Assembly (NCBI RefSeq): GCF_011758655.1
Contig: NZ_JAAMPA010000001.1
Coordinates: 868,001 to 932,000, forward strand
Direction: 5' to 3'
DNA length: 64,000 nt
Source: Modestobacter marinus
Lineage (GTDB): Bacteria > Actinomycetota > Actinomycetes > Mycobacteriales > Geodermatophilaceae
Part shown: piece by piece, positions 1 to 64,000 of the stretch
Position numbering within the stretch: position 1 is the stretch's first letter
Layout: each line of letters begins with the position of its first letter
Translations under genes and position numbers: made by a program
The notes under the pieces: model-generated
The model's input: only the letters and a program-made list of their open reading frames with translations
Database searches by the model: none
Told to the model about the DNA's origin: nothing

Positions 1-369
1 AGCGTGCGGGGCAACGAGCTCAACCCCGGCGACCCGGTGCCGTTCCTCTCGCTGCCCTACCGCCGCGGGCAGTGGACCGACGTCGTCTTCCGGGTCCGCG
101 CGTCGTCGTCCATCGCCTCCGGCTGGGTGGAGTGCCACCTCAACCAGGGCGAGTCGACGGCGGTCCGCCCGATGCACCTCGCCGACGGCCGGCTCCGGGT
201 CCCCCGGGTGCTCCTCCGGCCGGAGTCCCAGCCGCACCGGACGGACATGCAGATCTACCGGGTGGCCGGCCGCTTCGACCGGGTGACCCTGTGGCACACC
301 GGCCACACGATCGCCCGCACGGTCGAGGAGGCCGACCCCGGCTCCTACCGGGGCGGGGTGCTGCCGTGA
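1..369 (+). CDS. Polysaccharide lyase (heparin lyase I-like), C-terminal part
   Basis: The reading frame is open from the left edge, so only the last 122 residues are present and the start lies outside the window. The visible segment has a central Trp-rich strand (RRGQWTDVVFRVRASSS, then GWVECHLNQGE) of the type seen in jelly-roll lyases of the heparin-lyase-I, alginate and glucuronan lyase group, which cut uronic-acid polysaccharides. Its stop codon overlaps the GTG of the next gene by 4 bp (GTGA), and glycosyltransferases follow, so a role in trimming or releasing an exported polysaccharide is inferred. The family call rests on fold-like pattern only; no catalytic residue can be assigned from this fragment. 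Confidence 0.6.
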   Translation, partial: SVRGNELNPGDPVPFLSLPYRRGQWTDVVFRVRASSSIASGWVECHLNQGESTAVRPMHLADGRLRVPRVLLRPESQPHRTDMQIYRVAGRFDRVTLWHTGHTIARTVEEADPGSYRGGVLP

Positions 370-1013
370 TCGACCCGCACGGCCCCTCCCTGCGCGGCGA
401 CCCGCCGGCCGGCTCCGACGCCGCGGCCCCCGGCCGGCGGCCGATCAGTCGCCGCGCCTTCCTGCTCGCCGGCGGCGCCGTCCTCGCCGGCGGTGCGGCC
501 GTCGCGACCGGGCTGTCCCGGTCGGGTGAGCCGGAGACCCCTCCGGTGACGGCGCCGACCCCGGGGACGCCCGCCCCCGCACCGGTGCCCGGCTCCCTGG
601 ACGCGGTGCTCGCCGAGGCCGACCGGACCGCCGGACGCCGGCTGCTCGGCAGCCCGTGGCGGGCCTGGTTCGGCGAGACGTCGGAGCCGTGGAGCGCCAT
701 CTACGTCAGCTGGTTGCTCCGCGACAACGGAGTGCCGCGGACGGCGGAGCCGGTGACCCTCTACGCGGAGCTGCAGCGCGCCGACCGGGTGGGCTCGACC
801 CCGGAGCCCGGGGCACTGCTCTTCTACTCCCGCGGCGAGGTCAACCGGCCGCACCACGTGGGCCTGGTGACCTCGGTGACCCGGGGTGTGCCGCAGACGG
901 TCGAGGGCGACCACCCCTTCGCGCTGCCCTACCCCGAGCGCTTCGTGCGCCGCTACGCCCGCCCGTGGGAGGACCAGGCGTTGATCAGCTACGGCTACCC
1001 TGCCTACGCCTGA
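366..1013 (+). CDS. Tat-exported CHAP-like protein, catalytic Cys replaced
   Basis: Protein of 215 residues. The N-terminus carries a twin-arginine motif (SRRAFLLAGGAVLAGG) followed by a hydrophobic stretch and a Pro/Thr-rich linker, so export by Tat is likely. The C-terminal domain resembles CHAP amidases: a Trp-initiated helix (EPWSAIYVSWLLRDNG) and a His strand (RPHHVGLVTSV). In active CHAP enzymes the residue after that Trp is the nucleophilic Cys; here it is Ser. The protein may bind rather than cleave, or act through Ser. GTG at 366 is chosen because it overlaps the upstream stop and directly precedes the signal peptide; longer in-frame starts would invade the lyase gene. Confidence 0.7.
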   Translation: MIDPHGPSLRGDPPAGSDAAAPGRRPISRRAFLLAGGAVLAGGAAVATGLSRSGEPETPPVTAPTPGTPAPAPVPGSLDAVLAEADRTAGRRLLGSPWRAWFGETSEPWSAIYVSWLLRDNGVPRTAEPVTLYAELQRADRVGSTPEPGALLFYSRGEVNRPHHVGLVTSVTRGVPQTVEGDHPFALPYPERFVRRYARPWEDQALISYGYPAYA

Positions 1014-1031
1014 CCGCTGCCTGGAGGAAAC

Positions 1032-2003
1032 GTGCTGATCAGCGTCGTGCTGCCCGTCTACAACGACGCGACCCACCTCGCCGACGCGATCGACCGGGTG
1101 CTGGGCCAGGAGGGGGTCGACGTCGAGCTGGTGCTCGTCGACGACGGCTCCACCGACGGCTCGCGGGCGATCGCCCGGGCCGCGGCCGACCGGGACGCCC
1201 GGGTCCGGTTCGTGCCCCTGCCGGAGAACGGCGGTGTCGCGCGGGCCCGGGAGCGCGGGGTGCAGGAGGCGACCGCGGAGTGGATCTGGTTCGTCGACTC
1301 CGACGACGGCTGGCTGCCCGACGCCGCCGCCCGGCTGCTGGCCGCCGCGGAGGCGGCCCCCGACACCGACGTGGTGGTGGCCGGTGCCCGCGCCACCTTC
1401 GAGTCCGGCAAGGCGCCCACCCGCACCGACCCGCCGTCCGGCCCGCCCGTCCCGGGCAGGGAGGCGTTCCGCCTCTTCCTGACCGGGCGGATCACCGGGC
1501 ACCTGTGGAACAAGCTGTTCCGCCGGGAGCTGCTGCGCACCATCGACTTCACCCCGGCGCGGGTGCAGTCCGACCTCGCCATGGTCGCCCAGGCGGTCGC
1601 CGGCGCCCGCCGGGTGGCCTTCCTGCCGGTGGCCGTCTACGAGTACCGGGTGCGCAGCGCCTCGATCATCACCACCCGGTCCCGGCGCGCGGAGTCCCTC
1701 GAGCTCATCGCCGCCGCGGTCGAGACCGCCGCCCGGCGGGTGGACCCCGCCGTGACCGGCACCGCCGAGTACCGCTACTTCGTCACCCGCTACCTCACCC
1801 TGTCCGGGCTCAAGGACGCCGTCCTCGGCTCCTACGGCCCCGCGGAGAGCGCGGAGCTGGTGCGCCGGCTGCGCCGCCGGCTCGGGGTGCGGGAGCTGGT
1901 GCTCCTGGCCCGCCGGCGGGACGCCAAGCGGCTCGCGCTGGCGGCGTCGGCGAAGGTGTCCCTGCCCGCCTACCGCCGGCTCCTGGCCGTCGCCGACCGG
2001 TGA
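1032..2003 (+). CDS. Family 2 glycosyltransferase
   Basis: 323-residue GT-A type enzyme that would transfer a sugar from a nucleotide donor to a growing surface polysaccharide. The N-terminus is the canonical GT2 start (SVVLPVYNDATHLADAI), followed by VLVDDGSTDGS and the metal-binding FVDSDDGW segment around residues 93-100. No membrane segment is evident. GTG at 1032 has a good Shine-Dalgarno (ggaggaaa) a few bases upstream. It follows the CHAP-like gene by 18 bp and precedes a pyruvyl transferase and a GT4 enzyme, so the four probably form one operon. Donor and acceptor cannot be read from the sequence. Confidence 0.85.
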   Translation: MLISVVLPVYNDATHLADAIDRVLGQEGVDVELVLVDDGSTDGSRAIARAAADRDARVRFVPLPENGGVARARERGVQEATAEWIWFVDSDDGWLPDAAARLLAAAEAAPDTDVVVAGARATFESGKAPTRTDPPSGPPVPGREAFRLFLTGRITGHLWNKLFRRELLRTIDFTPARVQSDLAMVAQAVAGARRVAFLPVAVYEYRVRSASIITTRSRRAESLELIAAAVETAARRVDPAVTGTAEYRYFVTRYLTLSGLKDAVLGSYGPAESAELVRRLRRRLGVRELVLLARRRDAKRLALAASAKVSLPAYRRLLAVADR

Positions 2004-2156
2004 GCACCGTCGCCGGGCCGGGAGGTGCGTTACCGTTCGGCGGCTCCCAGGGCCGTGTGTACCCGCGCACCGCAGGTGCCGTCGAGGCCACCCGGAGCCG
2101 CGTGTCCTGAGGTGCCGCTGACGCCACCGCCGCCACCGTCCCCGAAAGGCGCCCGC

Positions 2157-3278
2157 ATGACGAAGGTGTTCGCGATCGGCCGCGGCCAGTACGAGAACGT
2201 GGGAGACATCATCCTGCGCCGGCAGCTGCTCGACTGGGTCCGGCCGGCCGGTGAGCTGCACGTCTACGTGGGCGCCTCCCCCGACGGCTACGACGAGGGC
2301 CTCGGCCTGCGGCCCGGCGACCGGGTCTACCGGTCGCTGCGGGCCTGGTACCGGGTGGCCCTGGCCTCGGCGCTGCGCGGTGAGGCCGCGTACGTCTTCA
2401 AGCCCGGGGAGATCCAGCTGACCCTGGTGGGCATGAAGGAGCACCTCTCCCTGCTGCCCCTGCTGGTGGCGCTGAAGCTGCGGGGCGGCGCGGCCGTCCG
2501 GGCCGGGGTCGGCACCCGCAACTTCGCCGCCGTGCCGCGCGCCCTGATGCGCCCGTCGATCGCACTGTCGGACCGGACGCTGTGGCGCGACGACGCGACC
2601 GGGCGGTACATGGGCACCGGCGCGGTCATGCCGGACCTCGCCTTCGGGGAGGGCGCGGACGACGCCGCCGTCTCCCGGTTCGCCTCCCCCGCCCCGGAGC
2701 GGAACGCGCTCGTGGTCTCGATGCGCGGCGAGGACCCGGCCCGCCCCTACCCGAGCCGGGCGTGGCTGGACGGCGTCCGGTCCTACGCCGCGGCGCACGA
2801 CCTGGAGATCTGGGCGGTCACCCAGGTCTGGACCGACGAGGAGCGCTCCCGGCGGCTGGCCGCGGACCTGGGCGGCCAGGTGCTCGGCTGGACGGGCCCC
2901 ACCGGGCACGACGAGCAGGAGCGCCGGCTGCGGGAGCTCTACTCCCGCACCGCGGTCGTGCTGTCCGACCGGCTGCACGTGGTCATCGCCGCGTTCACCG
3001 AGGGCGCGGTGCCGGTCGGCTCGCCGGTGGGGGACTCCGACAAGGTGGACCGGCACTTCACCACCATCGGCATCACCGGGGTGACCGTCTCGGCCGGCAT
3101 CGACTCCGCCGACGAGCTGGTGGCCCGGCTGGAGGCCCTCGCCGGACGGCGGGCCGAGCTGTTCGCCGCCCTCCTGGAGGCGCGCCGGCGGCTGCGCGGG
3201 CACCGCCAGGACATCCAGCAGGTGCTGTCCGGGCGTTCCCCGGCGGCGCCGGCCACCACCGAGCCGGTCGCGGGCTGA
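2157..3278 (+). CDS. Polysaccharide pyruvyl transferase family protein
   Basis: 373 residues. The N-terminal GRGQYENVGDIILRR segment and the C-terminal LSDRLHVVIAAF followed by DSDKVDRHFTTIGI match the WcaK/CsaB-type polysaccharide pyruvyl transferase pattern, in which ketal pyruvate is moved from PEP onto a sugar. ATG at 2157 is preferred over in-frame upstream codons because it follows a purine-rich gaaaggcg and begins the conserved fold. Some members of this family act on other substrates, so pyruvylation itself is an inference. The gene lies between two glycosyltransferases in an apparent operon. Confidence 0.75.
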   Translation: MTKVFAIGRGQYENVGDIILRRQLLDWVRPAGELHVYVGASPDGYDEGLGLRPGDRVYRSLRAWYRVALASALRGEAAYVFKPGEIQLTLVGMKEHLSLLPLLVALKLRGGAAVRAGVGTRNFAAVPRALMRPSIALSDRTLWRDDATGRYMGTGAVMPDLAFGEGADDAAVSRFASPAPERNALVVSMRGEDPARPYPSRAWLDGVRSYAAAHDLEIWAVTQVWTDEERSRRLAADLGGQVLGWTGPTGHDEQERRLRELYSRTAVVLSDRLHVVIAAFTEGAVPVGSPVGDSDKVDRHFTTIGITGVTVSAGIDSADELVARLEALAGRRAELFAALLEARRRLRGHRQDIQQVLSGRSPAAPATTEPVAG

Positions 3279-3283
3279 CGGCG

Positions 3284-4336
3284 GTGACGACGTCCCGGCC
3301 GACCGTGTTCCACCTGGGCCGCGTGGGCGACATCCCCGGCGGGATGACCCAGGTCATGAACGGCTACCTGGCGTGGCCCTTCCCGCGGGTGGACGTCGCG
3401 GTGCTCACCTCCCGGGGCGACCCGCACGACCTGCGGGCGACGCTGGTGAAGGGCGCCGGCGCGCTGGCCCGGGTCCTGCGGCTGCCCCGGCGCTCCTCGG
3501 TCGTGGTGGCGCACATGTCCGAGCGGGGGTCGTTCGTCCGCGAGGGCGCGCTGATGCGGGTGGCCCACGCCCGCGGCATCGCCACGGTGGCACACCTGCA
3601 CGGCAGCTCCTTCGCCGCCTTCGCCGCCGCGCACCCGCGGCTGACCGGCTGGGCGCTGCGCGGGGCCGACCGGGTGATCAGCCTGTCGGCCGAGTCCTCC
3701 GAGGTGGCGGCGCGGTTCGTGCCGGCCGAGCGGGTCGTGCTGATCCCAAACGCGATCCCCTCCAGCGCACCCGCCGCGAAGGAGGACCTGGTGGTCTTCG
3801 GCGGCGTCGTGTCGCACCGCAAGGGCATCGACGTCCTGCAGGAGGCGTGGTCCCGGATCGACGCCCCCGGCTGGGAGCTGGTCGTGGCCGGCCCGGTCCA
3901 GGACGCCGCGCTCGTGCGTCCGGACGTCCCGGGGCTGACGATGGCCGGTTCGCTGGCGCACGAGGAGCTCATGGCGCTGCTGGACCGGTCGCGCATCGCG
4001 GTGCTCCCGTCCCGGGACGAGGCGATGCCGATGTTCATCCTCGAGGCGATGGCCCGCGCCAACTGCGTCATCTCCACCGACGTCGGGGGCATCGCGGCCG
4101 TCCTGGGGGACGAGCACGGCATCGTCGTCCCACCCGCGGACGTCGAGGCCTTCCACGCCGCCCTGCAGTTGGTGCTCAGCGACCCGGAGCGCCGGTCGCG
4201 GCTGGCCGGGTCGGCCCTCCAGGCGTTCGAGGAGCGCTACAGCGCCGACGCGGTCTTCCCCCGGGTCGAGGACCTGTGGCTCGCCGCACTTGCCGACCGC
4301 CGTCGACCCGCCCGTCGAGCCTCGACGAAAGACTGA
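3284..4336 (+). CDS. Family 4 glycosyltransferase
   Basis: 350-residue GT-B enzyme. The N-terminus has the glycine loop near GDIPGGMTQVMNGY; the C-terminal half has the GT4 signature: FGGVVSHRKGIDVLQEAW, a nucleotide-sugar site with LPSRDEAMPMFILEAMA (E-x7-E type) and VGGIAAVL. It would transfer a sugar with retention of configuration during polysaccharide assembly. GTG at 3284 lies 5 bp after the pyruvyl-transferase stop, so translation is probably coupled. This is the last gene of the run; a 365-bp gap follows. Confidence 0.82.
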   Translation: MTTSRPTVFHLGRVGDIPGGMTQVMNGYLAWPFPRVDVAVLTSRGDPHDLRATLVKGAGALARVLRLPRRSSVVVAHMSERGSFVREGALMRVAHARGIATVAHLHGSSFAAFAAAHPRLTGWALRGADRVISLSAESSEVAARFVPAERVVLIPNAIPSSAPAAKEDLVVFGGVVSHRKGIDVLQEAWSRIDAPGWELVVAGPVQDAALVRPDVPGLTMAGSLAHEELMALLDRSRIAVLPSRDEAMPMFILEAMARANCVISTDVGGIAAVLGDEHGIVVPPADVEAFHAALQLVLSDPERRSRLAGSALQAFEERYSADAVFPRVEDLWLAALADRRRPARRASTKD

Positions 4337-4701
4337 CACCCAGGGTCACCGAATGGTCACCGGATTTCGCGATCGCACCGGCGAATGCAGTGAATGCGTG
4401 ACCGGGCGCATGCGATGAGTGACGTTCCTCAATGCTGTTAGTGACCTCCTGATCACAGACAGAAATGCGCCACCACCGCCGTCCTCATCGGCAATTGTTG
4501 TGGCTATGGTGTCCACGCTCTGACGAGTGGACGACCTCTCAGTTCCCGCTGAACAGCAGGCGGAGTCATGACGGTCGGACTCCGCTCCGTTGTGTAGTCG
4601 CCAACTGTTCTGAGGTCGAAGATGCTCGAAGAAGTCACTGCACCAGCAGGCCCCGCGTCGACGGTCGCCGGCCCCTCCCACCCGACGGGGGCGTGCTCCC
4701 G
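4337..4701. other. Intergenic region before the tyrosinase gene
   Basis: 365 bp with noticeably lower GC than the flanking genes. No convincing gene is seen. Two short hairpins are visible: gtcca/tggac arms at 4511-4532, and an 8-bp stem gcggagtc/gactccgc at 4560-4585 with a 10-nt loop. Either could be part of a leader or a weak terminator; no clear promoter could be assigned. Confidence 0.4.
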
Positions 4702-5586
4702 ATGACCGGGACGAGGCGGAACATCCTGAGCCTGTCACCGAGCGAGGTGCAGCGGCTGACGTCGGCCTTCAACGTGCTGAAGGCGAACGGCACCTACGAC
4801 GAGTTCATCCGGCACCACGTCGACGCGATGAACATCGCGACCCCGCCGGGCTCCACGCGCAACGCCGCCCACCGGGCACCGGCCTTCCTCCCCTGGCACC
4901 GCGCGACCCTCCTCGACATCGAGAACGCCCTCCAGGCCGTCGACCCGTCGATCGAGGGCCTGCCCTACTGGCGGTGGCAGAACGAGACGGCGCTCAACGG
5001 CGGCGACCCGCGACGCTCCCCGCTGTGGAGCGCCGGGGGCATCGGCGGGGACGGCGACCCGGCCCGGGGCAACCGGGTGCTCAACGGGCCGTTCGCGCAC
5101 TGGGTGGCGCTCATCGTCAACAACACCACCGGCGCCATGGTCCCGCGCTCCACCCCCGGCCTCATCCGCATGCTCGGCCGCGACCCCCGCGGGTCGACGA
5201 GGTTGCCCGACCCGTCGCAGGTCACCGATGCCATCGACCGCTACTCGACCTACGACCGGTCGCCCTGGGACGCCACCGTGGCGACCTTCCGCAACCGGAT
5301 GGAGGGCTGGTCCGGAGGCCCCCGCATGCACAACCTGGTGCACCGGTGGGTGGGCGGCGACATGCTCGCCGGCACGTCGCCGAACGACCCGGTCTTCTGG
5401 CTCGTCCACGGCAACGTGGACCGGCTCTGGTGGGTCTGGCAGGGGATGCGCGGCGTGAACAACTACCAGCCCGCGTCCGGCGGCCCCACCGGCCACAACC
5501 TCAACGACACGATGCAGGGCCTGATCGTCCCGCGGACCCCGGCGGACGTCCTCGACATCACCCGGCTCGACTACACCTACGTCTAG
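4702..5586 (+). CDS. melC2: Tyrosinase (type 3 dicopper monooxygenase)
   Basis: 294 residues, close to the 270-300 of Streptomyces tyrosinases, which oxidise phenols to o-quinones for melanin. CuA ligands are visible in FIRHHVDAMN and AHRAPAFLPWHR; CuB in MHNLVHRWVGGDM and NDPVFWLVHGNVDRLWWVWQ. No signal peptide is present; in streptomycetes the enzyme is exported with its Tat-targeted cofactor, which is encoded directly downstream here. ATG at 4702 is chosen (ggggg run upstream); GTG at 4693 is an in-frame alternative. The gene ends in an ordinary TAG stop, relevant because TAG also encodes selenocysteine elsewhere in this window. Confidence 0.93.
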   Translation: MTGTRRNILSLSPSEVQRLTSAFNVLKANGTYDEFIRHHVDAMNIATPPGSTRNAAHRAPAFLPWHRATLLDIENALQAVDPSIEGLPYWRWQNETALNGGDPRRSPLWSAGGIGGDGDPARGNRVLNGPFAHWVALIVNNTTGAMVPRSTPGLIRMLGRDPRGSTRLPDPSQVTDAIDRYSTYDRSPWDATVATFRNRMEGWSGGPRMHNLVHRWVGGDMLAGTSPNDPVFWLVHGNVDRLWWVWQGMRGVNNYQPASGGPTGHNLNDTMQGLIVPRTPADVLDITRLDYTYV

Positions 5587-5600
5587 GAGGACCAGCGCTC

Positions 5601-5924
5601 ATGGATCGCAGACGTTTCATGATGGGGGCCACCGTGGCTGTGGCCGGCACGGCGGTGGCCGTGACCGGGACCCCTCCGTTCGACGACATCCCTGAGGCAG
5701 CGGCCGCCGCAGAGGAGCGCTTCACCCACCGGGGGCGCAAGGTGGTCATCCAGAAGGTCGGGAAGAACGCACATGCCGTGGTCAACGGCCGGCACGGCGT
5801 CCACCTCGAGCAGATGAACGGCGGGTACGCCACCCACCTGCTCCCCTTCGCGACGTACAAGGCGCCGCGCAAGGCCGTCGAGGCCGTCATCGAGGCCGAG
5901 GACGCCGGGCTGCTGATCGTCTAG
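5601..5924 (+). CDS. melC1: Tyrosinase cofactor (caddie) protein with Tat signal
   Basis: 107 residues. The N-terminus MDRRRFMMGATVAVAG is a twin-arginine signal. The mature part (HRGRKVVIQKVGKNAHAVVNG, then MNGGYATHLLPF) resembles MelC1, which donates copper to apo-tyrosinase and carries it through the Tat pathway. A strong aggagg sits 9 bp before the ATG. In the classic Streptomyces operon the cofactor gene comes first; here it follows the enzyme, 14 bp downstream. A hairpin terminator lies 28 bp after the stop. Confidence 0.85.
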   Translation: MDRRRFMMGATVAVAGTAVAVTGTPPFDDIPEAAAAAEERFTHRGRKVVIQKVGKNAHAVVNGRHGVHLEQMNGGYATHLLPFATYKAPRKAVEAVIEAEDAGLLIV

Positions 5925-5951
5925 CCAGTCGGGCACGGACGGCAGGACACG

Positions 5952-5982
5952 GGCGGGGCGCTGGGCAGACCAGCGCCCCGCC
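5952..5982 (+). terminator. Hairpin terminator after tyrosinase operon
   Basis: Perfect 13-bp stem (arms 5952-5964 and 5970-5982) with a 5-nt loop, 28 bp after the cofactor gene stop and followed by a T-containing stretch. Likely ends the tyrosinase transcript. Confidence 0.7.
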
Positions 5983-6250
5983 TGTGTCGTCTCGGCGTGC
6001 TGCCGGTGGCCCTCGGCGGCACGGGGCGCCGGTGACCGGGTCTGCGACCGCGCCGTCCTGGTGCCGGCGGCGAGGGTGGACGGCCGCGTGTCGCCCGGAC
6101 GGCGTGCGGGGCGGCCCGTCGGCTGGACGGTCCGGGGAGCCGGCCGTCGCCGGCAGGGCGTGCGCAGCCGGCCGTACGGGGGCAGGACGCACTCAGCGGA
6201 CTCTCAGCGGCACCGGTGCGCGGGAGCCGGCTGTCGCCGGTGCCAGACGA
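5983..6250. other. Intergenic region between convergent transcripts
   Basis: 268 bp between the two hairpins that end the converging tyrosinase and sugar-transferase transcripts. It is GC-rich and open in several frames, but no frame has a plausible start or recognisable product. Nothing else is seen. Confidence 0.4.
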
Positions 6251-6299
6251 CGACGGGGTGGGCCGGGGGCTGCATCGCAGCTCCCGGCCCACCCCGTCG
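6251..6299 (-). terminator. Long hairpin terminator of the sugar transferase gene
   Basis: 22-bp stem (arms 6251-6272 and 6278-6299, one G-U type mismatch) with a 5-nt loop, 12 bp beyond the stop codon of the minus-strand sugar transferase. Confidence 0.75.
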
Positions 6300-6311
6300 G
6301 CGGTGGTCAGG

Positions 6312-7850
6312 TCAGTAGGCGCCGGAGCCGCGGAAGACCGCGCCCACCGTCTTCCACAGGATCATGAAGTCGAAGGCCAGTGACCAGTTCTCCACGTACC
6401 GGACGTCGATGCGGACCGAGTCGTCCCAGGAGAGGTCCGAGCGGCCGCTGACCTGCCACAGACCCGTGATCCCGGGCTTGACCAGGAAGCGGCGGTGCAT
6501 GTCGAAGCCGTAGCGCTCGACCTCGCTGGGCAGCGGCGGGCGCGGCCCGACCAGCGACATCTCACCGCGCAGCACGTTGAGCAGCTGCGGGAGCTCGTCC
6601 AGGGAGTAGCGGCGCAGCACCCGGCCGACCGGGGTGACCCGCGGGTCGCCCTTCATCTTGAACAGGACGCCGTTGCCGTCGCTCTGCTCGGCCAGGCCGG
6701 GCACCATCCGGTCCGCGCCGGCGACCATGGTGCGGAACTTCAGCATCCCGAACGTCTGCCCGTCCCGGCCGACCCGCTCCTGCCGGTAGAACACCCCACC
6801 GCGGCTGGTGAGCCCGACGGCCAGGGCGAGGGTGGCCAGCACCGGCAGGATGAGCAGGATGCCGAGCGTGGCCGAGATGCGGTCGAAGGACTCCTTGGTG
6901 AGCCGGCGGACGCCGCGCAGCTCGGGCCGCTCCATGTGCAGCAGCGGCAGCCCGCACACCGGGCGGATGCGCACCCGGGGACCGGCGATCTCGGTGACCG
7001 CGGGGGCCAGCAGCAGCTCGGCGCGGGTCTTCTCCAGGTCCCAGCCCAGCCGGCGCAGCGCCGGGCCGTCCAGCTCCGGCGAGGGCAGCACCGCGACGGT
7101 GTCGACCTCGTAGGCGTGGACGACGTCGACCACCTCGTCGAGGGTGCCCAGCACCGGCAGCCCGTCGAAGGCCTCCGGGGACTCCCCCCGCGGGCCGGCC
7201 GGCAGGCAGCAGCCGATCACGCGGTAGCCGTGGTAGGCCTCGCGGTCGATCTGCGCGTGCAGGGCGGTGACGCCGCTGCGGTGACCGACGAGTATCGCCG
7301 TCTGCAGGAAGCGCCCCTCGGCGCGGCGGCGGTGCACCCACTGCCGCTGCAGGTAGCGCTGCAGCAGGGAGAGGCCGGTGGCCAGGGGCAGTGCGACGAC
7401 GATGAAGCCCCGGGCGAGCTCGAGCTTGAAGGCCCAGGAGACCGTGCCGACCAGGGCGAGCAGCAGGACGGCGGCGGAGAAGACCCGGCGGAACTCCTCC
7501 GGGCCCACCCAGAGGAAGCGCTCCTCGTAGCTGCGGCTGACGAGCATCAGGCCCACCCAGACCACGGGGAGCAGCACGGCCAGCCAGACCGACGAGTGCT
7601 GGCCCGCGGTCATCCCCTCGGGCCCGAAGCGGGTCAGGTACCCGACGGTGGCGGCCAGCCCGGCCGCGACGGCGTCCCCGGCCGCGATGTGGCGGACGTA
7701 GTCGGCACGCCAGGCCCGGCGGGCGACGGTGCCCTCACCACGGAGCCAGGACCGTGCGAACGTGCGGCGACGGGGCTGCTGCGCCCGATGCTTGGACGCC
7801 GCGCTCCGTCGAGGACGGACGGCGGTGTTCCGCTCGTCGAGCATGCTCAT
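6312..7850 (-). CDS. Polyprenyl-phosphate sugar-1-phosphate transferase (exopolysaccharide initiation)
   Basis: 512 residues, typical of WbaP/CpsE-type enzymes that load the first sugar-1-phosphate onto undecaprenyl phosphate at the inner face of the membrane. About four N-terminal membrane segments (residues 55-160) are followed by a Rossmann-like middle region (TAILVGHRSGVTALH). The C-terminal bacterial sugar transferase domain has KESFDRISATLGIL, FYRQERVGRDG, MLKFRTMV, SLDELPQLLNVLRGEMSLVG and KPGITGLWQVSGRSDLSWDD. It is divergent from the low-complexity membrane protein at 8288 and convergent with the tyrosinase operon. It probably primes the polysaccharide built by the glycosyltransferases at 1-4.3 kb. 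Confidence 0.9.
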   Translation of the reverse strand: MSMLDERNTAVRPRRSAASKHRAQQPRRRTFARSWLRGEGTVARRAWRADYVRHIAAGDAVAAGLAATVGYLTRFGPEGMTAGQHSSVWLAVLLPVVWVGLMLVSRSYEERFLWVGPEEFRRVFSAAVLLLALVGTVSWAFKLELARGFIVVALPLATGLSLLQRYLQRQWVHRRRAEGRFLQTAILVGHRSGVTALHAQIDREAYHGYRVIGCCLPAGPRGESPEAFDGLPVLGTLDEVVDVVHAYEVDTVAVLPSPELDGPALRRLGWDLEKTRAELLLAPAVTEIAGPRVRIRPVCGLPLLHMERPELRGVRRLTKESFDRISATLGILLILPVLATLALAVGLTSRGGVFYRQERVGRDGQTFGMLKFRTMVAGADRMVPGLAEQSDGNGVLFKMKGDPRVTPVGRVLRRYSLDELPQLLNVLRGEMSLVGPRPPLPSEVERYGFDMHRRFLVKPGITGLWQVSGRSDLSWDDSVRIDVRYVENWSLAFDFMILWKTVGAVFRGSGAY

Positions 7851-8287
7851 GCAGTGAACCCCCGGGAGGCCGGCGCCACGGGAAACGCAACCTCGTAGTC
7901 ATGTCTGGGACGGACCGACGACTGCGCTGTCAGACCGGCACGGTGACGGTAACGAAGCTGTAGCAAAAGCGGCACCCCGTGAGAATGGAACTTCGGCCGA
8001 CGTCGGTGTAAAGGACATTGGTCGGGCACAGGCAGTCAGTCGACCAATACGTACTGCGACGACGCACGCGACATATTCGGCGTGGCGCAGGTTCGAGTGG
8101 CGGGTGAAATGAGTCACGACGGGCGCGCCGCCCCACAAACCCCCGTGTCGGGCGGGCCGGCCGGCGCGGGCACTCGGGCCGCCCAGCGTGTCGAATCGGA
8201 CACGCCGTAACCGTCTAGGCACAGCCTGCTACGGCAACTAGCTTGCTGCCGTCGGCTCCTGCCGGCGCGCGAGGGGGGACGCAGGAC
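7851..8287. other. Divergent intergenic region
   Basis: 437 bp between the minus-strand sugar transferase and the plus-strand gene at 8288, so it should hold both promoters. A block around 7960-8100 has lower GC than the surroundings. I see no convincing -35/-10 pair or operator that I would defend, and no small gene. Confidence 0.4.
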
Positions 8288-9667
8288 GTGCAGACCGACC
8301 GACCGGGTCCGGAGACCTCCGGCCGACACCGCCGGGTCCAGGTGCCACCGGCACCCGTCGAGACCGGTCGGCACCGCGTGGTCAGCGCTCCGCCGCCGCG
8401 GGTGACCGAGCCCGTGCTGCCGGCCCCGGAGCTGCGGCGGGTCCCCAGCTCGCTGCCGACCCCGAGCGCCCCGCCTGTCCCCAGTGCCCTGCCTGTCCTG
8501 TCGACCCCGGAGCCGCGGTGGATCCCCAGCTCGCTGCCGATCCCCAGTGCCCTGCCTGCCCTGGCGACCCCGGAGCCGCGGTGGATCCCCAGCGAGGCGC
8601 CGACCCCCAGCCCCCTCCCTGCCCCGCCGCCCCCGGAGCCGCCGCGGTCGGTGCGTCGACGGCACGCCGCGGACGCGGCGCCGACCTCGCACCCCGACGC
8701 GCGCCGCCGCCGCAGCCGGACACCGCAGCGGGTCCTCGCCGGCGCCGCGCTGCTGCTGGTCACCGTGACGCCGCTGCTCGCCCGGTCCTCCAGTGCGCTG
8801 GGCCTGCACGACGCGGTGGCCGCCGAGGTCGCCGCCCAGCCCGATCGGGCCGAGGACACCCTGGCGGCGCTTCCCGCCGGCGGCCTCGTGGCCGGTGCAC
8901 CGTCGCCCGGCCCGGCTCCCGCGCCCGCCGCTGCCGCCGGCTCCGCCGCACGTGCGGCAGAGAGCAACCGCGCGGCCCCGGCGGTCCCGGGTGCCGCAGC
9001 CACCCGGGACGCCTCCGCCGCGCCCGGCGCGGCCGGCACCCACGGGGCCGGGGAACCGGCTGCCGGACCGTCCGCCGCCGGCGGCCCGTCCGCCGGGACC
9101 GTGGGACAGCCGCCGCCCGGCGCCGGCTCGGCAACCCGCGTGCCGACCGGCGCGCAGCCCGCCGGGACGGGACCGACCGGTACGATCTCGACCGGTACGA
9201 CCTCGACCGGCAAGACGCCGGCCGGTACGACCACCCGCACGACCACCGGCACGACGACCGGTGCGGCCCCGACCGGTGCCACGCAGACCGGTGCGACGCC
9301 GACCGGTGCGACGCCGACCGGTGCGACGCCGACCGGTGCGACGCCGACCGGTGCGACGCCGACGGGGGCGACGCCGACGGGGGCGACGCCGGGGACGGAC
9401 GGCCTGCCGGATCCGGGGACCGCGGACGCGCCGTCGACCGGCGGACCGTCCGTCCAGGCCTTCCTGGTCGAGGGCACCCCGACGCCGGCCCCCACCCCGC
9501 CGTCCACCGCGACGCCGGAGCCGACCGTCGCGCCGCAGTCCGCGCAGCCGTCCCCGGGCGGGACGACCCCGTCGGCGTCCGCGACGGAGGCGTCCGCGAC
9601 GACGGAGGCGCCCGCAGGCACCGTCGCCGCCCTCCTCGAGCGGGCCGGCATCCTCGCCGGTCCCTGA
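8288..9667 (+). CDS. Membrane-anchored low-complexity protein (paralogue of 10679-12043)
   Basis: 459 residues, no named family recognised. Residues 1-135 are Pro-rich with three degenerate repeats of about 20 residues built around PEPRWIPSSLP. A single hydrophobic segment follows (QRVLAGAALLLVTVTPLLA), then SSSALGLHDAVAAEVAAQPD, then a long Ala/Gly/Thr/Pro-rich tail with eight TGATP/Q units. The layout suggests a cytoplasmic basic Pro-rich head, one membrane pass and an extended cell-wall-spanning tail. The core around the membrane segment is shared with the protein at 10679-12043. GTG at 8288 follows a gagggggg purine run; earlier in-frame starts lack one. Confidence 0.55.
   Translation: MQTDRPGPETSGRHRRVQVPPAPVETGRHRVVSAPPPRVTEPVLPAPELRRVPSSLPTPSAPPVPSALPVLSTPEPRWIPSSLPIPSALPALATPEPRWIPSEAPTPSPLPAPPPPEPPRSVRRRHAADAAPTSHPDARRRRSRTPQRVLAGAALLLVTVTPLLARSSSALGLHDAVAAEVAAQPDRAEDTLAALPAGGLVAGAPSPGPAPAPAAAAGSAARAAESNRAAPAVPGAAATRDASAAPGAAGTHGAGEPAAGPSAAGGPSAGTVGQPPPGAGSATRVPTGAQPAGTGPTGTISTGTTSTGKTPAGTTTRTTTGTTTGAAPTGATQTGATPTGATPTGATPTGATPTGATPTGATPTGATPGTDGLPDPGTADAPSTGGPSVQAFLVEGTPTPAPTPPSTATPEPTVAPQSAQPSPGGTTPSASATEASATTEAPAGTVAALLERAGILAGP
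9272..9391 (+). repeat. 15-bp tandem repeat, eight copies, in coding sequence
   Basis: Eight in-frame units of accggtgcgacgccg (first and last copies slightly diverged) encode TGATQ followed by seven TGATP. The central copies are identical at the DNA level, which suggests recent expansion by slippage or unequal recombination. Confidence 0.9.
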
Positions 9668-9726
9668 CCCGGGCCGCGCCAGCCCGCCCACGGGACAGCG
9701 ACCGCTCCCTCCGACGAGGCACGCCG

Positions 9727-10293
9727 GTGGCCGCGGGGCTCAACCAGGCCGTCCGGGGCGCCGACCGTCCCGTCATGCCGATCGCCGCCGCCACCGTCAC
9801 CGTCACCGACGGGGTCCCGTCACCACCGGGCCGCCACGCCCCCGCCGCCGTCTCCCTGCTGCCCACCCGGGTCACGCTGCTCGACCGGATCGCCGAGCAG
9901 ACCCCCTCCTCGGAGCTCTCGCCGGCGACCCTGGTGCTCGTCGGCCTGCTCCGCCGGGACACCGGCTGGCCGATGCCGGGTGAGCACCTCGACCGGGTCG
10001 CTGCGGCGCTGTCGGCGAACGTGCGCGGCGACGACTGGCTGGCCCGCTCCGGGGCCACCGAGTTCGCCGTCCTGCTGGGCGCCGTCGCACATCACGCCGA
10101 GACCGCGGCCGACCGGCTCACCGAGGTCGTCTCCGACGCCGGCGTCCCCGGCCTGACCGCCTGCGCCGGCATCGCCGGGCTCTCCCCGGACACGTCGCCC
10201 AGCGAGGTGCACCGCCGGGCCACCCTGTGCCTCACCGCCGCTCGCAGCATCGGCGGCGGCAGGGTCATCCGCTACCGCGGCACCCGCCGCTGA
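9727..10293 (+). CDS. Standalone degenerate GGDEF-like protein
   Basis: 188 residues. The segment SLLPTRVTLLDRIAE and RGDDWLARSGATEFAVLLG is a GGDEF (diguanylate cyclase) fold in which the signature is SGATEF, at about residue 107, so cyclase activity is not expected. There is no sensor, membrane or EAL domain. The stretch 10021-10074 is nearly identical at the DNA level to 21211-21264 inside the GGDEF/EAL gene at 19651, showing close paralogy. It could bind nucleotide or partner with other c-di-GMP proteins. GTG 9727 and ATG 9775 are both possible starts. Confidence 0.6.
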   Translation: MAAGLNQAVRGADRPVMPIAAATVTVTDGVPSPPGRHAPAAVSLLPTRVTLLDRIAEQTPSSELSPATLVLVGLLRRDTGWPMPGEHLDRVAAALSANVRGDDWLARSGATEFAVLLGAVAHHAETAADRLTEVVSDAGVPGLTACAGIAGLSPDTSPSEVHRRATLCLTAARSIGGGRVIRYRGTRR

Positions 10294-10295
10294 CG

Positions 10296-10331
10296 CCGCG
10301 GGTCCACCGCAGCGGCGCGGTGGACCCGCGG
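10296..10331. terminator. Hairpin terminator 1 downstream of GGDEF-like gene
   Basis: Perfect 15-bp stem (arms 10296-10310 and 10317-10331) with a 6-nt loop, starting 3 bp after the stop codon. Confidence 0.75.
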
Positions 10332-10352
10332 GCGATCGGCGTCCACCAGACC

Positions 10353-10387
10353 TGCCCCGTGCCGCCGCGTCCCGGCGGCACGGGGCA
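10353..10387. terminator. Hairpin terminator 2
   Basis: Second perfect 15-bp stem (arms 10353-10367 and 10373-10387) with a 5-nt loop, only 21 bp after the first. Tandem terminators suggest strict insulation of the next gene. Confidence 0.65.
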
Positions 10388-10678
10388 GCTCCACGTGGTC
10401 GGCCGGACGAGCCTGGACGGCGCCCGCACCCACCCGTCGCCGGGCCGCCGCGCCATGCCCCCTAAGCTCCCGCTGCGCTCGTCTCCCGGTCCACGGTGAC
10501 GCCCTCCGGACCGGAGGAGCCACCGTCCCGCTGGTGCACCGCCGAGGACCAGGTCGGCTGTCGCCCCAACGGACCGATGACCTGGTGAGACACGCGATTG
10601 ACGGGAACGCCCGACCGGGCGAACCTTGGCGTGGGGACGCTGCCAGCGTGGGCAGAGCGGCCGAGACGAGGGAACTCC
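10388..10678. other. Upstream region of the second low-complexity gene
   Basis: 291 bp after the two tandem hairpins. It must hold the promoter of the gene at 10679, but no convincing -10 element could be assigned. No small gene is seen. Confidence 0.35.
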
Positions 10679-12043
10679 GTGGCGTGGTGGTGGCTGCTGA
10701 TCGCTTGGCCCCTGGTGGGGTTGCTCGCGGCTGCCGTCTTCCACGTCGTCGTCACCCGGGTGCCACCGGACCACTGCCATGAGCTGACCCTGGTGCAGCG
10801 CGCCCACCTCCCCGGTGGGCATCCCCTGGGCCTGCGCCGCCGACCCGCCTCCCGTCCGCCGGCCGGCCGTCCGTCCGGCGTGTCCCTCGTCCGCCGACGG
10901 TCCGCCACGACCGGCGCCGGGCTCCCCTCCGGCCTGACCCGCGGCCCGGTCCGCCGCGTCTCCCTCCAGGCCCCGCTCGGCTCCCGGCGCCGGCGGCGGA
11001 CGTCTCGCCGGACCCCTCTCATCCGCGTGCCCGGTGCCGAGGCGCACGCCTGCCGCGCACCCCGGCGGACCGCCGGCCACGCTCCCGCCGCGGCCCGGGG
11101 TGCGGTGTCTGCCGCCGTCCTCGCCTCGACGCCGTCCCACCGGCCGTCGCGATCGGTCCGGCCACCTCGCGCGGGTTCCGCGCCCACCGCTCCCACCGGC
11201 CGGATCCGGGCCTGGACCCGGGGTGGGCCCGCGCGGCCGGGGCCGCGAGGGCGCGCCCCACAGCGCCTGCTCGCCCTCACCGCACTCTCGGCCATCGCAC
11301 TCGCCCCGGTCCTGGCCAGGTCCGGCAGCACCCTCGGGTACAGCGACCCGCTGCGGGCCGAGCTCGCCGCGCACCCGGACCAGGTCTCGGCCACCTTCGA
11401 CGCCCTCAACCGTGGGGCCGCGATGTCCGGGCTGCCGCCCATCGAGATCCGTGACTGGCCGCTCCCAGAGGGCGACCAGGCGCCGGAGGAGGACGGCGAC
11501 CGGTCCCCCGGAGGCGTGACCGACCGCGGCCCCGCCACGTCCACCACCGACTCGCGCCGGACCGATCCGCGCCCGACCGACTCCGCACCCGCGACCTCGA
11601 CCGGGGACGCGCCCACCGACGGGCCGACGGTGCCGCCCGTTCCCGTGCCCGGCGACCGACCGCCGGCGAGCGACTCCCCCAGCGACGGGGACACCCGCAC
11701 CACCGTGCCGACGCCGACGGGTCCGGCCGACCCCACCGCGCCGCGCCCCACCCCGACGCCCAGCCCGACGGATCCCGAGCCCACCCCCACGCCGACCCCG
11801 ACCGAGCCGGAACCCACCCCGACGCCGACGGACCCGGAACCCACCCCGACGCCGACCGACCCGGTCCCCACCCCGACGCCGACGGACCCGGAGCCCACCC
11901 CGACGCCGACGCCGACGCCGACCGATCCGGAGCCCACTCCGACCGATCCGGCAGATCCCACAGAGCCGACGCCGACGCCGACACCCACCGACGCCGAGCC
12001 GACGCCGGGCCCGACCGACGACGAGGCCGCTCCACAGCCCTGA
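10679..12043 (+). CDS. Membrane protein with TP-rich tail (paralogue of 8288-9667)
   Basis: 454 residues, function unknown. GTG at 10679 follows gagggaa by 7 bp and starts directly with a hydrophobic helix (AWWWLLIAWPLVGLLAAAVF). A basic Arg/Pro-rich region follows, then a second hydrophobic segment (QRLLALTALSAIALAPVLA) and SGSTLGYSDPLRAELAAHPD, which aligns with the matching region of the protein at 8288. The tail is built of PTPTPTDPEP-type repeats. Third codon positions are almost all G or C through the Arg/Pro-rich part, supporting one continuous gene. An envelope-spanning structural role is an inference from the layout alone. Confidence 0.55.
   Translation: MAWWWLLIAWPLVGLLAAAVFHVVVTRVPPDHCHELTLVQRAHLPGGHPLGLRRRPASRPPAGRPSGVSLVRRRSATTGAGLPSGLTRGPVRRVSLQAPLGSRRRRRTSRRTPLIRVPGAEAHACRAPRRTAGHAPAAARGAVSAAVLASTPSHRPSRSVRPPRAGSAPTAPTGRIRAWTRGGPARPGPRGRAPQRLLALTALSAIALAPVLARSGSTLGYSDPLRAELAAHPDQVSATFDALNRGAAMSGLPPIEIRDWPLPEGDQAPEEDGDRSPGGVTDRGPATSTTDSRRTDPRPTDSAPATSTGDAPTDGPTVPPVPVPGDRPPASDSPSDGDTRTTVPTPTGPADPTAPRPTPTPSPTDPEPTPTPTPTEPEPTPTPTDPEPTPTPTDPVPTPTPTDPEPTPTPTPTPTDPEPTPTDPADPTEPTPTPTPTDAEPTPGPTDDEAAPQP
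11740..11990 (+). repeat. Degenerate TP/DPEP coding repeat
   Basis: Irregular tandem units encoding TPTPTDPEP variants, made of gacgccgac and ccggaacccacc blocks. It forms most of the C-terminal tail of the protein at 10679-12043. Confidence 0.8.
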
Positions 12044-12418
12044 CCACCACGGACGGTGGAGGGCTCTGTCCCTGAACCGGCCATGAGCCATGGGCCATGG
12101 GCCGAGGCCCAGGACGTCGACGCCCGGCCACGGCAGGGACGAGAACGCCGGGCCACGAGCGATGGGTGACAGGAGTGGCCGACTCCGACATGATCGGCCG
12201 CGGCGGGCCCGCCGGCGGAGTCGGAACCGACGACCTGGCCCTGCTCACCGCTCCTGTGCTCGGACCTGCGTGCGGGTTCGGCGAGCGTGGTCCAGCTGGA
12301 TGCGAACCACGGCCCCAGCCTGTAGGCCACCTGCACAGCGGCTCCCTCGGCGACGACGCCGCCGAGCTCGGCGACGAGGCCCTGCGCGAGCCGAACCCGG
12401 CGACCCATCGGAGACGAC
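12044..12418. other. Intergenic region before the nitroreductase-like pseudogene
   Basis: 375 bp. A short direct repetition of gccatggg-like words is visible near 12082-12105. No convincing gene on either strand: open frames here lack plausible starts or recognisable products. No clear promoter was identified. Confidence 0.35.
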
Positions 12419-13392
12419 ATGGGAACTCAGGACCAGGGACTCCGCCGGCGGGCCGGCGCCCGACTCCGGCTGAACGTGCGGCACCTGCAGGACCGTGCCG
12501 AGATCTGGCGCGAGACGACCGCCGACGGCCGCCGGCACCTCCGGTACTCGGCCGCGACCGACAGCCGCAGCGCGCTGTCGGCGCAGACACGGCACATCGA
12601 GGCCCAGATCACCAAGGACTACCACCGGATCGAGAAGGGCCTCTCGCTGCGCTCCCCGCGGGTGGGCTTCGGCGCTGCCCCCGCGGCCCGGCTCGACCGC
12701 GACCTGCTCCGCTACGAGCAGTTGCCCGACCACGACCCGGCCGTGGTCTCCCACGCCCGCAGTGCCCTCGACGGGCTCCACCGGTGGCACGAGCGGACCG
12801 AGCACACCGACGGCGGCCCCACCAAGTCCCCCCTCCCCTGGGCTCCGCTCGACGACGCGGAGATCGAGGCCTTCTTCCGCAGCCGGGTCAGCGTCCGCGA
12901 CTTCGCCGACCAGCCGCTGGACGTCGCGCTCGTCCGCCGGGCCGCCGACCTGGCGCTGTCCTCACCGTCCGTGTGCAACCGCCAGGCCTGGGGGCTGTGG
13001 AGCTTCTCCGACCCGACCCGGCCCGCATCGCCCGGCTGGCCGGGCTGCAGAACGGCAACGCGGGCTTCCGCGACCAGATCCCGTGCCTGCTCGTCGTCAC
13101 GGTCGACGCGAAGCTGTTCGCCGGCGCCGGTGAACGCAACCAGCGCTGGGTCGACGGCGGGCTCTACGCGATGTCCCTGGTCTGGGCCCTGCACGCGCAG
13201 GGCGTCGCCTCCTGCATGCTCAACTGGTCCGTCGGCCACGCCCAGTCGCGCCGGCTGCGGGGGGCCGCCGGGATCCCGGACCACCTGGACGTCGTCACCC
13301 TGGTCGCGGCCGGTCACCCCCGCGACGGCCTGCGGGTCGCCCGCTCCCCCCGCCGTCCGGTCGACGAGGTGCTGCACAGCGACCTGTCCTGA
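12419..13392 (+). pseudogene. Nitroreductase-family gene with a frameshift
   Basis: The first 200 residues read in one frame (HRIEKGLSLRSPRVGFG, FFRSRVSVRDFADQPLDVALV, SSPSVCNRQAWGLWSFSDP) and the rest in the next (ARIARLAGLQNGNAGFRDQIP, WVDGGLYAMSLVWALHAQGV, AAGHPRDGLRVARSPRR). Both parts belong to the FMN nitroreductase-like family often found in exopolysaccharide clusters. The break lies in two adjacent copies of gaccc at 13010-13019; removing one copy restores a continuous frame of 322 residues. It is either a true 5-bp tandem duplication inactivating the gene or an assembly error. ATG at 12419 follows ggag closely. Confidence 0.75.
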
Positions 13393-13401
13393 CCCCGAGC
13401 C

Positions 13402-13444
13402 GGACACCGCCCGGTCACCCCTCCTGGGGCGCCGGGCGGTGTCC
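13402..13444. terminator. Bidirectional hairpin terminator
   Basis: 13-bp perfect stem (arms 13402-13414 and 13432-13444) between the nitroreductase-like pseudogene and the converging formate dehydrogenase operon. Confidence 0.7.
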
Positions 13445-13461
13445 TGCTGCTGTCGCCTTGC

Positions 13462-14598
13462 TCAGCGGGTGATGGTGCTGGCCTCGTCGGTCGGGACGTC
13501 GTTGCCCTCGCTGCCGTCGGCCGACGCTGCGCGGGCGGCCTCCCGGGCGGCGATCCGCTCCCGCTGCGGGACCACCGTGTACTTCGGGTCCCGGGCGCTG
13601 GCCATGCCGGCCTCGAAGACGCCGAACCGGGTGAGCAACGAACCGGCGGCCAGCAGCGCACCGGAGACCGCAGCACCGACCCGGGTGCGGCCGGCCACCA
13701 CGGTCAGCCCGGCACCGCCGGCGGTGCAAGCCCGCGCGGCCTTCATCAGCTTCCCGGGCCGGCCCAGCTGGTACGGCTCACCGACGATGCCGTGGTCGTG
13801 CTCGACCTTGTGCATCGCGGCCAGCTCGACCGCCGCACCGGCGACCGCCATCTTCCGGGCCGGCCCCGCGTCGGCGACCGGGGTGAACGCCATGCAGATG
13901 CCACCGCCGGCCGCCATCCCGGAGCCGGCGAACACGAACGGCAGCTCCTTGTACGGCGCGTGCCACGACGGCACCGCGGTGTTGGCCAGCAGCACCGCCG
14001 TGTAGGTGGTCATGGGGCCGCCGAAGACCGCGGAGACGCCACCGGTGAGCTTCTCCAGCGCCGGGAACCAGCCCGAGATCCGCCGGAGCCCGAACCTCTG
14101 CAGGCCGGGGAACGCCTCGAGCAGCTGGAGCCCCGCCGTCGCCGCGGTCAGCGCGCTGAACGGCGCCAGGATGTAGGAGCCCACCGACAGCGGCGAGGTC
14201 GGCTTGATCACCCGCAGCATGTGCAGGAACCGCTCGGGGCGACCCAGGTCGTGGATCAGCCAGACGACCGAGGCCAGGGCCCCGCCGCCGGCCGTGTAGT
14301 GCGCGACCCGGGTCAGCGCGCGGTTGCCGCTCGCGTCGGCGATCGCACCGAGCACGGCCGACGAGCCCGCCGCACCACCCAGGAACAGGTACAGCGGCAC
14401 GTCCGGGGTCTTCCACACCGGCGGCTTGATGATCGGCCGGCCGTAGTAGGAGGTGAACTCGGCCTCGTCGACGGTCGGGTCACCGTCGCGACCACCGCCA
14501 CGGCGGCCGCCCTTCCGCCGCTTCTTCTCCCGCGCCTGGGCCGGCGGGCCGTCGGCCCGTCGCCAGCCTGCGCCCGGCGTCACCAGTCCCTCGGTCAC
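13462..14598 (-). CDS. NrfD-type membrane subunit of formate dehydrogenase
   Basis: 378 residues, about eight membrane helices (for example VPLYLFLGGAAGSSAVLGAI, SVGSYILAPFSALTAATAG). This matches the NrfD/PsrC family, which passes electrons from an Fe-S subunit to quinone in the membrane. The basic N-terminus (EKKRRKGGRRGGGRDGD) is predicted cytoplasmic. It is the last gene of the operon after the catalytic and Fe-S subunits. Start choice: GTG 14598 has aaggggatgcgcc upstream; the ATG at 14634 sits in the centre of a 24-bp palindrome and is less likely. Confidence 0.85.
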   Translation of the reverse strand: MTEGLVTPGAGWRRADGPPAQAREKKRRKGGRRGGGRDGDPTVDEAEFTSYYGRPIIKPPVWKTPDVPLYLFLGGAAGSSAVLGAIADASGNRALTRVAHYTAGGGALASVVWLIHDLGRPERFLHMLRVIKPTSPLSVGSYILAPFSALTAATAGLQLLEAFPGLQRFGLRRISGWFPALEKLTGGVSAVFGGPMTTYTAVLLANTAVPSWHAPYKELPFVFAGSGMAAGGGICMAFTPVADAGPARKMAVAGAAVELAAMHKVEHDHGIVGEPYQLGRPGKLMKAARACTAGGAGLTVVAGRTRVGAAVSGALLAAGSLLTRFGVFEAGMASARDPKYTVVPQRERIAAREAARAASADGSEGNDVPTDEASTITR

Positions 14599-14618
14599 CG
14601 GCGCATCCCCTTCTGCTG

Positions 14619-14642
14619 GGGCAGAAATGGCCATTTCTGCCC
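14619..14642. promoter_or_regulatory. 24-bp perfect palindrome centred on atggccat
   Basis: Perfect palindrome without spacer in the 55-bp gap between the Fe-S and membrane subunit genes. It could fold as a hairpin with a GGCC loop and act as an intra-operon attenuator or mRNA processing site. The same atggccat centre recurs in palindromes at 32363-32390 and 34779-34814. Confidence 0.6.
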
Positions 14643-14653
14643 TCGGACGTGGG

Positions 14654-15766
14654 TCATCGGGTGCGCCGGGAGCCGAGCACGGCCGAGAGCGCGAAGCCGA
14701 CCACCATGGCCGCGCCGCCGACGGCGTGCTTCCACATCGACGGGAGGTCGCGGGTGGTGACGATCGGGTCCGGCGGCAGGCCGTAGACCTCCGGCTCGTC
14801 GAGCAGGAGGAAGAACGCCCCGGCACCGCCGACACCGTCCTCCTCGTCGCGCCCGTAGAGCCGGGCGGTCTGCACGCCCTGCTCCTTGAGCGTGGCCAGC
14901 CGGGCGTCCGCCCGGGCCTGGAGCTCGTCGAGGTCACCGAACTGGATCGACTGGGTCGGGCACGCGGTCGCACAGGCCGGCTGGAGGCCGTCGGTGAGCC
15001 GGTCGTAGCACATCGTGCACTTGAAGACCCGGCCGTCGTCCTTGCGCTGGTCGATGACGCCGTAGGGGCAGGCCGGCACGCAGTAGCCGCAGCCGTTGCA
15101 GATGTCGCCCTGCACCACCACGGTGCCGAACTCGGTGCGGAACAGCGCCCCGGTCGGGCAGACGTCCAGGCAGCCGGCGTGCGTGCAGTGCTTGCACACG
15201 TCGGAGGACATCAGCCAGCGGATCTCGCGGTCGGCCGACTGCCCGGTCTGCGGGTCGAACTCGCTGAGCGCCTCGGCGTTTGGCACGCTGGACTGCGCGG
15301 TCAGCCCGCCGTCGGCGTTGCCGCCGTGCGACCGGGCGTGCTCGTCGGCCCCGCCGCCGGACCCGCAGCCGCCGGAGCCGCAGCCCCCACCGGACCCGGC
15401 GGCGTCTGCACCGGGCAGCCCGACACCGGGCATGGGCAGGTCGACGGCGCGGCTCTGCTCGACGAACGCCACGTGCCGCCAGGAGTTGGCGCCGAGCATG
15501 CCGGTGTTGTCGTAGGACTGCGCCGTCAGGCCCATGGCGTCCCGGTTGCCCTGCGCGTCGTCCATCGGGAGCGTGTTCCACTCCTTGCAGGCGACCTCGC
15601 ACGCCTTGCAGCCGATGCACACCGAGGTGTCGGTGAAGAAGCCCACCCGCGCGGGGTGGTCCTCCTCGTACCCGGCCTCCCCGCTGACGTCGGGCAGCGG
15701 GCCGTAGAGCCGGTTGGCCGGGTCGTTGCCGGTGAGCGCTGGGCTGGCCGAACTGACGGTCGTCAC
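14654..15766 (-). CDS. fdhB: Formate dehydrogenase iron-sulfur subunit (four [4Fe-4S] clusters)
   Basis: 370 residues. Sixteen cluster Cys are visible in four groups: C50/53/56/60, C191/194/199/203, C223/226/229/233 and C250/253/265/269, the pattern of FdnH/FdoH-type electron-transfer subunits. A C-terminal hydrophobic helix (AVGGAAMVVGFALSAVLG) would anchor it in the membrane. Between the first two groups is an unusual insertion of Gly/Cys repeats (GSGGGCGSGGCGSGGG, residues 124-139) with two extra Cys. GTG at 15766 has an excellent ggaggaggag upstream. It lies 31 bp after the catalytic subunit gene. Confidence 0.92.
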   Translation of the reverse strand: MTTVSSASPALTGNDPANRLYGPLPDVSGEAGYEEDHPARVGFFTDTSVCIGCKACEVACKEWNTLPMDDAQGNRDAMGLTAQSYDNTGMLGANSWRHVAFVEQSRAVDLPMPGVGLPGADAAGSGGGCGSGGCGSGGGADEHARSHGGNADGGLTAQSSVPNAEALSEFDPQTGQSADREIRWLMSSDVCKHCTHAGCLDVCPTGALFRTEFGTVVVQGDICNGCGYCVPACPYGVIDQRKDDGRVFKCTMCYDRLTDGLQPACATACPTQSIQFGDLDELQARADARLATLKEQGVQTARLYGRDEEDGVGGAGAFFLLLDEPEVYGLPPDPIVTTRDLPSMWKHAVGGAAMVVGFALSAVLGSRRTR

Positions 15767-15797
15767 GCGCGCTCCTCCTCCATCGGGACCAGCCCCA

Positions 15798-18700
15798 TCA
15801 GCTCGTCCCCTCCTCGATCGGTGCCCGGCCGCCGCTGGGGACGAGGCCCGACTGGACGCCCGCCCGGATCCGGTAGTCCTCCACGTACTGCACCAGCTCC
15901 CGCCCGCGCGGACGCCGCCCGGGCTGGATGTCGCAGGTGGCGACCTTGGTCTCCTGGATGTGCACGTTCGGGTCCATGACCACGCCGAACAGGTCGTTGC
16001 CCGAGTCGCCGGTGGACAGGCCCTGCTCGCCCCAGTGGTACGGGATGCCGATCTGCTCGACGACCTGGCCGCCCTTGAGCTTCATCGGCCGCATCCGCTC
16101 GGTGACCAGCACCTTCGCCTCGATCGCCGTCCGGGCGCTGATCAGCGTCGCCCACCCGCCGCTCTCCAGCCCCCGCAGCTCGGCCAGCTGCGGGCTGACC
16201 TCGACGAAGAACTCCGGCTGCAGCTCCGACAGGTAGGGGAGCGTGCGGCTCATCGCACCGGCGGTGTGGTGCTCGGTCAGCCGGTACGTGATCATCGCGA
16301 ACGGGTAGACCTCGCTGCGCGGCGGGTTGCCCCGGTTGTACGCAGCCTGGATCTCCTCCCGGCCCGGGTTGGCCTGCTGGCCGTACAGGGCGTTGTCCAC
16401 CGGGGACTCGGCCGGCTCGTAGTGCGCCGGCATCGGACCGTCGGCCAGCCCGGCCGGCACGTAGAGCCACGCCTTCCCGTCGGCCTGCATGACGAACGGG
16501 TCGGCGCCGCCGATGCCGGCCTGCGCCACCGCGCCCTCCGGCGGGACGTAGTCCGGCCGCTTGGTCGCCTCGAAGTCGGGGACGTCGTGACCGGTCCACT
16601 TCCCGGCCTCCTCGTCCCACCAGACGTAGGCCTTGCGCTCGCTCCACGGCTTGCCGGACGGGTCGGCCGAGGCGCGGTTGTACAGCGTGCGCCGGTTCGA
16701 CGGCCACGCCCAGCCCCACTCGGCGGCGACCCAGTCCTGCTCCCGGCCGGGCTTGCGCCGGGCGGCCTGGTTGACCCCGTCGGCGTAGACCCCGGTGTAG
16801 ATCCAGCAGCCGCCGGTGGTCGACCCGTCGTCCTTCATGTCCAGGTAGGTCGAGAGCATCTCGCCGTCCGGACCGGAGCCGTTGATCTCCCGGAGCACCG
16901 CGTCCGCACTGGGCTCGTCGTGCTCGCCGTGCGTCGGGTAGTCCCAGGTGAGGTCCAGCAGCGGACGGTCCCGGGGGTCGGTGGACCCGGCCAGCTTCTC
17001 CCGGAGCCGGCGACCCAGGTGGAAGTAGAACCACAGGTCGCTGCGGCAGTCGACCGGCGGCTCGACCGCCTTGTGCCGCCACTGCAGCAGCCGCTGCGTC
17101 TGGGTGAAGGTGCCCTCCTTCTCCACGTGCGTGGCCGCGGGCATGAAGAACACCTCGGTGGCGATGTCCTCGGTGACCAGCTCGCCGGTCTCGATCTCCG
17201 GGGCCGTCTTCCAGAACGTCGCCGACTCGATCATCTGCAGGTCGCGGACGACCAGCCACTCCAGGTTGGCCAGGCCGAAGCGCTGCATGCGCCCGTTGGC
17301 GCTGCCCACCGCGGGGTTCTCGCCCACCAGGAAGTAGCCGGGCACGTTGCCCTGGATCATGTCGGCGACCGTGGTGTACGTGCCGTGGTCACCGGTGATC
17401 TTGGGCAGGTAGTTGAACGCGAAGTCGTTCTCCGCCGTCGCCGCGTCGCCCCACCAGGACTTCAGCATGCTCGTGGTGTACGAGCGCATGTTGCCCCAGA
17501 AGCCGACCCGGTCGTCGCTGGAGGCGCAGAAGCTGTCCAGGTCGGTGTGCTGCTGGGCGTGGGGCATCGGGATGTAGCCGGGCAGGATGTTGAACAGCGT
17601 CGGGATGTCGGTGGAGCCCTGGATGCTCGCGTGCCCGCGCAGCGCCAGGATCCCGCCGCCCGGGCGGCCCATGTTGCCCAGCAGCGCCTGCAGGATGCCC
17701 GCGGTCCGGATGTACTGCACGCCCACCGTGTGGTGCGTCCAGCCCACCGAGTAGACCCACGCCGTCGTCCGCTCGCGGTTGCTGTTGGCGGTGACCCACT
17801 CGGCGACCTTGAGGAACACCTCCGGCTCGATGCCGCAGATGTCGGCGACCATCTCCGGGGTGTACCGGGCGTAGTGCCGCTTGAGCACCTGGAAGACGCA
17901 GCGCGGGTGCTGCAGCGTCTCGTCCCGCTTCGGCTTGCCGTGGATGTCGGCCGAGCCCTGGGCGCCCTGCTGCTGGTCGGCCTCCTTCACGCCCTCGGAC
18001 TCGTCGTCGGTGCCGTCGTCCGCCGCGTCGTCGGGCCGGTCGCTCCCGTCCTCGTCGACGCGGAAGGCCGACCCACCGGGCTGGCTCGGCGAGCGCTGGC
18101 CGGCCGAGGCGGGCACGTTGACGCCCTCGTACTGCCAGGTGGTCTCGTCGTACTGCCCGGTCTCCGGGTCGAAGCCGGAGAAGAGGCCGTCGAGGTCCTC
18201 GGTGTCCTGGAAGTCCTCACGCAGGATCGCCGCCGCGTTGGTGTAGGCGACGACGTACTCGCGGAAGTCCAGGTCGTTGTCGAGGACGTACTTGATCAGC
18301 CCACCGAGGAACGCGATGTCGGTGCCGGCGCGCAGCGGGACGTGCAGGTCCGCCAGCGCGCTGGTGCGGGTGAACCGCGGGTCGATGTGGATGACCTTCG
18401 CGCCCCGCGCCTTGGCCTCCATGACCCACTGGAAGCCGACCGGGTGGCACTCGGCCATGTTGGAACCCTCGATCACGATGCAATCGGAGTTCACCAGGTC
18501 CTGCTGGAAGTTCGTGGCGCCGCCACGACCGAACGAGGTCCCCAGACCGGGGACCGTCGCGGAGTGCTATATGCGGGCCTGGTTCTCGATCTGCACAGCG
18601 CCCATGGCGCTGTACAGCTTCTTCATGAGGTAGTTCTCCTCGTTGTCCAGGGTCGCCCCGCCGAGGCTCGCGATGCCCAGCGTGCGGTTCACCCGGTGCC

Positions 18701-19127
18701 CGTCGACCTCGTCCTGCCAGCCCTTGCGGCGGGCGTCCAGGACGCGGTCGGCGATCATGTCCATGGCCGTGTCGAGGTCCAGGTCCTCCCACTCCGTCCC
18801 GTGCGGACGGCGGTACTTGACCGTGGTGACGCGGCTCGGGCTGGTGACCAGCTGCTTGCTGGCGCTGCCCTTGGGGCAGAGCCGGCCCCGGCTGATCGGC
18901 GAGTCCGGGTCGCCCTCGATCTGCACGACCTGCTCGTCCTTGACGAACACCCGCTGGCCGCAGCCCACCGCGCAGTACGGGCAGACCGACTGCACCACCC
19001 TGTCGGCGGTCGCCGTGCGGCTGACCACCTGTTCGGTCGCCTTGCTGCGCGCGGCCGTGCCACGCCCCAGCGGATCAGGACCCGTCAGCTGCCGGAACAC
19101 CGGCCATGCATCCAGCCACGTCTTCAC
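15798..19127 (-). CDS. fdhA: Formate dehydrogenase catalytic subunit, selenoprotein with UAG-encoded Sec187
   Basis: 1109 residues if the in-frame TAG at 18567-18569 is translated. The first [4Fe-4S] motif is C49-x2-C52-x3-C56 (SVCPYCAVGCGQ) with C84 in GRLCPKG. Codon 187 lies in ENQARI-stop-HSATVPGLGTSFGRGGATN, precisely where molybdopterin formate dehydrogenases carry the catalytic Sec or Cys ligand. The frame is intact on both sides, and a SECIS-like hairpin follows (separate entry). The enzyme oxidises formate to CO2. Residues 339-399 hold an acidic low-complexity insertion. No Tat signal is seen. GTG at 19127 begins the characteristic VKTWLDAWPVFRQLTGPDPLG. True stop is TGA. Confidence 0.93.
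18534..18559 (-). promoter_or_regulatory. Bacterial SECIS hairpin for UAG selenocysteine insertion
   Basis: In the mRNA, an 11-nt spacer after the TAG leads to a perfect 7-bp stem (ggucccc/ggggacc) capped by the loop ggucu, extended below by cga/ucg with one bulged C. The loop sequence equals the apical loop of the E. coli fdhF SECIS, and the distance from stop codon to loop is 18 nt, as in fdhF. This loop is the SelB binding feature. Confidence 0.9.
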
Positions 19128-19262
19128 CCCGCCGAGCTTGCCACTTGATCGCGCGTGGTGCGCGTCCGGCCTCACATCTGGCGCGTCGGGTCGAGGAGGT
19201 CCGGCGACCGGCCCGATCCCGGCGGCACGGCGGACACCGGGGCCGAGCGGGACGGGGGGCTG

Positions 19263-19559
19263 GTGCTGCTGAGTAGCGTCGTCACGGACCCGAGGAGGCG
19301 CCCCATCGCGACCGACCACGCACGCTGCCCAGGAGCCGACCCCGGCTGCACCTGCGCCGGCGACCAGGCCGTCCACGCCGCCCGCGCCCAGCCGGGCGGC
19401 GGAGCCCCGTCCGGCAGCGGGGTGCCGGACGGCGCCGACGCGCTGGTCGACTGCCCCGAGTGCGGCGAGCCCAGCAGCCCGCTGCGGATCGTCACGTGGG
19501 GCCACTGCCGGGTCTGCCGCACCGCGGACTCCCGGTCGAAGAGCCCGCTGCGCTGGTGA
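19263..19559 (+). CDS. Small Cys-rich zinc-ribbon-like protein
   Basis: 98 residues, family not recognised. An N-terminal group (ARCPGADPGCTCAGD) and a C-terminal pair of knuckles (DCPECGEP and GHCRVC) give four or more likely metal ligands, suggesting a zinc ribbon. Third codon positions are nearly all G or C, supporting coding. GTG at 19263 follows a ggggggct run. It is divergent from the formate dehydrogenase operon and might be connected to it, but nothing proves this. Confidence 0.55.
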   Translation: MLLSSVVTDPRRRPIATDHARCPGADPGCTCAGDQAVHAARAQPGGGAPSGSGVPDGADALVDCPECGEPSSPLRIVTWGHCRVCRTADSRSKSPLRW

Positions 19560-19650
19560 GCCCGGGCCGCTGAGCCCGGCCCCCGCTCCTTCGGGTGAGT
19601 GCCACGGGCCACCGGTCCAGTCGGGGCACGGGTCTCCCGACAACTGACCC

Positions 19651-22335
19651 GTGACCTCCGGAGCCCTCACCGCACCGACGCGGGCCATGGCCGCTCCGAC
19701 GCGAGGCGGCCCGACCGCGGTCCGCACGCTGAGCCGGCCACTGCTGCTCGCCGTCCTCGCCGCCCTGGCCACCCTCTCCGCCGGCCTGCTGCCCGGCCCG
19801 ACCGCCGTCACCGTCGCCGTCACGGTGAACTTCCTGGCCGTCGCCGGTGTCCTGGTCCTGCTCGCCCGCGCCGGGCGGCGGAGCGCCCACCCGGCGGGCT
19901 GGCGCTGGTACGTCGTGTCCGTGAGCGTGGGCACCGTCGGTGCGCTGGCCGCCGGTGCGGTGCTGCCCTGGGGGCAGACCGCCCTGGGCAGCGTCCCCGG
20001 TCAGCTGCTGGTGGTCATCGCGATCCTCCGGATGCTCGACCGCGCCTCGCTGCGAGCCGCGCGGGCCCACGTCGCCACGATGTTCGCCCTCTTCGTGCTC
20101 GCCGACCTGCTGACCGTGCACACGCTGTACCACCTCACCATCGGTCGGCAGGGGGTCCTCTCCCTGTCCGAGACGGTCGCCCTGTTCGCCCTGCTCTCCA
20201 GCATCGCCGTCGGCACCGGCTTCTCCCTGGTCCTCATCGCGGTCTGCCCTGCCGCCCAGCGCCCGGTCGGCTGGCTGCTGTTCGCCTCCCAGGTCGCCAC
20301 CGCGCTGGCCGGCGCGTGCTCCTCGATCGCCTCCGGCCCTGGCTGGGTCCAGTACCTGGCCTGCGCGCTGAGCGTCCTGGGGCTGGGCCTGCTCGTGGTC
20401 GCCTGCCGCGCCGACCGACCGCTCCCCCGGACCGACCCCCGGAACGTGGACGGCTCCACCCTGGGCGCGCTGCTCCCGCACGCGACGGCACTGGCCGGTG
20501 GCTCGCTGCTGCTGCTGAGCGTCCCGGTCACCGGTGACCTCACCGCCTTCGGGGCGGCGCTCGGCGTGCTGGGGCTGGGCGCCCTGCTGGCCCACCAGGT
20601 GGCGTCCTGGCGCACCCAGCAGCGGCTCACCACCGACCTGCAGCGCAGCGAGGCCTACTTCCGCACGCTGGTGCGCGGCAGCGCCGACCCGGTGCTGATC
20701 CTCGACGACCGGCTGCAGGTGCAGTGGGTCTCCCCCGCGATCACCGCGCTGCTCGGCCTGGACCCCCAGCGCATCGTCGGCCGCTCGATCGCCGACGCCG
20801 TCCACCCCGACGACGCCCCGGGCCTGGTCGCCGCCCTGAACGCCACCTCCGCGGACGCCTCGGAGACCAAGACGCGGACGGCGCGGGTGCGGCACCTCGA
20901 CGGCCGCTGGCGACTGATCCAGTCCCAGGTCCGCGACCTGCGCGGCGACCCCGACGTCGGCGCCCTGGTGCTCTACTGCCGGGACGTCAGCGCGAACGCG
21001 CCGCAGCCGGCCGAGCCCGTGCCGGCTTTCAGTACGAGCGACCCGGCAACCGGCCTGCCCAACCGCTCGGCGCTCACCCAGCGGCTCGCGGCCACCCTCC
21101 GCGCCCCGTCGACCACCCGCACCTCCCTGGTCGTGCTGGGTGTCGACGGGCTGCCCGTGGGCGACGACGTCACGGTGCTGCGCGAGCTGACCACCCGGTT
21201 CGCCCGGGCCCTGCGCGGCGACGACTGGCTGGCCCGCTCCGGGGTGAGCGAGTTCGCCGTCCTGGTCTCCGGCACGGTGTCCGACGCCGAGGTGATCGCC
21301 GGCCGGCTGGTCGCCGCCGTCGAGCCGGTCGCCACCGGCAACGGCACCCTGCGGCTGACCGCCGCGGCCGGCGTCACGCCCCTGGACGCCGACGCGGACG
21401 CCGGGGAGGCGCTGCGCTGGGGGGACCTGGCGCTGCGCAGCGCCCGCGCGGCCGGCCCCGGCCGGGTCCGCCGGCACTCCGACGCCCTCCGGATCACCCA
21501 GCAGCGCGAGGAGACGCTGCGCACCGACCTGGACCGGGCCCTCGCCGAGGGCCAGCTGCGGCTGGTCTACCAGCCGGTCGTGGACCTGGCGCTGCACCGG
21601 ACCGTCTCGGTCGAGGCGCTGCTGCGCTGGCGGCACCCCGTGTACGGGGAGGTCTCGCCGGCGGAGTTCGTGCCGCTGGCCGAGGAGTCCGCGCTGATCT
21701 CCGAGCTGGGGCGGTGGGTGCTCGCCGAGGCCACCGCCACGGTGGCCGCGCTCCCGCACCCGGACCTGGCGGTCGCGGTCAACGTCTCGGCCCGGCACGT
21801 CCGCAGCGGCGAGCTGGTCGCCGACGTGCTCCGGGCCCTGGAGTCCAGTGGGCTGCCCAGCTCCCGGCTCATCCTGGAGATCACCGAGTCGGTGCTGCTG
21901 GACGACGAGCACGTGACCGACGACCTGGCCGCCCTGCGGCGGCTGGGCGTGCGGATCGCCGTCGACGACTTCGGGACCGGCTGGTCCTCGCTGGCCTACC
22001 TCGTCGGCCTGCCGATCGACGTGCTGAAGATGGACCGGCAGTTCCTCGCCGACGTCGAGACCGACCCGCAGCGCCGGGCGCTGTGCAGCTCGGTGCTGCA
22101 CCTGGGCACCAGCCTGGGCCTGGTCGTGGTCGTGGAGGGCGTCGAGACGGCGACCGAGCTCCAGTTGCTGCGCGACATGGGCCACCGGTTCATCCAGGGC
22201 TACCTGCTGGCCCGGCCCCTCGACCGGGCCGTCCTGACCACCCAGCTCCCGGGCCTGGGCGGGGCGGCCGTGCCGACGTCGGCCGCGGGGCTGCCGGGCC
22301 CGCCCCGGCCCGCGGACGACGGGCTGCCGAGGTGA
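19651..22335 (+). CDS. Membrane PAS-GGDEF(degenerate)-EAL phosphodiesterase
   Basis: 894 residues. Residues 25-330 contain about nine hydrophobic helices, a membrane sensor. A PAS domain follows (residues 334-447; AYFRTLVRGSADPVLILDD), then a GGDEF domain whose signature is RSGVSEF at residue 529, so it is not a cyclase. The EAL domain is complete: EALLRWRHP at 655, ITES, DDFGTGWSSL, KMDRQF and VVEGVET, the metal ligands and catalytic Glu of c-di-GMP phosphodiesterases. It should hydrolyse c-di-GMP at the membrane. The last 4 bp overlap the next gene, which has the opposite domain state. ATG at 19687 is an alternative start. Confidence 0.88.
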   Translation: MTSGALTAPTRAMAAPTRGGPTAVRTLSRPLLLAVLAALATLSAGLLPGPTAVTVAVTVNFLAVAGVLVLLARAGRRSAHPAGWRWYVVSVSVGTVGALAAGAVLPWGQTALGSVPGQLLVVIAILRMLDRASLRAARAHVATMFALFVLADLLTVHTLYHLTIGRQGVLSLSETVALFALLSSIAVGTGFSLVLIAVCPAAQRPVGWLLFASQVATALAGACSSIASGPGWVQYLACALSVLGLGLLVVACRADRPLPRTDPRNVDGSTLGALLPHATALAGGSLLLLSVPVTGDLTAFGAALGVLGLGALLAHQVASWRTQQRLTTDLQRSEAYFRTLVRGSADPVLILDDRLQVQWVSPAITALLGLDPQRIVGRSIADAVHPDDAPGLVAALNATSADASETKTRTARVRHLDGRWRLIQSQVRDLRGDPDVGALVLYCRDVSANAPQPAEPVPAFSTSDPATGLPNRSALTQRLAATLRAPSTTRTSLVVLGVDGLPVGDDVTVLRELTTRFARALRGDDWLARSGVSEFAVLVSGTVSDAEVIAGRLVAAVEPVATGNGTLRLTAAAGVTPLDADADAGEALRWGDLALRSARAAGPGRVRRHSDALRITQQREETLRTDLDRALAEGQLRLVYQPVVDLALHRTVSVEALLRWRHPVYGEVSPAEFVPLAEESALISELGRWVLAEATATVAALPHPDLAVAVNVSARHVRSGELVADVLRALESSGLPSSRLILEITESVLLDDEHVTDDLAALRRLGVRIAVDDFGTGWSSLAYLVGLPIDVLKMDRQFLADVETDPQRRALCSSVLHLGTSLGLVVVVEGVETATELQLLRDMGHRFIQGYLLARPLDRAVLTTQLPGLGGAAVPTSAAGLPGPPRPADDGLPR

Positions 22336-24935
22336 GGCCGGCCCAGCAGCCGGTGGTGCTCCTCGGCGCACTCGTCGCCCTGGCCCTCGCCGTGCCGGCC
22401 AGCCCCAGCGGGGCGGTGCCGCAGTGGGACAACCTGGTGCTGACCGCGGTCGGGGCGTGGGCGGCGTGGCGCTGCGCCCGGCTGACCCGGGGGATGACCG
22501 GCCGCGCCCGGCTGCCCTGGCGGCTGCTGGGCCTCAGCTCCCTGCTCCTCACCTGCGCCGGCCTGGTGACCGGACTGGGCATCGGCGGCGCGCAGGGCCG
22601 GTTCGGCGTGGGCGTCCTCGTCCTGGTCGCCGCACTCGGGCCGATGGTGAGCGCCGCGCTGATCGGTGGTCAGGTCCGGGGCACCCGCTGGCCGGTCCTG
22701 GTCATCGACGTGCTGATGGTCACCGTCGCCCTCGTCGTCGTGGTCGACGTGTTGGTGCTGGCCCCCGCGATGACGCCGGGGGCGATCGACCCGGTCCTGC
22801 AGCCCCTCGTGATCGCCTACGGCGTCTACCCGGCGGTGGCCGTGGGCGTCGTCGGGGCGCTGTGCACGGTGTCGGCCGCGGCCGTCCGGCGCCCGGCGAC
22901 CGCGGTCATCCTGATGACCGCCCTGCTCGGGCTGGCCGCGGCGCTGCTCGCTGCGCACCTCGTGCAGCCGGCCGGGCCGTGGGCCGCCGGAGCCGACGTG
23001 GCGATCGTCGGCGCGCTGGTCACCGGGGTGCACGCGGTCCGGCTGGCCAGCGCCGTCCCCGCGCAGCTCTCCGCTGCCGACACCGCACCGGCGGTGAACA
23101 CCGCGGGTGTGGCCGTCGACGTGCTGGCGCTCGTCGGGGTGCCGGTCACCCTGGTGACCGCCCTGCTGCTGGACCTCCGGGTCACCGACGGCGCGCTGGC
23201 CTGCACCGCCGTCGTCGTCCTGCTGCTGCTGGTGCGGCTGTTCATGCGGATCCGGGACAGCGACCGCATCGAGGAGGACCTGCTCCGCAGCGAGGACGAC
23301 TTCCGCGGCCTGGTGGAGGCCAGCTCGGACGGCGTGGCGATCGTCGACGCCGGGTTCCGGCTGGAGTTCACCTCCCCCGCGGCCCGCACCCTGCTCGGGA
23401 TCGCCGACGCCGACCCGCACCCGCTGCTGCTGGACCTGCTGCCGGAGGAGGACCGGGCCCGCGTCCGTCGTGAGCTGGGCACCGCGGCCGGCGGGGCGGC
23501 TCCCGCGGTGCACCTGCAGCTGGGCGACGGCGAGGGCGGGCCCCGCGAGCTGGAGGTCACCCACCACGAGCGGCCGGGCAGCGGGCGCCGGGTGCTGCAC
23601 CTGCGGGACGTGACCACACGGCGACGTCGCGAGCGGGAACTCGAGCGCATGGCGTTCACCGACCACCTCACCCGGCTGCCCAACCGCGCGCTGCTCTTCC
23701 AGGAGATGGCCGCCGTGTCCACGGCCACCGGCGACCGCGCCCTGCTGGTGCTGGACCTCGATGGGTTCAAGGCGGTCAACGACTCCGCCGGGCACGAGGC
23801 CGGTGACCTGCTGCTGGTCGAGGTGGCCCGCCGGCTGCAGGGTCTGCTGCGCGCGGACGACCTGGTCGCCCGCCTCGGCGGCGACGAGTTCGCCGTGCTG
23901 CTGGCCGGGGACGAGGAGGCCGCCGTCGAGGCCGCCCAGCGGGTGGTCGACGCGCTCGCCCGCCCCTGCCGGATCGGCGACCGCACGTTCAGCGTCGGTG
24001 CCAGCGTGGGTCTCTGCCTGGTGCACCCCGGGGGCGGCCAGCTCGCGTTCCGGCAGGCCGACGCCGCCCTGGGCGCCGCCAAGAAGGCCGGCAAGGGCTG
24101 CTGGCGGCTGCACACCGAGGACCGGGTGGCCCAGGCCGCGGCCGGCAGCTCCGTGGCCATCGCCCTGGCCGACGGGGAGGTCCAGCTCCGCTTCGACACC
24201 ATCGCCAACGGCGACACCGGCGTCCTCGCGGCGGTGCACGCCCAGCCGGTGTGGGTGCACCCCGAGCTCGGCGCACTGCCCGCCGCGGAGCTGTGGGCGG
24301 CCGCCGAGCGGCAGGGGTGCACCGCCGCCCTGCAGCAGTGGCTGATCAGCCGCGCCTGCGGCGACGTGGCCGCCCTCGACGACCAGCTGCTCGTCGCCGT
24401 CGACCTGCCCGCCGGGCTGGTGCACGCCGACGAGCTGCCCGGCGAGGTGGACAGCGCACTGCGCGCGGCCGGCCTGGCACCGCCCCGGCTCACCCTCCTC
24501 GTCACCGAGGAGGTGCTGCAGACCTCCTCTGCCGCCCTCATCCCGGCGCTGCACGCCGTGCACCGGACCGGCGTCCGGCTCGGCCTGGACGACTACGGGA
24601 TGGGCTCGACCCTGTGGTCGCAGCTCGCCCGGCTGCCGCTGGAGGTGGTGATGGTCGACGTCCGCAACCTGTCGGCCGGCGGCAACCACGACCGGACGCC
24701 GGAGCTGCTGGGCGCGATCGGCCGCAGCGCCCGCGACTTCGAGGTGTCCACCGTGGCCAAGGAGATCACCTCCGGGCAGCTGCTCCACGAGCTGCGCGTG
24801 CAGGGCGTGGTCGCCGTCGCCGGCCCGGTGCTGCCGACCGGCCTGACCGTCGCCGAGGTGGCCGGCCTGCTGCGCCGGCCCGGTCCCGCGGTGGTCGCAC
24901 CCCTGCCGCCGGCCCGGGCAGCCGCCGGGGTGTGA
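22332..24935 (+). CDS. Membrane PAS-GGDEF-EAL(degenerate) diguanylate cyclase
   Basis: 867 residues. About eight to nine N-terminal membrane helices, a PAS-like domain (DFRGLVEASSDGVAIVDAG), then an intact GGDEF domain with GGDEF at residues 516-520 and FTDHLTRLPNRALLF. The EAL-like domain is degraded: VHAQPVW at 635 replaces the EAL triad, and LDDYGMGST replaces DDFGTG. The product should make c-di-GMP but not degrade it. GTG at 22332 overlaps the preceding stop (GTGA), so the two genes are translationally coupled and give an opposed cyclase/phosphodiesterase pair. Confidence 0.87.
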   Translation: MRPAQQPVVLLGALVALALAVPASPSGAVPQWDNLVLTAVGAWAAWRCARLTRGMTGRARLPWRLLGLSSLLLTCAGLVTGLGIGGAQGRFGVGVLVLVAALGPMVSAALIGGQVRGTRWPVLVIDVLMVTVALVVVVDVLVLAPAMTPGAIDPVLQPLVIAYGVYPAVAVGVVGALCTVSAAAVRRPATAVILMTALLGLAAALLAAHLVQPAGPWAAGADVAIVGALVTGVHAVRLASAVPAQLSAADTAPAVNTAGVAVDVLALVGVPVTLVTALLLDLRVTDGALACTAVVVLLLLVRLFMRIRDSDRIEEDLLRSEDDFRGLVEASSDGVAIVDAGFRLEFTSPAARTLLGIADADPHPLLLDLLPEEDRARVRRELGTAAGGAAPAVHLQLGDGEGGPRELEVTHHERPGSGRRVLHLRDVTTRRRRERELERMAFTDHLTRLPNRALLFQEMAAVSTATGDRALLVLDLDGFKAVNDSAGHEAGDLLLVEVARRLQGLLRADDLVARLGGDEFAVLLAGDEEAAVEAAQRVVDALARPCRIGDRTFSVGASVGLCLVHPGGGQLAFRQADAALGAAKKAGKGCWRLHTEDRVAQAAAGSSVAIALADGEVQLRFDTIANGDTGVLAAVHAQPVWVHPELGALPAAELWAAAERQGCTAALQQWLISRACGDVAALDDQLLVAVDLPAGLVHADELPGEVDSALRAAGLAPPRLTLLVTEEVLQTSSAALIPALHAVHRTGVRLGLDDYGMGSTLWSQLARLPLEVVMVDVRNLSAGGNHDRTPELLGAIGRSARDFEVSTVAKEITSGQLLHELRVQGVVAVAGPVLPTGLTVAEVAGLLRRPGPAVVAPLPPARAAAGV

Positions 24936-24965
24936 GGCCGGGGTGCGCGGCGTGACACTGACCCG

Positions 24966-25796
24966 GTGACCGCGCCGTCCCTGCGCTTCCTCGGGCACTC
25001 GACCGTCCGTGTCGAGCTGGCCGGCCGCACGGTGCTCACCGACCCGCTGCTCACCTCCCGGCTGGGTCCGCTGCGGCGGGTGGTCCCCCGGCCGGCACCG
25101 GAGGCCTGGGCCGGCGTCGACCTGGTGGTGGTCTCGCACCTCCACAGCGACCACCTGCACCTGCCCTCACTGCGCCGGCTGGGCCGCGGCACGCCGATCG
25201 TGGTGCCCCGCGGCGCCGGCCGGTGGCTCGCCCGGCACGGCTTCACCGCCGTCACCGAGCTCGGCGCCGGGGAGACCCTCACCGACGGCGGCCTGACCGT
25301 CACCGCCACGCCCGCCGACCACGCCGCCCACCGCTGGGGGCCGCACCTCACGCACGGCCCGCACGCGCCGGCGGTCGGGCACCTGCTCACCGGGGACGGC
25401 GTCACCGTCTACGCCGCCGGCGACACCGACCTCTTCCCCGGGATGGCCGACCTCGGCGACGACGGCGTGGACGTCGCCCTGCTGCCGGTCTGGGGGTGGG
25501 GGCCCACGCTCGGCCCCGGCCACCTGGACCCGGCCGGGGCCGCCCGGGCCGTGGCGCTGCTCCGCCCGCGGGTCGCCGTCCCCGTGCACTGGGGCACCTT
25601 CGCCGTCCTCGGGCTGACCTCGCTGCCCAGCCCGTGGCGGGCCCGGATGCGGTCGCTGCTCGTCGAGCCACCCCGCCGGTTCGCGGCCGCGGTGGCCGCC
25701 GGGGACACGGCCACCGCGGTGGCCCTGACCGCCCCCGGGGACGCCGTGGCACTCGGCGTCGCGGGTCCCGACCCTGCCGACCACGAGGCCGGCTGA
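24966..25796 (+). CDS. MBL-fold metal-dependent hydrolase
   Basis: 276 residues of the UlaG/UPF0173-like branch of the metallo-beta-lactamase superfamily. The metal site VVSHLHSDHLHLPSL (H-x-H-x-D-H) is clear, with further ligands in PADHAAH, YAAGDTDLFPG and VPVHWGTF. Substrate is unknown; homologues act on lactones, phosphoesters or N-acyl lipids. No signal peptide. GTG at 24966 lies 30 bp after the cyclase gene with no obvious Shine-Dalgarno; gacact six bases upstream could be a leaderless -10. Confidence 0.82.
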   Translation: MTAPSLRFLGHSTVRVELAGRTVLTDPLLTSRLGPLRRVVPRPAPEAWAGVDLVVVSHLHSDHLHLPSLRRLGRGTPIVVPRGAGRWLARHGFTAVTELGAGETLTDGGLTVTATPADHAAHRWGPHLTHGPHAPAVGHLLTGDGVTVYAAGDTDLFPGMADLGDDGVDVALLPVWGWGPTLGPGHLDPAGAARAVALLRPRVAVPVHWGTFAVLGLTSLPSPWRARMRSLLVEPPRRFAAAVAAGDTATAVALTAPGDAVALGVAGPDPADHEAG

Positions 25797-25928
25797 CCGG
25801 CCCCGGGACCCCCGGACGGGTCGTCGGACGGGAGTTGCCGGGTGCTGATCGAGCCGTCACCCTGGGTTCGAGGGGGAACGTGAAGTTCATGTGAACGCCG
25901 CCCCGCCGACGTGCTGGAGGTGGGTGGA

Positions 25929-26939
25929 GTGCTCGACAGTGGGCTGATGCGACCTGATGCCCGGGCCTGGTTCGAGCACCGCACCACGTCGGCCACCTCC
26001 CTGGCCGAGATCGACGCCGAGGCACTGCTGCTGGCCAAACGCCGCGGCGGCCACCGGGTCAGCGTCGTCATGCCCGCGCGGAACGAGGAGACCACCGTCG
26101 GGGTCCTGGTCCGCGACCTGGTCGACCGCTGGGTCGAGGGGGTGCCGCTGGTCGACGAGCTCGTGGTCATCGACTCCCACTCCACCGACGCGACCGCCGA
26201 GGTGGCCCGGGCGGCCGGCGCCGAGGTCGTCGCGGTCGGCGACGTGCTGCCGCGGCAGGGCGACCGCCCGGGCAAGGGCGAGGCGCTGTGGAAGTCGCTG
26301 GCGGCCACCACCGGGGACCTCGTCGTCTTCATCGACTCCGACCTGCTGGGCGACGTCAGCCACTACGTGCCGGGGCTGCTCACCCCCCTGCTCACCGACT
26401 CGCGCGTCGAGTACGTCAAGGGCTGCTACACCCGCCCGCTCACCGTCGACGGTGAGCACCGCCCGGCCGGCGGTGGCCGGGTCACCGAGCTCACCGCCCG
26501 GCCGCTGCTGAACGCGCTGTGGCCGGAGCTGGCCGGCTTCGTGCAGCCGCTGGGCGGGGAGTACGCCGGCCGGCGCTCCGCCCTGGAGCAGGTGCCGTTC
26601 GTCTCCGGCTACGGCGTGGAGGTGGGCCTGCTGGTCGACCTGCTGGGGGTCTGCGGCCTCAACGGGCTGGCCCAGGTCGACCTGGGCACCCGCACGCACT
26701 CCCACCAGACCGACGAGGCGCTGGGCACGATGGCCGGTCAGATCGTCTCCACCGTGCTGTCCCGCGCCGAGCGGGGCCGGGCGGACCGGCGCCGTCTGGA
26801 GCCCGGCGGGCTGCTCACCCAGTTCGCCCACGACGGGCGCGGGTTCGTGCCGACCAGCCACACCGTCGCCGTCGACGAGCGGCCGCCGATGTGCGCGGTC
26901 GACGAGTACACCTCGCTGCGCGCCGGCGTCGTCGGCTGA
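25929..26939 (+). CDS. gpgS: Glucosyl-3-phosphoglycerate synthase
   Basis: 336 residues, matching mycobacterial GpgS, which transfers glucose from a nucleotide donor to 3-phosphoglycerate, the first step of glucosylglycerate and methylglucose lipopolysaccharide synthesis. GT-A features are plain: SVVMPARNEETTVGVLV, VIDSHSTDATAEVA, the metal-binding FIDSDLLGDV and VKGCYTRPL. C-terminal GGEYAGRRSALEQVPF and YGVEVGLLVD are typical. GTG at 25929 has ggagg 9 bp upstream. A gttcatgtgaac inverted repeat lies at 25885-25896 and may be an operator. Confidence 0.93.
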   Translation: MLDSGLMRPDARAWFEHRTTSATSLAEIDAEALLLAKRRGGHRVSVVMPARNEETTVGVLVRDLVDRWVEGVPLVDELVVIDSHSTDATAEVARAAGAEVVAVGDVLPRQGDRPGKGEALWKSLAATTGDLVVFIDSDLLGDVSHYVPGLLTPLLTDSRVEYVKGCYTRPLTVDGEHRPAGGGRVTELTARPLLNALWPELAGFVQPLGGEYAGRRSALEQVPFVSGYGVEVGLLVDLLGVCGLNGLAQVDLGTRTHSHQTDEALGTMAGQIVSTVLSRAERGRADRRRLEPGGLLTQFAHDGRGFVPTSHTVAVDERPPMCAVDEYTSLRAGVVG

Positions 26940-26957
26940 GGAGCGTCCCCGGCACCG

Positions 26958-27001
26958 TGCGGTGAGGGCCCGTTCCCCGCCGGGAACGGGCCCTCACCGC
27001 A
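26958..27001. terminator. Bidirectional 20-bp hairpin terminator
   Basis: Perfect 20-bp stem (arms 26958-26977 and 26982-27001) with a 4-nt loop between gpgS and the converging HAD gene. Confidence 0.85.
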
Positions 27002-27007
27002 CACCCC

Positions 27008-27673
27008 TCAGGCGAGGGGGGTGTCGTCCAGGGCGGCCGCGAGGTCGGCGGGGGTGTCGTAGATCCCGACGGCCCCGGCCTCGGTCAGCTCGTCGTCCCC
27101 GAAGCCACCGGAGCGGACGACGATCGCCGGCATCCCGGCGTTCTTCGCCGCGACCACGTCCCACACCGAGTCACCGACCATCACGCTGCTGGTGTCGTCG
27201 GCGGCGCCGAGCATCTGCCGCGCCACCTGCAGCAGGTCCGGCTCCGGCTTGGACGACTCGACGTCGCCGCTGGAGGTGACGGCGTCGGCGAGGTCCCGGG
27301 CGTCGAGCAGGTCGAGGAAGACCTCCACGTGCTTCGGCTTGCCCGAGCTGGCCAGCACCAGCCGGTGCCCGCGCTCCTTGATGGCCACCAGCAGGTCGCG
27401 GGCGCCGGGCAGCGGGGCGATCTCGTCGATCATCGGGTCGACCTCGGCGACCCACCTGTCCCGGGCCTGGTCACCGATCCGCCGCTCGACGTCGTCCCCA
27501 CCGAGGGCAGCGACGAGCTGGTCACCTCCCATGCCGATCAGGCGGTGGATGCGCCAGACGGGGAAGGTCTCCCCCAGCGAGCGGAGCGCCCGGTACCAGG
27601 CCAGGGCGTGCTGGTAGTTCGAGTCGACGAGGGTGCCGTCGACGTCCATGACGGCGATCGTGGGTTCGGCCAT
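27008..27673 (-). CDS. HAD-superfamily phosphatase (phosphoglycolate phosphatase-like)
   Basis: 221 residues. Motif I AVMDVDGTLVDSNY, motif II LVLASSGKPKH, motif III lysine in SSKPEPDLL and motif IV VMVGDSVWDVVAAKNAG are all present, with a helical cap between motifs I and II. Such proteins remove phosphate from small metabolites. Opposite gpgS, a phosphatase acting on glucosyl-3-phosphoglycerate is an attractive guess, but the known GpgP belongs to other families and convergent genes share no transcript, so the substrate stays open. Confidence 0.85.
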   Translation of the reverse strand: MAEPTIAVMDVDGTLVDSNYQHALAWYRALRSLGETFPVWRIHRLIGMGGDQLVAALGGDDVERRIGDQARDRWVAEVDPMIDEIAPLPGARDLLVAIKERGHRLVLASSGKPKHVEVFLDLLDARDLADAVTSSGDVESSKPEPDLLQVARQMLGAADDTSSVMVGDSVWDVVAAKNAGMPAIVVRSGGFGDDELTEAGAVGIYDTPADLAAALDDTPLA

Positions 27674-27705
27674 GCCCGGTCCCCTGCCCAGCCACCCGCC
27701 CGCCC

Positions 27706-27747
27706 ATCCCCGAGGGGCCGAAGTCGCGACCTCGGCCCCCCGGGGAT
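27706..27747 (-). terminator. Hairpin terminator of the alcohol dehydrogenase gene
   Basis: 16-bp stem with one mismatch (arms 27706-27721 and 27732-27747), abutting the stop codon of the minus-strand dehydrogenase. Confidence 0.65.
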
Positions 27748-28847
27748 CAGTGCTGGAGGACGCCGCGGATGACCGTGCCGTCGCGCTGGTCCTGGTAGCC
27801 CTGGTTGACCTCGTCGAGCGAGTACCGCTTGGTGATCAGCGACTCGACCTGCAGCGCGCCGTCCTCGTAGAGCCGCAGCAGCCGCGGGATGTCGCGGTAG
27901 GCGTTGCACATCCCGTACAGCGCGCCCTGCACCCGCTGCTCGTAGACCGTGGTGATGTTGCCGGGCAGCGCGACGGTCGTCGCCATCGTGTGGTCGGCCA
28001 GGCCGGTGAGCACCAGCGTGCCGCCCTTGCCCAGGCAGCGGTAGGCGCCGCCGGTGATCTCCGGGCTGGTCGTGCCGGTGGCCAGGATGACGACGTCGGC
28101 CCCGGTGCCGCGGGACAGCTGCCGGGCCAGGCCCGCCGCCTCCCCGGTGTCGGCGACCGCGTGGGTGGCGCCGAGGGTCCGGGCGAACTCGCGGCGGAAG
28201 GCCACCGGGTCGACGGCGACGACGGCGCCCGCCCCGGCCATCGCCGCGCCCTGCACCGCGTTGCAGCCCACTCCCCCGGTGCCGACGACGACCACGACGT
28301 CGCCCTGGCGCACCGGCCCGGCGTTCACCGCGGACCCCCAGCCGGTCGGGACACTGCACGCCATCAGCGCGGCGACGTCCAGCGGCAGGTGCGGCTCGAT
28401 CTTGACGCAGGAGAACTCCGACAGCACCGAGTGCCGGGCGAAGGCCCCGACCATGCAGAAGCCGCCGAGCTCCTCGCCGTCCAGCCGGAACGGCCAGGTG
28501 CCGTCGGGCAGCTGCCCGGTGCCGATCGTCGCGCCGAGGTCGCAGAGGTTGGACCGGCCGGTCGCGCACCAGCGGCAGTGGCCGCACGCCGGCAGGAAGG
28601 AGGTGACCACGTGGTCGCCGGGCTGCACGCCGGTGACCCCGGCCCCGACGGCCTGGACGACGCCGGCACCCTCGTGCCCGCCGACGATCGGGTACCGCTG
28701 GCTCTCGAACCGCAGGTGCTCGTCGGAGTGGCACAGCCCGGCGTACGCCATCTCGACCAGCACCTGCCCCGGGCCGGGGTCGACCAGCTCCAGCTCCACG
28801 ACCTCCCAGTCACCGGGACCCCGCAGCACCGCACCGTGCGTCTTCAT
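27747..28847 (-). CDS. Zinc-dependent alcohol dehydrogenase, NDMA-dependent type
   Basis: 366-residue medium-chain dehydrogenase. Catalytic zinc ligands are in AGLCHSDEHL and GGHEGAGVV; structural zinc Cys are in LPACGHCRWCATGRSNLC; the cofactor loop is VVVVVGTGGVGCNAVQGA. Sequence features such as VTSFLPACGHCRWC and DGTWPFRLDGEELGGFCMVGAFA resemble actinobacterial nicotinoprotein (NDMA-dependent) alcohol dehydrogenases, which hold NAD tightly and pass electrons to an external acceptor, often with mycofactocin. ATG at 28847 has ggga at good spacing. No mycofactocin genes are in the window. Confidence 0.87.
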   Translation of the reverse strand: MKTHGAVLRGPGDWEVVELELVDPGPGQVLVEMAYAGLCHSDEHLRFESQRYPIVGGHEGAGVVQAVGAGVTGVQPGDHVVTSFLPACGHCRWCATGRSNLCDLGATIGTGQLPDGTWPFRLDGEELGGFCMVGAFARHSVLSEFSCVKIEPHLPLDVAALMACSVPTGWGSAVNAGPVRQGDVVVVVGTGGVGCNAVQGAAMAGAGAVVAVDPVAFRREFARTLGATHAVADTGEAAGLARQLSRGTGADVVILATGTTSPEITGGAYRCLGKGGTLVLTGLADHTMATTVALPGNITTVYEQRVQGALYGMCNAYRDIPRLLRLYEDGALQVESLITKRYSLDEVNQGYQDQRDGTVIRGVLQH

Positions 28848-28981
28848 CCACCGTCTCCCTGTCTCGAGCGTGACCTGGCCCACGCTAGGGGGTCCGGCGC
28901 CCTCTCCCGCCGCGGGGGTGGCACCCAGTGCCATCGCGCCCGGTCGGCGGTGCCCGGGCCGGTGCGGCACGATCGACCGTC

Positions 28982-29503
28982 GTGACCGGCATCGACACCC
29001 CGACCCCCGAGCCGGCGACGCAGACCTCGGTCTGCCCCGGCTGCGGTTCGGTGCTCGCCGTCGTCCCCGGCCTGGCCGGTACGCACGCCGGCGCCTCGGC
29101 CAGCTGCGCCGGGCTGTTCGCCGTGACGGTGCGCGGCCTGCGCGAGGAAGCGGGGCAGGACGTGCGGGCCGCTGCGTTGCTGCAGGTGTCCACCGACGCC
29201 TACGACGCCCAGCACCTGGTGCCCGGTGCACCGGCCGCCGCACCGGTCCGGCTTGCCCTGGCCCGGGAGCGGGACGTCGACCCCGCACGTGCGGCCGCAC
29301 TCGGCAGCCGGGTCGACGACGCCGCCCCCCGCGACCTGACCCCACCGTCCCGGTGGACGACCACCGTCGCCGACCTGGCCGCCGACCTGGACGTCGTGGA
29401 CCTGCCGACCCTGGTCCGCGCCTGGGCCGACGCGGTCTGGGCGGACTGGGCACCGGCACACGCCCGGCTGCGCGCCGCCGCGGACACGGCCCTGACCAGC
29501 TGA
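28982..29503 (+). CDS. DUF5946-like hypothetical protein
   Basis: 173 residues. A CPGCG knuckle near the N-terminus, GASASCAGLFAVTV and VSTDAYDAQHLVPG are consistent with the DUF5946 group, whose members share a CP-CG start, a GAS-x2-C motif and a DAY-x2-QH motif. Function is unknown. GTG at 28982 is the first plausible start after the divergent dehydrogenase promoter region. No signal peptide or membrane helix. Confidence 0.65.
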   Translation: MTGIDTPTPEPATQTSVCPGCGSVLAVVPGLAGTHAGASASCAGLFAVTVRGLREEAGQDVRAAALLQVSTDAYDAQHLVPGAPAAAPVRLALARERDVDPARAAALGSRVDDAAPRDLTPPSRWTTTVADLAADLDVVDLPTLVRAWADAVWADWAPAHARLRAAADTALTS

Positions 29504-29532
29504 CTCGGTGCCCGCCAGGGTGGGCTGGGCTC

Positions 29533-29538
29533 TACATT
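29533..29538 (+). promoter_or_regulatory. Putative -10 element (TACATT) of a leaderless TetR gene
   Basis: TACATT fits the actinobacterial -10 pattern TANNNT and lies 7 bp before the GTG at 29546, the spacing of leaderless transcripts. No Shine-Dalgarno precedes that GTG. Confidence 0.5.
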
Positions 29539-29545
29539 GGCGACC

Positions 29546-30220
29546 GTGGACGCGGCGGCAGGGGGGCGCCGGGAACGCCGCAAGGCGCAGACCCGGGCGG
29601 AGATACGCGCGGCGGCTCAGCGCCTGTTCGCCGAGCGCGGCTTCGACGTGGTGACGATCGCCGACATCGCCACTGCCGCCGACGTCGCGGTGCAGACCGT
29701 CTTCAACCACTTCGACAGCAAGGAAGCGCTCTTCTTCGACGGCCGGACCCCGTGGGTGGAGGGGGTCGCCTCCGCCGTCACCACGCGGCCGGACGGCACC
29801 GGACCGCTCGCCGCGCTGCGGAACTACCTGGAGGACGACCTCCACCAGTTGCTGGAGCAGGAGACGCAGCCGGAGAACCGCAGCTACGTGGAGGTCCTGG
29901 CGCGGTCCACCAGCCTGCAGGAACGGGAGCGGACCCTGGTCGAGGAGGCCGGCAGCCGGGTGGCCGCCGCCCTGGCGACGGCGCTCTCGTCATCGGAGCA
30001 GCCGGACGGTGCGTCGGTCGAGCTGCTCAGCCGGCTGGCGGGCGACCTGTTCCTGGTGGCCGGGCGCGTGCTGGTGCTCGCGAACCGCCGGCGGGTGCTC
30101 GGCACCGAGCACGGCGCCGCGGCGCGCGGACCCGAGCACGCGAGCACCGCCGCCACCCTCTCCATGCTGGAGGACGGGGTGCGCCGGCTCGCCCGCCAGC
30201 TGGACGTCCGGATCGACTGA
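29546..30220 (+). CDS. TetR/AcrR family transcriptional regulator
   Basis: 224 residues. The N-terminal helix-turn-helix is standard: RAEIRAAAQRLFAERGFDVVTIADIATAADVAVQTVFNHF. The C-terminal ligand domain (residues 70-224) gives no ligand clue. Upstream genes are not obviously regulated; a divergent target is absent because the neighbour is co-directional. GTG 29546 is favoured by the -10 element 7 bp upstream; TTG 29537 is an in-frame alternative. Confidence 0.85.
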   Translation: MDAAAGGRRERRKAQTRAEIRAAAQRLFAERGFDVVTIADIATAADVAVQTVFNHFDSKEALFFDGRTPWVEGVASAVTTRPDGTGPLAALRNYLEDDLHQLLEQETQPENRSYVEVLARSTSLQERERTLVEEAGSRVAAALATALSSSEQPDGASVELLSRLAGDLFLVAGRVLVLANRRRVLGTEHGAAARGPEHASTAATLSMLEDGVRRLARQLDVRID

Positions 30221-30244
30221 GCGAGGACTCCGCTGCCGCCGTCC

Positions 30245-30276
30245 GGCCCCGTCCCGAGCTCGCGGGGGACGGGGTC
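30245..30276. terminator. Bidirectional hairpin terminator between two TetR genes
   Basis: 11-bp stem with one G-U pair (arms 30245-30255 and 30266-30276), 10-nt loop, in the 61-bp gap between the convergent regulators. Confidence 0.6.
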
Positions 30277-30281
30277 CTCCG

Positions 30282-30908
30282 TCAGTCGGGGGGCAGCTGC
30301 TCCGGCCCGGCGATCGGCAGCAGCACGCCGGTGACCAGCTGCTCGACCTGCGCGGTGCTCATCGGCGCGGGACCGAAGACCGTGTAGCGCTGCCACCACA
30401 GCGCCTGCACCGCCGAGCTCAGCAGCGCGACCCGCTGCGGCGGCAGCTCCCGCCCGCGGGCGGCCTCCCGCGCCGCCAGTTCGCGGACCACGTCGGCCAG
30501 CGGGCGCACCAGCGCCTCCTCCAGGCCAGCGCGCAGCTCCTCGTCGTGCCGTGCGGCCCCCATCAGGCTCGCGGCAGCGCGCTCGGCCCGGTCCAGCGGA
30601 CGGGTCCAGCGGGCCAGCAGCTCGCAGAGGTCGTAGTGCAGTGACCCGGAGTCAGGGGGCAGCTCGACCAGCGGCGCGGTGCTCAGGGCGTGCCGCGCCA
30701 ACGCGGCCATGGTGGGCCAACGCCGGTAGATGCCGGCCTTGCCGGCCCGGGCGCGGGCAGCCACGCGGTCGCTGTTGAGCCTCCCCCAGCCCTCGTCGGC
30801 GAGGATCTCCACCGCCACGGCCACCAGTTGCTCGGACAGCTCCGAGGAGAGCGGACGCCCCGGTGGGCGGGCGCCGGCGGGTCGCGGAGACAGTTCGGTC
30901 GTCGTCAC
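30282..30908 (-). CDS. TetR/AcrR family transcriptional regulator
   Basis: 208 residues. HTH region: EQLVAVAVEILADEGWGRLNSDRVAARARAGKAGIYRRWP. The C-terminal part fits the TetR_C type found in regulators with a WP following the recognition helix. No ligand or target can be named. GTG at 30908 is chosen; a TTG at 30947 would add 13 residues with no conserved character. Confidence 0.83.
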   Translation of the reverse strand: MTTTELSPRPAGARPPGRPLSSELSEQLVAVAVEILADEGWGRLNSDRVAARARAGKAGIYRRWPTMAALARHALSTAPLVELPPDSGSLHYDLCELLARWTRPLDRAERAAASLMGAARHDEELRAGLEEALVRPLADVVRELAAREAARGRELPPQRVALLSSAVQALWWQRYTVFGPAPMSTAQVEQLVTGVLLPIAGPEQLPPD

Positions 30909-31001
30909 CGTGCAATCGTGCCCAAGAAGGTGGAGTGACCACAACAACCGAGCGACTCCACATTCAGATCACATGTCGCCGGGCGTGTCGTCGGAGCGTC
31001 C

Positions 31002-31334
31002 TCAGGCTGACGCGGCGGGCTCCACGTGCACCTGCAGGCTGGCCCCGTCGTCCGCGGTCCAGCCCTTCTCGCCGGCCTGCTGCACCATCCGGTCGAAGTG
31101 CTGCGCCCAGCCGTCGGCGGTCGCCTGCGGCTCGGCGGCGGCGCGCAGGGCCGCCACGTCCAGCAGCCCGGTGTCCCCGTCGGTCAGCCGGCCCAGGCCG
31201 GCGTCGCGCAGCGCTCGGTCCACGTCCTCGTCGGTCAGCGCACCCACCGCCAGGTGCAGCGTGGCCAGGTCGTCGACGTCGGACACCCGCACCTCGGGCA
31301 CCTCGTCGGCACCACCGATCACCTCGACGATCAT
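31002..31334 (-). CDS. Small hypothetical acidic protein
   Basis: 110 residues, strongly acidic, family not recognised. No Cys, signal peptide or membrane helix. ATG at 31334 has a strong ggagg 8 bp upstream. It follows menB on the same strand but is separated from it by a hairpin, so it probably has its own promoter or is expressed by read-through. Confidence 0.6.
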   Translation of the reverse strand: MIVEVIGGADEVPEVRVSDVDDLATLHLAVGALTDEDVDRALRDAGLGRLTDGDTGLLDVAALRAAAEPQATADGWAQHFDRMVQQAGEKGWTADDGASLQVHVEPAASA

Positions 31335-31375
31335 CTCTCTACCTCCGGGACGTGGGCTTATGGGCTGGGCTGGAA

Positions 31376-31431
31376 GGCCCCGTCGCAGGGACCCGCCGCG
31401 AGCGGAGCGAGTGGTGGGGGGCGACGGGGTC
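31376..31431 (-). terminator. Hairpin terminator downstream of menB
   Basis: 11-bp stem including one G-U pair (arms 31376-31386 and 31421-31431) with a 34-nt loop, directly after the menB stop codon. Confidence 0.5.
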
Positions 31432-31432
31432 C

Positions 31433-32323
31433 TCACACATGCCAGGGGAAGCGGGAGAAGTCGGCCGGGCGCTTCTCCAGGAAGGAGTCCCGCCCCTCCA
31501 CCGCCTCCTCCGCCATGTAGGCCAGCCGGGTGGTCTCCCCGGCGAACAGCTGCTGACCGACCAGTCCGTCGTCGATCAGGTTGAACGAGTACTTGAGCAT
31601 CCGCTGGGCGGTCGGGCTCTTGGCCACGATCCGGCGGCCCCAGTCCAGCGCGGTGGCCTCCAGCTCGGCGTGCGGCACGACCCGGTTGACCATGCCCATC
31701 CGGTGCGCCTCCTCCGCGGAGTACTCCTCGCCGAGGAAGAACACCTCTCGGGCGAACTTCTGGCCCACCTGGCGGGCCAGGTACGCCGAGCCGAAGCCGC
31801 CGTCGAAGCTGCCGACGTCGGCGTCGGTCTGCTTGAACCTGGCGTGCTCGGCGCTGGCCAGGGTCAGGTCGGCGACCACGTGCAGGCTGTGCCCGCCGCC
31901 GGCCGCCCACCCGGGGACGACGCAGACGACGACCTTCGGCATGAACCGGATCAGCCGCTGCACCTCCAGGATGTGCAGCCGCCCGTTCGCCCCGTCGCCC
32001 GCCTCGTAGCCGTACCTGCCGCGCACCCGCTGGTCACCGCCGGAGCAGAACGCCCAGCCGCCGTCCTTGGCGCTCGGGCCGTTGCCGGTGAGCAGCACGC
32101 AGCCGACGTCGGTGGCCAGCCGGGCGTGCTCGAACACGGCGAGCAGCTGGTCGACCGTCTGCGGCCGGAAGGCGTTGCGGACCTCGGGCCGGTCGAAGGC
32201 GATCCGCACCACCCCGGCGTCGACGGCGCGGTGGTAGGTGACGTCGGTCAGCTGCTCGAAGCCCTCCACCGGCCGCCAGGCAGTGGGGTCGAAGATCTCC
32301 GAGACGTCGGCGCGGGCACTCAC
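31433..32323 (-). CDS. menB: 1,4-dihydroxy-2-naphthoyl-CoA synthase
   Basis: 296-residue crotonase-fold enzyme closing the second ring in menaquinone synthesis from o-succinylbenzoyl-CoA. Diagnostic stretches: RVRGRYGYE, the oxyanion-hole strands FCSGGDQRVRG and PGWAAGGGHSLHVVADL, SFDGGFGSAYLARQVGQK and the C-terminal SRFPWHV. The length and C-terminus fit MenB of actinobacteria rather than a generic enoyl-CoA hydratase. GTG at 32323 is preferred: TAGGTT lies 7 bp upstream, as in leaderless genes. Confidence 0.95.
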   Translation of the reverse strand: MSARADVSEIFDPTAWRPVEGFEQLTDVTYHRAVDAGVVRIAFDRPEVRNAFRPQTVDQLLAVFEHARLATDVGCVLLTGNGPSAKDGGWAFCSGGDQRVRGRYGYEAGDGANGRLHILEVQRLIRFMPKVVVCVVPGWAAGGGHSLHVVADLTLASAEHARFKQTDADVGSFDGGFGSAYLARQVGQKFAREVFFLGEEYSAEEAHRMGMVNRVVPHAELEATALDWGRRIVAKSPTAQRMLKYSFNLIDDGLVGQQLFAGETTRLAYMAEEAVEGRDSFLEKRPADFSRFPWHV

Positions 32324-32330
32324 GGCCCCG

Positions 32331-32336
32331 AACCTA
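32331..32336 (-). promoter_or_regulatory. Putative -10 element (TAGGTT) of leaderless menB
   Basis: TAGGTT matches TANNNT and is separated by 7 bp from the menB GTG. No Shine-Dalgarno is present in between. Confidence 0.55.
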
Positions 32337-32362
32337 GCCGCCCGCCCCTCCCCTCGCCCTCC

Positions 32363-32390
32363 CTCCACCGGAATGGCCATCTCGGTGGAG
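32363..32390. promoter_or_regulatory. Imperfect 28-bp palindrome centred on atggccat
   Basis: Palindrome with two mismatched pairs (12 of 14 pairs per arm) between divergent menB and the nuclease-fold gene. It shares its atggccat centre with palindromes at 14619 and 34779. Position between divergent promoters suggests an operator rather than a terminator here. Confidence 0.5.
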
Positions 32391-32409
32391 AGGGGGCAGG
32401 GTTCTCCCG

Positions 32410-33198
32410 GTGCGGATCGGGACCTTCAACCTCGCCTCCGGTCGCGACGCCGGGGGTCGCCCCCTGGACGCCGCGGCCCTGCGGGCCGGGCTGGCAGACG
32501 TGGACGTCGACGTCCTCGCCGTCCAGGAGGTCGACGTGGCCCAGCCACGGTCGCACGGTGTCGACCAGCCGGCCGAGGTGGCCCGGGCGCTCGGTGCGCC
32601 CGAGTGGCGCTTCGCCGCGGCCGTCGCCGGCACCCCCGACCCGTTCCGCAGCTGGACGCCGGTCGACCCGCCGGTGCTCCGCGGGTCCTGGGAGGCACTG
32701 ACCGGCCCGCACTACGGGATCGCGCTGGTCAGCCGGCTGCCGGTGCGGCGCTGGTCGGTGCTGGGGCTGGGCGCCGGGCGGGCGCGGCTCCCGCTGCAGG
32801 CCCCCGACCCGCGGACCGGGCAGGTGCGCCGGTGGTGGTTCCCCGACGAGCCGCGGCTGGCGATCGCCGCCGAGCTGGAGCAGTGCACCGTGGTCTGCAC
32901 CCACCTGTCGTTCGCGCCGCACACCGCGCTGCGCCAGCTGACCCGGCTGCGCCGGTGGTGCGCCGGGCTGCCCGGCCCGGTCGTGCTGGCCGGCGACCTC
33001 AACCTCGTCGGGCCGGTGCCGGCCCGGGTGTTCGGCGCTGCGCGGCTGGTCAGCGAACCGAGCTACCCGGCCCCGGCCCCGCGGGTGCAGTTCGACCACG
33101 TGCTCGGCCCGGCCGGCCTGGACCCGCAGCACCCCGAGGTGCGGCAGCTCCCGCTCGGCGACCACCGGCTGGTCACCGTGTCGGTGTCCCCGGGCTGA
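32410..33198 (+). CDS. Endonuclease/exonuclease/phosphatase family protein
   Basis: 262 residues with the DNase I-like fold motifs: RIGTFNLASGRD (Asn), LAVQEVD (metal-binding Glu), TGPHYGIALVSRLP, VVCTHLSF, VVLAGDLNLV (D-x-N) and FDHVLG plus LGDHRLVTVSV (final Asp-His). All catalytic positions appear intact. Substrate could be DNA, a phospholipid or an inositol phosphate. No signal peptide, so it should be cytoplasmic. Confidence 0.85.
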   Translation: MRIGTFNLASGRDAGGRPLDAAALRAGLADVDVDVLAVQEVDVAQPRSHGVDQPAEVARALGAPEWRFAAAVAGTPDPFRSWTPVDPPVLRGSWEALTGPHYGIALVSRLPVRRWSVLGLGAGRARLPLQAPDPRTGQVRRWWFPDEPRLAIAAELEQCTVVCTHLSFAPHTALRQLTRLRRWCAGLPGPVVLAGDLNLVGPVPARVFGAARLVSEPSYPAPAPRVQFDHVLGPAGLDPQHPEVRQLPLGDHRLVTVSVSPG

Positions 33199-33209
33199 GC
33201 TCCGCGCGC

Positions 33210-33234
33210 GACCGGGACGCCGACGTCCCCGGTC
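33210..33234. terminator. Short hairpin terminator between convergent genes
   Basis: 10-bp stem with one bulge (gaccgggacg against cgtccccggtc) and a 4-nt loop in the 34-bp gap between the nuclease-fold gene and the Pr6Pr gene. Confidence 0.55.
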
Positions 33235-33907
33235 AGCCGGCCGCGGGGACCTCGTCGCGCTCGCGTCGGCGGCCCGGGGTGGCCGGCAGCCACCGGTCGG
33301 CCGCCCAGTAGACGAGCAGGAACGCCAGCGCCAGGAGGACGACGCCGGCGGTGTTCCGCAGCGCGACCGCCAGACCGAGGTCGCGGGCGTTCAGGAAGAA
33401 GTAGGGGTACCAGCGGCTCTCCGCCCCGTGCACCATCGTCCAGCCGATCCAGGCCACCGGGTAGAGCATCGCCCAGGCGACCGTGCCGCCGGTGATCCGC
33501 GGCCGGGGACCGAAGACCAGCCAGCCGACCACCATGGCCAGCGGGGACAGGTAGTGCAGCACGAGGTTGGTCCACACCGTCACCCCGCTGGGGTCGACGG
33601 TGGGCGCGAGCAGCACCGAGAACACCAGGCCGGTGACGGTGATGGCCAGCAGCGCGTCGAGCAGGAGCACCCGCCACAGCCGGCCGGAGCGCAGCGGCTC
33701 CAGCGCCAGGGACGTCGCGGCGATCAGCACCAGCACGTTGCTGCCGACCGTGAACAGGCTGAGCCACCGGATCAGCTCCGTCACCGCGGTGGTGCGGCCG
33801 CCGGCCGTCTCGACCAGGGTGCGGGTCAGGGACGTCACGAGGCACGCCCCGACGAGGAGCGCCAGCACGGTCCAGTGGACCCGCGCCGCGGTCAGCCGCC
33901 CGGTCAC
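33233..33907 (-). CDS. Pr6Pr family membrane protein
   Basis: 224 residues with six predicted membrane helices. Characteristic stretches are LFTVGSNVLVLIAATSLAL, TNLVLHYLSPLAMVVGWLVFGPRP and YPYFFLNARD, as in the Pr6Pr family of unknown function. GTG at 33907 overlaps the stop of the upstream Nudix gene by 4 bp, so the two are co-translated. Nothing here indicates a substrate. Confidence 0.75.
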   Translation of the reverse strand: MTGRLTAARVHWTVLALLVGACLVTSLTRTLVETAGGRTTAVTELIRWLSLFTVGSNVLVLIAATSLALEPLRSGRLWRVLLLDALLAITVTGLVFSVLLAPTVDPSGVTVWTNLVLHYLSPLAMVVGWLVFGPRPRITGGTVAWAMLYPVAWIGWTMVHGAESRWYPYFFLNARDLGLAVALRNTAGVVLLALAFLLVYWAADRWLPATPGRRRERDEVPAAG

Positions 33908-34377
33908 GGGGCGGTGCCGGAGACCACGCGCGCGAGCGCGGGCAGGGTGGCGGCGAGCCCGGGGTGCAGCACCGGCAGCGCGTCGAGGGCGAACCAGCCG
34001 ACGCCCTCGCTCTCGTCGTTCAGCGCCAGGTCGCCGGGCTCGAGCGCACCGGCGGGCGTGGCCAGCACGGTGGTGTAGCTCCAGCCGCCGTGGTCGTCGA
34101 CCGACTCCGCGCCCAGGACGACGTCCGCCCGGCGCAGCCCGAGCTCCTCCCCCGCCTCGCGCAGGGCGCCGTCGACCGCGGACTCCTGGGGATGCAGCGC
34201 GCCCCCCGGCGTGCCCCAGGTGCCGCCGTGGTGCGACCACCCGACCCGCAGCTGGAGCAGCACCTCGACCCCGCCGCCATCGCCGGGCCGGTGCAGCAGC
34301 AGGCCGGCCGCCCCGGCGAGCCCCCAGTGCCGGTGGCCCAGGGCGCAGGTCGTCCAGCCGTCGGTCGGAGAGCGCAC
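33904..34377 (-). CDS. Nudix hydrolase
   Basis: 157 residues. The Nudix box is exact: GALHPQESAVDGALREAGEELG (shown in part as REAGEELG) with G-x5-E-x7-REUxEExGU spacing. Such enzymes cleave nucleoside diphosphate derivatives. The preceding strand GWSHHGGTWGTPGG resembles MutT-like members handling damaged or surplus nucleotides, but substrate is unknown. GTG at 34377 is chosen over the first in-frame start at 34431, which adds a non-conserved stretch. Confidence 0.85.
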   Translation of the reverse strand: MRSPTDGWTTCALGHRHWGLAGAAGLLLHRPGDGGGVEVLLQLRVGWSHHGGTWGTPGGALHPQESAVDGALREAGEELGLRRADVVLGAESVDDHGGWSYTTVLATPAGALEPGDLALNDESEGVGWFALDALPVLHPGLAATLPALARVVSGTAP

Positions 34378-34478
34378 GCCGACAGTCTGCCGTGGGTCGG
34401 TCGACCGCCGCGCGGGACACCGGTCGGTCACGGCCTCCCTCGTCCGCGCGGCCCGGGCGCGGCGGGCAGGATGACGGC

Positions 34479-34775
34479 ATGGAGACCGTGCAGCTGCGCC
34501 GATACGTGCTGGAACCGGGCCGGATGGCCGACTTCCTGGCCTGGTTCCCCACGCTGCTGCCGGTGCGCGAGCAGTACGGGTTCCGGGTGCTGTTCGCCCT
34601 CGCCGACGAGGAGCACCGGACGTTCACCTGGGCCGTCGCGCACGACGGGGACCAGGACGAGTTCCGCCGGGTGGAGGACGCCTACCACGACTCCCCCGAG
34701 CGGGCCCGGGTGTTCGAGACCTTCCCGGCGTGCGTCTCGGACAAGGAGATCGGCTTCGCCGTCTCCGCCGTCTGA
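34479..34775 (+). CDS. NIPSNAP-like small protein
   Basis: 98 residues, dimeric alpha-beta-barrel type pattern: VQLRRYVLEPGRMADFLAWF and GFRVLFALADEEHRTFTWAVAHDG. This is the NIPSNAP/ABM arrangement, usually a small dimeric protein of unclear function. ATG at 34479 follows ggcagga. It is immediately followed by a 36-bp palindrome. Confidence 0.7.
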   Translation: METVQLRRYVLEPGRMADFLAWFPTLLPVREQYGFRVLFALADEEHRTFTWAVAHDGDQDEFRRVEDAYHDSPERARVFETFPACVSDKEIGFAVSAV

Positions 34776-34778
34776 GTC

Positions 34779-34814
34779 CCCGGGCGACAGGGATGGCCAT
34801 CCCTGTCGCCCGGG
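34779..34814. terminator. 36-bp perfect palindrome, bidirectional terminator
   Basis: Spacer-free palindrome centred on atggccat, exactly filling the gap between two convergent genes (3 bp from each stop). It would form a 16-bp stem with a GGCC loop on either strand. Confidence 0.8.
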
Positions 34815-34817
34815 TGT

Positions 34818-35411
34818 TCAGTGCCCGCCGCCCTCGCAGCACTGGTGCGGGTCCTCGATCTCGAACGGCTGGAGCACTCCCCCGGCGGCCCGCTCGACCA
34901 GCAGGGTGAGCCGCCCGCCGGTGAACCTGGGCCGCAGGAACCCGTTCGGCCCGGTGTCCACGACGTCGGTGCCGGCCGGCTCCACGCCGATCCCGGTGAC
35001 CTGCTCGATCGCGGTGGCCGCGACCAGGTCGGTCGCGGAGACCCGCCCGGTGACCGACGCCGACCCCGGGAAGCGGATCGCCCGGCCGGCCTCTCCGGCA
35101 GTGACCTCGCGCAGCGCCGTCCGGGCCGGCCCGGCGACGTCCGCGTCGCCGGTGCCGCCGGCCACCACCGGGCCGGCGAGCGCCCGGGCCAGCGCCGACC
35201 GGGTGGCCGCCGGGTCGGCCGGCTCCCCGGTCAGCCGGATCGAGACGCCGACCCGGGGCGCCGGGGCGGAGCCGTCCACGTGGGTGCAGACCAGCTCCGC
35301 CTCGGCCCCCGACCCGGCGAGCGCCTCGTCGACCGCCGCCAGCAGGTGGGCGTCGGGGAGCTCGGCCCCCGGCGCCGCGCCCCACCAGGGTGCGGTCAGC
35401 GCGCCCGTCAT
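34818..35411 (-). CDS. Hypothetical protein following PHP-domain gene
   Basis: 197 residues, family not recognised. It is rich in Ala and Gly, with a Cys-Cys pair near the C-terminus (DPHQCCEGGGH) that might bind metal. ATG at 35411 overlaps the stop of the PHP gene (ATGA), so the two are translationally coupled and probably function together. No signal peptide or membrane helix. Confidence 0.65.
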   Translation of the reverse strand: MTGALTAPWWGAAPGAELPDAHLLAAVDEALAGSGAEAELVCTHVDGSAPAPRVGVSIRLTGEPADPAATRSALARALAGPVVAGGTGDADVAGPARTALREVTAGEAGRAIRFPGSASVTGRVSATDLVAATAIEQVTGIGVEPAGTDVVDTGPNGFLRPRFTGGRLTLLVERAAGGVLQPFEIEDPHQCCEGGGH

Positions 35412-37105
35412 CAGATCGCGTCGACGAACACCGGGTTGGCGTAGAACCAGAGGTCCTCCCACGGGTTCGCGTCCCCGACGACGTCCATCAGCGGGTTGCC
35501 GTTGCTGTCGAGCTGGTTGCCGTCGCTGCCGCGCAGGCGCACGTAGAACGACCGGTCGACGTTGGTGAACGTGTGCTCGAAGGTCCACTGCGCCCGGCCG
35601 CGGCCCACCTCGAAGGTCTTCGCCACGGTGGTCTCCGGGGCGGTGAACCGGTCCCGGTCGCTGGCCTCACCGGTGATCGGGCCGCTGATCAGGTCGACCT
35701 TGGCCAGCTTGGGCACGTCGCCGTTGGCGTTCGCGCCACCGGCCACCTTGACGGTGATGGTCACCGTGACGGCCCCGCCACGGCGCACCCAGGTGCGGCC
35801 ACCGAGCGTGGCACCCCGCGGGTCGCCGTCCTTGACCGAGCGGACCCGCACGTCCAGGGCCTCGATGATGCGGCCGTGCACGGCGACGACCTTGCCGGCC
35901 TGCAGGCCCTGCATGATCCCGACGTAGGAGCGGGAGTCCGACCCGACCAGGGTGCTGCTGTACTGGCCGGGCCAGAAGTCGCCGTACTGGGTGATCGGCC
36001 GGCCGGTGTCGACGGCGTCGCCCTTGGTGCCGTTGGTGGTGAAGTCCAGCGGCCCCTGCACGCGGGTGTCCCGGAAGACCCGGTGGGAGTCCGAGGTGGC
36101 GGTGACCCACCACGGCTTGCCCTCGGCGAGCAGGGAGTCCCACAGCCCGCCGAGGGTCGCGGTCATCCAGTCGAAGCCACCGAAGGTCCGGTAGGACTCC
36201 GGCGGGTACGGCACGAACCGGTCCGCCCGGGCGCCGGCGTTGTCGTAGTAGCCGCGGCCGCTGCCGGGGCCGCCCTGCGAGACCGGGATGCCGGCGGCCT
36301 GGTGGCCGGGCGCGCCCTCCATGCCGACGGCGACCGACGGGGCGGCGTCGCGCCAGTTGCGGATCTCGTGCGGGCTGTCGATGCCCTGCCGGGCGGGGTG
36401 GTTGGCGAACATCAGCGCGATCTCGGTCCGCCGGTTGCGCACCTGGTTGTCCAGGTACTTCAGCGCCTCGATCGCGTAGGCCTCCACGTTGCCGGTCACG
36501 CCGTTGGCGGCGAGCACGCTGCCGTCGTAGCCGGCCTCGAAGGCCTTGAGGATGTCGACGGTCGCGCTCCCCGGGGGCAGCATGACCGTGGCGTGCTCGG
36601 CGTTGGGGATGTTCCACTCCAGGCCCTGGTAGATCATCGTGCCGGCGTACTGCCGCCGGACCGCCTCAATCTCCGGGGTGATCTTGTCGATCGAGAGCTT
36701 CTGGTGGGCGACGCCACCGTGGTCGGTGATGACCATCCAGTCCAGGCCGTACTGCCGGCCCTTGATGACCTGGGTGGCCACGTCGTACTGCGCGTCGGGC
36801 GAGTACTGGGTGTGGATGTGGTGGTCGCCGGCGTAGTACCGGGTGCGACCGGTCCACGGGTTGGTGGTCGTCCCCGCGCCCGCGGCGGCGGCGACACCCT
36901 GACCGAGGCCGGAGGCGGCGCCGCCCAGCCCGGCGGCGGCACCGGCGACGACGGCGGTGGTGGCCAGGAAGGCCCGGCGCGACACCGACAACGGGTCGTC
37001 GGCCTGCGGGTCGGCCCAGGTGCCCTCCACGCCGGAGTCCGCACCGTGCGAGTGGCCGTCGTGGTGGTGGTGGTGAGGGTGGTCGTGGTGGTGGTCGTGG
37101 CTCAT
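35411..37105 (-). CDS. Tat-exported PHP-domain metal-dependent phosphoesterase-like protein
   Basis: 564 residues. A His-rich leader (SHDHHHDHPHHHHHDGHSHG) precedes a Tat signal (SRRAFLATTAVVAGAAAG). The PHP domain follows: GDHHIHTQYSPDAQ, MVITDHGGVAH, MIYQGLEWNIPNAEH, MFANHPARQ and TATSDSHRV, all metal ligands of PHP phosphoesterases. The C-terminal 150 residues are beta-rich (VTVTITVKVAGGANANG). The His-rich leader may gather metal before export. ATG 37105 is preferred over 37120 because gggag lies at proper spacing before it. Confidence 0.85.
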   Translation of the reverse strand: MSHDHHHDHPHHHHHDGHSHGADSGVEGTWADPQADDPLSVSRRAFLATTAVVAGAAAGLGGAASGLGQGVAAAAGAGTTTNPWTGRTRYYAGDHHIHTQYSPDAQYDVATQVIKGRQYGLDWMVITDHGGVAHQKLSIDKITPEIEAVRRQYAGTMIYQGLEWNIPNAEHATVMLPPGSATVDILKAFEAGYDGSVLAANGVTGNVEAYAIEALKYLDNQVRNRRTEIALMFANHPARQGIDSPHEIRNWRDAAPSVAVGMEGAPGHQAAGIPVSQGGPGSGRGYYDNAGARADRFVPYPPESYRTFGGFDWMTATLGGLWDSLLAEGKPWWVTATSDSHRVFRDTRVQGPLDFTTNGTKGDAVDTGRPITQYGDFWPGQYSSTLVGSDSRSYVGIMQGLQAGKVVAVHGRIIEALDVRVRSVKDGDPRGATLGGRTWVRRGGAVTVTITVKVAGGANANGDVPKLAKVDLISGPITGEASDRDRFTAPETTVAKTFEVGRGRAQWTFEHTFTNVDRSFYVRLRGSDGNQLDSNGNPLMDVVGDANPWEDLWFYANPVFVDAI

Positions 37106-37228
37106 CGAAGGCTCCCGCATGGTCCGCTGTGCATCTGTCGCGGGAACTCTCCGTCGCCAGGGCGGACCAGCGGGTGACCCTCAGGAGATGATCGGGAGAA
37201 CAGCGCACGTCCGGGAGCGCGCCATACC

Positions 37229-37447
37229 TCAGGCCTGTTCGGGGCCTTCGGACAGGGTCCGGCTGATCGCCCGGGCAGCGGCCCGGACACCGGGCGCCAT
37301 CGGCCGGACGGCGGCCGGCGAGCTGCCCCGCACCACGATCGACAGCGCCGCGACCACCTCGCCGCGGGCGGAGATCGGCGCCGCCACCGAGACCGCGTCG
37401 TCGGTGACCTGCCGGCCGCGGGGGGAATGGCCGTGCACGCCCTCGGC
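37229..37447 (-). pseudogene. Truncated copy of the IclR 3' end
   Basis: Residues QVTDDAVSVAAPISARGEVV onward repeat the C-terminus of the IclR regulator at 39775-40569 almost exactly, then end with SRTLSEGPEQA instead of SRTLSGGSAEG. The upstream 33 bp up to the island gene differ from the intact IclR. It lacks the helix-turn-helix and most of the ligand domain, so it is a remnant. It forms one side of the 167-bp direct repeat pair. Confidence 0.85.
37249..37415. repeat. Left 167-bp direct repeat (IclR 3' segment)
   Basis: Identical to 39795-39961 except one base (position 37403, g against c). The offset between copies is 2546 bp. The copies bracket the lower-GC island. Confidence 0.95.
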
Positions 37448-37448
37448 A

Positions 37449-38516
37449 CTAGCTGACCAACGGCTGTCCGAGCTCGACATCCATGCGGCGGAACGCGGTA
37501 CTGAAGACATCCGCGACCACTCGACTCATTGATTCACAGAGCCGGTTCCAGTCCATGGCCTCACGGCGCACCGCCTCCTGCCCGACCCGAAAGTGGACTA
37601 ATCGATTTCTCAATTCGTAGATAGCACGAGCCGCCGCGACCTTAACGTCATCAGCTGGCCCGACGTTCAACTGGTCACATATCTCGCGAAGGTCACCATC
37701 GTCCGCATACTGCAACACGAGGACAAGACTTTGAGCTTCGCGCGGGTACCATCCAATCTCTTTCTGCAGAACCGCGGCAATCGACTGCCACGACTCATCT
37801 ACTTGCAGTGCTACTGCAAGCCTGCGGCACGCCTCGTATGCGTAAGTCGCCTCAATGCACCTATATAAGGCCATATACATGGCGGTCGGGTCCCAGTCGA
37901 AGATCGATCGACAAAGGGCACCATACGGCAAGTCGGCATTCTGAATGCTGGCTAGGTTGACCAACCCTTCCCGCAAACCCGCGTCTACCCACGACTCCCC
38001 CAGGGAGCATTCATCAACACCCAAGAGCAAAAAGACACGCCAAGTACTTTCGGCCGGCATGTTGGAGCATTCATATAGGCGCACCTCGGGAAAAAGCGAG
38101 TGAACGCTTCCGATGTCATGCCCTATATATCCAACGTCGCCCATCTTGCCGACTTCAACGATGTTCCGCACCATCGAGGCTGGCGCAACGGGGAGTGGGC
38201 GAAGCTCCGAGAGTATCGCCACGACGGCACCGCCGTTGGCCTCGACGGAAACCAGACCGTCGACGGAAGAGTCGAACTCAAACCCTACCGTCACGAAGTA
38301 GTGCGCCTCTTCGACTGCAATTCGAGCAATAGCGCGGCGCAGCCCAAAACGAACAACCTCAAGTATTCGCAGTTCCTTCAAGTACCGCTTGTCAGCGTCG
38401 TCGCTGGCGACGAATCGTCGAGCATCACCATTTGGCCATTCATCCCCTCGATCTCGACAGTAATCAAGTAGGTGGCCAAACAGTGCAGCGTTGGCTGCGA
38501 TCATCTCCCGCGACAT
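37449..38516 (-). CDS. Island gene A: hypothetical protein with HEPN-like motif
   Basis: 355 residues, family not recognised. Near the C-terminus (about residues 305-316), AIYELRNRLVHFR contains R-N-x3-H, the pattern of HEPN ribonuclease active sites, preceded by helical sequence. The N-terminal 200 residues are mixed alpha/beta without a named domain. ATG at 38516 directly follows the TAA of gene B (TAAATG), so translation is coupled. It ends in TAG with no SECIS-like hairpin. An RNA-targeting toxin or defence effector is a reasonable hypothesis only. Confidence 0.55.
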   Translation of the reverse strand: MSREMIAANAALFGHLLDYCRDRGDEWPNGDARRFVASDDADKRYLKELRILEVVRFGLRRAIARIAVEEAHYFVTVGFEFDSSVDGLVSVEANGGAVVAILSELRPLPVAPASMVRNIVEVGKMGDVGYIGHDIGSVHSLFPEVRLYECSNMPAESTWRVFLLLGVDECSLGESWVDAGLREGLVNLASIQNADLPYGALCRSIFDWDPTAMYMALYRCIEATYAYEACRRLAVALQVDESWQSIAAVLQKEIGWYPREAQSLVLVLQYADDGDLREICDQLNVGPADDVKVAAARAIYELRNRLVHFRVGQEAVRREAMDWNRLCESMSRVVADVFSTAFRRMDVELGQPLVS

Positions 38517-39680
38517 TTAGTTAGCCCGCCAGCAGGGCTCCATACTCGGTACCTCGAATTGATCCTCAATTAGAGCTTTGAACGCCTCATAAAAGACGGA
38601 CCGCTCATAGCGACCAACCTGTCCGACGCGTCGGTCCAGCGTCTCTGCTAGAACATCTAGCTTCAAGAATTCGCCCAGCTGCTCGTCGTCGAGTTCGTTC
38701 AATCGGGCCAGAAGGGTGTCCGACCAACTCTGAACACGCGCAAGTCGGCGACCACGGTCATCGGCAGAAGTGTCGGCCCCCGGCCGGCCGAGGACATATG
38801 CACCGATCGCAACAATCAACCCAATTCGTGCGGGCTGCGCCCCAAAAACATCTTTACCCCGACTGTACCGTTGACCGGAACCGGCGTCGAATCGCGTGAA
38901 GGCTCTGTCTAGAGCCGCAAGAATCCCCATAGCGGAATAGAATTGCTCTTGGAACTCGGGCTCTGAGAGATTTTCCACGAAGTCTAGCCGCGAGAACTCG
39001 TCGGAGACGGCTTCTCTTGTATCGACAGACGTTTTCCGTAGCGAGAAGGCGATGTACAACTCGACCAAGTGACTACTCGAGTACTGTCCGGCGTCCACGC
39101 GCCGCCCTGGACTGTCGGGCGTGAACACCCTCTCGACACCTGAGACGCGGCCTACGATCTCTTCGATTAATGGCGCATAGATCACTGAAAGCTGACGACT
39201 GATCGTCCAGGGCACTTGGCCGGTGTTCAGCACCAACATTCGATAAATCATGCTTCTCACGTTGCTGGCGATCCAGAATTCAACGCGGATTGATCGAGAT
39301 TTCAGTGCGTCGCTTATCTCGAGGGCCTCTAGCATTGCGGCAGTTCGCTGCATACCGTCGATAATCGAAAGCGTCTTGATGGTTCCTTCTGGCAGGAACT
39401 CGGCCACCGCCGAGGCGTCCTCCATAGGGAGCTTTCCGAATAGGTCGGCTGGAACGACGGCTCCGATGACCACCGGGGGCAGCACGGCCCCCAAGTTCAA
39501 GTCAGCAACCATCCGCGTGCGGATGCGTTTCGCCGTTGTAGTAGTCAACACGTCACGCTGACCAGTGAGCGACCCTTGGGACTCGTGCGCCTCTCGAATT
39601 AAGGTCACATAGTCAGGAACCGTCATAGTTGTCTGGACTGACCAACATTGAGTTCTATCGTCGAACAACCAATCCATCAC
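38517..39680 (-). CDS. Island gene B: DGQHR/DUF262-like protein
   Basis: 387 residues. LSIIDGMQRTAAMLEALE (residues about 105-122) resembles the DGQHR/DUF262 signature, and LVLNTGQVPWTISRQLS about 50 residues later resembles the N-T-x-Q element that follows in such proteins. DUF262 and DGQHR proteins (GmrS, DndB and relatives) occur in restriction and phosphorothioation systems and share a ParB/Srx-like fold. The rest is helical and unrecognised. GTG 39680 or ATG 39677 is the start, with gagagg upstream. It is the first gene of the island pair. Confidence 0.6.
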   Translation of the reverse strand: MMDWLFDDRTQCWSVQTTMTVPDYVTLIREAHESQGSLTGQRDVLTTTTAKRIRTRMVADLNLGAVLPPVVIGAVVPADLFGKLPMEDASAVAEFLPEGTIKTLSIIDGMQRTAAMLEALEISDALKSRSIRVEFWIASNVRSMIYRMLVLNTGQVPWTISRQLSVIYAPLIEEIVGRVSGVERVFTPDSPGRRVDAGQYSSSHLVELYIAFSLRKTSVDTREAVSDEFSRLDFVENLSEPEFQEQFYSAMGILAALDRAFTRFDAGSGQRYSRGKDVFGAQPARIGLIVAIGAYVLGRPGADTSADDRGRRLARVQSWSDTLLARLNELDDEQLGEFLKLDVLAETLDRRVGQVGRYERSVFYEAFKALIEDQFEVPSMEPCWRAN

Positions 39681-39774
39681 GGGTTGAACCTCTCACACGA
39701 TTGAGACGCCCGGCAAGCGACTCGCTGAGGCTGCTCGCGCGCTCGGTAGGCTGCGGAGGTTTGTGGGTGAACAC

Positions 39775-40569
39775 TCAGCCCTCGGCTGAGCCTCCGGACA
39801 GGGTCCGGCTGATCGCCCGGGCAGCGGCCCGGACACCGGGCGCCATCGGCCGGACGGCGGCCGGCGAGCTGCCCCGCACCACGATCGACAGCGCCGCGAC
39901 CACCTCGCCGCGGGCGGAGATCGGCGCCGCCACCGAGACCGCGTCGTCCGTGACCTGCCGGTCGCTGACCGCCACCCCGGCGCGGCGGACCTCGGCCAGG
40001 ACGCGGCGCAGCTGCACCGGGTCGGTGATCGTCTGCGCGGTGTACCGGCGCAGCGGCGCGGCCAGCACCTGCTCCTGCACCTCGGCCGGGGCGTGCGCGA
40101 GCAGGACCAGCCCGACCCCGGTGGGCGGCAGCGCGAACCGGCCGCCGACCTCGGTGTAGACCGCGACCGCGTCCCGGGAGGCGAAGCGCTCGACGAACAC
40201 CACCTCGACGCCGTCCCGCACCGCCAGCTGGACGTTCTCGTGGGTCACCTCGTAGAGGTCCTCCATGAACGGCAGGGCCGCCTCCCGCAGCCCCAGCCCG
40301 CGCGGCGCCAGGGCGCCGAGCTCCCACAGCCGCAGCCCGACCCGGTACCGGCCGTCGGGGTCCCGCTCGAGCCCGCCCCAGCTGCACAGCTCGGCGATCA
40401 GCCGGTGCGCGGTCGACAGCGGGACGTCGGTGGCCCGGGCGATCTCCGAGAGGGTCAGCGCGCGCCGGTCCCGGGTGAACGCGTCGAGGACGGCCAGCAG
40501 CTTGCTGCCCGCCGTCCGCCGCGCCGCCGGCCCGGCCGGGCTCAGAGCTCCAGGACGAGCTTCGGACAC
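39775..40569 (-). CDS. IclR family transcriptional regulator
   Basis: 264 residues. HTH: RALTLSEIARATDVPLSTAHRLIAEL; IclR ligand domain: LPFMEDLYEVTHENVQLAVRDGVEVVFVERF and DDAVSVAAPISARGEVVAALSIVV. Probably controls the oxygenase operon whose last gene it is. GTG at 40569 overlaps the upstream reductase gene by 28 bp; no better start exists before the HTH. The last residues (SGGSAEG) were supplied by the island junction; the displaced ending survives at 37229. Confidence 0.85.
   Translation of the reverse strand: MSEARPGALSPAGPAARRTAGSKLLAVLDAFTRDRRALTLSEIARATDVPLSTAHRLIAELCSWGGLERDPDGRYRVGLRLWELGALAPRGLGLREAALPFMEDLYEVTHENVQLAVRDGVEVVFVERFASRDAVAVYTEVGGRFALPPTGVGLVLLAHAPAEVQEQVLAAPLRRYTAQTITDPVQLRRVLAEVRRAGVAVSDRQVTDDAVSVAAPISARGEVVAALSIVVRGSSPAAVRPMAPGVRAAARAISRTLSGGSAEG
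39795..39961. repeat. Right 167-bp direct repeat (IclR 3' segment)
   Basis: Second copy of the repeat, inside the intact IclR gene, with one mismatch to the copy at 37249-37415. Confidence 0.95.
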
Positions 40570-41519
40570 GCCGCACGGGAGACGCAGATGAACATCGTGT
40601 CGTTCGCCGCCTGCTCCTCCGGGGTCAGCAACGAGTCGCGGTGGTCGACGGTCCCCTCCAGCACCCCGGTCTCGCACGTGCCGCACGTCCCCTCCTGACA
40701 GGAGGAGAGGACCGGGATGCCCGCCTCCTCGACCACCTGCAGGATCGACTTGTCCGGCGGGACGGTCAGCGTCGTCCCCGACAGCGTCAGCTCGACGTCG
40801 AAGTCGCCGCTGAGCACCCGCTCGCCCTGCTCCTTGGGTGCGAATCGTTCCACGTGCAACGCCCCGGGCGGCCAGTCGGTGCAGCGCTGCTCCACCGCCG
40901 TCAGCAGGGGCTCGGGCCCGCAGCAGTACACCGCCGTGTCCGGCTGCGGGGTGCCCAGGATGCGGTCGAGGTCGATCAGCCCCACCTCGTCCTGCGGGTG
41001 CAGCGTGACCCGCAGGCCGTGCCCGGTCTTCGCCTCCAGCGCCTCCAGCGCCTGGAGGAAGGCCATCGACGTGCGGGTGCGCCCGCCGTAGTGGAACTCC
41101 CAGGTGGCGCCGGCCTCCTCGGCGGCCGCGGCCATCGGCAGGATCGGGGTGATGCCGATGCCGCCGGCGATGAAGACGTACCGCGCGGCGGGCACCAGCT
41201 CGAAGTGGTTGCGGGGCCCGCGGACGTCGACCTCCGCGCCCTCCTGCACCTGGTCGTGCACGAGGGCCGAACCGCCCCGGCCCGCCGGCTCCCGGAGCAC
41301 GCCGATCTGCCAGACCGCCCGGTCGTGCGGGTCGCCGCACAGCGAGTACTGCCGGGTCAGCCCGCCGGGCAGCCGCAGGTCGATGTGCGCGCCGGGCGAC
41401 CAGGCCGGCAGGTCGGCCCCGGTCGGGTCGCGCAGTTCCAGGACGACGACGCCCTCGGCACCCGTCGTCCGCCGGGTCACCTGCAGCCGCAGGTCGACCT
41501 CGTCATGGGTGCTGTGCAC
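40542..41519 (-). CDS. Phthalate-dioxygenase-reductase-type oxidoreductase
   Basis: 325 residues. Flavin-binding RQYSLCGDP, NAD-binding AGGIGITPILPM and YCCGPEPLL, and a C-terminal plant-type [2Fe-2S] ferredoxin domain with C-x4-C-x2-C-x~29-C (LSSCQEGTCGTCETGVL, then FICVSRA). This order (FMN, NAD, Fe-S) is that of VanB/PDR reductases, which pass electrons from NAD(P)H to Rieske oxygenases. The Rieske alpha subunit two genes upstream is the obvious partner. GTG at 41519 has gaggagaa upstream. Confidence 0.9.
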   Translation of the reverse strand: MHSTHDEVDLRLQVTRRTTGAEGVVVLELRDPTGADLPAWSPGAHIDLRLPGGLTRQYSLCGDPHDRAVWQIGVLREPAGRGGSALVHDQVQEGAEVDVRGPRNHFELVPAARYVFIAGGIGITPILPMAAAAEEAGATWEFHYGGRTRTSMAFLQALEALEAKTGHGLRVTLHPQDEVGLIDLDRILGTPQPDTAVYCCGPEPLLTAVEQRCTDWPPGALHVERFAPKEQGERVLSGDFDVELTLSGTTLTVPPDKSILQVVEEAGIPVLSSCQEGTCGTCETGVLEGTVDHRDSLLTPEEQAANDTMFICVSRAACPKLVLEL

Positions 41520-41641
41520 TGTTCTCCTCGTTCATGGTCCTGCCGCAGCCGGCATGCGTCCCCGGCTCCCTGCCGGGTCCGTCCCCGGACTCCCGCCAGG
41601 AGGGCGGGGACCTCCGGCGGCGGGTGGGTGGGGGTCCGCGC

Positions 41642-41962
41642 TCAGGCGGGGAGTGGCACCCGGCGGACGATCACCAGCGGGTCGGTCACCAGATGGGCCG
41701 GCGGGGTGGGCAGCGGGCCCGTCACCGAGGGCTCGACCGGGCCGCCCGCGGGGTGGTCGGGGTGGGCCAGCAGCCACTCCCACATCTCCACCGGGTCCGA
41801 GGCCTCGGCCTCGGCGCCGCAGTGGCACAGGCCGCGCAGCCGGTCGGAGCCGGGCAGCCAGTTGACCCGCAGCACCCGCTCGCCCTCGAGCACCTGGCGC
41901 GGCGCGGGCAGCGTCAGCCCGGGCTCGGTGCGCGACCCGTCCCGGGGCTCGGGGACGGTCAC
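41642..41962 (-). CDS. Small hypothetical protein in the oxygenase operon
   Basis: 106 residues, family not recognised. A CHCGAE motif near residue 46 could bind metal. GTG at 41962 overlaps the stop of the Rieske oxygenase gene (GTGA), so it is co-translated with the oxygenase. The surrounding WEWLLAHPDHP is Trp/His-rich. A cofactor-delivery or accessory role is conceivable but unsupported. Confidence 0.6.
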   Translation of the reverse strand: MTVPEPRDGSRTEPGLTLPAPRQVLEGERVLRVNWLPGSDRLRGLCHCGAEAEASDPVEMWEWLLAHPDHPAGGPVEPSVTGPLPTPPAHLVTDPLVIVRRVPLPA

Positions 41963-43068
41963 CGGGTGGCCGCCGCGGGGCTGCGGACACCGGCGGGGGT
42001 GCGGGCCGGCGGCGCGGCCGGGGCCTCCTCGCCGGCGCCCTCGGCCGCCAGCCGGGCGATGATCCGCCGGGCGGCCAGGCCGCCGGTGTCGATGTTGATG
42101 GAGAGCTCCTGGTAGCCGTCCGGCTCACCGGTGAGCACCTTCTCCAGCACGTCGAGGGCGACGACGTCCTGCAGCACGACGGTGCGGTTGCTCTCCCGGA
42201 GGAAGTCGGAGACCCCCTCGTCGTCGAGGGCGAAGTCCCGGGCGACGGCCCAGAAGTCGTGCGTGCTGGACTCCGTCTCCGGGGTGATCGCGTAGACGAC
42301 CTCGACGTGGAAGGCGTCCGGGTCGCTGCCGTCGGCGTGGGGCAGCACCCCGACCGGGGCGATCCGGCTGTGCAGCTTGTACAGGCAGGGCGGGGTGAAC
42401 TCGATGTCCTGCCAGCGGGTGATCCGGCCGGTGATGCCGGTGCTCTTCGCGTAGAACGGCGGGCACTCGGCGTCGGCCATGTGCCGGCTGACGTAGACGA
42501 CCCCCGCGGCGTCGTCGACCTCGGTGGTGATCGGGGTGTCCGCCACCTCCGGCGTCCCGATGTAGCCGCCGTGCAGGTAGGTCTCGTGCGACAGGTCCAT
42601 CAGGTTGTCGACCAGCAGGCTGGCCCGCGCAGCGAGCGGCTCCATGCCGCTGACCGTCGTCCACCCCTCCTGGGCCAGCCACGGCGCGCGCGGGATCGCG
42701 GTGCCCTCGGCCTTCTCGGCGTCGCCGATGAACACCCAGACGAAGCTGTCCTGCTCCACCACGGGGTAGCTCTTCAGCCGGGCGGTGCGCGGCACCCGCG
42801 TCTGGCCGGGGACGGCCACGCAGCCGCCGTCGGCGCCGTAGGTGAAGCCGTGGTACCCGCAGACGACGGTGTCGCCGACCAGGTGACTGGGCTCCTGGGA
42901 GAGCGGGAACCGGCGGTGCACGCAGCGGTCGCTCATCGCGGTGACCGCACCGGCCTCGGTCCGCCAGAAGAGGATCGACTCCCCGCAGATCGTGCGGCTG
43001 AACAGCTCGCGGCCGACCTCGCGACCGTAGGCGGCCACGTACCACTGGTTGCGCACGATCGACGTCAT
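41959..43068 (-). CDS. Rieske aromatic-ring oxygenase alpha subunit (VanA-like)
   Basis: 369 residues. Rieske ligands CVHRRFPLSQ and CGYHGFTYG are in place; the mononuclear iron site is DNLMDLSHETYLHGG with a distal Asp. The size and lack of a beta subunit fit the vanillate O-demethylase type, which hydroxylates or demethylates aromatic acids in the cytoplasm. ATG at 43068 has gagagggag upstream. Electrons should come from one of the two flanking PDR-type reductases. The exact substrate is not readable. Confidence 0.9.
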   Translation of the reverse strand: MTSIVRNQWYVAAYGREVGRELFSRTICGESILFWRTEAGAVTAMSDRCVHRRFPLSQEPSHLVGDTVVCGYHGFTYGADGGCVAVPGQTRVPRTARLKSYPVVEQDSFVWVFIGDAEKAEGTAIPRAPWLAQEGWTTVSGMEPLAARASLLVDNLMDLSHETYLHGGYIGTPEVADTPITTEVDDAAGVVYVSRHMADAECPPFYAKSTGITGRITRWQDIEFTPPCLYKLHSRIAPVGVLPHADGSDPDAFHVEVVYAITPETESSTHDFWAVARDFALDDEGVSDFLRESNRTVVLQDVVALDVLEKVLTGEPDGYQELSINIDTGGLAARRIIARLAAEGAGEEAPAAPPARTPAGVRSPAAATR

Positions 43069-43135
43069 CGTCTCCCTCTCGCAGATGCCTGGACAGGTCG
43101 ACAGTGACCGACCTCACGGACCTCCGGCTACGCCA

Positions 43136-43152
43136 CTTCCGTCACACGGAAG
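43136..43152. promoter_or_regulatory. Short inverted repeat between P450 and Rieske genes
   Basis: cttccg/cggaag arms (6 bp) with a 5-nt loop in the 118-bp gap between the P450 stop and the Rieske start. It could be a weak terminator or an operator. Confidence 0.35.
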
Positions 43153-43186
43153 CACGGCCGGCAGGCCGGCTCGGCGCCGACCGGGT

Positions 43187-44398
43187 TCACCGCACGGTCA
43201 GCCGGACCGGCATGCTGTGCCAGGCGCGCAGGGTGTTGTTGTGGTGCCGTTGGGCCGGGCCGGCGAGGGCGATCGTCCGCACCCGACGGGACAGTGCGGT
43301 GAGCACGGCCTCGGCCTCCAGGCGGGCGACGTGCTGACCCACGCACTGGTGCAGCCCCATGCCGAACCCCACGTGACCGGACGGGTCACGCCCCAGGTCG
43401 AAGGTGTCCGGATCGGTCCAGCGCCGCGGGTCGCGGTTGGCGGCGGCCAGGAACAGCAGGACCTTGCGCCCTTCGGGGACGACGACGCCACCGATGCGCA
43501 CGTCGGCGGTCGTCGTCCGGAAGAACGTCTGGACGGGCGACTCCCAACGGATCGCCTCGTCGAAGGCCACCCGGGCCAGCGACGGGTCGGCGACCAGCCG
43601 CGCCCACTGGTCGGGGTGGGTCGCGAAGGCGTGGAGGATCGCCGACAGTGCGTGCACCGTCGTGTCCACCCCCGCGGTGAGCAGGGAGCGGACCACCAGC
43701 GGCGCCTGCTGCGGGGTGATCTCGCCACGGTCGGCCGCCGCCCAGATGGCCGCGCCGAAGCCGTCCTCGCTCAGCGCGGCACGGGCGCACTGCTCGCCCA
43801 CCCAGCCCGACAGCTCCGCGACGCGGGGTGTGCCCTTGGCCACCAGGTCGTTGGCCGGCCCGAAGGCGTTGAACGCGTGGTCGCCGTAGGGCAGCAGGTT
43901 CTCGCGGCCGTCCGGCCCGAGGCCGACGGCGTCCGGGAACACCCGGAGCGGGAACGCCTGCGCCAGGGCGGGGACGGCGTCGAACTCGGTGCCTGCGGCG
44001 AGGACCTCGTCGACGAGCTGCTCGGCGTCGGCGGCCCAGCGGTCGCGCAGCCGCCGCAGCGCCCGCGGGCCGAGCACCGCCGTCAGCACCCGGCGAGGCG
44101 CGTCGTGCCGCGGCGGGTCGGCCTCCAGCAGCAGGCTCGGCGGCCGCCAGGGCTCCTCGGTGCGGAAGTTGGACAGTCCCACCCCGGCTGCGGACTGGAA
44201 CTGCTGCCAGTCGACCAGCGCGGCCTGCACCTGCTCGTACCGGCTCAGCGCGTGCACGTCGTAACGGCTCAGGTAGACCACCGGCCCGGCCTCGCGCAGC
44301 TGGTGGTGGAGGGGCAGCGGGTCCTCGAGGACCTCGTGACCGAACGGGTCGGCGTCACTGACCGGCAGGTCGGTCGCCGGGCTGGGGGCGAGGGTCAT
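43187..44398 (-). CDS. Cytochrome P450
   Basis: 403 residues, a soluble bacterial P450. The I-helix oxygen-activation motif is LLTAGVDTTVHAL, the K-helix ExxR is in FDEAIRWESPVQ, and the haem loop is FGMGLHQCVGQHVARLE. It should hydroxylate or demethylate a small organic substrate. A PDR-type reductase gene lies 23 bp upstream on the same strand, a likely dedicated electron donor; most bacterial P450s use separate ferredoxins, so this pairing is notable. ATG at 44398 has ggag 7 bp upstream; a larger in-frame extension upstream is not coding. Confidence 0.93.
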   Translation of the reverse strand: MTLAPSPATDLPVSDADPFGHEVLEDPLPLHHQLREAGPVVYLSRYDVHALSRYEQVQAALVDWQQFQSAAGVGLSNFRTEEPWRPPSLLLEADPPRHDAPRRVLTAVLGPRALRRLRDRWAADAEQLVDEVLAAGTEFDAVPALAQAFPLRVFPDAVGLGPDGRENLLPYGDHAFNAFGPANDLVAKGTPRVAELSGWVGEQCARAALSEDGFGAAIWAAADRGEITPQQAPLVVRSLLTAGVDTTVHALSAILHAFATHPDQWARLVADPSLARVAFDEAIRWESPVQTFFRTTTADVRIGGVVVPEGRKVLLFLAAANRDPRRWTDPDTFDLGRDPSGHVGFGMGLHQCVGQHVARLEAEAVLTALSRRVRTIALAGPAQRHHNNTLRAWHSMPVRLTVR

Positions 44399-44421
44399 GG
44401 TCGGCTCCAGGGGGGTCACGG

Positions 44422-45405
44422 TCAGAGGTCGAGGACGAGGCGGTCGCTGCAGGAGCGGGAGACGCAGGGGTACATGCAGTCGCCGGCGGCCCGCTCGTCG
44501 TCGCTGAGCAAGGAGTCGCGGTGGTCGGGGACGCCGGCCAGCACGGTGGTCTCGCAGGTGCCGCAGGTGCCCTGCCGGCAGGAGGACAGCACGTCCACAC
44601 CGGCGGCGCCGAGCGCCTCCAGCACCGACACGTCCGGGGTGACGGTCACGGTGCGGCCGGTGCGGTGCAGCTGGACGTCGAAGGCCGCCGTGCGCACCGG
44701 AGGGCCCTGCTCGGCGGCGGCGAACCGTTCGGTGTGCAACGCCCGGGCCGGCCACGCGGCGCACGCGGCCTCCATCGCGGTCAGCAGCGGCGCCGGCCCG
44801 CAGCTGTAGACCTCGGTCCCCGGCCGCGGGTCGCCCACGAAGCCGGCGAGGTCCAGGAGGCCGGACTCGTCCTGCGGCCGCACCGCGACCCGGTCGCCGT
44901 ACGCCGACAGCTCCGCCAGGAACGCCATGGAGCTGCGGGTCCGGCCGCCGTAGAGCAGTCGCCAGTCCGCGCCCAGCAGCTGGGCCTGGACGATCATCGG
45001 CAGCAGCGGGGTGATGCCGATGCCGCCGGCCACGAAGAGGTAGGACTCCGCGGGCACCAGCGGGAAGTGGTTCCGCGGGCCGCCGAGCCCCACCACGTGC
45101 CCGGGCTCCAGCTGCTCGTGCACGTACCGGGACCCGCCGCGGGACGCCGGCTCCAGCAGCACACCGACCCGGTAGCTGTGCGCGTCCCACCGGTCGCCGC
45201 ACAGCGAGTACTGCCGGCTGAGGCCGTCGCCCAGGGTGAGGTCGACGTGCGCACCCGGCGTCCAGTCCGGGAGCCGCCCGCCGTCCGGCGCGGTGAGCGT
45301 CAGGGTCACGACGCCGTCCGCCACGCGGACCTTCTCCGCCACCTGCACCACCGTGCGGTCCACCGCGCTGCGGCGGGTCTCGTTCGACTGCTCCACCTGG
45401 GGCAC
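44422..45405 (-). CDS. Phthalate-dioxygenase-reductase-type oxidoreductase (P450 partner)
   Basis: 327 residues, paralogous to the product at 40542-41519: RQYSLCGDR flavin motif, AGGIGITPLLPM NAD motif and C-terminal [2Fe-2S] domain (LSSCRQGTCGTCETTVL, CMYPCVSRSC). It is first in the operon and adjacent to the P450 gene, suggesting it reduces the P450; the other copy may serve the Rieske enzyme. GTG at 45405 has gaggaggtcgg upstream. The promoter faces a divergent IclR gene with a shared operator-like repeat. Confidence 0.9.
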   Translation of the reverse strand: MPQVEQSNETRRSAVDRTVVQVAEKVRVADGVVTLTLTAPDGGRLPDWTPGAHVDLTLGDGLSRQYSLCGDRWDAHSYRVGVLLEPASRGGSRYVHEQLEPGHVVGLGGPRNHFPLVPAESYLFVAGGIGITPLLPMIVQAQLLGADWRLLYGGRTRSSMAFLAELSAYGDRVAVRPQDESGLLDLAGFVGDPRPGTEVYSCGPAPLLTAMEAACAAWPARALHTERFAAAEQGPPVRTAAFDVQLHRTGRTVTVTPDVSVLEALGAAGVDVLSSCRQGTCGTCETTVLAGVPDHRDSLLSDDERAAGDCMYPCVSRSCSDRLVLDL

Positions 45406-45436
45406 TCCGACCTCCTCGTCGTCGTCGTCCGGCAGC

Positions 45437-45498
45437 GTGCGACACCGGTGACCTCCGGCTGGAGGTCTTTCTCAATGGACGAGAGACCGGTGTCACAC
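45437..45498. promoter_or_regulatory. Operator-like inverted repeat in divergent promoter
   Basis: gtgcgacaccggt at 45437-45449 is inverted as accggtgtcacac at 45486-45498 (12 of 13 match). The pair lies between the divergent reductase and IclR genes and is the best candidate IclR binding site. Confidence 0.6.
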
Positions 45499-45505
45499 TT
45501 CCTCC

Positions 45506-46270
45506 GTGGCGCGGACCCCGACCGGCGAGTCGGTGCTGGCCCGCGCCGTGCGGGTGCTGGACGCCTTCACCGCCGACGAGCCGGGCCTGACGGTCGGCGA
45601 GGTGGCCCGGCGCAGCGGTCTGCACGTGGCCACCGCGTCCCGGCTGGTCGCCGAACTGGTCGCCCACGGGCTGCTGGAGCGCGGTCCGGGGCGCGAGGTG
45701 CGGGTCGGCGTGCGGCTGTGGGAGCTCGGCGCGCGCGCCTCCCCCACGGTGTCGCTCCGCGACGCCGCCATGCCGTTCCTGGAGGACGTGCACGCCGTGG
45801 TCGGCCACCACGCCCAACTCGGTGTGCTGGACGGCGAGGACGTGCTCTTCCTCGAACGGCTCAGTGCCCGCGACGCCGTCATCAACTTCTCCCGGATCGC
45901 CGGCCGGCTGCCGTTGCCCACCTCGTCGTCCGGTCTGGTGCTGCTGGCGCACGCGCCGTACGACGTCCAGGAACGGGTGCTGTCGCGTCCGCTGCGCCCG
46001 ATCACCCCGGCCGGGTTCGGTACGGCCGCTCCGCTGCGGACGGCGCTGGCCGAGGTCCGGCGGAGCCAGGCGGCGGTGCTCGCCGGACACCAGCACCCCG
46101 ACGCGACCGGCGTCGCCGTCCCGGTCCGCGACGGTCGCGGCGACGTGGTGGCGGCCCTCTCGGTGATCGTCCCGAACGACGGCCGCGGGCGCGACCTCGT
46201 CCCGCTGCTGCTGGCCGCCGCGCGCGGCATCTCCCGGGCCCTCCGCGGGCCGGATGCACCGGTCGCGTGA
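45506..46270 (+). CDS. IclR family transcriptional regulator (divergent)
   Basis: 254 residues. HTH: GLTVGEVARRSGLHVATASRLVAELVAHGLL; ligand domain: MPFLEDVHAVVGHHAQLGVLDGEDVLFLERL and VAVPVRDGRGDVVAALSVIVP. Closely related in layout to the IclR at 39775. Likely controls the divergent reductase-P450-Rieske operon through the inverted repeat just upstream. GTG at 45506 has no Shine-Dalgarno; cacact six bases upstream may be a leaderless -10. Confidence 0.87.
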   Translation: MARTPTGESVLARAVRVLDAFTADEPGLTVGEVARRSGLHVATASRLVAELVAHGLLERGPGREVRVGVRLWELGARASPTVSLRDAAMPFLEDVHAVVGHHAQLGVLDGEDVLFLERLSARDAVINFSRIAGRLPLPTSSSGLVLLAHAPYDVQERVLSRPLRPITPAGFGTAAPLRTALAEVRRSQAAVLAGHQHPDATGVAVPVRDGRGDVVAALSVIVPNDGRGRDLVPLLLAAARGISRALRGPDAPVA

Positions 46271-46295
46271 GCACCGGGGACGACGGGCGCCCGGT

Positions 46296-47090
46296 CTACC
46301 GCGCTCTCCCGTCGCCGCCGCGGGGACGGCCCTCGCTGCCCGGGCCCGGCGGTCCGGCGAACGCCTGGGCGACGTCCAGCCACCGGTCGGCGTCCGGGCC
46401 GACGGCGACGAGGGCGAGGTCGGCCCGGGGGCGGCGTTGCACCACCCGCAGGCAGAAGTCCAGCACCGGCCCGCGCACCCGCTGCTCGGCGTCCTCGGGG
46501 CCGTCGGTCCAGGAGGAGCCGTCCTCCCGGGTGAGCTCCACCCGGATCGGCGCCGTCGGCGCAGGGAGCCCGTGGGCGGCGAACGCGAACCCCCGGGTGC
46601 GGACGCCGAGGTGGGCGACGTGGTCCAGCCGCGCGGAGGGTCGCGGAGGCCGGCCCAGGGCATCGCCGACGTCGACCCCGTGCGCCCAGGTCTCCATCAG
46701 CCGCGCGGTCGCCATCGAGGCGACGCTCATCGGTGGGCCGAACCAGGGCAGCCGGGTGCCCTCGGGCGCCGCGGACAGCGCGTCGGCCAGCCGTGCGCGC
46801 CCGGCCCGCCACCGGGCCAGCAGGGCAGCCGGCGGCGCGGCCGCCCCCTCGGCGGCTCCGCGGTCCACGGCGTCGGCCGGGTGGTCTGCCGCCCGGGCGG
46901 CGAAGGCGGCCGGGGCGGTGGCCGCGAGCAGGGCGATCTCGTCCGTCCAGGCCAGGTGCGCCACCTGGGCGGCGACGGTCCACCCGGCCGCGGGGGTGGG
47001 CCGGGCCCAGTCGGCCGGCGTCAGTGCGCCGAGCAACTCGTCGAGCGCCGTGCCCTCGGCCGCGAGGTCGGCCAGCAGCCCGGGTCTCAC
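46296..47090 (-). CDS. TIGR03084/maleylpyruvate-isomerase-like metal-binding protein
   Basis: 264 residues. DinB/mycothiol-isomerase N-terminal fold: GWTVAAQVAHLAWTDEIAL supplies one His, and TARLMETWAHGVDVGDAL the next metal ligands. The family includes mycothiol-dependent maleylpyruvate isomerase and proteins of unknown function (TIGR03084). GTG at 47090 overlaps the stop of the ligase gene, so it belongs to the ligase/ABC transporter operon as its last gene. A mycothiol-linked isomerisation in the pathway is an inference. Confidence 0.75.
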   Translation of the reverse strand: MRPGLLADLAAEGTALDELLGALTPADWARPTPAAGWTVAAQVAHLAWTDEIALLAATAPAAFAARAADHPADAVDRGAAEGAAAPPAALLARWRAGRARLADALSAAPEGTRLPWFGPPMSVASMATARLMETWAHGVDVGDALGRPPRPSARLDHVAHLGVRTRGFAFAAHGLPAPTAPIRVELTREDGSSWTDGPEDAEQRVRGPVLDFCLRVVQRRPRADLALVAVGPDADRWLDVAQAFAGPPGPGSEGRPRGGDGRAR

Positions 47091-48637
47091 GGCGCCGCCG
47101 TCGCGATCCGGCGCAGCTCGGCGCGCTGCACCTTGGCCGAGGCGGTCATCGGCAGCTCGTCCACCACCCGCCACGACCGCGGCACCTTGAACGGCGACAG
47201 CCGTTCCCGGCAGTGCTCGGTCAGCTCGTCCGGCCGCGGGTCGCGGCCGCCGGCCGGGACGACGAAGGCCACCACCAGCTCCCCCCACCGCTCGTCGGGC
47301 ACGCCGACCACCGCGGCCCGGGCGACGTCGGGGTGCTCGGCCAGCACCTCCTCGACCTCCACCGGGGACACGTTCTCCCCGCCGGTCTTGATCATGTCCT
47401 TCAGCCGGCCGACGACCCGGCAGGCGCCACCGGCGTCCATCTCGGCCAGGTCGCCGGTGTGCAGCCACCCGTCGGCGTCGATGGCCGCAGCGGTCGCCGC
47501 CGGGTCGTCGAGGTACCCGTCGGTGATCCGCTCGCCGCGCACCCAGAGCTCCCCCGGCGTCCCGGGCGGCACCACGGCGCCGTCCGGACCGGCGATCCGC
47601 ACCTCGGTGCCGGCCAGCGGCGCCCCGACGGTCTCCCGGCGGACCGGGTCGGGGTCGGTCGGTGCGGTCAGCAGCACCGAGCCGCAGGTCTCGGTCATGC
47701 CGAAGGTGATCGACAGCCGCGCGCCGAACACCTGCTCCACCCGGTCGACGAACGCCGGCGTCACCGTCATCCCGCCGGTGAAGAGCACGCGCAGGTCGGG
47801 CAGCTCCGGCGGACCCTGAGCGGCCAGCAGGTCGAGCAGGGTGGGGGCGGCGGACAGCATGGTCACCCGGCGGTCGGCCAGGGCCTCCAGCACCGGACCG
47901 GGCGCGAACGGCAGGACGACGTGCTCGGCCCGTGCCCACAGCGCCCCGACGACCCCCAGCACGTTGCCCGCGGTGTGGAACAGCGGCATCGGGTTGCACC
48001 AGACCCGTCCGGCGGTCGGCCCCAGCCGGTCGGCGAAGGCGTGCCCGGTGAGGACCATCGCGCGGTGGGTGATCCGCACGCCCTTGGCCCGGCCGGTGGT
48101 CCCCGAGGTGAACTGCACCTGGGCCAGGCTCCCGGGGTCGACGACCGGCAGCTCCCCCGGCGCGGCCTCCGGCAGGGCTGCCCGCCAGTCGGCGCCGACC
48201 CGGACAACCTCGACCCCGTCGACCCCGGCACAGAGATCGGCCACCGGGTTGCCGGCGACGTCCTCGGCGGCGAAGACGCGGACCGCACCGGAGAGCCGGA
48301 GGGCGTGCTCCAGCTCCGCCGGCCGGGACCGGGGGTTGACCGGGACGAGGGTCATCCCGGCCAGGGCGACGCCCAGCTGCAGGAGCACCGCGGCGGGGCC
48401 GTTGCCCAGGCAGGTGGCGATCCGGGCGCCGGGCGCCCGGTCGGCCAGCAGCCCCGCGGCCACGGCCCGGGCGTCGGCCAGCAGCTGCGCTGCCGTCCAG
48501 GTGCCGCCGGTGGCCGGCGTGCTCAGCAGCAGGTCGTCAGGCCCCTGTCGGGCTGCCCGGTGGAGGACGTCGCCGAGCACGCCCTCCACCAGGTGCCCGG
48601 CCGGCGACCTGAGCTCGCTCACCCGCAGCGCCGGCAC
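47087..48637 (-). CDS. AMP-dependent acyl-CoA synthetase/ligase
   Basis: 516 residues. Adenylation motifs: VQFTSGTTGRAKGVRITH (P-loop), TFGMTETCGSVL, GWLHTGDLAEMDAGG, RLKDMIKTGGENVSPVEVE and the C-terminal lysine in TASAKVQRAELR. It would activate a carboxylic acid as CoA thioester. Position directly after a Liv-type ABC transporter suggests it acts on the imported acid. GTG at 48637 is 3 bp after the binding-protein stop. Confidence 0.9.
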   Translation of the reverse strand: MPALRVSELRSPAGHLVEGVLGDVLHRAARQGPDDLLLSTPATGGTWTAAQLLADARAVAAGLLADRAPGARIATCLGNGPAAVLLQLGVALAGMTLVPVNPRSRPAELEHALRLSGAVRVFAAEDVAGNPVADLCAGVDGVEVVRVGADWRAALPEAAPGELPVVDPGSLAQVQFTSGTTGRAKGVRITHRAMVLTGHAFADRLGPTAGRVWCNPMPLFHTAGNVLGVVGALWARAEHVVLPFAPGPVLEALADRRVTMLSAAPTLLDLLAAQGPPELPDLRVLFTGGMTVTPAFVDRVEQVFGARLSITFGMTETCGSVLLTAPTDPDPVRRETVGAPLAGTEVRIAGPDGAVVPPGTPGELWVRGERITDGYLDDPAATAAAIDADGWLHTGDLAEMDAGGACRVVGRLKDMIKTGGENVSPVEVEEVLAEHPDVARAAVVGVPDERWGELVVAFVVPAGGRDPRPDELTEHCRERLSPFKVPRSWRVVDELPMTASAKVQRAELRRIATAAP

Positions 48638-48640
48638 CGC

Positions 48641-49912
48641 TCAGCCCCCGTAGGAGAAGGACTCCGCGCTGGGGCCGCTGTACTCGTCCAGCAGTGCCAG
48701 ACCGGCCTCGGCTGCGGCGTCCACCTTGGAGACGTAGACGGTGGTGGTGGGCGACTGGCCGGGCTGGGAGTAGTCCAGCCCGTCGGGCAGCAGGCCGTCG
48801 GTGTCCACCGAGGAGCTCTCCTGCAGGGCGGCGACGACGCCCTCCGGGGTCAGCTCACCGGACTCGCACGCGCCCTCGAGCGCCTGCCGGAGCAGCTCGG
48901 CCTGGACGTAGGCCAGCGGGACCTCCCAGCCCAGGTCGCCCTCGGGGGCGACGGACGCGTAGAGCTCGTTGGCGGCCTGGACGCCCGGGGCGTCCGAGGC
49001 GTACGGCGCGACGCTGGTGATGCTGTAGGCGTTGGCCAGCAGGGCGTCCGCGACCGGGCTGCCCAGCAGCGAGGGGTTGAACGTCGGGTTCATCCCGACG
49101 ATCGGGATGTCGGCGCCCTGGGTGGCCAGCACCCCGGCGAGCGAGGCCAGCTGGGTCGGTGCCGCGGCGAGCACGACGCCCGCGACGTCGGCCTGGACCA
49201 GCGCCGAGGCCTGCGCGGAGAGGTCGGTGGTCTGCGAGGTGATCTCCTGGGCGACGATCTCCACCCCCCGCTCCTCCGCGGCGTGCTCCGCCCCCGCGAG
49301 GGCGTCGCCGCCGTAGTCGCCGGCGAAGTAGACGACGCCGATCTTGCCGCCCTCCGGCACGCCGAGCTCGTCGACCAGGTAGTCGACGGCGTTGGCGGCC
49401 TCGATCGCGTAGCTGGCACCGGGGAGCTGGTTGTTCTCGTACTGCAGCGCGGACCCGGTCCAGCCGACGCCGCCGACGTACACGTCGTCCTGCTCGGCCA
49501 GGGGCAGCACCGCGGCGCTCGTCGGGCCACCGAGGACCTGCTGCAGCGCGATGACGTCGGGCGCCATGCTGCGGTAGAGGGTCACCGCGCGCTGCGGGTC
49601 GTAGCCGTGGTCCTGCACGTCGACCACGACGTCCCGGTCGCAGACCCCGCCGTCGGCGTTGACCTGGTCCCAGTAGGCGTTGGTCTGGGTGACCTGCACC
49701 GCGGCGCCGGCGGCGAAGGGGCCCGACAGGTCGGTGAGCATGCCGACGGTGATCTCCGAGTCGGTCACCCCGGCCCCGGTGGTCACGTCCCCCTCCGCTC
49801 CGCCGCCACCGTCACCGCCGGACGCGTTCGGGTCCGTGGTGCTGCAGGCGGCCAGCGCGAGCATCGCGGCAGCCGCGACGGAGAGCGCACAGGTGCGGGG
49901 CAGGTGCTTCAT
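48641..49912 (-). CDS. ABC transporter substrate-binding lipoprotein (LivJ-like)
   Basis: 423 residues. Lipoprotein signal ends in LALAACSTTD, with Cys22 as lipidated residue. The mature domain is type I periplasmic-binding fold (SEITVGMLTDLSGPFAAGA, YNP-like YDPQRAVTLYRSM, VYFAGDYGGDALAG). The branched-chain amino acid family also binds aromatic and short organic acids, which fits the surrounding catabolic genes. ATG 49912 overlaps the livM-like stop by 4 bp. Confidence 0.9.
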   Translation of the reverse strand: MKHLPRTCALSVAAAAMLALAACSTTDPNASGGDGGGGAEGDVTTGAGVTDSEITVGMLTDLSGPFAAGAAVQVTQTNAYWDQVNADGGVCDRDVVVDVQDHGYDPQRAVTLYRSMAPDVIALQQVLGGPTSAAVLPLAEQDDVYVGGVGWTGSALQYENNQLPGASYAIEAANAVDYLVDELGVPEGGKIGVVYFAGDYGGDALAGAEHAAEERGVEIVAQEITSQTTDLSAQASALVQADVAGVVLAAAPTQLASLAGVLATQGADIPIVGMNPTFNPSLLGSPVADALLANAYSITSVAPYASDAPGVQAANELYASVAPEGDLGWEVPLAYVQAELLRQALEGACESGELTPEGVVAALQESSSVDTDGLLPDGLDYSQPGQSPTTTVYVSKVDAAAEAGLALLDEYSGPSAESFSYGG

Positions 49913-51084
49913 CGGGTGGTCTCCTTCGACCGGGGGTGGGTGACCGCGGCCGGGTGGCCGCCGTCGGACGTGTCGAGGTCGGGTGAGCTGGGACCGGGCG
50001 AGCCAGGCCCGGGCGTGGCCGGCTCGCCTGTGCCGGGGCCCCCGCGGTGGCGGAGCCGCCGGGCGGCGCCGGCGAGCCCGCCGCGCAGGAAGACCAGGAC
50101 GGCGATGATCGCCAGCCCGTAGACGATCCGGCTGGCCGTGGACGGGTCCAGCCCGCCCGAGCCGGGCGCGGCGAGGAAGGGCAGCGCGGAGCTGTACTCG
50201 GCCAGCACCAGCGGCAGCGCGGTCACGAACAGCGCCCCGACGACGGCGCCGGCCACCGAGCCCAGCCCGCCCAGCACGATCATCACCAGGAAGTCGACCG
50301 ACGCGGTCAGGGAGAACACGTCCGGGGCGACCCGGCCGTAGGCGAGGGCGAGCATCGCCCCGGCGGTCCCGGCGTAGGCGGAGGAGACGACGAAGGCCGC
50401 CGCCTTCGCCCGGGCCACCCCGATGCCCATGGCGGCCGCCGCGGTCTCGGAGTCGCGCACGTTGGCCCAGGCCCGGCCGGTGCGGCTCGTGCGCAGGTTC
50501 GCGGCCAGCCAGCAGGCCACGACCGCGAGCAGCAGGAACAGGTACCAGAGCCGGTGCAGACCCTCGAACTCCACGCCACCGACGGCGAGGTAGTCGGGGT
50601 CGCGGTTGCTGAAGCTGAAGCCGCCCAGCGCGAAGGACTCGACCGACCGGCCGGTGAACCCGCCGGTCCAGTCGGTGAGGTTGAGCAGCAGGTGCCGCAC
50701 GATGAAGACCAGCCCCAGGGTGGCCAGCCCCAGGTAGATGCCCCGCAGCCGGCCGGCGACGGGCGAGAAGGCGGCCCCCACCCCCGCCGCGACGAGTGCG
50801 GCCAGCACCAGGCCCAGCACCGGCGGCAGGCCGGCGCCGGTGACCGACGTCGTGGTCTCACCGGTGGACCAGGCGTACACGTAGGCGCCGATCGCGGCGA
50901 AGGCCGCGTGCCCCAGGGACAGCTGCCCGGCGACGCCGACCAGCAGGGTCAACCCGACCGCACCGATGGCCGCGGCCATCACGAACAGCCCGGTCTGCAG
51001 CCAGAAGTCGTTCAGCACGAGGGGCAGGGCCAGGGCGACGGCGAGGAGCACGAGCCCCCCGATCCGGCGGAGGTGGTCAGACAC
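49909..51084 (-). CDS. ABC transporter permease (LivM-like)
   Basis: 391 residues with about ten membrane helices. Typical LivM stretches: VAGQLSLGHAAFAAIGAYVYAW, GLATLGLVFIVRHLLLNLTDWTGG and VSSAYAGTAGAMLALAYGRV. A C-terminal Gly/Pro/Ser tail of about 45 residues is longer than usual. GTG at 51084 overlaps the livH-like gene by 8 bp. Confidence 0.92.
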   Translation of the reverse strand: MSDHLRRIGGLVLLAVALALPLVLNDFWLQTGLFVMAAAIGAVGLTLLVGVAGQLSLGHAAFAAIGAYVYAWSTGETTTSVTGAGLPPVLGLVLAALVAAGVGAAFSPVAGRLRGIYLGLATLGLVFIVRHLLLNLTDWTGGFTGRSVESFALGGFSFSNRDPDYLAVGGVEFEGLHRLWYLFLLLAVVACWLAANLRTSRTGRAWANVRDSETAAAAMGIGVARAKAAAFVVSSAYAGTAGAMLALAYGRVAPDVFSLTASVDFLVMIVLGGLGSVAGAVVGALFVTALPLVLAEYSSALPFLAAPGSGGLDPSTASRIVYGLAIIAVLVFLRGGLAGAARRLRHRGGPGTGEPATPGPGSPGPSSPDLDTSDGGHPAAVTHPRSKETTR

Positions 51085-51970
51085 GGACGGCCTCCTTGCT
51101 GCCCAGCAGACCCGAGGGCCGCACGAGCAGGACGACGATCATGACCACGTACGGCGCGACCTCGCCGAAGCCGGTGCCGAGGAAGCCCTCGAGGTCGCCC
51201 TCGTAGCCGGTGACCAGGGCACTGGTGAGCCCGATGAGCAGACCGCCGACGACGGCGCCGGGAACCGAGTCGAACCCGCCGAGCACCCAGGCGGGGATCG
51301 CGGCGAAGGCGCTGAGCGCGATGGTCGGGGCGACGCCCGGCGAGGGGAAGGAGGTGAGGAAGACGCCGGCGACCGCGGCGAGCACCCCCGCCAGCGCCCA
51401 GCCGGTGGCCGCGGTGCGGGACAGCCGGATGCCCATGAGGGAGGCGGTCGGGCCGTCGGCGGCCGCGGCCCGCATGCCCACGCCGAGGTCGGTGCGGGAG
51501 AAGAGGTACCAGAGGGCGGCGAAGGCGACCACGGTCACGCCGGCCGCCACCACCCGCCCGGTGGGCAGCGCGATCTCGCCGAAGCGGACCACCGAGGCCC
51601 CCCAGGGCGCGCCCACGGGGAGCACCTGGTTGCCGATCCGCCGGGTCAGCTCGGTGAGCAGCACGATGTCCACCCCGAGCATGAGGATGGCCGCCGTCCC
51701 GGGGTTCGGGTCGGCGAGGTTGCGCACCAGCAATGCGTTGATCAGCACCCCGACGAGCGCGGCGCCGAGCAGCGCGACCAGCATCGCGGGCCAGAACCCG
51801 ATCGTCGGGTGCAGGACCGCCACGAGGTAGGCCCCCAGCAGCACGATCGAGCCGTGCGCGAAGTTCAGCACCCCGGTCGAGGTGAAGACGATCGCGAAGC
51901 CGGCGGCGATCAGGCTCAGCACCAGGCCGTAGGACAGGCCGTTGAGCACCTGGGTGAGGAAGTAGCTCAT
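51077..51970 (-). CDS. ABC transporter permease (LivH-like)
   Basis: 297 residues with eight or more membrane helices. LivH motifs: LSYGLVLSLIAAGFAIVFTSTGVLNFAHG and IPAWVLGGFDSVPGAVVGGLLIG. Forms the membrane channel with the LivM-like subunit. ATG 51970 has gaggc upstream; it lies 31 bp after the fused ATPase gene. Confidence 0.92.
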   Translation of the reverse strand: MSYFLTQVLNGLSYGLVLSLIAAGFAIVFTSTGVLNFAHGSIVLLGAYLVAVLHPTIGFWPAMLVALLGAALVGVLINALLVRNLADPNPGTAAILMLGVDIVLLTELTRRIGNQVLPVGAPWGASVVRFGEIALPTGRVVAAGVTVVAFAALWYLFSRTDLGVGMRAAAADGPTASLMGIRLSRTAATGWALAGVLAAVAGVFLTSFPSPGVAPTIALSAFAAIPAWVLGGFDSVPGAVVGGLLIGLTSALVTGYEGDLEGFLGTGFGEVAPYVVMIVVLLVRPSGLLGSKEAVRV

Positions 51971-52001
51971 CTCGGGGCCTCCGCTCCGACGTCGTGCCGG
52001 C

Positions 52002-53564
52002 TCATGCCGCCGACGCCCCGAGGTAGGCGCGGAGCACCTCGGGGTCGCGCTGGACCTCCGCCGGGGTGCCCTCGGCGATCTTCTTGCCGAAGTCCAGGAC
52101 GGTGACCTGCTCGGCGAGCCCCATCACGAAGGGCATGTCGTGCTCGACGAGCAGGATCGACAGGCCGAGGTCCCGGCGCACCTGGCGGATGGTCTCGGCC
52201 ATCTCCTGCGACTCCCCGTGGGTCATCCCGGCGACCGGCTCGTCCAGCAGCAGCAGGGACGGGCGGGCGGCCAGCGCGCGGCCCATCTCGACCCGCTTGC
52301 GGTTGCCGTAGGACAGGCTGTGCACGGGCACGTCCAGCAGGGGGCCCAGGCCCAGCAGGTCGGCGATGTCACGCACCGTCGCCCGGTGGGCGCGCTCCTC
52401 GCGGCGGGCTCCCGGCGTGCGCAGGGCGCTGGCCAGGACGCCGGAGCGCATCAGCCGGTGCCGGCCGACCAGCAGGTTGTCCTCGACGGTGTCCTCGAGG
52501 GCCAGCGAGATGTTCTGGAAGGTGCGGGCCACGCCGAGTTCGGCGGTCCGGTGCGAGGGGAGGGCGGTCAGCTCGTCGTCCCCGTAGGTCACCCGCCCCT
52601 CGGTGGCCCGGTAGGCGCCACCCAGCACGTTGATGCAGGTGGACTTGCCCGCCCCGTTCGGCCCGATCAGCGCGTGCACGGTGCCGGGCTCGACGGCGAA
52701 GGAGACCTCCGACAGCGCGGAGATGCCACCGAAGCGCACGGTCAGCTCCTCGACGGCGAGCCGCTTGGGCGCCTCGGCGGTCGGGATCCCCGGCTCGGTG
52801 ACGACCACGGTGGCCGGGCGCTCCGGCGCGGCGACGCCCAGGTAGCGCTCCCGGACGTCGTCGCTGGCGGCCAGCTCGGCGGCGCTGCCCGACGCGGTGA
52901 CGTGGCCGACCTCGAGCACGTAGGCCCGGTCGGCGACCCGCAGGCCCATCACGGCGTTCTGCTCGATCAGCAGGACGGCGGTGCCCTGGGCGTTGATCGT
53001 GGTGACGATCTCGCCGATCTGGTCGACCAGCAGCGGGGCCAGCCCCAGCGACGGCTCGTCCAGCAGCAGCAGCTCCGGCGAGGTCATCAGCGCCCGGCCC
53101 ATCGCCAGCATCTGCTGCTGGCCGCCGGACAGCAGCCCGCCGAGCTGGCCACGGCGCTCGGCGAGCACGGGGAAGAGGTCGAAGACCCGGTCCCGGGCCT
53201 CGTCGCGGGCCTTGCCGTCGCGGACGGTGAACCCACCGGCCCGCAGGTTCTCCTCGACCGTGAGGTCCCGGAACACCCGCCGGCCCTCGGGCACCTGGAC
53301 CAGCCCGCGCCGGACCACCGCGGAGGTGTCCAGCCCGGCCAGGTCGGCGCCCTGGTAGCGGATCGTCCCGCCGGTAACCGCGCCGCCGTAGGAGCCGAGG
53401 GCGCGGGAGACCGCCCGCAGCAGCGAGGTCTTCCCCGCGCCGTTGGAGCCGAGGACGGCGACGACCGAGCCGGCTCCCACCTCCAGCGACACGTCGCGCA
53501 GCGCCTGGACGGCGCCGTCGTAGGAGACGTCGAGGTGCTCGACGCGCAGCAGCGGTTCGGCCAT
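52002..53564 (-). CDS. Fused Liv-type ATP-binding protein (LivF-LivG in one chain)
   Basis: 520 residues with two complete ABC ATPase domains. Domain 1 (1-245): GSNGAGKTSLLR Walker A, LLSGGQQQMLAMGRAL signature, LLLLDEPSLGLAP Walker B, LivF-like. A linker of about 20 residues leads to domain 2 (265-520): GPNGAGKSTCINVL, HSLSYGNRKRVEMGRAL (signature SYG rather than SGG), LLLLDEPVAGM, LivG-like. In most Liv systems these are separate proteins. The fusion fixes heterodimer formation. It is the first gene of the transporter operon, divergent from paaX-like. Confidence 0.93.
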   Translation of the reverse strand: MAEPLLRVEHLDVSYDGAVQALRDVSLEVGAGSVVAVLGSNGAGKTSLLRAVSRALGSYGGAVTGGTIRYQGADLAGLDTSAVVRRGLVQVPEGRRVFRDLTVEENLRAGGFTVRDGKARDEARDRVFDLFPVLAERRGQLGGLLSGGQQQMLAMGRALMTSPELLLLDEPSLGLAPLLVDQIGEIVTTINAQGTAVLLIEQNAVMGLRVADRAYVLEVGHVTASGSAAELAASDDVRERYLGVAAPERPATVVVTEPGIPTAEAPKRLAVEELTVRFGGISALSEVSFAVEPGTVHALIGPNGAGKSTCINVLGGAYRATEGRVTYGDDELTALPSHRTAELGVARTFQNISLALEDTVEDNLLVGRHRLMRSGVLASALRTPGARREERAHRATVRDIADLLGLGPLLDVPVHSLSYGNRKRVEMGRALAARPSLLLLDEPVAGMTHGESQEMAETIRQVRRDLGLSILLVEHDMPFVMGLAEQVTVLDFGKKIAEGTPAEVQRDPEVLRAYLGASAA

Positions 53565-53639
53565 CGCCGTCCTTCCGGGTCAGTTCCGAGCGGGGGCGGG
53601 CAGCGCCGGGCGACGAGGCGCCCGACGTGCTCGGTGTCA

Positions 53640-53692
53640 CACAAAAGCTAGAGAGGGTCTCGACGTGCGTCAAGGAGTTGTCTAGCTTTGTG
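53640..53692. promoter_or_regulatory. Operator-like inverted repeat upstream of PaaX-like gene
   Basis: cacaaaagctaga at 53640-53652 is inverted as tctagctttgtg at 53681-53692 (one-base indel). It is an AT-rich spot in the divergent promoter between the transporter operon and the PaaX-like gene, and a strong candidate regulator site. Confidence 0.65.
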
Positions 53693-53733
53693 CTCGCGAG
53701 CCGTGACCCGGCGGCTCCGGACGAGGGGGTCCC

Positions 53734-54588
53734 GTGGACGCAGCGGTGCGCACCCAGGCGGCGTCGGCCGACCTGGGTGCTGACGGGCCGCACCGCCCGC
53801 AGTCGTTGCTGCTCGGCTTCCTCGGTGGCTTCGTGCTGGGCAGGGACCTGCCGCCGCTGCCGGCGGTGGTGCTGCTCGACCTGCTCGGGGAGCTCGGCGT
53901 CACCGAGGCCGCCGCCCGGGCCACGCTCAAGCGGATGACCCATCGCGGCCTGCTGGAGCGGTCGCAGGTGGGGCGCACCGCGCGGTACCAGCTGACCGCC
54001 CTGAGTGAGGGGGTGCTCAGCCGCGCCGGCCGGCGGGTCGACTCACCCACCCCGTTCGAGCACCCGGAGGGCGGCTGGACGCTGCTGAGCTACTCGATGC
54101 CGGAGACCCTCCGCGACCTCCGGCACCGGGTCCGCTCCCGGCTGACCTGGGCGGGCTTCGGCGGCCTCCGCGACGGGCTGTGGATCGCCCCCGGCACGGT
54201 CGACGTCGCGGAGGTCTTCGCCGAGGCCGGCCTCGAGGACGCCGCCGCGCTGGCCGACTGGTTCGCCGCGCAGCCACTGCCGGGCACGGACGTCGACGGG
54301 ATGGTCCACCGGGCCTGGGACGTCCCGGCCGTGCTCGCCGCCCACCAGGCCTTCCTGCAGGCGTGGGCAACCCCACCGGCGCACCTCAGCGAGCTGGGGC
54401 GGGCCACCCTGCTCATCGCCGACTGGCTCCGGCTGCTCCGCACCGACCCCGGGCTGCCCGCGCTCCACCTCGGCCCGGACTGGCCGGCCGCGCGGAGCGC
54501 CGAGCTCTACCAGCAGACGTTCGCCGCACTCCGGCCCGGCGCCCAGGCCGCCCTGGTCCGGACCGTCCGAGCCGCCACCGGCCCGTGA
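53734..54588 (+). CDS. PaaX family transcriptional regulator
   Basis: 284 residues. N-terminal winged helix (SLLLGFLGGFVLGRDLPPLP, VTEAAARATLKRMTHRGLLERSQVGR) and a PaaX-like middle and C-terminal region (WTLLSYSMPETLRDLRHRVRSRLTWAGFGGLRDGLWIAPG). PaaX proteins repress phenylacetate-type catabolism and respond to acyl-CoA intermediates. Here it sits between a transporter/ligase operon and an SDR/ligase/hydratase operon, so it likely controls both. GTG at 53734 follows gaggggg. Confidence 0.88.
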   Translation: MDAAVRTQAASADLGADGPHRPQSLLLGFLGGFVLGRDLPPLPAVVLLDLLGELGVTEAAARATLKRMTHRGLLERSQVGRTARYQLTALSEGVLSRAGRRVDSPTPFEHPEGGWTLLSYSMPETLRDLRHRVRSRLTWAGFGGLRDGLWIAPGTVDVAEVFAEAGLEDAAALADWFAAQPLPGTDVDGMVHRAWDVPAVLAAHQAFLQAWATPPAHLSELGRATLLIADWLRLLRTDPGLPALHLGPDWPAARSAELYQQTFAALRPGAQAALVRTVRAATGP

Positions 54589-54649
54589 CGACGGCGGACC
54601 CCACCACCCGATCGACCCACCCACCGAACCCCCGAACGAAGGAGCACTC

Positions 54650-55558
54650 GTGGACCTGACCGGCAAGGTCGCCGTCGTCACCGGATCCGGACGGGGCCTC
54701 GGCCTCGCCTACGCCACCGAACTCGCCCGCTGCGGCGCCGCCGTCGTCGTCAACGACGTCGACGCCGCGGTCGCCGAGGCGGCGGTGCAGTCCCTCACCG
54801 ACGCCGGCGGCACCGCCGTCGCCGAGGTCGTCGCCGTCGGCAGCAGCGAGGCCGCCCAGGCCCTGGTCGACCGGGCGGTGGACGAGTTCGGCCGGCTCGA
54901 CGTGCTGGTCAACAACGCCGGCATCCTGCGCGACACCACGCTGTGGAAGATGACCGACGAGCAGTTCGACGCCGTGCTCACCACCCACCTGCGCGGCACC
55001 TTCACCTGCACCCGCGCCGCCGCGGTCCGGATGCGGGAGCAGGGCGAGGGCGGCCGGGTCATCTGCATCGGCTCCCCCACCGGCCAGGTCGGCAACTTCG
55101 GCCAGACCAACTACGCCGCCGCCAAGGCCGGGATCGTCGGGATGGTGCGCACCTGGGCGATGGAACTGGCCCGCGCCGAGATCACCGTGAACGCCGTCGT
55201 CCCGGTCGCCGCCACCGCGATGACCGAGACGGTGCCCTTCCTCAAGCCCTACGTCGACGCGCTCGCCGCCGGTGACCCGCTGCCGGCCTTCGCCCGCCAG
55301 GAGCTCGGCTTCGGCAGCCCCCAGGACGCCGCCGGGCTGGTCGCCTTCCTCGCCTCCGACGCAGCCAGCGGCATCACCGGGCAGGCGGTGGGCATCGGCG
55401 GTGACCGGCTCGCGCTGTGGAGCCACCCCACCGAGGTCGTCGTCGAGTTCGCCGACGGGACCGGCTGGTCCCCCGACGCCATCGCCGAGGTGTGGCCGAA
55501 GGCGTTCGAGGGCTCCCAGCAGACCGTGGGCCAGCAGCTGCCGGAGCCCCCGAAGTGA
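54650..55558 (+). CDS. SDR-family dehydrogenase (hydroxyacyl-CoA type)
   Basis: 302 residues. Rossmann motif TGSGRGLGLAYA, NNAG at DVLVNNAGILRD, catalytic Ser in ICIGSPTG and YAAAKAG. The C-terminal extension resembles peroxisomal multifunctional-type hydroxyacyl-CoA dehydrogenases used in steroid and side-chain beta-oxidation. It would oxidise a 3-hydroxyacyl-CoA. GTG 54650 has gaaggag upstream. It is first in a four-gene operon with overlaps throughout. Confidence 0.88.
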   Translation: MDLTGKVAVVTGSGRGLGLAYATELARCGAAVVVNDVDAAVAEAAVQSLTDAGGTAVAEVVAVGSSEAAQALVDRAVDEFGRLDVLVNNAGILRDTTLWKMTDEQFDAVLTTHLRGTFTCTRAAAVRMREQGEGGRVICIGSPTGQVGNFGQTNYAAAKAGIVGMVRTWAMELARAEITVNAVVPVAATAMTETVPFLKPYVDALAAGDPLPAFARQELGFGSPQDAAGLVAFLASDAASGITGQAVGIGGDRLALWSHPTEVVVEFADGTGWSPDAIAEVWPKAFEGSQQTVGQQLPEPPK

Positions 55559-56430
55559 GTCTCGAGCTGGACCTGGACGCGCTGGTCGCGATCGACGTGC
55601 ACACGCACGTGCACGCCGACACCCACGGCCACCTGGCGCTGGACGACGAGCTCAACGACGCGGCCGCCAAGTACTTCAAGGGCGACCCGTACAACCCGAC
55701 CGTGCCCGACATCGCCGCCGACTACCGGGCCGCGAACATGGCCGCCGTCGTCTTCACCGTCGACATCGAGCACGCCACCGGTCACCCGGCGCTGTCCAAC
55801 GAGGAGATCGCCGATCTCGCCGCCGAGCACCCCGACGTGCTCATCCCGTTCGGCTCGATCGACCCGGCGCGAGGCAGCAAGGGCATCGCCCTGGCCCGCA
55901 AGCTCGTCGAGCAGCACGGGGTGCGCGGGTTCAAGTTCCACCCGTCGATCCAGGCCTTCGAGCCCAACTCCCGGTCGGTCTACCCGCTCTACGAGGAGCT
56001 GCAGTCCCTCGGCGTCCCGGCGCTGTTCCACACCGGGCAGACCGGGATCGGCGCCGGGCTGCCCGGTGGGCGCGGGATCAAGCTGCGCTACTCCGACCCG
56101 ATGCTGCTCGACGACGTCGCCGCCGACTTCCCGGGGCTGACGATCATCATGGCCCACCCCTCGGTGCCCTGGCAGGACGCCGCGATCTCGGTGGCCACCC
56201 ACAAGGCCAACGTCTACATCGACCTGTCCGGCTGGTCGCCGAAGTATTTCCCGCCCCAGCTGGTCCGCGCCGCCAACACCATGCTGAAGCACAAGGTGCT
56301 CTTCGGCTCCGACTACCCGCTGCTGCGCCCCGAACGCTGGATCCGCGACTTCGAGGCACTGGAGATCAAGGACGAGGTGCGGCCGCTGATCATGAAGGAG
56401 AACGCGATCGTGGCCCTGGGACTGCGGTGA
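55555..56430 (+). CDS. Amidohydrolase-family enzyme (ACMSD-like)
   Basis: 291 residues. AIDVHTHVHAD gives the metal H-x-H, GFKFHPSIQAF and IIMAHPSVPW further His, and LFGSDYPLL the final Asp, as in the amidohydrolase_2 family of decarboxylases and hydrolases. It may decarboxylate or hydrolyse a ring-derived intermediate. GTG 55555 overlaps the SDR stop, and the next gene overlaps its own stop, so all are co-translated. Confidence 0.87.
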   Translation: MSLELDLDALVAIDVHTHVHADTHGHLALDDELNDAAAKYFKGDPYNPTVPDIAADYRAANMAAVVFTVDIEHATGHPALSNEEIADLAAEHPDVLIPFGSIDPARGSKGIALARKLVEQHGVRGFKFHPSIQAFEPNSRSVYPLYEELQSLGVPALFHTGQTGIGAGLPGGRGIKLRYSDPMLLDDVAADFPGLTIIMAHPSVPWQDAAISVATHKANVYIDLSGWSPKYFPPQLVRAANTMLKHKVLFGSDYPLLRPERWIRDFEALEIKDEVRPLIMKENAIVALGLR

Positions 56431-57971
56431 GGAACGCCGGCCTGGGCTCCTGGCCCGAACGGCACCTCCGGAGCTCCCCCCGCAAGCCGGCGCTCTGGTT
56501 CGAGGGGACGACGACGACGCACGGCGAGTTCGCCCTGCGAGTCCGGCGGGCCGCCGCCGCCCTGGCCGAGCTGGGGGTGCAGCGCGGCGACCGGGTGGCC
56601 TGGTTCGGGGCCAACCACCCCGCCGGGCTCGAGACGCTGTACGCCTGCGGCCAGCTCGGGGCGATCTGGGTGCCGGTGAACGCGCGGTTCACCCCGCCCG
56701 AGGCGCAGTACGTGCTCGAGCACTCCGGGGCGTCCCTGGTCGTGCACGGCCGGGAGCACGGGGCGACGGCGGACACCCTGCGCGCGGCCCTGCCCGCCGT
56801 CCGGCACTGGGTGGCCGCCGAGCCACCGCTGTCCGGTGGCGCCGACTCGCTGGACTGGGCGGGGCTGCTGGCGGCGGCGGAGCCGGTGCAGCGCGACGAG
56901 CCGGTCGGCCTCGACGACATCTGCCTGATCATGTACACCTCCGGCACCACCGGCCGGCCCAAGGGCGCGGTGCTCACCCACGGGAACATGACCTGGTCGT
57001 GCATGAGCCAGGTGCTCGGGTTCGACTTCACCCCGGACGAGCGGACCCTGGCGCTGGCCCCCCTGTTCCACATCGGCGGGCTGAACGGGACGCTCAACCC
57101 GACGCTGCTGCGCGGCGGCTGCGCCGTGCTGGTGCGGGGGTTCGACCCGCCGGCGACGCTGGCGGTCATCGCCGAGCAGCAGGTGACGTCGTTCTTCGCC
57201 GTCCCCACCATGCTCGACGCGCTCAGCCGCCAGCCCGACTTCGACACCCTCGACCTGTCGGCGCTGCGCACCATCGGCGCCGCCGGCGCCCCGCTCCCCC
57301 TGCCGCTGCTGCGTACCTGGCTGGAGCGGGGGGTGACCGTGCAGCAGGCCTACGGGATGACCGAGTCGGCGCCGGCCGGCACCGCCCTGGACAGCGCGGA
57401 CGCCGTGGCGAAGGTGGGGTCGGCGGGGAAGTCGCAGTTCTTCACCGACGTCAAGGTGGTCCGGCCCGACGGGACGGAGTGCCCGCCGGGTGAGGTCGGG
57501 GAGATCGTGCTGTCCGGGCCGAACGTCATGGCCGGCTACTGGAACGCCCCCGAGGCGACCGCCGCCGCGATCGTCGACGGCTGGTACCACTCCGGGGACG
57601 CCGGCTCGACCGACGAGGACGGCTACCTCTACATCCGCGACCGGTACAAGGACATGATCATCTCCGGCGGTGAGAACGTGTACCCGGCCGAGGTCGAGTC
57701 GGTGATGCTCGAGCTGCCCGAGGTGCAGGAGGTCGCGGTCATCGGCAAGCCCGACGCGCACTGGGGCGAGGTCGGCCTGGCCGTCGTCGTCCCCGCGCCC
57801 GGGGCTCCCCGTGACCCGGACGCGCTCCGCGCCGCGCTGCGGGAACGGCTCGCCGGGTTCAAGGTGCCCAAGGAGGTCCGTTACGTGGACGAGCTGCCCA
57901 AGACCGCGACCGGCAAGATCCGCAAACCGGACCTACGACAGACGTACGTACCCATCGAGGAGGACGCATGA
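56427..57971 (+). CDS. AMP-dependent acyl-CoA synthetase
   Basis: 514 residues. Motifs: IMYTSGTTGRPKGAVLTHGN, AYGMTESAPAGT, GWYHSGDAGSTDEDGYLYIRDRYKDMIISGG (key residues D and K) and the C-terminal lysine in KTATGKIRKPDLR. It activates a fatty or aromatic acid to its CoA ester. The cluster's second ligase, at 47087, may act on a different intermediate. GTG at 56427 overlaps the amidohydrolase stop. Confidence 0.9.
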   Translation: MRNAGLGSWPERHLRSSPRKPALWFEGTTTTHGEFALRVRRAAAALAELGVQRGDRVAWFGANHPAGLETLYACGQLGAIWVPVNARFTPPEAQYVLEHSGASLVVHGREHGATADTLRAALPAVRHWVAAEPPLSGGADSLDWAGLLAAAEPVQRDEPVGLDDICLIMYTSGTTGRPKGAVLTHGNMTWSCMSQVLGFDFTPDERTLALAPLFHIGGLNGTLNPTLLRGGCAVLVRGFDPPATLAVIAEQQVTSFFAVPTMLDALSRQPDFDTLDLSALRTIGAAGAPLPLPLLRTWLERGVTVQQAYGMTESAPAGTALDSADAVAKVGSAGKSQFFTDVKVVRPDGTECPPGEVGEIVLSGPNVMAGYWNAPEATAAAIVDGWYHSGDAGSTDEDGYLYIRDRYKDMIISGGENVYPAEVESVMLELPEVQEVAVIGKPDAHWGEVGLAVVVPAPGAPRDPDALRAALRERLAGFKVPKEVRYVDELPKTATGKIRKPDLRQTYVPIEEDA

Positions 57972-58423
57972 GCACCACCACCACCATGGCCGAACTGCCC
58001 GCGCTGAAGGGCCAGGAGCTGGGCACCAGCGACTGGTACGAGGTGACCCAGGAGGCGGTCAACCTGTTCGCCGACGCCACCGGCGACCACCAGTGGATCC
58101 ACGTCGACGTCGAGCGGGCGAAGGCGGAGAGCCCGTTCGGCGGCCCCATCGCGCACGGGTACATGACCCTGTCGCTGCTCGTGCCGCTGGTCTCGCAGAC
58201 CTACGCGATCACCGACTCGAAGATGGGCGTGAACTACGGGCTGAACAAGGTCCGGTTCCCCGCACCCGTGCCGGTCGGCTCGAAGGTCCGGGCCCGCGTG
58301 ACGCTCAAGGACGTCGAGGAGGTCGCCGGCGGGCTGCAGAACACCTTCGCCGTCACCATCGAGCGCGAGGGCGGCGACAAGCCGGTCTGCATCGCCGAGT
58401 GGGTCACCCGCGCCTACGCCTGA
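57968..58423 (+). CDS. MaoC-like enoyl-CoA hydratase
   Basis: 151-residue hot-dog-fold protein. Catalytic region NLFADATGDHQWIHVDVERAK (Asp and His) and FGGPIAHGYMTLSLLVPLV match the MaoC hydratase 2 motif, which adds water to trans-enoyl-CoA. NYGLNKVRFPAPVPVGSKVR is typical. ATG 57968 overlaps the ligase stop. With the SDR it could complete two steps of a beta-oxidation-like spiral; no acyl-CoA dehydrogenase is in the window. Confidence 0.92.
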   Translation: MSTTTTMAELPALKGQELGTSDWYEVTQEAVNLFADATGDHQWIHVDVERAKAESPFGGPIAHGYMTLSLLVPLVSQTYAITDSKMGVNYGLNKVRFPAPVPVGSKVRARVTLKDVEEVAGGLQNTFAVTIEREGGDKPVCIAEWVTRAYA

Positions 58424-58430
58424 CGGAGGA

Positions 58431-58478
58431 CCCTCCTGCCCCACCGCTCGCGAGGTCGCGGCGGGCCCTGCAGGAGGG
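58431..58478. terminator. Hairpin between MaoC operon and LOG-family gene
   Basis: ccctcctg at 58431-58438 pairs with caggaggg at 58471-58478, with a GC-rich 32-nt loop that can fold further. It starts 8 bp after the MaoC stop. Confidence 0.5.
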
Positions 58479-58496
58479 CCACGACGGCGATGCGCA

Positions 58497-58502
58497 TACC
58501 GT
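58497..58502 (+). promoter_or_regulatory. Putative -10 element (TACCGT) of leaderless LOG-family gene
   Basis: TACCGT fits TANNNT and lies 7 bp before the GTG at 58510, without a Shine-Dalgarno in between. Confidence 0.5.
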
Positions 58503-58509
58503 CCGCGGT

Positions 58510-59082
58510 GTGCGCATCGCCGTCTTCACCGGGTCCCACGCCGGGCCGCCGTCCCACCAGCGGGCCGCCGCCACCTTCGCCACCGAGCTGGCCCGGGCCG
58601 GTGTCGGCATCGTCTACGGCGGGGGGGACGTGGGGCTGATGGGCGTCGTCGCCGACGCGGCGCTGGCCGCCGGCGGCGAGGTGGTCGGGGTGATCCCACA
58701 GCACCTGGTGGACGACGAGGTCGCCCACCCCGGGCTGCCTCGGCTGGAGGTCGTGCAGACGATGCACGAGCGCAAGGCCGTGATGGCCGACCTCTCCGAC
58801 GCCTTCGTCGCGCTGCCCGGTGCCGCCGGCACGCTGGAGGAGCTGTTCGAGGCCTGGACCTGGGGGATGCTCGGGCTGCACGCCAAGCCCACCGCGTTCC
58901 TCGACGTCGACGGGTTCTGGCAGCCGCTGCTGGGCCAGCTGCGCCGGATGGTCGACGACGGCTACCTGGCCGCCAACCGGCTCGACGCCCTCGGCGTGGT
59001 GCACGACGCCGCGGAGCTGCTGTCCTTCGTCGCGGGCTACGAGCACCCCGCGCGCAAGTGGACTCCACCGCCGGCCGCCTAG
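58510..59082 (+). CDS. LOG family nucleotide 5'-monophosphate phosphoribohydrolase-like protein
   Basis: 190 residues, Rossmann-like LOG fold (TIGR00730). FTGSHAGPPSHQRAA, VYGGGDVGLMGVVADAAL, MHERKAVMADLSDAFVALPGAAGTLEELFEAW are characteristic. The canonical PGGxGTxxE is PGAAGTLEE here, with Ala for the second Gly; the catalytic Glu and Arg remain. LOG enzymes release bases from nucleoside monophosphates, including cytokinin precursors. It ends in TAG, and that stop overlaps a -10 element for the next gene. Confidence 0.85.
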   Translation: MRIAVFTGSHAGPPSHQRAAATFATELARAGVGIVYGGGDVGLMGVVADAALAAGGEVVGVIPQHLVDDEVAHPGLPRLEVVQTMHERKAVMADLSDAFVALPGAAGTLEELFEAWTWGMLGLHAKPTAFLDVDGFWQPLLGQLRRMVDDGYLAANRLDALGVVHDAAELLSFVAGYEHPARKWTPPPAA

Positions 59083-59085
59083 CCT
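59080..59085 (+). promoter_or_regulatory. Putative -10 element (TAGCCT) of leaderless reductase gene
   Basis: TAGCCT starts with the stop codon of the LOG-family gene and lies 7 bp before the ATG at 59093. Confidence 0.45.
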
Positions 59086-59092
59086 GCTGCCC

Positions 59093-60208
59093 ATGGAGCA
59101 CGCGGACGTCGTCGTCGTCGGGGGTGGGCCGGCCGGCGCGGCGTGCGCGGCCGCCGTCCGCCGGGCCCGGCCGGACGCCGACGTGCTGGTCCTCGACCGG
59201 ACCGACTTCCCCCGGGACAAGGTCTGCGGTGACGGGATCGCCCCCGAGGCGCTCGACGTGCTCGCCGGGCTGGGGATCGACGTCGCGGCGCTGACCGCGG
59301 GCTTCCCCGCCGTCCCCCGGCTGCGCCTGCAGAGCCCGGCCGGGACGACCGTCGAGCGCGCGCTGCACCGGCCCTCGCTGGTCGTGCCGCGGGCGGTGCT
59401 CGACGGCCGGCTGCTGGAGCAGGTGCTGGCCACCGGCGTGCGGTTCCGGCGGCACACCGTCCGCCGGGTCACCGTGCACCCCACCCACGTGGAGGTCGAC
59501 GGCGCCGTCCGGGCCGGGGTGCTGGTGGGCGCCGACGGCGCCGAGTCGGTGGTGCGCCGCGCGCTCGGGGTGGCCCCCAACCCGCCGGACCGGCTGGCCA
59601 TCGCGATCCGCGGCTACGCGCCGGTGCTCCCCGGCACCGACGGCGTGCAGGTGGTGACCACCACCGACCAGCGGTGGCCGGCCTACGCCTGGTCCTTCCC
59701 GCTCGGCGACGGGCGGGCCAACGTCGGCTACGGCGAGCTCGTCTCCGGCGGGGTGACCCGCACCGAGCTGGTCGCCGGGCTGCACCGGATGCTCCCCGGG
59801 GTGCAGCCGGAGGGGCTGCGCGCGCACCGGCTGCCGCTGTCGACCGGCCGGCCCCGGCTGCCCGGCGGCCGGGTGCTGCTGGCCGGGGATGCGCAGTCAC
59901 TGATCAACCCGCTCACCGGGGAGGGGATCTTCTACGCCGTGCTCTCCGGCGCGCTGGCCGGCACGGCCGCCGGCTCCGGCCGGCGGGCCGGTGAGGTGCA
60001 CCGGCAGCTGCTGCGCCGCCGCCTCGGCGGGCACCTCCGGGCCTCGTCGGTGACCTCCCAGCTGAGCCGGTGGCCGGTGCTGATGGACGCCGCCGTGCGC
60101 GCGGCGCAGGCCGACCAGGGGGTCTTCGACGACGTCGTCGCCCTCGGGCTGGCCGACGGGCGGCTCACCGCCCGGACCCTCGCCGCCACGGTGCGCGGAC
60201 TGCGCTGA
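59093..60208 (+). CDS. Geranylgeranyl-reductase-family FAD oxidoreductase
   Basis: 371 residues. N-terminal FAD-binding VVVGGGPAGAACA, second motif DKVCGDGIAPEALDVL typical of the geranylgeranyl reductase family, and VLLAGDAQSLINPLTGEGI with the GD motif that binds FAD ribityl. Members reduce polyprenyl chains or hydroxylate aromatics; in actinobacteria some reduce a menaquinone isoprene unit (MenJ-like), an attractive but unproven role. ATG 59093 fits leaderless spacing. Confidence 0.83.
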   Translation: MEHADVVVVGGGPAGAACAAAVRRARPDADVLVLDRTDFPRDKVCGDGIAPEALDVLAGLGIDVAALTAGFPAVPRLRLQSPAGTTVERALHRPSLVVPRAVLDGRLLEQVLATGVRFRRHTVRRVTVHPTHVEVDGAVRAGVLVGADGAESVVRRALGVAPNPPDRLAIAIRGYAPVLPGTDGVQVVTTTDQRWPAYAWSFPLGDGRANVGYGELVSGGVTRTELVAGLHRMLPGVQPEGLRAHRLPLSTGRPRLPGGRVLLAGDAQSLINPLTGEGIFYAVLSGALAGTAAGSGRRAGEVHRQLLRRRLGGHLRASSVTSQLSRWPVLMDAAVRAAQADQGVFDDVVALGLADGRLTARTLAATVRGLR

Positions 60209-60218
60209 CCGCGCACGC

Positions 60219-61085
60219 TCAGGAGCTGGTGGCCTCGGCGGGCCGCTGGTCGACCTCGGGCCAGGCGTACCAGCGCAGCCGGCGGAAGCCCGCTGCGCCC
60301 AGCACCTCGGCGCGCAACGCGGCCCGGGCCCGGAGCGCCGCCACCGCCTCGACCGAGTACCGCCGCCACATCCGCTGGGGCTCCCGGGCCAGCCGCACCA
60401 GCCAGTTCAGCTTCAGCGGGTAGGCCCAGGCGGGGTAGTAGCCGGCCTGCTGCACCTGGTCGAGGAAGCCCCCGCAGGTGAGCACCAGCCCCTGCGGCAG
60501 GTACCGGGCGACGTCCAGGACGAACTGCTCCTGCAGCGGTGCGCCGAGCCCGGCCAGCACCACCGTCGGCCGGGTGCGGGCCAGCCAGACGTCCATGTCC
60601 TCGGGCGCCGGCCGGCCGGCGTAGCCGTCCCGGACGGAGACGATCTCGCCGTCCGCGGGGAGCAGCGCGGCCACCGCGCGCCGCAGGCTCGCGACGTCCT
60701 CCGGGCGCCCGCCGACGACGGCGACCCGCGGTGCCCGGAGCCGACCCAGCAGCTCCGGGAGGACGAGGTCCGCGCTGGTGCGGGGCACCAGGCCGCCGCC
60801 CAGCAGGCTGCGCAGGAAGAGCCCGTCGACGCCGAGGTAGGTGAGCCGCCCCAGCAGCTCGGGCGCAGCGTGCAGCAGCTCCAGGGCGCTGTGGTGGTTC
60901 ACCCAGGAGACGGTGACCACCGGCTGGCCGCTGTCGTGCAGCCGGGCGAGGTGGCCGGCCACCTCGGCGACGGGGTCGGTCCGGGGGTCCGCAGCGGGCC
61001 GGGTGACCGGCTCGCCCCGGCGGAGGGCCCGTTCGGTGGTGAAGTCGACGACCGAGCCGAGCGGTGGTGTCTCCGGGGTGCGCAC
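60219..61085 (-). CDS. WecB/TagA/CpsF family glycosyltransferase
   Basis: 288 residues. Family signatures: VSWVNHHSALELL, YLGVDGLFLRSLLGG, VAVVGGRPEDVASLRRAV, VVLAGLGAPLQEQFVLD and GGFLDQVQQAGYYPAWAYPLKLNWLVRLAREPQRMWRRY. These enzymes add N-acetylmannosamine(uronic) or related sugars to a polyprenyl-linked GlcNAc during wall or exopolysaccharide assembly. It probably serves the same polysaccharide theme seen at the left end of the window. GTG at 61085. Confidence 0.9.
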   Translation of the reverse strand: MRTPETPPLGSVVDFTTERALRRGEPVTRPAADPRTDPVAEVAGHLARLHDSGQPVVTVSWVNHHSALELLHAAPELLGRLTYLGVDGLFLRSLLGGGLVPRTSADLVLPELLGRLRAPRVAVVGGRPEDVASLRRAVAALLPADGEIVSVRDGYAGRPAPEDMDVWLARTRPTVVLAGLGAPLQEQFVLDVARYLPQGLVLTCGGFLDQVQQAGYYPAWAYPLKLNWLVRLAREPQRMWRRYSVEAVAALRARAALRAEVLGAAGFRRLRWYAWPEVDQRPAEATSS

Positions 61086-61168
61086 GCGCTGTCCTCGCCT
61101 CGTCCGTTCCTGTTGTGCACGTCCAGTTCACCCGCGAGCGAGCCCCGGTGCTCGTCCGCGGGCGGGTA

Positions 61169-61220
61169 CGTCACCCGGCCGGGTGGGCTGGCAGGAGCCG
61201 GCCCACCCAGCCGGGTGACG
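61169..61220 (-). terminator. Hairpin terminator of the pectin-degrading gene
   Basis: 20-bp stem with one mismatch (arms 61169-61188 and 61201-61220), 12-nt loop, 14 bp after the stop codon of the minus-strand gene. Confidence 0.75.
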
Positions 61221-61234
61221 AGGACCCCGTCGGG

Positions 61235-64000
61235 TCAGATCGGGCGCTTGGCCGGCCAGACGATCTCGTCGTCGGCGACGGCGCCGTCCAGCCGCTGGAA
61301 GTAGGCGCCACCCGCGGGCAGCACGCCCTGCTCGGCCAGGGACGTGGCGACGATGCGAGCCAGCTCGATCGCCCCCCGCGCCTGGAAGTGGGTGTCGTCC
61401 GCGCGGCCGTCGGGGTAGTTCGGGTACTCGCCCGGCGCGACGTGGAGGAAGTAGTCCTTCGTCCCCTCCGGCCCCAGCTCGTTCCACAGGTCGGTGCTCA
61501 TGGCGGTCAGGTCGACCACCGCGACGCCCTGCTCGGCGGCCAGCGCCCGCATCGCGGCCGGGTACTCGCCGTGGGTGGTCTTGGCGACCCCCGCCTCGTC
61601 GAACCGGCGGCGCTCCACCGGGGTCACCAGCACCGGCGTCGCACCCTTGGCCCGGGCACCGTCGACGTACTTCTGCAGGTACTCCTGGTAGGTGCCGTAG
61701 GGGTCGGTGTACCGGCTCGGGTCGTCGGCCTTCTGGTCGTTGTGACCGAAGGAGATGAGCAGGAAGTCACCCGGCTGGATCTCCGCCAGCGTCCGGTCGA
61801 ACAGGCCGCTGTCGTAGTAGTCCTTGGAGCTGGCCCCGGACTTGGCGTAGTCGACCACCGTGGCGTCCTCGGTGGTGAACAGCCCCAGCGCCTGACCCCA
61901 GCCGGTCCGCGGGCCCTCGTTGGCCTGGTAGACCGACGCGGTCGAGTCACCGATCACGAAGACGCTGAGCGGGCGGGTCTCGCCGCTGCCCTCGGTCACC
62001 GTCGCGCTCACCGTGGCCGCCGCGGACTCGTTGCCCGTGACGTCGACCGCGGTCACCCGGTACCAGCCGGTGGAGCCGACCGGGACGGTGTTGTCCACGT
62101 AGGTCGAGGCGGTGATCGGGGTGCTGGTGAGCCGGGCGTAGGTGCCCGTCTCGCTGAGCGCGCGGTAGACGACGTACCCGGCGGTGTCGCCCTCGGCGTC
62201 GTCCGCCCAGTCCAGCGTCACCGCACCCGGTGCCACCGCGGCGGCCAGCCCGGCCGGCACGGCCGGCGCGGTGGTGTCCGACGGCGCCGGCTCGTCCTCA
62301 CCGGTGGGGTTCCAGCCGTCCTTGCCGGCCAGGTAGTCCCACTTGGTGTACTGCTCGGCCTCGGCGGCCGTCAGCTGCGGACGGTTCTCGTTCACCCCGG
62401 CGCCCGGGCCGGTGTTCTGGTACTCGAAGAACCGGGCCTCGGTCCAGGAGAACCCGCTCATGTCCGTCCACGGCGCGGACTTGATCGCCGCGGGCAGCTC
62501 GGTGTCGCGGATGACGACCTGGGCGATCGCGTTCACGTCACCACTGGGGTGCCACGGCCGGCCGAGGTGGAAGCTGCCCGCCGGGGCGTCGCTCTCCACG
62601 TTGCTGTCGGTGATCAGGATCCCGTACGGGAGGCTGATGTCGACGCTGCTGGCCGTCAGGTAGCCGTTGTTGGAGCTGCTGCCCCGGGTGGACGCGAAGA
62701 TCGTGCTCCGGTCGAACACCGCGGTGCCCCGGCCGAAGATGAAGTCCACGTCACCCTCGACGTAGCTGTCCACGAAGTACGACCGCGCCTGCACGCCCGT
62801 CCCGGGCGAGTCGACCATCAGGGTGTCCTGGTCGCCCAGGAACCGGACGTCCTCGAACACCAGCCGGTCGCCCTGGGTCTTGAGCGCCAGGGCCTGCTGC
62901 GCCGACAGCGTCGAGGTGGCCTCGTCGAAGTCGTTGGCGAACGTGAGGTCCCGGACGGTGATGTCGCTGCCCTTGATGAGCACGGTGGCACTGCCGGAGG
63001 AGCCGTAGGTGCCGGAGCCGTCCGGCTTCTGCGTGCCCGCCGCGTTGTCCTCCACGATGACGACGTCCGCGGCGTTGCCGGTGGTCCCGATGAGGGTCAC
63101 GTGGTTGCGGGACATGGTGACGACCTCGCGGTACTCACCCGGGGTCACCGCGATGACGACCGGGTCGGCCGCGGTGCCCGCGCCGGCCGCGTCGACCGCG
63201 GCCTGGACGGTGGTGAAGTCACCCGAGCCGTCCTGGGCGACCAGCAGGTCGTGGTCGGGCAGCGGGGTCCCGGTGGTGGTCAGCGTGACCGGCGCCGAGG
63301 CGGCCGACACGTTGCCGGTGGTGTCCACCGCGGTCACCAGGTAGCTGTACTCGACGCCAGGGGCGACGGCCGTGTCGGTGTAGCCGACCTCGGTCAGCAG
63401 CTCGGTGGTGAGCTGGTTGGCCGCGATGGCCTCGACCGTGCTGCCGGTGGCCCGGTACACGTGGTACCCGGCCAGGTCGGCCTCGCCGTTCGCCGTCCAG
63501 GTCACGGCCACACCAGCGGCGTCCGCCGAGGCGATGAGGCCGGCCGGTGCCGCCGGGGCGGTGATGTCGCCGGTGGCCGGCTCCTCGGCACCGGTGGGGT
63601 TCCAGCCGTCCTCGCCGGCCAGGTAGTCCCACTTGGTGTAGTCGGTGGCCCCGGCGACCGAGAGCTGCGGGCGGTTGGCGTTCACCGTCGCGCCCGCACC
63701 GGTGTTCTGGTACTCGGCGAAGCGGCCGTCGGTCCACAGGTTCGGGGACATGTCGGCCCACGGCTGGCTGGTCCGGATCGCGGCCGGCAGCTCGGTCTCG
63801 CGGATGACGACCTGACCACGCGAGTTCGGCATCTCGACGCCGTTCTTCGTGTAGTCGTCGCTCCAGCCGCGCCACGGGCGGCCGAGGGAGAAGGTCTCCG
63901 CCGGGGCGTCGCTGGTCACCGTGGAGTTGGTGATCAGGATCCCGTACCGGTTGTCGTCCGCGGTGCTCGCGGCGGTGAGGTAGCCGTTGTTGGAGCTGCT
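61235..64000 (-). CDS. Multidomain pectinesterase with SGNH esterase domain, 5' end outside window
   Basis: At least 921 residues are visible; the frame is open to the right edge, so the N-terminus is missing. Order from the edge: end of a first pectinesterase domain (SSNNGYLTAASTADDNRYGILITNS, shown in part, and FSLGRPWRGW), an Fn3-like linker, a complete second pectinesterase (ALALKTQGDRLVFEDVRFLG, GDQDTLMVDSP, GDVDFIFGRGTAVFD, FHLGRPW with catalytic Asp pairs and Arg), a second Fn3-like linker, then an SGNH/GDSL hydrolase (VFVIGDSTAS, SFGHNDQK, DDTHFQ) like rhamnogalacturonan acetylesterases. It would de-methylate and de-acetylate pectin outside the cell. Confidence 0.92.
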   Translation of the reverse strand, partial: SSSNNGYLTAASTADDNRYGILITNSTVTSDAPAETFSLGRPWRGWSDDYTKNGVEMPNSRGQVVIRETELPAAIRTSQPWADMSPNLWTDGRFAEYQNTGAGATVNANRPQLSVAGATDYTKWDYLAGEDGWNPTGAEEPATGDITAPAAPAGLIASADAAGVAVTWTANGEADLAGYHVYRATGSTVEAIAANQLTTELLTEVGYTDTAVAPGVEYSYLVTAVDTTGNVSAASAPVTLTTTGTPLPDHDLLVAQDGSGDFTTVQAAVDAAGAGTAADPVVIAVTPGEYREVVTMSRNHVTLIGTTGNAADVVIVEDNAAGTQKPDGSGTYGSSGSATVLIKGSDITVRDLTFANDFDEATSTLSAQQALALKTQGDRLVFEDVRFLGDQDTLMVDSPGTGVQARSYFVDSYVEGDVDFIFGRGTAVFDRSTIFASTRGSSSNNGYLTASSVDISLPYGILITDSNVESDAPAGSFHLGRPWHPSGDVNAIAQVVIRDTELPAAIKSAPWTDMSGFSWTEARFFEYQNTGPGAGVNENRPQLTAAEAEQYTKWDYLAGKDGWNPTGEDEPAPSDTTAPAVPAGLAAAVAPGAVTLDWADDAEGDTAGYVVYRALSETGTYARLTSTPITASTYVDNTVPVGSTGWYRVTAVDVTGNESAAATVSATVTEGSGETRPLSVFVIGDSTASVYQANEGPRTGWGQALGLFTTEDATVVDYAKSGASSKDYYDSGLFDRTLAEIQPGDFLLISFGHNDQKADDPSRYTDPYGTYQEYLQKYVDGARAKGATPVLVTPVERRRFDEAGVAKTTHGEYPAAMRALAAEQGVAVVDLTAMSTDLWNELGPEGTKDYFLHVAPGEYPNYPDGRADDTHFQARGAIELARIVATSLAEQGVLPAGGAYFQRLDGAVADDEIVWPAKRPI

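Follow-up and report, generated by a model that had tools for sequence, protein, structure and literature searches.

Does the TAG codon that interrupts the gene for the catalytic subunit of a formate dehydrogenase (FDH) in Modestobacter marinus terminate translation, or does it specify selenocysteine (Sec)? The gene lies in a stretch of 64,000 nucleotides (the window; C1:868001-932000) of a 5.1 Mb draft assembly in 12 contigs, and a preliminary description, made from the letters of the window, had taken the codon for a Sec codon. The comparisons reported below lead, with high confidence, to the same prediction: the UAG in fdhA is translated as Sec by a tRNA-Sec with a CUA anticodon.

UAG-Sec in FDH is a kind of recoding that is already known. 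In the part of Santesmasses et al. (2017; PMC5330540) drawn on here, a CUA tRNA-Sec is given for three Geodermatophilaceae genomes, together with FDH, UGSC, and AhpC selenoproteins, with a report of 2016 as the source, and AhpC-UAG is named for B. saxobsidens DD2. The earlier statement that UAG-Sec had been reported in Geodermatophilus and Blastococcus agrees with this published record for the family, FDH included. The present case resembles those described there in its CUA tRNA-Sec, in TAG within FDH and AhpC genes, and in a SECIS element after the codon, and differs in that the member of the family is a Modestobacter. The window had also been said to fit this family, and it does; Modestobacter, Blastococcus, and Geodermatophilus are among the names given for public protein relatives of genes of this genome. 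A literature search that lacked most subscription journals found no later family-wide work on UAG-Sec, and a text search of a 2026 review found no mention of Geodermatophilaceae or Blastococcus. Mukai et al., writing in Angew Chem in 2016, reportedly found UAG-Sec in Geodermatophilaceae, FDH included, with labelling experiments. A later review (PMC10778597) describes the 2016 work, in brief, as having recoded UAG, UAA, and a further ten sense codons.

The interrupted gene, its hairpin, and its relatives

The FDH alpha reading frame comprises 1116 residues, seven of them upstream of the likely GTG start (Table 1). As first described, it is interrupted once: the three bases in question are CTA on the plus strand and TAG on the minus strand, no further internal stop occurs, and the frame is intact on both sides, with ENQARI before and HSATVPGLGTSFGRGG after the TAG. 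Read through, the protein scores above cut-off in the profile search against NF041513 (1947 bits; cut-off 1400) and TIGR01553 (951 bits; cut-off 814) and carries the Pfam domains Molybdop_Fe4S4, Molybdopterin, and Molydop_binding; these two scores, with genes for a beta and a membrane subunit adjoining, identify it as a formate dehydrogenase N alpha subunit. The beta subunit scores above the Pfam cut-off for Fer4_11 and, at 180 bits, under the cut-off of 335 for TIGR01582. The frame of the membrane subunit matches PF03916 NrfD (44 bits; cut-off 25.8) and gave zero matches in the NCBIfam profile search. The insert in the beta subunit reads GGGCGSGGCGSGGG.

Table 1. Coordinates of the FDH locus (window positions) and of two further candidate selenoprotein genes (contig positions).
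Feature	Position	Strand	Remarks
fdhA, formate dehydrogenase alpha (catalytic) subunit, UAG read through	15798..19127	-	GTG start at 19127 inferred
In-frame TAG, catalytic Sec/Cys site	18567..18569	-	codon 187 counted from GTG
AUA (Ile) codon directly 5' of the Sec codon	18570..18572	-	AUC avoided at site
Bacterial SECIS hairpin GUCCCC-GGUCU-GGGGAC	18538..18554	-	apical loop 18544-18548
fdhB, iron-sulphur beta subunit with Gly/Cys-rich insert	14654..15766	-	Fer4_11 86 bits
NrfD-type membrane subunit inside open frame	13462..14973	-	true start probably near 14634 (inferred)
AhpC-like candidate selenoprotein gene	C2:961641-962309		RGDW-UAG-PYCC
AhpD-related candidate selenoprotein gene	C3:129328-130302		NDCFY-UAG; NF041238 222.5 bits (cut-off 175)

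Downstream of the UAG, the stem of the SECIS hairpin starts at the 16th base counting from the U of the codon. An ungapped alignment of 54 distinct FDH sites (32 UAG, 22 UGA; 60 bases from the codon, identical rows left out) has 99.4% of 324 cells paired over the six pairs of this hairpin, compared with at most 64.5% in slid controls, and its loop reads GGUCU, AGUCU, or AGUUU. The pair of columns 18 and 30, which links position three of a Val codon with that of a Gly codon, is CG in 29 sites, GU in 11, UA in six, GC in five, and UG in three; the covariation score was reached by none of 500 shuffles, and 12 of 500 matched the observed number of two pairs in which both partners vary. With this pairing and synonymous covariation, the hairpin is conserved as RNA, whether the codon is UAG or UGA. 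GGUCUG stands at an equal distance from the Sec codon in E. coli fdhF. In this genome, the FDH-type SECIS model, which misses the AhpC-like and AhpD-related sites, found fdhA as its sole strong match; the next two (E 2.25 and 3.67) were rejected as second hairpins of the FDH type, neither beginning with a stop codon.

Across the family, the TAG at this residue is retained. Among the matches listed from 112 Geodermatophilaceae genomes, all 99 near-full-length FDH alpha subunits (from residue ~1-51 to beyond 1080) contain a TAG, and the codon itself is TAG in all 42 distinct family loci that were read (second copies L070, L121, and L150 left out of the count), at about 60-100% protein identity; because it is kept throughout both sets, its presence at the Sec site goes beyond chance. 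The same residue is encoded by TGA in 50 loci of the order, four plasmid-collection records, and E. coli fdhF, and by the Cys codon TGC in two records, from Nonomuraea and Chelatococcus. In pattern scans, the UGA-FDH pattern occurred in 0 of 51 Geodermatophilaceae genomes and in 144 of 247 from the rest of the order, and the UAG-FDH pattern in two of 394 genomes of the class, the sole two Geodermatophilaceae in that sample. FDH genes with TAG recur in genomes of nine genera in which the CUA tRNA-Sec is also present, a repetition that leaves a sequencing error in this draft assembly with a negligible probability. Genera g6-g8 yielded no close FDH alpha among the matches listed.

A true stop, which would make fdhA a pseudogene or divide it into two separate peptides, would agree with the ends of other genes in the window, where TAG also serves as an ordinary stop, as had been noted: the tyrosinase gene (4465-5586) terminates in TAG, and TAGs at 5922, 37449, and 59080 close open frames of 316, 355, and 423 residues. 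Yet a plain stop accords poorly with a TAG held at one residue in every family locus read, with frames open on both flanks, with a hairpin that covaries synonymously, and with a CUA tRNA-Sec in 101 of 108 family genomes, and we regard it as extremely improbable. The proposed dependence of the meaning of TAG on its context fits the position of the SECIS hairpin 3' of the Sec UAG.

Some other features of these loci are recorded here. One of the two FDH copies in G080 (L074, C12; L075, C4), the exception within the Geodermatophilaceae, differs from the other at the left end, the right ends being about equal; both copies are without the Sec/SECIS segment, through real loss or an assembly artefact. 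Extra stops considered as second Sec codons (TGA in G009 and G098, TAG in G061 and G031) were rejected, being located just upstream of the start or at the protein end. Within the window, a plus-strand frame ending in TAG at 5924 comes shortly after the tyrosinase gene (region 4465-5924), and two neighboring minus-strand frames at 37449-39680 have low third-position GC (0.63), no Pfam match (including in the scan of frame 37449-38516), and likely represent foreign DNA.

The tRNA-Sec and the predicted residue at the UAG

The preliminary description had looked to the host genome for selC with a CUA anticodon and for selA, selB, and selD, and expected neither a CUA tRNA-Sec nor SelB there if its reading was wrong; both are present, and all four genes were found on contig C3 within 12.1 kb. 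The selC gene (C3:284342-284433, 92 nt, anticodon CUA) scores 65.8 bits against RF01852 (cut-off 47). With NCBIfam profiles, SelA reaches 412 bits (cut-off 268), SelB 286 (cut-off 242), and SelD 387 (cut-off 125); one SelB lies above the cut-off genome-wide. On C3, the set comprises selD, selC, selA, and selB, with a LacI-type regulator and sugar ABC transporter genes placed between selC and selA (L006:626-8201); in G059, selC adjoins selA directly. A second tRNA-Sec, with a UCA anticodon, was not found among the 150 of 1328 first-look candidates that were scored, the four RF01852 matches being the CUA gene and three tRNA-Ser genes.

The program ARAGORN labels the CUA tRNA as tRNA-Pyl because of its anticodon, and tRNA-Sec is initially charged with serine; both points could be taken to mean that the tRNA reads UAG as another residue, pyrrolysine or serine. 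Here, as with pyrrolysine, a dedicated CUA tRNA would decode UAG as an amino acid in a subset of genes. The differences lie in the tRNA-Sec fold, in SelA, SelB, and SelD, in the SECIS element, and in the Sec/Cys site. In the relevant passage of PMC7609411, tRNA-Pyl is marked by a three-base variable arm; the CUA gene of this genome matches RF01852 from end to end and has a long variable arm, unlike a tRNA-Pyl. With SelA and SelD also present, and with UGA or Cys at this site in the relatives listed above, insertion of pyrrolysine or serine appears very unlikely.

For the Sec reading, the predicted course is as follows. Seryl-tRNA synthetase (SerRS) would charge the CUA tRNA-Sec with serine, SelA would turn the serine into Sec on the tRNA with selenophosphate from SelD, and SelB would bind the SECIS hairpin and carry the Sec-tRNA to the UAG, where it would compete with release factor 1; at UAGs that lack a hairpin of this kind, translation would end.

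Probable anticodon change and repeated recoding in Geodermatophilaceae

A tRNA-Sec was recognized in 108 of the 112 Geodermatophilaceae genomes (G068, G072, G097, and G098 are left out of the tally; two G072 matches above the Rfam cut-off are tRNA-Ser, and the matches in the other three are weaker). The 101 genomes with CUA account for 102 loci; the remaining seven, all in genera g6-g8 and with fragmented, mostly incomplete assemblies, have UCA only, and G059 has one UCA gene in addition to its CUA gene. One UCA gene of g8 differs from the nearest CUA gene at six positions out of 93, including two within the anticodon. Outside the family, the one contig match for a CUA or UUA tRNA-Sec (L119) was rejected as an ordinary amber tRNA by Rfam, in a scan whose pattern omits the family's C:G anticodon-stem pair and so covers lineages that lack this pair and conform to the pattern. 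With three genera that have UCA only, we infer as direction and place of the change that the anticodon would have switched from UCA to CUA within the Geodermatophilaceae; selenoprotein genes, including the FDH genes of several lineages, would have been recoded from UGA to UAG.

Trees were built from 87 and from 72 FDH proteins, the codon column being masked. In them, genes with UAG fall among those with UGA in five distinct groups: a main one and those of L077, L078/L079, L080/L081, and L085. Both trees left out short sequences (L073, L102, L110, L111, and L112) and the duplicates L070 and L121, and for the smaller one a further 15 near-copies from the main UAG clade were dropped. A single UAG group occurs in none of 200 bootstrap trees and is rejected by the AU test (p 1.1e-5). 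Since the UAG genes fall into five clades and one clade is rejected, recoding from UGA to UAG probably occurred repeatedly in FDH genes, with UGA taken as ancestral; for each gene, this would have happened either in an old paralogue when the anticodon changed or in a gene acquired afterwards.

The codon before Sec also distinguishes the two sets. The FDH of this genome shares the enzyme type, the Sec position, and the distance to the SECIS loop with the UGA-Sec FDH of other Actinomycetes (NF041513 type) and with E. coli fdhF, and differs from them in that UAG replaces UGA and that AUA always precedes it, whereas AUU mostly precedes UGA. The Ile codon is ATA at 42 of 42 UAG sites, in all five groups; at the 50 UGA sites the preceding codon is ATT in 41, ATA in eight, ATG in one, and ATC in none. 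Over the rest of these genes, ATC accounts for 97.6% (UAG) and 94.1% (UGA) of the Ile codons. ATA thus also precedes UGA, and the independent-pair test is not significant (five pairs, of which 3.4 agree, 0 disagree, and 1.6 show no difference; p 0.125-0.5), fewer than six pairs being unable to reach 0.05. One idea is that an A before UGA creates an out-of-frame AUG (AUGA), so that U is preferred, and that this cost is gone with UAG; it leaves the avoidance of AUC unexplained. The preceding codon was rejected as a general rule and holds only for Ile in FDH: AhpC-like sites have W (TGG) and AhpD-related sites TAC before UAG, and Val forms of UGA-FDH (Indioceanicola, E. coli) use GTC.

The case draws its value from the anticodon switch, the repeated recoding, and a likely two-codon genome. 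It supports a move of the Sec codon from UGA to UAG by the change of one tRNA anticodon, probably in another genus. It sets relatives that have one or the other anticodon beside FDH genes with UAG in several separate lines, so that comparison can test in which order the steps of a codon reassignment took place. The passages of PMC5330540 drawn on here do not include an AhpD-related UAG gene, a family-wide tally, UCA-only genera, repeated recoding, the AUA rule, or a genome with two tRNAs.

Further candidate selenoproteins and a possible two-codon genome

Two further genes of this genome are candidates for UAG-Sec (Table 1). The AhpC-like gene, probably of the published AhpC-UAG type, has TAG in 28 of 28 intact homologues, and a distant homologue reads RGSWCPYC, with Cys at the UAG position. 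The hairpin 3' of its UAG is nearly invariant and therefore beyond a covariation test. The AhpD-related gene has CFY-UAG, with UAG at the CxxU position, in six of six full-length homologues; for its SECIS no consensus hairpin was found, the folds of the six sequences differing. Paralogues of both genes carry Cys at the UAG position. Public-protein relatives of both include Modestobacter, Blastococcus, and Geodermatophilus. A W-x-P-x-C motif is missing from all 120 public AhpC-like relatives listed, those printed starting after the UAG, and 48 of the 55 public AhpD-related relatives listed end in CxY just before the UAG; because public proteins start after or end before this codon, annotation misses likely selenoproteins. 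A scan for the UGSC selenoprotein (PF24696) gave no matches in this genome, but also none in any control genome. In two genera, AhpC-like loci (L314, G104 C79; L315, G029 C14) keep the TAG and share a one-base deletion at the SECIS stem, with the downstream frame still open for about 185 codons. This could reflect frameshifting, loss that has recurred, or a sequencing error in the hairpin.

Contig C17 of G059 carries an intact UCA tRNA-Sec (L068:1173-1263, 81.8 bits) and, about 315 bases from it, a CMD/peroxidase-related gene (from L068:1579; region to 2157) with an in-frame UGA at a CxxU site (NRCFY-UGA-MESHAEF). Among its 120 listed relatives, this site is W in 59, Cys in 22, and Leu in one, and the motif could not be fitted in 38; the W would be gene-caller output for UGA under code 4. 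The GC content of C17 is 70% in the first 1500 bases, 60-64% over 1501-6000, and 74-79% past 24 kb, C11 having 78%; IS30 and IS21 transposases come after the stretch with the UCA tRNA and the peroxidase-like gene. On C11, the CUA selC is accompanied by SelA (407 bits), SelB (269), and SelD (380), all above cut-offs; the FDH gene (L048) has UAG, and one SelB lies above the cut-off. As judged from these genes, G059 is likely a two-codon Sec organism in which one SelB would serve both tRNAs. Against this reading stand a possibly silent UCA tRNA, the position of the stretch at the end of a contig, and a possible misassembly. We lean, with some reservation, towards a joint reading of the family: Sec would be encoded by both UAG and UGA in one G059 cell, UGA-Sec would have been regained through a portable cassette of selC and a selenoprotein gene, and the FDH genes of the family would have been recoded to UAG, with AUA preceding, in five lines.

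The selB gene of G059 (L069:12708-14483) itself ends in TAG, the codon at which its product is predicted to assist Sec insertion elsewhere.
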